From the IMG/VR virus record IMGVR_UViG_3300010158_000371, positions 1 to 21,280 of that record: a stretch of 21,280 bases of DNA; one strand, given 5' to 3'. Of the stretch, positions 1 to 21,280 are shown in pieces. The notes under the pieces were generated by a model, which worked only from the letters and a program-made list of their open reading frames with translations, was not told the origin of the DNA and did no database searches. Every line of letters starts with the position of its first letter. Position 1 is the first letter of the stretch. A program made the translations under genes and the position numbers. This stretch comes from a virus.

Positions 1-132
1 CAGCACAGGCACAACCAGCACAGGCACAACCAGCGCCAGCACAACCAGCACAGGCACAACCAGCGGTGGCACAACCAGCGCCAGCACAGGCACAACCAGC
101 GTCATCACAACCGGCACAACCGGCACGACCAG
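1..132 (+). repeat. 15-bp tandem repeat coding for QPAQA units
   Basis: The unit cagcacaggcacaac occurs five times head to tail at 1-75: copies 1, 2 and 4 are exact, copies 3 and 5 carry a few changes. It then decays into shorter variants up to about 132. The period is a multiple of three, so copy-number change would not break the frame. The array probably continues left of the window. Confidence 0.85.
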
Positions 133-608
133 CACAAGCACAACAACGTGCTCAACAACAGTCTCAAGCAACCACAATGCCTCAAATGCCGAGTAAAAAT
201 ATGGGCCCAGTAGATACAGCATATACAAGATTGCCTAATAATGCAACCTCGGCCACCGGGGGTCAAACAACCACTACTCCTACCGGACAAGTTCATAGAG
301 CTAATCCAAATAATAAAAATATCGCACAACTACCAGCAGTATCTGCCCCGCAACGATTGCCCTACACGAAACAAGCTACAACTGCAACACCGAACTATGG
401 TCAACGACCTACTGGTTATGCAAAACCTACATACAATGTGCCTACTAGCCCAATGCCTCAGGTCACTACTCTGCCGTATACTAATGCCAAAAATACATCT
501 ACTAATGTAAATTACAAACCACCAGCGACTGCTGGAACAAACTCTAAACCCGCAATGGCAGAATCATCAAAGGATTTTTCAGCTCTGCTGTTAAATAAAA
601 CAAAATGA
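1..608 (+). CDS. Gln/Pro/Ala-rich low-complexity protein, 5' end outside window
   Basis: The reading frame is open from the left edge (first full codon at base 3), so this is the C-terminal part of a longer protein. A GTG at 66 could start a 180-residue protein, but the same repetitive sequence continues in frame upstream of it, so I do not favour it. The first ~55 codons are a near-tandem series of QPAQA-type units. The rest is rich in Thr, Pro, Asn, Gln and Ala, has no recognisable fold, and ends in a short more ordinary tail (SSKDFSALLLNKTK). It is probably intrinsically disordered. Its TGA overlaps the ATG of the next gene (ATGA), so it is coupled to the nucleotidyltransferase-like gene at 605. 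I do not recognise the family; a disordered tail of a virion or assembly protein is possible but unproven. Confidence 0.7.
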   Translation, partial: AQAQPAQAQPAPAQPAQAQPAVAQPAPAQAQPASSQPAQPARPAQAQQRAQQQSQATTMPQMPSKNMGPVDTAYTRLPNNATSATGGQTTTTPTGQVHRANPNNKNIAQLPAVSAPQRLPYTKQATTATPNYGQRPTGYAKPTYNVPTSPMPQVTTLPYTNAKNTSTNVNYKPPATAGTNSKPAMAESSKDFSALLLNKTK

Positions 609-1468
609 TATTACTAGAAGGCGGCAACGAAGCCGCAGGACTAGGTGGCAATGTATTCAAAGATGATCAAGGTCGCCCACTTACACAACGTATCAATGTA
701 GCTGATGTGCCTGCCACAGTGACCTGGCTGGAAAAGATCACAGGATTGAACCTGCGTGGCAATGAACTAGGCAGTCTCAAGCGTCCCAGAGCCGGAACCA
801 CCAGCCTGGGTGACTTGGACCTTGGCATAGATGCCACTGTGATCAACAATGATGCAGTGATGCAGGTGTTGACACGTTGGTGCCAACAGCAAAAAATACC
901 CGCAGCAGAAATACTCAATCGTCCGGCCAACAAAACGAAAAAAGATCCTGGATTTTCGGGTGGCTGGATCAAAAATGCCGGATCACAGATACACTTTAGA
1001 ACTCCCATCAGTGGCAATGTCGCAAATGGTTTTGTGCAGGCAGATTTCATGTTCATGCCCGATTTGGAATTCAGCAAACAGGTGACAGGCTATGCAGATG
1101 GTGAAGACTTCAAAGCCGCAGATCGTGCCATACTTTACAACAGCATAGGCAAGGTCATTCGCACTGCTGACTTTCCCGGGGGAGTTAAATTTGACTGGCG
1201 CTCGGGCTTGTCCAATCGTCAAACCAATGATTTAATAACCAATGACTTCAACAACATAGCTGAAATACTGCTGGGACCGGGACACAATAGTAGAGATCTA
1301 GCATCAGTAAAGAACACAGTGTCAGCATTGAGAAATGACCCGCAACGTGAAGCAAAATTAAAAGATGCACGTGATAATTTTGCACAGAGAAATTTACAAC
1401 TGCCCGAAAGTGCTGCCAGTGTTCATCCCACTGAGTGGTTACGTCATTGGAACAATAGATTGCGATGA
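605..1468 (+). CDS. Predicted nucleotidyltransferase-like phage protein (pol-beta-type motifs)
   Basis: The product has 287 residues. It shows a Ser-Leu-Gly-Asp-Leu-Asp-Leu block at residues 67-73 (Asp70 and Asp72) and a strand-like Val-Gln-Ala-Asp-Phe-Met-Phe block with Asp147. This GS/DxD plus later Asp arrangement is the usual signature of polymerase-beta-fold nucleotidyltransferases, where the three Asp bind metal. The HFRTP stretch before Asp147 also looks conserved-family-like; I recall similar SGDLDL proteins annotated as hypothetical in T4-like cyanophages. The C-terminal third (about 215-287) is helical and charged. The start overlaps the preceding stop and its own stop overlaps the next start (ATGA both times). 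The adjoining gene carries the same motif pair, so the two may be distant paralogues or partners. The substrate is unknown. Confidence 0.6.
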   Translation: MILLEGGNEAAGLGGNVFKDDQGRPLTQRINVADVPATVTWLEKITGLNLRGNELGSLKRPRAGTTSLGDLDLGIDATVINNDAVMQVLTRWCQQQKIPAAEILNRPANKTKKDPGFSGGWIKNAGSQIHFRTPISGNVANGFVQADFMFMPDLEFSKQVTGYADGEDFKAADRAILYNSIGKVIRTADFPGGVKFDWRSGLSNRQTNDLITNDFNNIAEILLGPGHNSRDLASVKNTVSALRNDPQREAKLKDARDNFAQRNLQLPESAASVHPTEWLRHWNNRLR

Positions 1469-2856
1469 AAATACGTGAAGTCATCGTTGAATCAATTTCG
1501 CCTGCACAGTCTTGTATTGACCAAGTGTACAGTCGATATCCCGAATGGCCCTACGGCCAAGCAGATCGAGTCATGGTGTGGGGGTCAGGCGAAGAACAAA
1601 CTTTTGCTGCATTCAAACTCAAACCCGGTGCCGATGCCCGCACAGTGGAAATAGACTGGATCATGGCTGGACCCGAACAACGTCAAGGTGTGGGCAGTAG
1701 AGCCATACGGGAACTGCAACGACAGGCACAGGAATCCAACATTAGATTGACACTGTATCCCTGGAGCCACGGCAGAATAAGTTCAGCCTCATTGACTAGA
1801 TTGTATAAAAGACATGGATTCAAGCCCATTGCCCGCGGTGCCAAGCCCATGACATGGGAGCCGATTCAGGAAGGTGGATGGGACTCGATTAAAACACAGG
1901 GCACTGTGCTACACCCCAGGATTGTAGCAGTAGCACTCAAGGTGGTGGATCGTTTTGTTGCTGAGTTTAATGCCAAGTATGCTGCACAAGTGGGCCAAAT
2001 ACGTCGTGGACGTCCCACAGGTTCCAGTGCTTACCACGAACAAGACACCATTGAAGATCCAGAAAAAGTCTATGGCGACATTGATTTACAAATGATTGCA
2101 CCAGAAGCCGCAGGTCAAGGCTATACACAGTTTACAACATATTGGAACAAGTTGGCCGATGACTTCATTAACACAGGATTAAGTTATGTTGAAGTTGGCG
2201 AAAAACCAGGACACCCTACATTCCAAATTGGCGCCAATGATTTTGTACAAATAGATTTCATGTGGCACCCGGAACGTTTGGAAAAGTGGGGTGCCGCCCG
2301 TGTAACTCCTGAGCGTGGAGTCAAAGGCCTGCTGACCGGCAACATGTTCAGTGTGTTGGGCGAACTACTTGATCTAAGTATTCAACACGCTGGTGTGCAG
2401 TTAAAAGTGGTGGACGGGCAACATGTGCCGTTTAGTAAACAAAAAGGCACAGAAGTTGTCACTGTGACCACAGAACCTGCTACTTTTATATTAGATACAT
2501 TTGTTTATCAAGCAAAACAGTTGGGAATTGACAATCCCAAGATTGACCCAATGCTGAAACAGTTTCCCGGCAATGACATCAACAATGTTAAAATAAGTCG
2601 ACTGGTGAATGGCGTCAAAGGATTTGCTAAAAGCTGTGAATCAAACGGAATGTTTGGACAAGGCGACTTTGCCAACTTTGCTGATGCACAAGATTTTATC
2701 AACCGGTTTTGGCAACGTTACGAAGAAAAAGCACAGATAGATATTGCTGGTAAGAAGCGTGATAAAGCCTCGACACCGGCTGCTGTAGCAAGAGCCAATA
2801 GTGATAGAGAAAAAATACAACAAGGACTGGACATGGTCAAAGGATATTTCCAATGA
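1465..2856 (+). CDS. GNAT acetyltransferase domain fused to nucleotidyltransferase-like domain
   Basis: The product has 463 residues in two parts. Residues ~10-135 resemble a GNAT N-acetyltransferase: an acetyl-CoA pyrophosphate loop Q72-R-Q-G-V-G77 (pattern Q/RxxGxG) followed by helix residues, and later the LYKRHGF block (113-119) typical of the last GNAT motif. Residues ~150-463 hold GSS at 186-188, a YGDIDLQM block with Asp205 and Asp207, and FVQIDFMWH with Asp264. These match the two-Asp plus third-Asp pattern of pol-beta-type nucleotidyltransferases and closely echo the upstream protein (GDLDL, QADFMF). The C-terminal ~120 residues are helical and Lys-rich. It is coupled to both neighbours by ATGA overlaps. 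The domain calls are motif-based; the joint function is inference. Confidence 0.6.
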   Translation: MKIREVIVESISPAQSCIDQVYSRYPEWPYGQADRVMVWGSGEEQTFAAFKLKPGADARTVEIDWIMAGPEQRQGVGSRAIRELQRQAQESNIRLTLYPWSHGRISSASLTRLYKRHGFKPIARGAKPMTWEPIQEGGWDSIKTQGTVLHPRIVAVALKVVDRFVAEFNAKYAAQVGQIRRGRPTGSSAYHEQDTIEDPEKVYGDIDLQMIAPEAAGQGYTQFTTYWNKLADDFINTGLSYVEVGEKPGHPTFQIGANDFVQIDFMWHPERLEKWGAARVTPERGVKGLLTGNMFSVLGELLDLSIQHAGVQLKVVDGQHVPFSKQKGTEVVTVTTEPATFILDTFVYQAKQLGIDNPKIDPMLKQFPGNDINNVKISRLVNGVKGFAKSCESNGMFGQGDFANFADAQDFINRFWQRYEEKAQIDIAGKKRDKASTPAAVARANSDREKIQQGLDMVKGYFQ

Positions 2857-3947
2857 TTTTATTAGAATTTATCACCATGTTAGCAGAAGGTACCAGAACA
2901 CCGCATCCGGAGGATTTTATATTTGCAGGTAGCAAGGCGGCACTGGATGCCATTGCCGGCATGACAGGTGCTGTAAAACAGCCCGAAACTGTTACAATTA
3001 AATGGGACGGATCGCCGGCCATTATATTTGGCCGTAGAACCGCGGATGGTCGATTCACAATGAACTACAAAGAGTACATTGGCGAACCAGGCGGACAAGT
3101 TACCAGTGCGGAAGAGTTATTAAAGTTTTATCAAGGTCATGGCAAGAACATGGAAGTAGGACAAAAACTAGCATCAGTGTTTAATGCTGTGGGCAGTATA
3201 TGTCCTGCTGGCTTTGCAGGATTTGTACAAGGTGACCTCATGTGGAGTGAGCCGTTAGAACCTGTGGATGGCAAGTTTGTATTCAAACCAAATCCACATG
3301 GTGTTACATACAGTGTTGTTGCTAACAGTCCCATTGGCAAAAACATAGCTGGCCGAAGTGTTGGATTGGCAGTACACAGCTACGGCACTGATATAGAAAA
3401 GTCTAAAAGCAGTCCTTTAGTAGGTCGTCAAACGTTGCCAGGACTTGGCGGATTAGCTGGCACCAATCAATACATCACAGTGTTCACAGGCAACATGGGC
3501 ACTGCCTTTAAGATGAAAGAACCCACCGCAGCAAAAAAAGCCGCTGAACGTGCTGTGGCTAAATTTGTTGCCGCAGGTGGTGATGCATTTTTAAGCAGCT
3601 TGACTCAATCCTCAAAAGATCGATTACAACAATACTACAATCGCAAAGCTACTGGACAAGAAGTGGATGGTGCATGGATACAAAGTAAATTGACCCGTCC
3701 ACAGTTTGAAATAGTAAACGCAGAAGAAAATAAAACTATATTGGAAGATTTACACAAAGTTTACATGGCTGTAACGCAATTAAAACTGGCCATATTGACT
3801 CAATTAGATAGTCAAGTACCAGACATCGAGCAATCCGTGGGCGGACAACCCAAAGGCGAAGGATTTAATATAGACACAGCCAGTGGGTTTATAAAACTAG
3901 TGGATCGTAGTGCTTTCTCCACAGCAAATGTTCAAGGAAGATTGTAA
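2853..3947 (+). CDS. Phage protein with KxDG motif, ligase/nucleotidyltransferase-like
   Basis: The product has 364 residues. Residues 48-59 read VTIKWDGSPAII. Lys50-x-Asp52-Gly53 fits motif I (the nucleotidyl-accepting Lys) of the DNA/RNA ligase and capping-enzyme superfamily. Further on, a GFVQGDLMW block (~123-131) sits where motif III would lie, with Asp instead of the usual Glu, and HGVTYSV (~149-155) may correspond to motif IV; a motif V Lys is not clear to me. I recall a family with the same HPED...KxDGSP...QGDLMxxx layout as widespread hypothetical proteins of T4-like cyanophages. It starts in an ATGA overlap with the GNAT fusion gene and ends the coupled run. Family membership is more certain than catalytic activity. 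Confidence 0.55.
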   Translation: MILLEFITMLAEGTRTPHPEDFIFAGSKAALDAIAGMTGAVKQPETVTIKWDGSPAIIFGRRTADGRFTMNYKEYIGEPGGQVTSAEELLKFYQGHGKNMEVGQKLASVFNAVGSICPAGFAGFVQGDLMWSEPLEPVDGKFVFKPNPHGVTYSVVANSPIGKNIAGRSVGLAVHSYGTDIEKSKSSPLVGRQTLPGLGGLAGTNQYITVFTGNMGTAFKMKEPTAAKKAAERAVAKFVAAGGDAFLSSLTQSSKDRLQQYYNRKATGQEVDGAWIQSKLTRPQFEIVNAEENKTILEDLHKVYMAVTQLKLAILTQLDSQVPDIEQSVGGQPKGEGFNIDTASGFIKLVDRSAFSTANVQGRL

Positions 3948-3962
3948 ATTTTTGCTGACAGT

Positions 3963-3970
3963 CATAAATA
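3963..3970 (+). promoter_or_regulatory. Candidate T4-like late promoter, CATAAATA
   Basis: CATAAATA differs at one base from the T4 late consensus TATAAATA. It lies about 45 bases before the start of the strongly expressed-looking gene at 4015. No convincing -35 box is needed for gp55-type late promoters. Confidence 0.5.
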
Positions 3971-4014
3971 TTTGCATGTAGCGTAACAGCTCATTAACAA
4001 CAAGGAGAATTAAA

Positions 4015-4437
4015 ATGGCAGTTTTCACAAGAGTTAACGGCGATTCAGCCGGTTCAAGACAAGTTGACACAGGTCGTGCATTTGCTAATGCAACCATCAT
4101 CAACACAGGTATCGCAGCACCATTGACAGCATATAAAATCACTACAGGCTTCGGCGGTAACTTAGCAGCTGAATTAGCAGTTGGTGGCGCAGTAGAAACA
4201 ATTTTACGTCAAGTTGAAGGTAATGCTTCAGTTTTAGCGTATCAAGTTGATACAGCACAACAGTTAAGCGTTTTAGTTGAGCGTTCAAGCTGGACTGATG
4301 CTACATTACAAACAGCTATCCAAACTGGTTCAGGTCAGTGGACAGCAGCAACCAGTGGCAACATTGGTGCTACAAGTAACGTTACTGTTGGTACATTAAC
4401 AGCAGTTACAAGTACTGGTGGTTTGAAATTAGCGTAA
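4015..4437 (+). CDS. Small, probably abundant phage protein (putative virion protein)
   Basis: The product has 140 residues, rich in Ala, Thr, Gly and Val, without Cys or long charged stretches, and with a predicted beta-rich C-terminus. I do not recognise a catalytic motif. Signs of high expression are clear. AAGGAG at 4002-4007 is 7 bases before ATG, a late-type promoter lies upstream, and a strong terminator follows at 4464. Codon choice is also uniform: 9 of 11 Leu codons are TTA and most Arg codons CGT, unlike the mixed CTG/TTG/TTA use next door. A monocistronic, highly translated late gene suggests a structural protein such as a capsid decoration or tail component, but that is inference from context only. 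Confidence 0.75.
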   Translation: MAVFTRVNGDSAGSRQVDTGRAFANATIINTGIAAPLTAYKITTGFGGNLAAELAVGGAVETILRQVEGNASVLAYQVDTAQQLSVLVERSSWTDATLQTAIQTGSGQWTAATSGNIGATSNVTVGTLTAVTSTGGLKLA

Positions 4438-4463
4438 TAGCTGGATATTTTAACCGTTATAAC

Positions 4464-4488
4464 AAAAAAGCACTTCGGTGCTTTTTTT
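4464..4488 (+). terminator. Rho-independent terminator with UUCG loop
   Basis: AAAAAAGCAC, TTCG, then GTGCTTTTTTT: a 10-bp perfect stem with the extra-stable UUCG tetraloop and a run of seven T. It lies 27 bases after the stop of the gene at 4015. The A-run on the 5' side means it could also act on the other strand. Confidence 0.93.
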
Positions 4489-4522
4489 GTGGCCGCAAAT
4501 CTCAGCGTTAATAAGTACTTGT

Positions 4523-4960
4523 ATGCAAACACAACTGGAATACTTTACAGGATTTACCTTGGTAGATATCACAGCCACAGGAGAAACTCGCGGGTATGAT
4601 CAACACCGTCGTGATCAACAACGTAATTGGGAAACAGTGCTACAGGTGATTGGCCTCAGAGCACAGCCGGTGGAACTGATAGAACCCGAGTCTGTCATAG
4701 TACCCATGGAATACGTTGAATTTGGAGAATTTTTCTCCGGTGAACATCGTGTGTGGTCCTGGTTATTTGCCATTGAACATGCCACTGCTTTTGCAAAATA
4801 CAATAGCCCCACAGCACTGCTTGAAGAATTGTTTGAACAAGTTCCGGTGGTGTCGGGTCTAGACGAAACTGCAAGATTCATGCTGCCAATCTTTTATCCT
4901 CATGGCGGAATCAAAAACATTTACTTTAAATCTGGCTACCGTAACATAAATATATATTGA
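4523..4960 (+). CDS. Conserved T4-like phage hypothetical protein
   Basis: I chose ATG 4523 (145 residues). The longer frame from 4478 would begin inside the terminator hairpin and adds only a non-conserved-looking leader. The N-terminus (MQTQLEYFTGFTLVDITATG) and the QQRNWETVLQVIGLRAQP region around residues 30-50 resemble a hypothetical protein I associate with T4-like cyanophages. The centre is aromatic and acidic (WSWLFAIEHATAF), and the C-terminus ends in Tyr/Asn-rich NINIY. No catalytic motif or membrane segment is visible. There is no good Shine-Dalgarno site before the start, and only 34 bases separate it from the terminator, so its promoter is unclear. Confidence 0.7.
   Translation: MQTQLEYFTGFTLVDITATGETRGYDQHRRDQQRNWETVLQVIGLRAQPVELIEPESVIVPMEYVEFGEFFSGEHRVWSWLFAIEHATAFAKYNSPTALLEELFEQVPVVSGLDETARFMLPIFYPHGGIKNIYFKSGYRNINIY
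4945..4952 (+). promoter_or_regulatory. Candidate T4-like late promoter, CATAAATA
   Basis: This is the same octamer as at 3963, followed by TATATTG. It lies inside the last codons of the preceding gene, about 95 bases before the start at 5048, so it could drive the 5048-6020 group. Confidence 0.4.
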
Positions 4961-5047
4961 TGTTATGGCACCATTAAGGCTCACTATCAAGGCACACACA
5001 GGCACTATCAACGCATCGCTTAACCTGAAGAAAGCGAAGAGACACTT

Positions 5048-5308
5048 ATGTCCTCAACTGGTATAGAAAAAAAGAGCCTTGAAGCCCATGTAGAACTATG
5101 TGCTGAAAGGTATAGCAACTTGGATACAAAACTTTCCAATCTTGAAACACGCATGGATAAATTAGAAGGTCATATAGTGGATATCAAAGACAGTATCCGC
5201 AGTGGCAACAATGAAAGTAATAAAACTATTATCACCATTGGAACCAGTGTTTTTGGTATACTGCTCACTGCTATATTGGGTGTACTGATCCACTCGGCAT
5301 TTAAATAA
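5048..5308 (+). CDS. Coiled-coil protein with C-terminal membrane anchor
   Basis: The product has 86 residues. Residues ~5-55 form a heptad-like coiled coil (LDTKLSNLETRMDKLEGHI). Residues ~60-83 are a single strongly hydrophobic helix (IITIGTSVFGILLTAILGVLI), and only a few residues follow. This layout matches XhlA-like phage membrane proteins that assist holins, and small anchor proteins of T4-like cyanophages. There is no signal peptide, so the N-terminal coiled coil most likely faces the cytoplasm. A purine-rich stretch (GAAGAGA) precedes the start. No endolysin is adjacent; the SleB-type hydrolase is 13 kb away. A lysis-accessory role is possible, not demonstrated. Confidence 0.75.
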   Translation: MSSTGIEKKSLEAHVELCAERYSNLDTKLSNLETRMDKLEGHIVDIKDSIRSGNNESNKTIITIGTSVFGILLTAILGVLIHSAFK

Positions 5309-5311
5309 TTT

Positions 5312-5542
5312 ATGCGTATAGTAGAACTCTTAAATAACATTAGTCTACCTATAACCAACGAGGAGGCAGAGTTGTTAGATCAATTTGCAGATACAGAAAC
5401 ATTACATAAATCTGCATTGGATCCAAGACAACAATTAATTGCCAACAGTTTGGTCAACAAAGATGTGTTATTGAGAATTCAAGAAAATGGACGTATTACC
5501 TATCGAAAACCAAGAAGTCAAGCCCACAAAACAACAAGTTGA
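5312..5542 (+). CDS. Small conserved phage hypothetical protein
   Basis: The product has 76 residues, starting 3 bases after the upstream stop with no clear Shine-Dalgarno site, so it probably relies on coupling. The N-terminal half is acidic (PITNEEAELLDQF) and the middle reads LDPRQQLIANSLVNKDVLLRI. This pattern resembles small hypothetical proteins I associate with T4-like phages. The last 56 bases overlap the next gene in another frame, so the C-terminal KPRSQAHKTTS tail is shared coding DNA. The function is unknown; it has no membrane segment and no Cys. Confidence 0.65.
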   Translation: MRIVELLNNISLPITNEEAELLDQFADTETLHKSALDPRQQLIANSLVNKDVLLRIQENGRITYRKPRSQAHKTTS

Positions 5543-6020
5543 TCAGGCTATTGCGGCTGCCGCACAATACATATCCGCATGGACACAACGAGAATTTTCC
5601 CGCTTAAACAACAATAAAAACGTACCACTGATATGGCCCTTGCCTCAAGGTGGCTATCAAATTGGTGGTTTTCACGTGGTCCCCCAATTGGGATATTGGG
5701 AATTGACCACAAGAAATCAAGATAGAATACATGTGTTTGACAGCAAGCAATCGGCTATTTTTTATTGTTTATGTGAACATGTGAGACTTGGCAGTATAGC
5801 TGCAAGAATACGAGATGCCGACACTGACGTGTTGAGATTAAAAAACGATGTCACGCACTATGAAGCCAGTCTAGACCGTGCAAGAAAAAACTCCCGGCTG
5901 GATGGCATAAGTATATGGAGTGCCAGGCTAGCAGATGCAAGATTAAGATTGCAAATATCGCAAACAGAGTTAAATAAACATATTCTGCAAGCCAAAAACT
6001 TAAAAATTTGGCAACAATAA
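5487..6020 (+). CDS. Hypothetical protein with C-terminal coiled coil
   Basis: The product has 177 residues. Residues ~12-45 form an Ala/Gln-rich helix. Residues ~48-98 look like a compact beta-containing domain (WPLPQGGYQIGGFHV, then HVFDSKQSAIFYCLCEH), and ~100-177 are a long charged helix with repeated Arg/Leu/Asp spacing, likely a coiled coil. It overlaps the preceding gene by 56 bases. The Shine-Dalgarno site is weak (AAGAA). I see no enzymatic motif. Position among probable particle genes suggests a structural or assembly role, with low certainty. Confidence 0.65.
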   Translation: MDVLPIENQEVKPTKQQVDQAIAAAAQYISAWTQREFSRLNNNKNVPLIWPLPQGGYQIGGFHVVPQLGYWELTTRNQDRIHVFDSKQSAIFYCLCEHVRLGSIAARIRDADTDVLRLKNDVTHYEASLDRARKNSRLDGISIWSARLADARLRLQISQTELNKHILQAKNLKIWQQ

Positions 6021-6045
6021 AAGAATGAAAGATTTACACTAACCG

Positions 6046-6054
6046 ACTAAATAC
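6046..6054 (+). promoter_or_regulatory. Candidate late promoter, ACTAAATAC
   Basis: ACTAAATACTACATAAG lies 27 bases before the ATG at 6081. The first twelve bases recur almost exactly at 9852 (ACTAAATACTAGAT), again just before a probable virion gene. Confidence 0.45.
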
Positions 6055-6080
6055 TACATAAGTTTGGGAAAAAATAAACC

Positions 6081-6773
6081 ATGAAATTATCAGAAATGAG
6101 CAACCAGCCAAGAGCTAAACGAATTAATCAAGTAGTTGAAAGCAGATTTGGCTTCAAAATTGACTACGACAGTTTAACATTTACAAAAGCCTATCGATTG
6201 GCCACCGGCATCACAGAGAGCTTGAATGCTGTCAAGCGTACACACGGTGTACACACAGCTGAAAAGAATCCCAAATACATGGAACTGTTGATGGTTCGTG
6301 AAAGTTTAAATCGCTGGATGGTGGAAAATCGCCATGTACTGTTGCGTGAAAGCGAAATGGCCAAGGCCGAAGCTACATTAGCTGCCAAAGACATGGTTGA
6401 CTCGATACAGGACATGTTGGAAAAAATTGGTAAAATGCAAAACGAGCAGTTACCGGCCTTGGTAGATACAATTCGTGATCAAATTGGCGAACAGCAGGCC
6501 GAAAGTTTCAAAGGCACAGTTACTCCTTTGTTACAACAATTATGGCAACAACTCAGCACTGGTCGTGAACAGGCCGACGGTGCTGCCCGTGCATTGACTG
6601 GCGAAGCTGCTCCGGACATGAGCATGGGTGGTATGGACACTGGTATGGGTGCCCCGGCTCCTGACTCGGGTATGGCTCCTGCTCCAGAAGCTCCGGCTCC
6701 AGAGGGCGATGGATTTGATGGCACTGATGCAGCAGTTGGTGGACCAGAAGAACTTGGCAGAGAAAAGCGTTAA
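6081..6773 (+). CDS. Conserved phage helical protein, possible scaffold or core protein
   Basis: The product has 230 residues. Residues ~1-60 are basic, and ~65-170 are almost entirely helical and amphipathic, with a Glu/Ala/Met-rich core and DMVDSIQDMLEKIGKMQ near the centre. The last ~55 residues are a flexible Ala/Pro/Gly/Met tail (MGGMDTGMGAPAPDSG). I recall a similar KLSE...AKDMVD...LPAL protein next to capsid genes of T4-like cyanophages. A helical body with a disordered acidic tail is what a prohead core or scaffold protein often shows, but I cannot assign it to a named T4 gene. Its TAA overlaps the next ATG (TAATG). A candidate late promoter lies at 6046. Confidence 0.65.
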   Translation: MKLSEMSNQPRAKRINQVVESRFGFKIDYDSLTFTKAYRLATGITESLNAVKRTHGVHTAEKNPKYMELLMVRESLNRWMVENRHVLLRESEMAKAEATLAAKDMVDSIQDMLEKIGKMQNEQLPALVDTIRDQIGEQQAESFKGTVTPLLQQLWQQLSTGREQADGAARALTGEAAPDMSMGGMDTGMGAPAPDSGMAPAPEAPAPEGDGFDGTDAAVGGPEELGREKR

Positions 6774-7192
6774 TGCGATTTACAGAATTTGCCCGTCGAT
6801 TAAATGAAGATGGCCTAGCCGGTTTTGTTGAAGATGACGCCGACCATGCGGCCAATGATGCATTGATTGACACACTGAGAGAATTACAGTACAGCAGTGA
6901 TCATGCCACAGTGCCAAAAATATCTGTGGAAGCACTGATCAACCTGGTACGCAGTAAACCTGGCGCAGAAGCATTCACATTGGAAACACTGCAAAAAGCC
7001 AAACAACACAACGAAGCAGTAAAAAGCATTGTTGCCAATATCAAAGACGATGAAAATGGGCAAAAGTATGTTTTCATCAATCCTGTTGACAGCGATGTTG
7101 AGGTACCTGGTGAAGAGGGTGAAGCTGTTAAAACAGCACCTGAAAAAACAGTATCCAGTATGGCCAACCGTGCTCTAGGCAAACGCGGTTAA
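6773..7192 (+). CDS. Conserved T4-like phage hypothetical protein
   Basis: The product has 139 residues. An N-terminal FTEFARRLNED helix is followed by an acidic helical part (~25-60). The middle reads PKISVEALINLVRSKPGAEAF, then a short beta-like YVFINPVDSD (~101-110), an acidic linker, and a C-terminal TVSSMANRALGKRG. The VSSMANRA-type ending and the INLV...GAEAF segment resemble a hypothetical protein that I remember following the helical protein above in T4-like cyanophages, so the two probably work together. Start and upstream stop overlap (TAATG), giving translational coupling. No enzymatic motif is visible. Confidence 0.65.
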   Translation: MRFTEFARRLNEDGLAGFVEDDADHAANDALIDTLRELQYSSDHATVPKISVEALINLVRSKPGAEAFTLETLQKAKQHNEAVKSIVANIKDDENGQKYVFINPVDSDVEVPGEEGEAVKTAPEKTVSSMANRALGKRG

Positions 7193-7204
7193 TTCTGTTA
7201 TAAT
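7176..7204 (+). promoter_or_regulatory. Sigma70-type promoter before the isc genes
   Basis: A perfect -10 TATAAT at 7199-7204 lies 17 bases after TAGGCA at 7176-7181, which matches TTGACA at 4 of 6 positions. It overlaps the end of the preceding gene and precedes the start at 7237. This suggests host-polymerase transcription of the isc group. Confidence 0.6.
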
Positions 7205-7236
7205 CAAGCAGTACACTACCCCGGAGAACCAACATC

Positions 7237-7368
7237 ATGAAGGTTAAAAAAATAGCCAAAAAGTTGCTTCAAGCCTGCTTTGATCACAACAAAGCCAAGG
7301 AAAAAGAACTTTGGCTCAAAGCTCTCAAAAAGTCCTTAAAACACAAACACACAGAAGGTATTCAATAA
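7237..7368 (+). CDS. 43-residue Lys-rich small protein upstream of iscU
   Basis: The frame runs from ATG 7237 to TAA 7366-7368. CGGAGAA lies 7 bases before the start, and the stop overlaps the iscU start (TAATG). The product is very basic: about 13 Lys, one Cys, one Trp, and a KIAKKLLQACFDH amphipathic start followed by KELWLKALKKSLKHKH. It looks like two amphipathic helices. A ribosome site, a dedicated promoter and exact coupling to iscU argue that it is real, although it is too short for homology by eye. A nucleic-acid or acidic-partner-binding role would fit the charge, but nothing specific can be claimed. Confidence 0.65.
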   Translation: MKVKKIAKKLLQACFDHNKAKEKELWLKALKKSLKHKHTEGIQ

Positions 7369-7742
7369 TGGCATATTCACCACAGTTGCTGGATCATTAC
7401 GAAAATCCAAGAAATGTTGGCTCACTTGATAAAAATGACCCTGCAGTGGGAACAGGACTCACTGGAGCTCCTGCATGTGGTGATGTAATGCGTCTACAGA
7501 TTCGAGTAATAGATGGCATCATTACAGATGCAAAGTTCAAGACCTATGGTTGTGGTTCAGCCATTGCGTCAAGCAGTCTGGTTACAGAATGGGTCAAAGG
7601 TAAAACTTTAGATCAGGCCTTGGAGATAGACAACGCACAAATTGCCCAAGAGTTGGCATTGCCACCAGTCAAGATTCATTGTTCGATTTTGGCTGAAGAT
7701 TCCATAAGAGCCGCAATAGCAGACTATAAAAACAAACAATGA
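7368..7742 (+). CDS. iscU: IscU-type Fe-S cluster scaffold protein
   Basis: The product has 124 residues, close to the usual ~128. I start at ATG 7368 because the IscU sequence begins there (MAYSPQLLDHYENPRNVGS); an extension upstream would only read the small gene in another frame. All known cluster residues are present: Cys37 in GAPACGDVM, Asp39, Cys62 in YGCGSAIASSS, and His104-Cys105 in IHCSILAED. The LPPVK motif (98-102), through which the chaperone HscA binds IscU, is intact. IscU receives sulfur from IscS and iron and passes [2Fe-2S] or [4Fe-4S] clusters on. No iscS, hscA, hscB or fdx is seen here, so the phage protein presumably plugs into the host Isc machinery. It overlaps iscA by ATGA. 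Confidence 0.95.
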   Translation: MAYSPQLLDHYENPRNVGSLDKNDPAVGTGLTGAPACGDVMRLQIRVIDGIITDAKFKTYGCGSAIASSSLVTEWVKGKTLDQALEIDNAQIAQELALPPVKIHCSILAEDSIRAAIADYKNKQ

Positions 7743-8059
7743 TACATGTTACACCCCGAGCCGCTAGTAAGATTGCCACCAATCTTGATCGCAGAGGTCA
7801 AGGCATAGGTATAAGACTTGGAGTAAGAACCACAGGTTGTTCAGGACTGGCCTATGTGTTGGAATATGTAGACGCCACCTTGCCCGCTGATTTAATATTT
7901 GAGTCTGACGGTTTTAAAATTGTGTTGGATCCACGAGATCTTCCGATACTAGATGGGCTATTAGTAGACTATGTACGTCAAGGTTTAAATGAAGGTTTTG
8001 AATTCAATAATCCTCAAGAACGTGACCGTTGCGGTTGCGGGGAAAGTTTTAGAGTATAA
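7739..8059 (+). CDS. iscA: IscA-type Fe-S carrier (A-type) protein
   Basis: The product has 106 residues, the usual length for IscA (~107). The conserved parts are clear: RLGVRTTGCSGLAYVLEYVD with Cys34, and the C-terminal NNPQERDRCGCGESF with Cys98 and Cys100, giving the three Cys that hold iron or a cluster. GCSGLAY and the EGFEFNNP stretch make IscA more likely than ErpA or SufA, though the A-type families are close. The gene starts within the iscU stop (ATGA), so the two are made together: IscU as scaffold and IscA as iron/cluster carrier for target maturation. Its end lies only 5 bases from the end of the minus-strand gene. Confidence 0.94.
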   Translation: MIHVTPRAASKIATNLDRRGQGIGIRLGVRTTGCSGLAYVLEYVDATLPADLIFESDGFKIVLDPRDLPILDGLLVDYVRQGLNEGFEFNNPQERDRCGCGESFRV

Positions 8060-8064
8060 ATGCA

Positions 8065-9129
8065 CTAACCGAATTGGTTGACTAATTGTTGTAATCTGGT
8101 TTGCAAACTTTGACTGTACAACAGGTCTCTGTTGTGTTGTATCGCGGCCTGTACTTGAACATAGTCCTGTTGAATTTCTTCAATGGACCTAGAGAGAAAT
8201 CTTACAATTTCCTTGGCCACCATTTCTAACCGAAGATTATTTTCCAGCACGGTGTCGTAACTTTCATCAATAACCCCGTCAAATGTGCGATATCCCAAAT
8301 GCCGTAGTAGTTCCAAACTACCTGCATGTCCAACAATGATAAACATTTGATTGTTGATAATGGCATTAAATGTTTTTTCTGTCACAAAACTGGCATTACT
8401 GTCACGTGGCAAATTAATAAAGTGTGTTTCTCCCACAATGTTTATGTAACTGTCTAAAAAAAGAGTTCTTGACAATGAACCAGCCCAATCACTGTGGTCC
8501 AGCTGTATAGGTAACACAGGATCACTTATCTGTTTGACATGTTCTAATTGATCTGCGGTAAATCCATGCATGGATTCAAATTCAGTTTGTAGACCCGGTC
8601 TACCTTGATAGCTCACAGTGCCTTGACCTAAGAGACCATGTTTCATCAATGTGCCTAATATATATTTTCTATGAGCAGCATCTTTGGCATTGATACACAT
8701 GAATTTTTTAGATTTAACAGTATTGATCGGTTGTGGTCCTGGGATATCATTAACTGAAAATATGCTCTGCGATCGTATGTCAAACACTGGAAAAAATTTA
8801 ATATCAAATTGATGTGGATATCGTTTGTTGATATTGAGCCGATGACTTCTACCAGTCAACAGTACTAATTTATATGGGGCAGAAGCCACAATACTACTGA
8901 GCTTTTCTATCCATGCCTGTTCCCACCAGCCCTGCTCCACAGCATGCCACAGTATCACCAACGTGTTGTGATCTAGTGCAGCGTCATGTAAAAAAGCGAA
9001 TTCCTCATCAAAGTGGTTGACAGGGTCGTAGACACAGTGAATAAGTATGTTATACTTAGAGTTAATTTCAAGAACGGAAAAATCAAACTCAGATCTCTGC
9101 GAGTTTGACACAGTAATAACAGTGCCCAT
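8065..9129 (-). CDS. Glycosyltransferase-like phage protein
   Basis: The product has 354 residues and is the only minus-strand gene in the window. Residues ~140-175 read KKFMCINAKDAAHRKYILGTL, then a VSYQGRP stretch. Residues ~248-285 hold FVTEKTFNAIINNQMFIIVG and LLRHLGYRTFDGVID. The F-x-T-E-K-T-x(n)-G block is seen in GT-B-type glycosyltransferases related to fucosyltransferases, where it forms part of the nucleotide-sugar site. The N-terminal 130 residues are less conserved-looking. The C-terminal ~45 residues are a Gln-rich helix. No Shine-Dalgarno site precedes the start. It is flanked by a 5-base convergent gap to iscA and a 16-base divergent gap to the nuclease gene. The target, such as DNA, surface glycan or virion protein, is unknown. 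Confidence 0.65.
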   Translation of the reverse strand: MGTVITVSNSQRSEFDFSVLEINSKYNILIHCVYDPVNHFDEEFAFLHDAALDHNTLVILWHAVEQGWWEQAWIEKLSSIVASAPYKLVLLTGRSHRLNINKRYPHQFDIKFFPVFDIRSQSIFSVNDIPGPQPINTVKSKKFMCINAKDAAHRKYILGTLMKHGLLGQGTVSYQGRPGLQTEFESMHGFTADQLEHVKQISDPVLPIQLDHSDWAGSLSRTLFLDSYINIVGETHFINLPRDSNASFVTEKTFNAIINNQMFIIVGHAGSLELLRHLGYRTFDGVIDESYDTVLENNLRLEMVAKEIVRFLSRSIEEIQQDYVQVQAAIQHNRDLLYSQSLQTRLQQLVNQFG

Positions 9130-9145
9130 AACAATTATTTAACCA

Positions 9146-9856
9146 ATGCTAATATCCCGATACAATTATGAACCCCTGAGCCGTGAAACCATAGATGGAA
9201 AAAGACACTACTGTTTACCCGACGGATCTAAAGTTGCCAGTGTAACATCAATCTTGGATCGAACAAAAAGTCAAGAAAGTCGTGATGCACTGGATCGCTG
9301 GAGACGAAGCATAGGTGTGGAACGTGCCCAACAAATCACCACAGAGGCTGCCAATAGGGGCACAAGGATGCACACCTATCTAGAACACTATGTCAAAACC
9401 GGAGACATGCGTGACCCGCCCACCAATCCTTTTGCCATGCCCAGCTGGCTAATGGCAGCACAGGTAATCCTAGACGGATTTGCCGCCATCAATGAAGTAT
9501 GGGGAGTGGAAGTACCGGTGTACTACAGTGGATTATATGCCGGCACAACTGACTCAGTGGGAGTGCATGGTGGTGAGCCTGCCATTATGGATTACAAACA
9601 AAGCAACAAACTTAAAAAACGTGAGTATATTGACGACTATTTTATACAATTAACGGCCTATGCTCAAGCTCACAATGCAACACACGGAACCAACATTCGT
9701 AAAGGTGTTGTTATGATGTGTGTGCAACCAAAAGAAATTACACCAGGTGTGTACAATACCCCAGTTTATCAAGAATTTGTACTGGAAGGTGCAGAATTTG
9801 ATCACTATGCTGATCAATGGAACAAGAGAGTTGAGCTATATTATCTCACAAACTAA
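9146..9856 (+). CDS. PD-(D/E)XK nuclease, RecB/MGME1-like
   Basis: The product has 236 residues. RGTRMHTYLEHY (71-82) corresponds to the first helix motif (with Glu80) of RecB-like exonucleases. Asp136 in AGTTDSV and Asp149-Tyr-Lys151 in IMDYKQS form the D...DxK metal and catalytic motif, and Gln168 in FIQLTAYAQAHN is motif IV (QxxAY). This order, length and the AGTxD/DYKxS wording match single-domain RecB-family nucleases such as MGME1 and nucleases of T4-like phages. A role in DNA recombination or repair, or degradation of host DNA, is expected. Neither this gene nor its divergent neighbour has a Shine-Dalgarno site; the start is fixed mainly by the closeness of the minus-strand gene. Confidence 0.82.
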   Translation: MLISRYNYEPLSRETIDGKRHYCLPDGSKVASVTSILDRTKSQESRDALDRWRRSIGVERAQQITTEAANRGTRMHTYLEHYVKTGDMRDPPTNPFAMPSWLMAAQVILDGFAAINEVWGVEVPVYYSGLYAGTTDSVGVHGGEPAIMDYKQSNKLKKREYIDDYFIQLTAYAQAHNATHGTNIRKGVVMMCVQPKEITPGVYNTPVYQEFVLEGAEFDHYADQWNKRVELYYLTN

Positions 9857-9860
9857 ATAC
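9852..9860 (+). promoter_or_regulatory. Candidate late promoter, ACTAAATAC
   Basis: ACTAAATACTAGATAC overlaps the stop of the nuclease gene and lies 26 bases before the tail-fibre-type gene at 9886. It is nearly identical to the element at 6046. Confidence 0.5.
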
Positions 9861-9885
9861 TAGATACAACTAGGAATATTTAAGT

Positions 9886-10437
9886 ATGGCAATAACTCAA
9901 ATAAGTCGCATTCAGATACGCAGGGGACTCAGTCAAGACCTCCCAACTTTAAGTTCAGGCGAATTTGGTTGGAGTACCGACACAAATGAATTATGGATCG
10001 GCAACGGAACTGCCAGCGAAGGAGCCCCGCTTCCCGGTGGACGAACACAAATAATGACCACTGGCGGGTCAGCCAACATTGCCGCCATACAAAGTAACGT
10101 TGCAGGCTTACAAAGCAATGTAGCTTCAATCCAGGGACAACTTGGCTCCACAGTGTCTGTGGCATTATCTGCTGCGTCATCGGGTCAACTCACCACTGTT
10201 ACCAGCAACAATGCCACAATTAATTATACCTTGACACAGGGCAGTGTGCAACGCTCGGGTGCTATTCATTTATCAAGACTTGCATCAGGCAGTACCATTG
10301 CCTACGATGAAGATTATAACCAAACTGCTGCTACGGATATTGTATTTTCAGCCAATGCCAATTCCACTCAAGCCAACCTGTATTATACCACAACCACAGC
10401 AACAAACATGCTGTATCAAATAAACACTGTACGATAA
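9886..10437 (+). CDS. Tail-fibre/receptor-binding type protein with Mtd-like N-terminus
   Basis: The product has 183 residues. Residues 7-42 (SRIQIRRGLSQDLPTLSSGEFGW, then TNELWIGNG) match the short beta-domain found at the N-terminus of the major tropism determinant and many phage fibre proteins (pattern hQhRRGt...lp.L..GEfgw..Dt..lyiGnG). Residues ~60-85 are a short coiled coil with AAIQSNVAGLQSNVASIQ repeats, a likely trimerisation element. The C-terminus is Ser/Thr/Ala-rich and beta-like. Short length suggests a small fibre or baseplate-attached adhesin, or the N-terminal piece of a modular fibre. TAGGAA precedes the start and a candidate late promoter lies at 9852. Confidence 0.75.
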   Translation: MAITQISRIQIRRGLSQDLPTLSSGEFGWSTDTNELWIGNGTASEGAPLPGGRTQIMTTGGSANIAAIQSNVAGLQSNVASIQGQLGSTVSVALSAASSGQLTTVTSNNATINYTLTQGSVQRSGAIHLSRLASGSTIAYDEDYNQTAATDIVFSANANSTQANLYYTTTTATNMLYQINTVR

Positions 10438-10440
10438 TTC

Positions 10441-10890
10441 ATGTGGAAATTACCAGCCAGTGAGCGGACTGCTCATTGGAAAGCATTCAGAAAAACTCTA
10501 GACGCCTTGCCTGTGGATCAGGCACTGCAAAGTGTGAGTGATTTTTGGCACAGTTGTCCTTTTTGTCCTTTTTATTTGGACCCAGACTACCCCGATGCTT
10601 GGCCCACGCCTTGGGAGTTGATTGCGGAAAATTACTACTGTGATCTTGCTCGAGCGGCTGGAATGTTGTATACTATATACTTTACGCAACACGGATCTGA
10701 TTTGCAATCAGAAATACAGGTATATAATGATGTCAACACACAACACACTTACAATTTAGTCGTTTTGGATCAAGGGAAATATGTGCTTAATTTCCAGGAT
10801 GGCAAAGTAGTAAATATTGTTTCAATAAATAAAAATCTAACACACATTAAAACTTACAGCAGTACGGATTTAAAATTACAAGAATATTAG
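10441..10890 (+). CDS. Conserved phage hypothetical protein with CPFC motif
   Basis: The product has 149 residues, starting 3 bases after the upstream stop. Visible marks are HSCPFCPFYLDPDYPDAWP (a CxxC pair), TPWELIAENYYCDLARAAGM, and a C-terminal beta part (YNLVVLDQGKYVLNF). The DP-x-WP-x-PWELI wording and the GKYVLNF strand resemble a hypothetical protein I have seen in T4-like phage genomes, but I know no function. The CxxC could bind zinc or be redox-active. It sits between the fibre-type gene and nrdA and is probably co-transcribed with both. Confidence 0.6.
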   Translation: MWKLPASERTAHWKAFRKTLDALPVDQALQSVSDFWHSCPFCPFYLDPDYPDAWPTPWELIAENYYCDLARAAGMLYTIYFTQHGSDLQSEIQVYNDVNTQHTYNLVVLDQGKYVLNFQDGKVVNIVSINKNLTHIKTYSSTDLKLQEY

Positions 10891-10898
10891 AGGATTCA

Positions 10899-13220
10899 AT
10901 GACACAAATTCAAGTCACAAAAAGAAGCGGCGCACGAGAACCGTTGGCAGTAGAAAAGTGGCAAGCACAAATTACTAAAATATGCACTGGCATTGCTGAT
11001 GTCAGTCAGAGTATGATAGAAATTAAAAGTCAACCGCACTTTTATGATGGCATTACAACACAAGAAATTGACGGAATTACATTACGAGCCATAGTGGATC
11101 TGATTGATGTAGAATCAAACCCAGATGTCGGACATGTCAACTATCAATACGTGGCAGGCAAACAGCGACTCAGCATGCTACGTAAAGATGTATATGGCAG
11201 TTATGCAGTGCCTCATTTATATGAAATTGTAAAAACAAATGTTGCCACAGGTTTATACACCAGTGAACTGCTGGAATGGTACACCGAAGACGACTGGAAT
11301 AGAATGAACGACATGCTGGATCACGATCGAGATGAACAGTACAGCTATGCGGCTATTGAGCAGTTGATTGAGAAGTATCTTGTTAAAAATCGTACAACAC
11401 GACAAACATACGAAACTCCGCAGATTAGATACATGATTGCTGCAGCCACAGTGTTCCATAGAGAAGAACCCAACTCGGCACGTATGCGTTATATCAAAGA
11501 ATATTACAACTGTGCCAGTGATGGTTTATTTACTCTAGCCACTCCAGTGCTGGCCGGCTTGGGTACTCCTACAAAACAATTTAGTTCATGTGTGTTGATC
11601 AAGGCCGACGATGATCTTGACAGCATATTTGCATCGGGCGAAATGATGGCCAAGTATGCCAGTAAACGTGCCGGCATTGGTTTGGAAATTGGTCGCTTGC
11701 GTCCCTTGGGTTCGCCCATACGTGGTGGAGAAATCATGCACACAGGTATGATACCTTTTTTGAAAAAGTGGTTTGGCGACCTGCGTAGTTGCAGTCAAGG
11801 TGGTATTCGCAATGCAAGTGCCACAGTGTTCTATCCCATATGGCATCATCAGTTTGATGATTTAATTGTATTAAAAAACAATCAAGGCACAGAAGAAACT
11901 CGAGTCCGACACATGGATTATGGTGTTGTGTTGAGTGCTTTCTTTTGGAGACGTTTTAAAAACAAAGAAGACATTACATTCTTTGATCCCAATGAAGTGC
12001 CTGACTTGTACGAAGCTTTTTATAAAAACACAGAACAGTTTGAAAAACTGTATGTCAAGTACGAAAAGCGTCAAGACCTGCGTACCAAGACCATGAGTGC
12101 CGAAGAAGTATTCAAGTCAGGCATACTGAAAGAACGCACAGATACCGGACGTATCTATCTTGTGTTCATTGACAATGTCATGAATCAAGGTCCATTTGAT
12201 CCTGAGTATCATACAATCTATCAAAGTAACTTGTGTTGCGAAATTCTATTGCCCACCAAACCTTTTAAGAGATTAGATGACGACACCGGCAGAATTGCCT
12301 TGTGTACTCTGGGTTCAATCAACTGGGGTGCGTTCCGTAATCCCGAAGACATGCGCCGTGCTTGTCGTATCCTACAACGTAGCCTATGCAACATACTTGA
12401 CTATCAAGACTTTTTAAGTATACAAAGCCGACTCAGCAATGACGAAATATCGCCCTTGGGCATTGGCGTCACCAACTTGGCTTACTGGCATGCCAAACGC
12501 AGTTACCGATACGGCGAGCAGGATGCCCTACAAGATGTTAAAACATGGATGGAACACCAAGCATTTTATCTAACAGAAGCCACTGTGGAACTGGCTAGAG
12601 AACGTGGTGCTTGCCTGCACAGTGAACACACTCGTTATGGTCAAGGTGTATTTCCGTGGGAATTAAGAGCCCGAGGTGTAAATGACCTGGCAGACTTTGC
12701 CCCTGAACTGGATTGGGAAACACTGAGAACCAACATGCGCCAGTGGGGTGTGCGTAATGCCACCCTAATGGCAGTGGCACCTGTAGAATCAAGCAGTGTT
12801 GTAATCAATAGTACCAACGGTATTGAAATGCCCATGAGTTTAATCTCAGTCAAGGAAAGCAAAGCAGGATCGTTCGTACAAGTAGTCCCTGAATATCACA
12901 AGTTAAAGAACCGGTATCAGCTCATGTGGGAACAGAAAGACTGTGATGGTTATTTAAAAACAGCGGCAGTGATTGCAGCCTATGTGGATCAAAGTATCAG
13001 TACAAATACTTTTTATAATCCTGCACATTTTGCAGATCGTAAAGTACCAACCACACTGATTGCCAAAAATCTCATGCAGGCACACGCCTGGGGCCTAAAA
13101 ACTTTTTATTATAGCCTCGTGAATAAAGCAGGTAGTAAAGCAGAAGCAGAAGAAACACCCCCAATGCTAGAACCGATTGACTTTGATGGTGAAGAATCCT
13201 GCGAGGCCTGTAAATTATGA
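10899..13220 (+). CDS. nrdA: Ribonucleoside-diphosphate reductase, class Ia alpha subunit
   Basis: The product has 773 residues (E. coli NrdA has 761) and is similar along the whole length. An N-terminal ATP-cone (~5-95, VTKRSGAREPLAVEKW, FYDGITTQEID) is the allosteric activity site and seems intact. Catalytic residues are Cys231 in FSSCVLI and Cys469 in LCTLGSIN (the redox pair), Cys446 (thiyl radical) with Asn444 and Glu448 in SNLCCEI, and Tyr737-Tyr738 for radical transfer. The C-terminal CEACKL supplies the Cys pair re-reduced by glutaredoxin or thioredoxin. It reduces NDPs to dNDPs for phage DNA synthesis. AGAGGA precedes the start. Its stop overlaps the next gene (ATGA), which in turn overlaps nrdB. 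Confidence 0.98.
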   Translation: MTQIQVTKRSGAREPLAVEKWQAQITKICTGIADVSQSMIEIKSQPHFYDGITTQEIDGITLRAIVDLIDVESNPDVGHVNYQYVAGKQRLSMLRKDVYGSYAVPHLYEIVKTNVATGLYTSELLEWYTEDDWNRMNDMLDHDRDEQYSYAAIEQLIEKYLVKNRTTRQTYETPQIRYMIAAATVFHREEPNSARMRYIKEYYNCASDGLFTLATPVLAGLGTPTKQFSSCVLIKADDDLDSIFASGEMMAKYASKRAGIGLEIGRLRPLGSPIRGGEIMHTGMIPFLKKWFGDLRSCSQGGIRNASATVFYPIWHHQFDDLIVLKNNQGTEETRVRHMDYGVVLSAFFWRRFKNKEDITFFDPNEVPDLYEAFYKNTEQFEKLYVKYEKRQDLRTKTMSAEEVFKSGILKERTDTGRIYLVFIDNVMNQGPFDPEYHTIYQSNLCCEILLPTKPFKRLDDDTGRIALCTLGSINWGAFRNPEDMRRACRILQRSLCNILDYQDFLSIQSRLSNDEISPLGIGVTNLAYWHAKRSYRYGEQDALQDVKTWMEHQAFYLTEATVELARERGACLHSEHTRYGQGVFPWELRARGVNDLADFAPELDWETLRTNMRQWGVRNATLMAVAPVESSSVVINSTNGIEMPMSLISVKESKAGSFVQVVPEYHKLKNRYQLMWEQKDCDGYLKTAAVIAAYVDQSISTNTFYNPAHFADRKVPTTLIAKNLMQAHAWGLKTFYYSLVNKAGSKAEAEETPPMLEPIDFDGEESCEACKL

Positions 13221-13465
13221 AAAAATTAATAATATCAATTTGGATCAGTTTAATGATTGGCGTGGCAACAGTAATGTTTTTATACGGTCAAGAAAAAGCC
13301 GCACGACCTGCTCCCATAGAATTAAAGGTAAACGTAGATACTCCGATTGCAAAAATCGACATAGAAGCCGATAATAACGTAGAATGGCAATTGATTGCAA
13401 AGGTACTAACACTCGTTCTAGTTACATACGGCGGGATTAAACTTATTAACAAGAGAATACAATGA
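13217..13465 (+). CDS. Small two-helix membrane protein between nrdA and nrdB
   Basis: The product has 82 residues. A Lys-Lys start is followed by a hydrophobic helix (~4-23, LIISIWISLMIGVATVMFL), a ~34-residue polar loop (PAPIELKVNVDTPIAKIDIEADN), and a second hydrophobic helix (~59-77, IAKVLTLVLVTYGGIKLI), ending in KRIQ. Both ends are basic, so both termini are probably cytoplasmic with the loop in the periplasm. Size and layout fit a two-helix holin-type protein or another small phage membrane protein. The gene overlaps nrdA and nrdB by ATGA on both sides, so it is made in step with the reductase. No known RNR partner looks like this. Confidence 0.7.
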   Translation: MKKLIISIWISLMIGVATVMFLYGQEKAARPAPIELKVNVDTPIAKIDIEADNNVEWQLIAKVLTLVLVTYGGIKLINKRIQ

Positions 13466-14562
13466 GCAAAGAACAATACAATTTACGAACACCAACCAAC
13501 TACACCAGTCGCAAGATGTTTCTTGACCCAGCTGGTCCTGTGACCATACAGAGATTTGAAGAAGTACGCTATCCTAAGATTGCTGACTTTGAAGCCACTG
13601 CCAGAGGATTCTTTTGGCAACCAGAAGAAATTAGCCTAACTAAAGATAGCAATGACTTTAAAGATGCCAGTGATGCAGTCAAGCATATTTTTACCAGCAA
13701 CTTGTTGAGACAGACAGCACTAGACAGCCTACAGGGTCGCGGCCCAACACAGGTGTTTACTCCGGTGTGTAGCCTACCTGAAGTTGAAGCCTTGATGTAC
13801 AACTGGGGATTTTTTGAAACCAATATTCATTCAAAAAGTTACAGTCACATCATACGCAACATCTACAATGTACCCAAGGATGTGTTTAATACCATACACG
13901 ACACTGAAGAAATCATTGACATGGCCGCAACCGTTGGCAACTACTACGATGAACTGCATAAACTAAATTGCCTAAAAGAATCTGGAACAGCAGTGGATGA
14001 ACAACAACACATTCGTGCCGTTTGGTTGGCACTGAATGCCAGTTACGCACTGGAAGCCCTACGCTTTATGGTTTCATTTGCCACCAGTTTGGCCATGGTG
14101 GAAAATAAAATCTTTATTGGCAATGGCAACATCATCAGCTTGATACTACAGGACGAACTGTTGCACAAGGGCTGGACAGCCTATTTAATCAATCAAGTGA
14201 CAAAAGAAGACTCTCGTTTTGCAGAAGCCAAGGCCGCCTGTGAAGCAGAAGTATATGCCATGTATGCCGATGTGATACGTGAAGAAAAGGCCTGGGCCGA
14301 ATATCTGTTTAAAAAGGGTCCTGTGATTGGACTCAATGCCAATATACTTAAGGATTTTGTGGATTACACTGCTGCGGCAGCATTGAAGGATATCGGCATC
14401 AAATACCAGCAGGTCGCACCCAAATCGACTCCAATTCCATGGTTTAACAAGCACACAGACACCAGTAAAAAACAAACAGCACTGCAGGAGTCTGAATCAA
14501 CAAACTATGTAATCGGCATCATGTCCGATTCTATTGACTATGCAGAATTGCCTAATTTATAA
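13462..14562 (+). CDS. nrdB: Ribonucleoside-diphosphate reductase, class Ia beta subunit
   Basis: The product has 366 residues (E. coli NrdB has 376). Iron ligands and radical site can be followed: Asp88 (QTALDSLQGR), Glu119 and His123 (FFETNIHSKSY), Tyr127 as the radical tyrosine, Glu198 (ALEALRF), and Glu232 and His235 (QDELLH). Trp52 is present in FFWQPEE. The C-terminal part includes STNYVIG, matching the Tyr356 region of E. coli, and the tail that docks on NrdA. One oddity is that Glu119 and His123 are separated by three residues (ExxxH), while E. coli has ExxH, an apparent one-residue insertion. The protein makes the tyrosyl radical used by NrdA. It is coupled to the upstream membrane protein gene. 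Confidence 0.97.
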   Translation: MSKEQYNLRTPTNYTSRKMFLDPAGPVTIQRFEEVRYPKIADFEATARGFFWQPEEISLTKDSNDFKDASDAVKHIFTSNLLRQTALDSLQGRGPTQVFTPVCSLPEVEALMYNWGFFETNIHSKSYSHIIRNIYNVPKDVFNTIHDTEEIIDMAATVGNYYDELHKLNCLKESGTAVDEQQHIRAVWLALNASYALEALRFMVSFATSLAMVENKIFIGNGNIISLILQDELLHKGWTAYLINQVTKEDSRFAEAKAACEAEVYAMYADVIREEKAWAEYLFKKGPVIGLNANILKDFVDYTAAAALKDIGIKYQQVAPKSTPIPWFNKHTDTSKKQTALQESESTNYVIGIMSDSIDYAELPNL

Positions 14563-14568
14563 TACACT

Positions 14569-15327
14569 ATGATAAATTTATACACAGTGGGTTGCAGTTT
14601 TACCTATGCTCAACAGCGTGGTTGGCCACACCTGTTGGCCAACAGTATGCAGGACGACTTTGGGCAAGAAGTAAAGTTACAAAACAACGGCATGCCCGGT
14701 GCCGGTAATGGTTACATTGGCAACAAATTAATTTTAGACAGTTACATGCGGACGTCACCGTCGTTGGCCATCATCATGTGGTCGGGGTTGACCCGCAAGG
14801 ATGTGTCGGTGGATCACGAAGATCAAACTGTTATGTCGGCATTGGATGGTTATGGATTCATACGTTGGTCCGGACATCAAACCAGTTATATACTCAGTGG
14901 AGGCGTCAACGGCAGTTGGCAACATCATCCAGCCACTAGAGAAATATTTGATCCTTTGTACAAGTACAGCAACGAACGTAGCATGGCTCAAGATACGTTG
15001 CTATCTATTCTTAGTTTACAAAATTATTTAAAACAAAAGAATATACCTTACATCATGAGTAGTTATGTAAACTACTGGACCCAAGAAAAACAAGTGGCAC
15101 AATTGGATTTTGGAATTGGACAATTTACAGATTTAAAATATCTAGTGGATCAAATTGACTTTGATTCGTGGGTATTTACCAACAGTCGTCAAGATGGTAT
15201 TTACGAACTGGCCTGTGCCCGAAATGATCTAGAAGGTGATGGATTCCATCCGGGATTTGATACTCATGCGGTGTGGGCCGATATGTTACTGGCACATATA
15301 AAAAATAAAAATTTACTAAACCAATAG
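14569..15327 (+). CDS. SGNH/GDSL hydrolase-like protein
   Basis: The product has 252 residues. Near the N-terminus, YTVGCSFTYA places Ser10 like the nucleophile block of SGNH hydrolases. NNGMPGAGNGYIGN (39-52) gives Gly and Asn of blocks II/III, IIMWSGLTRKD (68-78) follows, and GDGFHPGFDTH (223-233) provides Asp224-x-x-His227, the block V pair. The family cleaves esters, often acetyl groups on polysaccharides, and related proteins occur in many T4-like marine phages. There is no signal peptide. The gene begins 6 bases after nrdB and precedes glutaredoxin, so it sits in the dNTP-synthesis operon without an obvious metabolic link. The substrate is unknown. Confidence 0.65.
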   Translation: MINLYTVGCSFTYAQQRGWPHLLANSMQDDFGQEVKLQNNGMPGAGNGYIGNKLILDSYMRTSPSLAIIMWSGLTRKDVSVDHEDQTVMSALDGYGFIRWSGHQTSYILSGGVNGSWQHHPATREIFDPLYKYSNERSMAQDTLLSILSLQNYLKQKNIPYIMSSYVNYWTQEKQVAQLDFGIGQFTDLKYLVDQIDFDSWVFTNSRQDGIYELACARNDLEGDGFHPGFDTHAVWADMLLAHIKNKNLLNQ

Positions 15328-15334
15328 GAAAACT

Positions 15335-15580
15335 ATGATAACAATTTACTCAAAAAACCACTGTCCACAGTGTCAGCAAGCAAAACAATTATTGGATGCA
15401 CACAACATCACCTATACCGAAGTCAAGTGTGACGAGGAACCTGCGGCCAGAGAATTCATGCTGAGCGAAGGACACAGAAGTGTTCCACAAATTTACCAGG
15501 ATGGACAATTACTGATACCCGGTGGATTACAGGGACTACAATCGCAATCACCAGAATTTTTTCAATCATTAAAAGGATAA
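15335..15580 (+). CDS. Glutaredoxin
   Basis: The product has 81 residues, normal for phage and bacterial glutaredoxins. Cys10-Pro-Gln-Cys13 is the redox site, RSVPQIYQDG (~48-57) contains the cis-proline loop, and LIPGGLQGLQ carries the GG glutathione-binding turn. It most likely re-reduces the C-terminal Cys pair of the phage NrdA with glutathione, as T4 NrdC and NrdH-type proteins do. The TAGGAAAACT before ATG is a usable ribosome site. It lies in the same run as nrdA and nrdB, one gene removed. Confidence 0.94.
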   Translation: MITIYSKNHCPQCQQAKQLLDAHNITYTEVKCDEEPAAREFMLSEGHRSVPQIYQDGQLLIPGGLQGLQSQSPEFFQSLKG

Positions 15581-15581
15581 C

Positions 15582-15905
15582 ATGTTAATTTCAAGAAATA
15601 CTATCTCTATTGATATTGCAAGTCTCAAGTTGACCAATGGCGAGGAAGTAGTTGCTCGAATTAGGGAAATCACCGACAGTGTTTATGTAGTAAGTAAACC
15701 TTGCGTAGTGGTGCCCAGTCAGCAAGGTGTCATGTTGGTGCCCATGCACATGGCGTCTATGTTCAGCATTGACCCGGAGTCTAACATAGAAATAAGCCGT
15801 CAGCACGTTATGATACTGGCTCCCACAGTGGATCAAATGGAAAATCACTACATCAAAGCCACAACCGGGATTGAACCAGTCACACGTGGTGGGATCGTAA
15901 TCTAA
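15582..15905 (+). CDS. Sm-like (LSm-type) phage protein
   Basis: The product has 107 residues. Residues ~10-45 (IDIASLKLTNGEEVVARIREI, then YVVSKPCVVV) follow the Sm1 pattern of alternating hydrophobic strands around a Gly, and the part around 50-80 gives further strands. I recall related proteins in T4-like phages described as Sm-like, but the match is by pattern only, so Hfq-like RNA binding is uncertain. A helix with VDQMENHYIKATTGI lies near the C-terminus. The gene starts 1 base after the glutaredoxin stop, and its stop overlaps the next start (TAATG). Confidence 0.5.
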   Translation: MLISRNTISIDIASLKLTNGEEVVARIREITDSVYVVSKPCVVVPSQQGVMLVPMHMASMFSIDPESNIEISRQHVMILAPTVDQMENHYIKATTGIEPVTRGGIVI

Positions 15906-16162
15906 TGAGTAAACAACCAGCACTCAAAGACGACAAGGATGACAAAAACAAAGCCATCGTTGATCAAGTCAGTGCTGGCGTGACCATCAACGGTAAACCC
16001 GTTGCACTCAAGGGCAGTCGGCTGGAAGATGGCAAAATCATACAAAGCGAGCTCAGCGAAGGGGTAACCATCAACGGTAAACCCGTTGCTCTCAAAGGCA
16101 GTAAAACAGATAAAAACACCACCATCACTGTGATGTCTAGCAGTGGTGTCACTATCAATTAA
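15905..16162 (+). CDS. PAAR-like protein built of 28-residue repeats
   Basis: The product has 85 residues. After a 20-residue Lys/Asp-rich start, the segment GVTINGKPVALKGS appears twice (from Gly25 and Gly53) and GVTIN once more at the very end (Gly81), an exact 28-residue period. The wording resembles the short V-x-INGKPVA-x-x-G strands of PAAR proteins, which form the sharp tip of phage and T6SS spikes (T4 gp5.4). It lacks the usual His/Cys zinc ligands that I could point to, so the PAAR link is tentative. It precedes a large probable structural gene, which would fit a baseplate location. It is coupled to the Sm-like gene by TAATG. Confidence 0.55.
   Translation: MSKQPALKDDKDDKNKAIVDQVSAGVTINGKPVALKGSRLEDGKIIQSELSEGVTINGKPVALKGSKTDKNTTITVMSSSGVTIN
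15980..16102 (+). repeat. Two 39-bp direct repeats with only silent differences
   Basis: Copies lie at 15980-16018 and 16064-16102, 84 bases apart. They differ at three bases (GTG/GTA, GCA/GCT, AAG/AAA), all third codon positions and all silent. A third, shorter copy of the protein repeat is at about 16145-16159. Confidence 0.9.
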
Positions 16163-16185
16163 AATAACAGCAGTTAATCAAAAAG

Positions 16186-16193
16186 ATTAAATA
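16186..16193 (+). promoter_or_regulatory. Candidate late promoter, ATTAAATA
   Basis: ATTAAATATACAC lies in the 52-base gap before the gene at 16215, with AAAGG at 16201 as ribosome site. It agrees with the TAAATA core of the other candidates. Confidence 0.45.
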
Positions 16194-16214
16194 TACACAT
16201 AAAGGTATATTTCT

Positions 16215-18128
16215 ATGGCACTGACCCCAACAAATTTAATTGCAGTAACCGGCATCATGTCGGGAGATGGTTTTGGTATCAATACAGACATGACCTCGGC
16301 TATCTCTGGATTAAACAGTAATCCCATGATTTCAGGATTTTCAGCATTGACTCCTTACACTTCAGGGGCCAATACTGTTCCGGGACTCAGTGCCACACTG
16401 GCCAGTCTTCCCTCGTTCCTGGGCAACTCCAGCACCACCGGCGCCAGTGTGCTGACACAGGCACAAGGTATACTGCCCGGCGCCGGAACACTCATGGGCA
16501 ACAAAAATTTCCTTGACACATTTGGCAGTGCCAGTGTGTTTGGATCGGCCGCAGCCGAATATTCAGCGGCACTGCAAGAGTTCAGCGGTAAAAGTTTTGG
16601 AGACCTTGGCATTGGCATCAACAATTACACTGGCATGTTGACCAGCGGAGTTGGAGCCATTATGCCTTCACTGCAAACTGGAATCTCAGGAGTGGCCGCA
16701 GCGGCCAAAAACAGCACTTTGGGTACAATCAGTCCAGCCACTGCATTGGCCGCTGTGAATCCATCTGCGGCTGCTAGTAGTTTTGTTGGTGACGGTCTTA
16801 AAAGTGTGGGCAGTGGCCTGCAAAATTTTGGCACCTTGTTTGATTTTAAAAATCTAGGTAAAATAGCCAGCAGTCGTAGTCTAGTGGCCAGCCTGCAGGA
16901 GAAAGGACTGGCAGATCGTTACGGCATCAATGACGCAATTTCAGCACAGGGATATGATCCCATGGATTTAACTTCCGTTCCTGAATCTGTGTTGACAGCA
17001 TCGTTGGCTCTGGTGCAAGGCGACGATCTTAAAAAAATACAAGAAGCCACAGGAGTAAAACTGGTACAGTCGGTGCAAAATTTAAGCCAGCTGTTGCAAG
17101 TAGAAAAATTCCTACCACCACAGGCCTTGGCCGCCATGGGCATAGCCAATGCTGGTATTGCCGGACTGGGACAATTGGGCAACACGTTGATTAATCTTGG
17201 AGTACAGGCCGACAATTTTAAAATGGGCGATTTCATTGCCGGTATTGAAACCAAAAGTCTACAGTATCTTGAAAGTCTTACAGCATTGATTCCCACCAGC
17301 GTCAACACAGCCCTGGCCCCATTCTTGGGCACGGGTTCGGGACCATTTGGCAATCCCACCCTGGGCGACATGATTGGATCTGTGGCCGGCATCACACACA
17401 CGGATGCATTTAAAAATATCAACGCCAGTGTGGCTGCAGTGCAAAACAGTTCCTATGGGCAAGATGTACAGGCCAAAACTGTGTTGTTAAATGCAGCCAT
17501 TGCCGCCAGTGGCAGTCCTGGTACTGATCCAGCAGTGGCCACAGCCCGGGCCAACCTTGACACTGCCATAGCCTCACTCAACAGTCAGGCCTTGGTAAAC
17601 ACAGCCTTACAGTCGGCATATGATGTGGGTAACCAAGCCACAGCAGGAGCCTTGAGTAAACTGTCAACTGAAGTCAGCAACTTGTCATTGGCCGGTAAGA
17701 CACTGTCAACATCAGTAGTCAATCTTGGCAACAGTGTAATGCCATTTTTAAGTTTTGGTACCAGTCTAGGCTCAATGGGAGTTGACACCTTACAAGTGGG
17801 CTACAATAAACTATTGGCCGGCACAGCCACTGCCAGTCTCACTGGTGACGCCATACAGGCCAGCTTGATGGAAGGTCGTAACATTGCCAGAAGTTCCAAG
17901 GTTGGTAAACCAGTGGCAAGTCAAGCCAATGCCACACAGGCCCTGGCAGATGCCAACACCAGCCAGCTACCTGTTTTGCAGGCCGCAACAGCATCAGCAC
18001 AGGCCGCAGTGGACCAAGCCACACAGCGGGGCGATGCCACAGCCATTCAAACTGCTGTCACCAACTTGACGTCTGCACAACAGGCCCTGGCAGATGCCCG
18101 CCGTGCCATAGGTGATTCGTTGGCGTAA
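16215..18128 (+). CDS. Large Ala/Ser/Gly-rich probable structural protein
   Basis: The product has 637 residues. The first ~200 are rich in Gly, Ser, Ala and Thr with repeated short hydrophobic turns. Residues ~215-400 are better ordered and helical (DRYGINDAISAQGYDPMDL, FLPPQALAAMGIANAGI, LGDMIGSVAG). The last ~110 residues are Ala/Gln-rich coiled-coil-like helices (AQAAVDQATQRGDATAIQ). Cys is absent, as in many virion proteins. I recall a GNPTLGDMIGS-like segment in structural proteins of T4-like cyanophages, but I cannot name it. A candidate late promoter and the upstream PAAR-like gene suggest a baseplate or tail protein; this is inference. Confidence 0.65.
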   Translation: MALTPTNLIAVTGIMSGDGFGINTDMTSAISGLNSNPMISGFSALTPYTSGANTVPGLSATLASLPSFLGNSSTTGASVLTQAQGILPGAGTLMGNKNFLDTFGSASVFGSAAAEYSAALQEFSGKSFGDLGIGINNYTGMLTSGVGAIMPSLQTGISGVAAAAKNSTLGTISPATALAAVNPSAAASSFVGDGLKSVGSGLQNFGTLFDFKNLGKIASSRSLVASLQEKGLADRYGINDAISAQGYDPMDLTSVPESVLTASLALVQGDDLKKIQEATGVKLVQSVQNLSQLLQVEKFLPPQALAAMGIANAGIAGLGQLGNTLINLGVQADNFKMGDFIAGIETKSLQYLESLTALIPTSVNTALAPFLGTGSGPFGNPTLGDMIGSVAGITHTDAFKNINASVAAVQNSSYGQDVQAKTVLLNAAIAASGSPGTDPAVATARANLDTAIASLNSQALVNTALQSAYDVGNQATAGALSKLSTEVSNLSLAGKTLSTSVVNLGNSVMPFLSFGTSLGSMGVDTLQVGYNKLLAGTATASLTGDAIQASLMEGRNIARSSKVGKPVASQANATQALADANTSQLPVLQAATASAQAAVDQATQRGDATAIQTAVTNLTSAQQALADARRAIGDSLA

Positions 18129-18143
18129 TATCTCCATATTACC

Positions 18144-18172
18144 TTGCTCGAACCCAAAAAACCACGTATAAT
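18144..18172 (+). promoter_or_regulatory. Sigma70-type promoter before the cell-wall hydrolase gene
   Basis: TTGCTC (18144-18149), a 17-base spacer, and TATAAT (18167-18172). A second TATAAT at 18180-18185 lacks a matching -35 box. The 140-base gap 18129-18268 holds these boxes, a potential hairpin at 18183-18212 and AAAGGAGG at 18256-18263; I see nothing else in it. Confidence 0.7.
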
Positions 18173-18182
18173 ATACTGTTAT

Positions 18183-18212
18183 AATCAGTTATAGTAGTCT
18201 ATTACTCTGATT
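18183..18212 (+). other. Potential hairpin in the leader of the hydrolase gene
   Basis: AATCAG pairs with CTGATT (6 bp). Inside, AGTA pairs with TACT around a 6-base loop, with a TTAT bulge on the left arm. TTTT overlaps the end of the stem. It is a modest structure, either a leader hairpin or a weak terminator of the upstream unit. Confidence 0.3.
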
Positions 18213-18268
18213 TTAAAAAGTTATATAAACATACGCCCTTTAAAAGGCGACAACCAAAGGAGGACTTT

Positions 18269-18949
18269 ATGAGAACGATAGCAAATATCATCGTTGCAGT
18301 ATTAGCCCTGACCGTAATGGCACTCGGTCATGCAGAAGAAATAGAAGCAAAAGAAATAACAGTGGCAAGCAGTTTCATCAATCAAGGACGCGATCAAATT
18401 GAATCTCTAGTCCGCACATTGACCCAGCCCTGGGTCACATTTCCAATAACCGCACAAGATGAAGAATGTTTAACTAGAAACATTTATTTTGAAGCCGGCG
18501 CTGAAAGTGAAGAAGGCAAAGTGGCAGTGGGCATAGTTACTATCAATCGTGTACACGATGGCAGATTTGGTAAAACAATCTGTGCAGTGGTAAAACAACG
18601 CACAGTAACAGTTCGCAGCACAGTGATTAAAGAAACAGAAATAGTACATGTGGGATGGTTTGGCAGACCTGAATCGATTACAAAAACTCACACAGTGATC
18701 AACCATGTACCGGTGTGCCAGTTTTCGTGGGTGTGTGCATTTGTACGAGTACCACGTGCAACAAATCCAGCCTGGGAAGAAAGCCGCCGTGTGGCCCGAG
18801 AGTTGTTAAATAACGGTTACGAAGATTATAGACTTAAATATAACAATGCACTGTACTTTCACAGCAATGGGTTAAGACCGGTATGGAGCAACACCATGAC
18901 ATGGATTGCTAGAATTGGTGGACACACATTTTACACTGATAGACACTAA
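18269..18949 (+). CDS. SleB/CwlJ-type cell-wall hydrolase with signal peptide
   Basis: The product has 226 residues. Residues 1-22 are a typical Sec signal peptide ending in GHA before EEIEA. The hydrolase domain shows CLTRNIYFEAGAESEEGK (67-84, with catalytic Glu75), AVGIVTINRV (86-95), then CQFSWVC (150-156) and ALYFHSN (194-200), the ordered marks of the SleB/CwlJ (Hydrolase_2) family that cuts peptidoglycan. About 38 residues between VVKQ and CQFSW (RTVTVRSTVIKETEIVHVGW...) are inserted where family members usually have a short loop. A signal peptide would let the enzyme reach the periplasm without a holin pore. AAAGGAGG at 18256-18263 is a very strong ribosome site. It is likely the endolysin, or a protein that remodels the wall; the sigma70 promoter hints at early expression, which is odd for lysis. 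Confidence 0.88.
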   Translation: MRTIANIIVAVLALTVMALGHAEEIEAKEITVASSFINQGRDQIESLVRTLTQPWVTFPITAQDEECLTRNIYFEAGAESEEGKVAVGIVTINRVHDGRFGKTICAVVKQRTVTVRSTVIKETEIVHVGWFGRPESITKTHTVINHVPVCQFSWVCAFVRVPRATNPAWEESRRVARELLNNGYEDYRLKYNNALYFHSNGLRPVWSNTMTWIARIGGHTFYTDRH

Positions 18950-19623
18950 TGAACTATTTTCAACTGTTGGATCGACTGGAAGCACTGTATGATACAAACA
19001 AAGGCCGCGAGTTCACTCCAGCGGCCATAACACGATTGATCGAACGAAACGTCCCTTACCGGGACGTTGTTTTTTTAACAAACCTAACCATCAACTGTGC
19101 CTTGAATTCCATCACAGTGTCGGGCTTGTACGACTACGGCGATGACCAATGGGGATACCGTCCGATAGAAATTGAGTTGGCCTATTTTAAAAAGAAAAAA
19201 CATTTTGTCATGGGCGGGTCCTTGACTCGCACTCGATGGAATCAATTGTGCTTTGATGTGGCCTCGGTACTGGGACACGAGTATGTACACCTGCATCAAC
19301 ACCGCGACAGAGATTTTCGTCCTGGTAAAAGTTTTCGCAGTACCTGTCAAGACAGTGATGCCCGGGATCTACAAGAGTATCTCGGACACGGAGACGAAGT
19401 TGATGCCTACGCATTTACCATAGCAGCCGAACAAGCCCATGTGTTAAGATCAGGAAAAAGTCTTGCATTAGACTCCACTGTTATGTATACTAATTACTGT
19501 GATGCATTCGGTACACATCATTCTATAGTAAGTAAATTAAAAAAACAAAGTGTTAAATATTATAAGATACTCGAGGGTCAATACAATGAGCAAAACAGCA
19601 CAGCAGGACGTCAATCAAGATGA
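18949..19623 (+). CDS. Zinc metallopeptidase-like protein (HExxH)
   Basis: The product has 224 residues. VLGHEYVHLHQHR contains His110-Glu111-x-x-His114, the zinc and catalytic motif, and GHGDEVDAYAF (146-156) supplies Glu150 as a probable third ligand, a gluzincin-like arrangement. Residues ~40-90 form beta-like strands (INCALNSITVSGLY). There is no signal peptide. It overlaps the hydrolase stop (TAATG), so the two are translated together. Possible roles are processing of the hydrolase, cleaving a host protein, or prohead-type proteolysis; none can be chosen from sequence. The last 38 bases are shared with the next gene in another frame. Confidence 0.75.
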   Translation: MNYFQLLDRLEALYDTNKGREFTPAAITRLIERNVPYRDVVFLTNLTINCALNSITVSGLYDYGDDQWGYRPIEIELAYFKKKKHFVMGGSLTRTRWNQLCFDVASVLGHEYVHLHQHRDRDFRPGKSFRSTCQDSDARDLQEYLGHGDEVDAYAFTIAAEQAHVLRSGKSLALDSTVMYTNYCDAFGTHHSIVSKLKKQSVKYYKILEGQYNEQNSTAGRQSR

Positions 19624-19807
19624 TGTATACGACACCGAAATTTCAGACGACGACTACGGTTTTATACTAGGACCCGACGGTGAACTAAAGTCTGTATTCT
19701 TACCAGAAAGCGTACCTTTCAAAACTCCAAAAAACATTGCTAGAATTTTAAAAGTATTTGGTATCACTGACATCAGCAATGTTTACAACGATCAAACTCT
19801 ACATTAA
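19586..19807 (+). CDS. Small acidic phage hypothetical protein
   Basis: I chose ATG 19586 (73 residues) because GAGGG lies 8 bases before it; an upstream in-frame ATG at 19550 has no ribosome site and lies deep in the previous gene. The product is acidic at the N-terminus (DDVYDTEISDDDYGF). It continues LGPDGELKSVFLPESVPFKTP and ends ITDISNVYNDQTLH. This GxLKSVFLP...PFKTPKN wording resembles small hypothetical proteins that I associate with T4-like phages. No function is known. Confidence 0.65.
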   Translation: MSKTAQQDVNQDDVYDTEISDDDYGFILGPDGELKSVFLPESVPFKTPKNIARILKVFGITDISNVYNDQTLH

Positions 19808-19813
19808 TTGCGG

Positions 19814-19842
19814 TTGACCCATAATTGCCCATTTGTTATAAT
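19814..19842 (+). promoter_or_regulatory. Sigma70-type promoter, GGTTGACCCATAATT type
   Basis: TTGACC (19814-19819), a 17-base spacer and a perfect TATAAT (19837-19842), 30 bases before the start at 19872. The -35 region is identical over an extended stretch to that at 20510. Confidence 0.85.
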
Positions 19843-19871
19843 ACTAGTATTGTAACAATTTGGGAGTTGAT

Positions 19872-20075
19872 ATGATATTATGGTGCGTGGTAGAAGGTGA
19901 CGAAACAGAATACACTTCTCGTTACGAAGTAGTCAAAGCATTTGCTAGCGAATTCAAGGCCAAGAATGAATTAAAAGTTCTTGAGGCTTTGAACAAAGAC
20001 GACGGCGGGTGTTGCTGGTACGATGTCGTGGAATTAGTAGTTGACATGGAATTAGTAGTTGATGCGGAGGAATAA
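19872..20075 (+). CDS. Small acidic hypothetical protein with duplicated C-terminus
   Basis: ATG 19872 (67 residues) follows GGGAG at 19862-19866 at good spacing; a TTG at 19860 lies before the ribosome site and is not used. The product begins MILWCVVEGDETEYTSRYEV, is acidic, holds a Gly-Gly-Cys-Cys-Trp stretch, and ends in a duplicated VELVVD/MELVVD. It is the first gene behind the sigma70 promoter at 19814, probably an early gene. I do not recognise it. Confidence 0.7.
   Translation: MILWCVVEGDETEYTSRYEVVKAFASEFKAKNELKVLEALNKDDGGCCWYDVVELVVDMELVVDAEE
20028..20063 (+). repeat. 18-bp tandem duplication in coding sequence
   Basis: The two copies, 20028-20045 and 20046-20063, share gaattagtagttga. 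They differ only at the first base (GTG against ATG) and the last base (GAC against GAT). They keep the frame and code for VELVVD and MELVVD. Confidence 0.9.
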
Positions 20076-20076
20076 C

Positions 20077-20283
20077 ATGGCCTATACTGTTTTCCAACAC
20101 GATGCCAAATGGCAACCACGCAAAGATTTAGAAGGTCCGTTTCATTATCCCAGTGGTGCTGTGCTATACTACGACCCCAAAGCTGGCGAGTATTACGACC
20201 CCACTACCGATTTTTATGTCAGCAATGAAGATGTTGCTGTTTTACAACAACAAATTTTTGACCGTATCACAGGAGGTTGTTAA
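20077..20283 (+). CDS. Small Tyr/Asp-rich hypothetical protein
   Basis: ATG 20077 (68 residues) is 6 bases after GGAGG at 20066-20070 and 1 base after the preceding stop; in-frame codons further upstream lie within that ribosome site and the previous gene. The product contains FHYPSGAVLYYDPKAGEYYDP, a Tyr-Asp-Pro pattern like a short beta-hairpin, and ends ITGGC. It probably belongs to the same early operon. I do not recognise the family. It overlaps the next start by TAATG. Confidence 0.7.
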   Translation: MAYTVFQHDAKWQPRKDLEGPFHYPSGAVLYYDPKAGEYYDPTTDFYVSNEDVAVLQQQIFDRITGGC

Positions 20284-20501
20284 TGTACGCATTGATCTTT
20301 ATCGCAGTGACAGTAGGCAGTAATCCAGCCCTGCTGGGCACATATCCCACAAAATCTGCCTGTGAATCTGCTGTTCGAGCAATTTACACAGCAAAAACCA
20401 TCCCTCCGGGTGTTGCAACAACGCCACAATTGACGCAAGTAGTTGATATTCAACTAAAATATCAGCGTGATTACCAGTGTTTGCCTGTGGATCGCAATTG
20501 A
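20283..20501 (+). CDS. Small, possibly exported hypothetical protein
   Basis: I chose ATG 20283 (72 residues), which overlaps the upstream stop (TAATG) and follows AGGAGG by 6 bases; a TTG two codons earlier is less likely. The N-terminus MYALIFIAVTVGSNPALLG is hydrophobic but short, without basic residues, so a true signal peptide is uncertain. Two Cys (in SACESA and YQCLP) could form a disulfide if the protein is exported. GTYPTKSACESAVRAIY recalls small periplasmic-looking proteins common in phages. Confidence 0.65.
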   Translation: MYALIFIAVTVGSNPALLGTYPTKSACESAVRAIYTAKTIPPGVATTPQLTQVVDIQLKYQRDYQCLPVDRN

Positions 20502-20509
20502 CAGTTTGG

Positions 20510-20538
20510 TTGACCCAGAATTCCGTATCGTTTATAAT
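20510..20538 (+). promoter_or_regulatory. Sigma70-type promoter, GGTTGACCCAGAATT type
   Basis: TTGACC (20510-20515), a 17-base spacer and a perfect TATAAT (20533-20538), 31 bases before the start at 20569. Confidence 0.87.
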
Positions 20539-20568
20539 AGTTGTATAGTTAAACAAAAGGAGCTGATG

Positions 20569-20886
20569 ATGATAGATGCAAAATACAAATCACAATTTTA
20601 CATTGACGAAACCAATTCAGCAACAGGTGCAGTGATTCGCTGGAACAGTAACGATAGAATCCCGTTTGAAGACATGTTGCAGAATTTTGTGGATGCTGGT
20701 TGGATCACTGCTCAAGAACTACGCAACAGTGTTGAACAACGTGTAGAGGAAGACCGTGTTGCAATTGAACAGTATCGCAAAAATCGTCGAGCACCAAGTG
20801 CAGAAGAATTATTTGAAATGCGGGCGGCTTTTGGAGCCGGAGCCCGAGTGGTGGATGTTTTAACTGGTGAAGAATATACAGTATGA
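20569..20886 (+). CDS. Early-type hypothetical protein
   Basis: I chose ATG 20569 (105 residues), 6 bases after AAGGAG (20557-20562); the ATG at 20566 is only 3 bases from it, and the longer frame from 20467 begins before the promoter. The product has a mixed N-terminal domain (FYIDETNSATGAVIRW, IPFEDMLQNFVDAGWIT). A charged helix follows (VEQRVEEDRVAIEQYRKNRR), then a short tail ending VLTGEEYTV. There is no enzymatic motif. Its stop overlaps the next start (ATGA). Confidence 0.72.
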   Translation: MIDAKYKSQFYIDETNSATGAVIRWNSNDRIPFEDMLQNFVDAGWITAQELRNSVEQRVEEDRVAIEQYRKNRRAPSAEELFEMRAAFGAGARVVDVLTGEEYTV

Positions 20887-21227
20887 GCGACGGTGCCAAT
20901 CGATTCATACTGAGTTGGGACTGCATGGGCATCGAGTCAGTGCTCAATGTCACTCATGTTGAACAAGAAAGCATATGGGGCATATTGCAAGATAAAACTC
21001 CCGGCCACTCAGTTCAAAGAATAATGTGGGGCTTGATGGCACGGGCTCGTGCCAATGAACACCGCAATTACGAAATCTACTTCTTAGATGTGGAATCGGG
21101 TATTACTGAAGAAGATGTTAAAGAAATGTTTCATAACGACCCGCAGGGCTCGGCCGAGCTGGTTCGACACCGCGGTATTAAAATTTACAGCAACAGACTG
21201 GGACAAGAGCAAAGGGTAATAGTATAA
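20883..21227 (+). CDS. Hypothetical protein of the early operon
   Basis: The product has 114 residues. It reads as a small alpha/beta protein: FILSWDCMGIESVLNV at the start, two helices (SVQRIMWGLMARARANEHR and EEDVKEMFHNDP), and strands YEIYFLDVES and RGIKIYSNR. One Cys; no known catalytic motif. It is coupled upstream by ATGA and downstream by TAATG, so it belongs to the unit behind the promoter at 20510. I do not recognise it. Confidence 0.7.
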   Translation: MSDGANRFILSWDCMGIESVLNVTHVEQESIWGILQDKTPGHSVQRIMWGLMARARANEHRNYEIYFLDVESGITEEDVKEMFHNDPQGSAELVRHRGIKIYSNRLGQEQRVIV

Positions 21228-21280
21228 TGGAAGAAAATAAACGATACAATGTATTGCGTATGACACTGACCCGAGATCAA
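21227..21280 (+). CDS. Start of a further gene, cut by the right edge
   Basis: ATG at 21227 overlaps the upstream stop (TAATG) and is followed by 18 open codons (MEENKRYNVLRMTLTRDQ) to the window end. The tight coupling, as elsewhere in this operon, is the main support. Too little is visible for a function. Confidence 0.55.
   Translation, partial: MEENKRYNVLRMTLTRDQ

Follow-up and report, generated by a model that had tools for sequence, protein, structure and literature searches.

A three-gene cluster in a T4-like phage from lake water encodes predicted nucleotidyltransferases and a ligase-type enzyme, each beginning with a putative capsid-targeting peptide. The cluster lies in the window analysed here, the 21,280-base IMG/VR record IMGVR_UViG_3300010158_000371. 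The best explanation, to which we assign a probability of about 50%, is that the enzymes are packaged in the phage head, injected, and work jointly on the ends of nucleic acids, probably RNA. The three genes would be cargo genes, the N-terminal capsid-targeting sequence of each product putting it into the prohead core. A gp21-type prohead protease would cut after [L/I/V]-x-E, the enzymes would remain inside the head, and they would enter the host together with the phage DNA. There, the two nucleotidyltransferases (NT1 and NT2) and the ligase-type enzyme (LIG) would most likely extend the ends of cleaved RNA (tRNA, for example) and then seal it, and this end repair would precede expression of any phage gene. 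The GNAT acetyltransferase domain would serve as an optional extra effector. Packaging in the head is well supported but indirectly so, and for this phage packaging and cleavage are predictions; we infer the RNA substrate and the role in repair or counter-defence.

The cluster consists of three consecutive ORFs on the + strand: NT1 (605-1468, 287 aa), encoding a predicted Pol-beta-superfamily nucleotidyltransferase; a GNAT-NT2 fusion (1465-2856, 463 aa); and LIG (2853-3947, 364 aa), with ligase/capping-type motifs. ATGA overlaps join NT1 to GNAT-NT2 (1465-1468) and GNAT-NT2 to LIG (2853-2856). The start ATG of NT1 (605) overlaps the stop of the preceding gene (3-608, + strand), whose product is A/P/Q-rich and which is cut off by the contig end; at this position the related contig G001 has a gene for 839 aa starting MKINDILVLDE/S (here and below a slash marks a cleavage site, established or putative). 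The gene after the cluster (4015-4437, + strand; function unassigned) did not match the cyanophage head protein found at that place, and nrdA and nrdB lie further downstream in the window. Beside the cluster, the window revealed no end-healing kinase or phosphatase. A preliminary description of this DNA had reported the coupled ORFs and their motifs (Pol-beta-type in the first, GNAT plus a second Pol-beta-type domain in the second, ligase/capping-type KxDG in the third), and our analysis agrees with it on both counts. Its view that the products are at best hypothetical proteins does not hold for the third, which matches DUF6267 (PF19782; E 2.8e-29, 103.1 bits, cut-off 27) and phrog_455. Both are families of unknown function, and DUF6267 is present in hundreds of cyanophage records.

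NT1 contains the motifs G69-D70-L-D72, D147 and R205, and G69, D70, D72, D147 and R205 were invariant in 34 relatives. Searches of Pfam (E<=1) and PHROG with NT1 matched no family. The RlaP model (PF10127), which T4 NrdC.11 does match, was matched neither by NT1 nor by any of the 34 relatives. The AlphaFold (AF2) model of NT1 had a pLDDT of 89.6, and the top Foldseek matches of this model in the PDB were all family-X polymerases (Pol lambda, Pol mu and TdT; best E 6.5e-4), with low TM-scores of about 0.37. The modelled fold and the pattern G[ST]-x(n)-GDxD followed by a third Asp place NT1 in the Pol-beta nucleotidyltransferase superfamily. Thus, the Pol-beta fold proposed for the first gene and the conservation of its metal-binding Asp residues (D70, D72 and D147) were both borne out. 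PDB sequence searches with NT1, NT2 and LIG profiles returned nothing meaningful.

The N-terminal domain of the second protein (aa 48-119, positions 1606-1821, + strand) is a GNAT domain that barely passed the Acetyltransf_1 cut-off (PF00583, 20.8 bits versus 20.7). The NT2 domain (1873-2853, + strand) has the conserved motifs G186-S-S, D205, D207 and D264, and by the same motif logic as NT1 it is assigned to the Pol-beta type. No full-length homology between NT1 and NT2 emerged, hhalign giving a probability of 5% and aligning the two over no more than a short segment at the third Asp. NT2 exists as a stand-alone gene in other phages; in L131 (5950-7767), L132 and L134 its fusion partner is a GH19 chitinase/endolysin-like domain (PF00182, E 3.3e-13). 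The same GNAT family was also seen fused to a cytidine-deaminase-like domain and further domains in L142 (5488-7302) and L147 (2635-4803; deaminase-like domain PF00383, E 1.9e-6).

LIG carries motif I, K50-W-D52-G53 (3000-3011), a motif III-like G127-D128 (3231-3236), and motifs IV (E336-G337) and V (K348; both within 3858-3896), all on the + strand. In a set of 44 diverse members spanning lake phages and cyanophages, K50, D52, G53, K73, D128, Y153, H175, K311, E336 and G337 were invariant (44/44), and K348 and R352 were kept in 43. The motif order KxDG, GD, EG[FY], K is compatible with the ligase/capping superfamily, and the C-terminal end, IKLV[DN]R..FS, resembles by eye the motif V region of Rnl2. 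The KxDG motif and Lys50 singled out in the preliminary description are confirmed and joined by the remaining ligase-type motifs; a ligase fold match in the PDB and a profile match to T4 Rnl2 did not appear. The AF2 model of LIG is confident (pLDDT 90.2). Its search of the PDB gave no match below E 0.4 and no ligase, and a BFVD search gave DUF6267-type phage proteins as the named significant matches and placed an RNA ligase at E 0.06. No profile similarity to Rnl2-type RNA ligases (PF09414) was found for LIG: hhalign against T4 Rnl2 gave a probability of 0.2%, and PF09414 was not matched in Pfam. LIG shows no profile or fold tie to known ligases, perhaps in part because of a helical insert between motifs III and IV.

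Each of the three proteins has many relatives in other viral contigs. To survey gene linkage, 47 non-redundant loci, each with at least 1 kb upstream, were fetched using LIG alone. NT1 lay upstream of LIG in 47/47, so the association of the two is not due to chance. Across all loci whose upstream sequence was long enough, the gene orders were NT1-LIG (38), NT1-NT2-LIG (18), fused NT1-LIG (5), NT1-GNAT-LIG (4), NT2-LIG (4) and NT2-NT1-LIG (2). These orders indicate that NT2 and GNAT are modules, of which the fusion in the window is one combination. Some phages have LIG joined in one protein with a cytidylyltransferase-like domain, whose HIGH-type motifs were recognised by eye, and phrog_455 implies a LIG-cytidylyltransferase fusion for cyanophages. 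In Agrobacterium phage Atu_ph07, a relative of NT1 (29% identity, E 6e-11) overlaps a gene that matches the PF09414 RNA_ligase model along almost its full length, scoring 18.7 bits where the cut-off is 27; this pair lends weak independent support to a pairing of NT1 with RNA ligase. The common pathway suggested earlier for all three activities is thus supported for the nucleotidyltransferase and ligase part, on the basis of conserved order, NT1-LIG fusions and the Atu_ph07 pair, and unsupported for the acetyltransferase. Most loci lack GNAT, and where present it is either a gene of its own or part of a fusion with other partners; this rarity rules it out as an essential member of one pathway; it is an optional add-on to an NT1-LIG core.

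The N-terminal peptides, which went unmentioned in the preliminary description, carry the case for packaging. The putative propeptides are MILLE in NT1, cut before GG (605-619); MKIREVIVE in GNAT-NT2, cut before S (1465-1491); and MILLEFITMLAE in LIG, cut before G (2853-2888). A possible second protease site, I-Q-E/GG, lies at the GNAT-NT2 junction (aa 134-136, 1864-1872), where the prohead protease could also split the fusion into its two domains; all four are on the + strand. In T4, proteins bound for the prohead core carry targeting propeptides of 10-19 residues, which gp21 cleaves (PMC9026906). The T4 sites (NC_000866) read MKTYQEFIAE/A in ipII and ipIII, MAKINELLRE/S in gp24, MELITELFDE/D in Alt and FLTE/A in gp23, and the N-termini studied here read as candidate sites of the same type, [L/I]-x-E before a small residue. 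The form [LI]xE/G was found in 50/50 distinct NT1 N-termini, and [LI]xE before a small residue in 41/44 distinct LIG N-termini, the remaining three having ITE, LKE or LNE before V. Isolated phages with a tagged LIG are Methylophilales phage Melnitz and Pelagibacter phage HTVC008M. Stand-alone NT2 (22/22) and GNAT (5/5) genes open with tags of this form, 8-9 residues long. Across the four domain families the consensus is [LIV]-x-E with G, A, S or D in the next position, and P2 is variable.

The sites also recur inside fused proteins, in the form [LIF]xE. Junctions read EPIQE/GG in the window, EPIME/GG in L138, IAE/G or IFE/G in NT1-LIG fusions, LME/A in L084 and F[RS]E/G in NT2-GH19 fusions. 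Stand-alone NT2 starts MRAREFVIE/GGWDS, its P1 Glu aligning with E136 of the window fusion, and the Atu_ph07 relative of NT1 opens at MGG, where mature NT1 would begin. The tags lie in the lowest-confidence part of the models (NT1 residues 1-5 and LIG residues 1-14, pLDDT <50); being conserved yet disordered, they appear to sit outside the fold. The NT1 tag is 5-7 residues long in most lake phages, versus 10 in T4 ipIII.

An ipIII-shaped pattern was devised after viewing the list of detected proteins of cyanophage S-CREM2 and the gene starts of G007, a 214-kb relative. It matched 4/13 cluster genes versus 0/216 others in G007 (p 6e-6), and 5/52 proteins detected by mass spectrometry versus 0/166 undetected ones in S-CREM2 (p 7e-4); both p-values are optimistic, because the pattern was refined after those lists had been seen. 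S-CREM2 showed no significant association for a loose pattern, [LIVF]xE[GSA] placed within the first residues. In G001, which is nearer the window, the strict ipIII-shaped pattern matched no gene, because the tags there differ in length; a stricter form of the looser pattern matched 3/11 cluster genes versus 3/156 others. In G007 (121266-121502; L172 7266-7502) a 78-aa protein starting MKIQEIITE/TATAGSTSASN was observed, its sequence after the site being like the mature gp23 start of the same phage, LAE/SATAGSTSAGN.

A gp21-type S77 prohead protease (PF03420) was present in 7/18 related contigs, and the large related contigs with this protease also carry gp23, which reads LAE/S or LSE/S at the expected place. 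gp21 was not found in G001 and G015 or in the nearest relatives of the window, which are fragments, as is the window. Published virion proteomes come from relatives, none of them close, and packaging for the window phage is judged from sequence. The virion proteome of S-SZBM1 (PMC9146016) includes a cytidylyltransferase adjoining LIG (362 aa, MRFRQFIIE/A) and the product of the next gene (457 aa). The LIG of S-SZBM1 is untagged and is absent from the passages of the virion list consulted, so the virion evidence covers the partner enzymes, with LIG itself excepted. The S-CREM2 virion proteome contains gp154, the cytidylyltransferase of the matching locus, starting MKNFSSFLTE/A, and gp156 (PMC10665884), which we assign to the Pol-beta type (NTP_transf_2, 21.4 bits, cut-off 21). 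Among the non-structural S-CREM2 proteins detected, N-terminal tags are borne by a SAM hydrolase, a kinase and the cytidylyltransferase. An NMNAT-like protein was detected in S-SCSM1 virions (PMC9602691). The authors of these reports caution that detection could be carry-over (PMC9146016, PMC10665884, PMC9602691). S-CREM2 gp12 (L261 7704-10313), a Cas9-like nuclease reported in virions, has a tag-like RFASFMAE/A about 25 residues from its start.

It is improbable that these are ordinary enzymes of the infected cell that are not packaged, the N-terminal peptide being a conserved accident or an aid to folding or translation. The cyanophage LIG, which has no tag in the phages checked, fits such a reading; the same [LI]xE/small form in four unrelated families, its retention at fusion junctions, its disorder in the models and the association of this kind of tag with virion detection in S-CREM2 all speak against it. 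If the enzymes are packaged, they might instead be host-takeover effectors. The nucleotidyltransferases would nucleotidylate a host protein or tRNA in the manner of AbiEii/MenT-type toxins, GNAT would acetylate a host protein (compare T4 Alt, which modifies RNA polymerase), and LIG would serve as a covalent carrier of nucleotidyl groups or modify tRNA or protein, instead of being a repair ligase. We regard this as rather unlikely, though it draws on weak AbiEii Pfam matches in 4/34 NT1 relatives (best E 0.0034) and on the cargo of related phages, among which are a zeta-toxin-like kinase, tagged and encoded near LIG, a weak metallopeptidase match, deaminase-GNAT fusions and a tagged GNAT-containing protein. 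It offers no reason for the invariant pairing of NT1 with a ligase-type enzyme, nor for the fusion of the two in some phages.

An end-filling and sealing pair for DNA (Pol X plus ATP-dependent ligase), repairing or circularising the injected phage genome, would account for Pol lambda, Pol mu and TdT as the best fold matches of NT1 and for the position of the cyanophage locus among replication and head genes. However, the TM-scores are low, NT1 is shorter than Pol X with no DNA-binding domain identified, two different nucleotidyltransferases and a variable HIGH-type cytidylyltransferase fit such a pair poorly, and the Atu_ph07 partner resembles an RNA ligase, not a DNA ligase; we consider this reading improbable. 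Injected enzymes acting on RNA ends remain our preferred explanation. A narrower version, offered tentatively, is a virion-delivered RNA repair kit that mends host RNA or tRNA cut by translation-blocking defences at a stage when no phage protein could yet be made, DUF6267 being a new family of RNA ligases. Where a defence halts translation, it would be logical for the virion to bring such enzymes along. If the preferred explanation is true, a large group of lake and ocean T4-like phages injects, alongside its DNA, enzymes that process RNA or nucleic acids, such cargo can be listed straight from sequence by a simple N-terminal tag, DUF6267 gains a testable activity, and the recurrent cytidylyltransferases in cyanophage virion proteomes would be explained.

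The proposed system resembles several known ones in part. Like the T4 internal head proteins (IPI-III and Alt), it has clustered cargo genes, short N-terminal peptides ending in hydrophobic-x-Glu, and a gp21 homologue in contigs related to the window. It differs in that the cargo comprises nucleotidyltransferases and a ligase-type enzyme, that the NT1 tag is very short, and that packaging and gp21 processing, which are known in T4, are predicted here from the genes. RlaP and RNA ligase pairs of bacteria and jumbo phages, proposed to serve RNA repair (PMC7824862), likewise pair a Pol-beta-type nucleotidyltransferase functionally with a ligase-type enzyme; however, NT1 does not match Pfam RlaP, LIG belongs to DUF6267 and is not a recognised RNA ligase, and both proteins are tagged here. 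In cyanophage syn9 the DUF6267 gene adjoins a cytidylyltransferase gene (gp183-gp184), flanked by uvsX/helicase genes on one side and by head genes, primase and nrdA on the other. This locus shares with the window the LIG family and a downstream nrdA, and its tagged partner enzyme is the one found in S-SZBM1 and S-CREM2 virions, but the partner is a HIGH-type cytidylyltransferase instead of Pol-beta nucleotidyltransferases and LIG is untagged in the cyanophages checked. In polyvalent proteins (Iyer et al. 2017, PMC5512222), too, effector domains (GNAT, deaminase, nucleotidyltransferase) are fused in phage products whose delivery to the host is presumed; they are giant multidomain proteins, whereas those described here are short and bear a T4-type head tag.

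Several further genes near the cluster and in relatives were observed. In the window, the protein encoded at 6773-7192 has a tag-like start, MRFTEFARRLNE/DG, and the starts at 5312 (MRIVELLNN) and 6081 (MKLSEMSNQ) are similar without the Glu. Pelagibacter phage HTVC008M (L194 6718-7380) encodes, two genes past LIG, a zeta-toxin-like kinase (PF06414, E 3.1e-13) with the tag-like start MIPFILKE/G. Downstream of the NT1 relative in Atu_ph07 (L295 5058-6901) are two tagged proteins, one with a GNAT domain; they have a common C-terminal domain that is ADP-ribosyltransferase-like by eye and has no Pfam name. Adjacent genes for iron-sulphur assembly, IscU-like (by eye) and IscA (PF01521, E 1.2e-16), occupy positions 7311-8059 of the window, and the same pair lies side by side in G001 (105793-106465).
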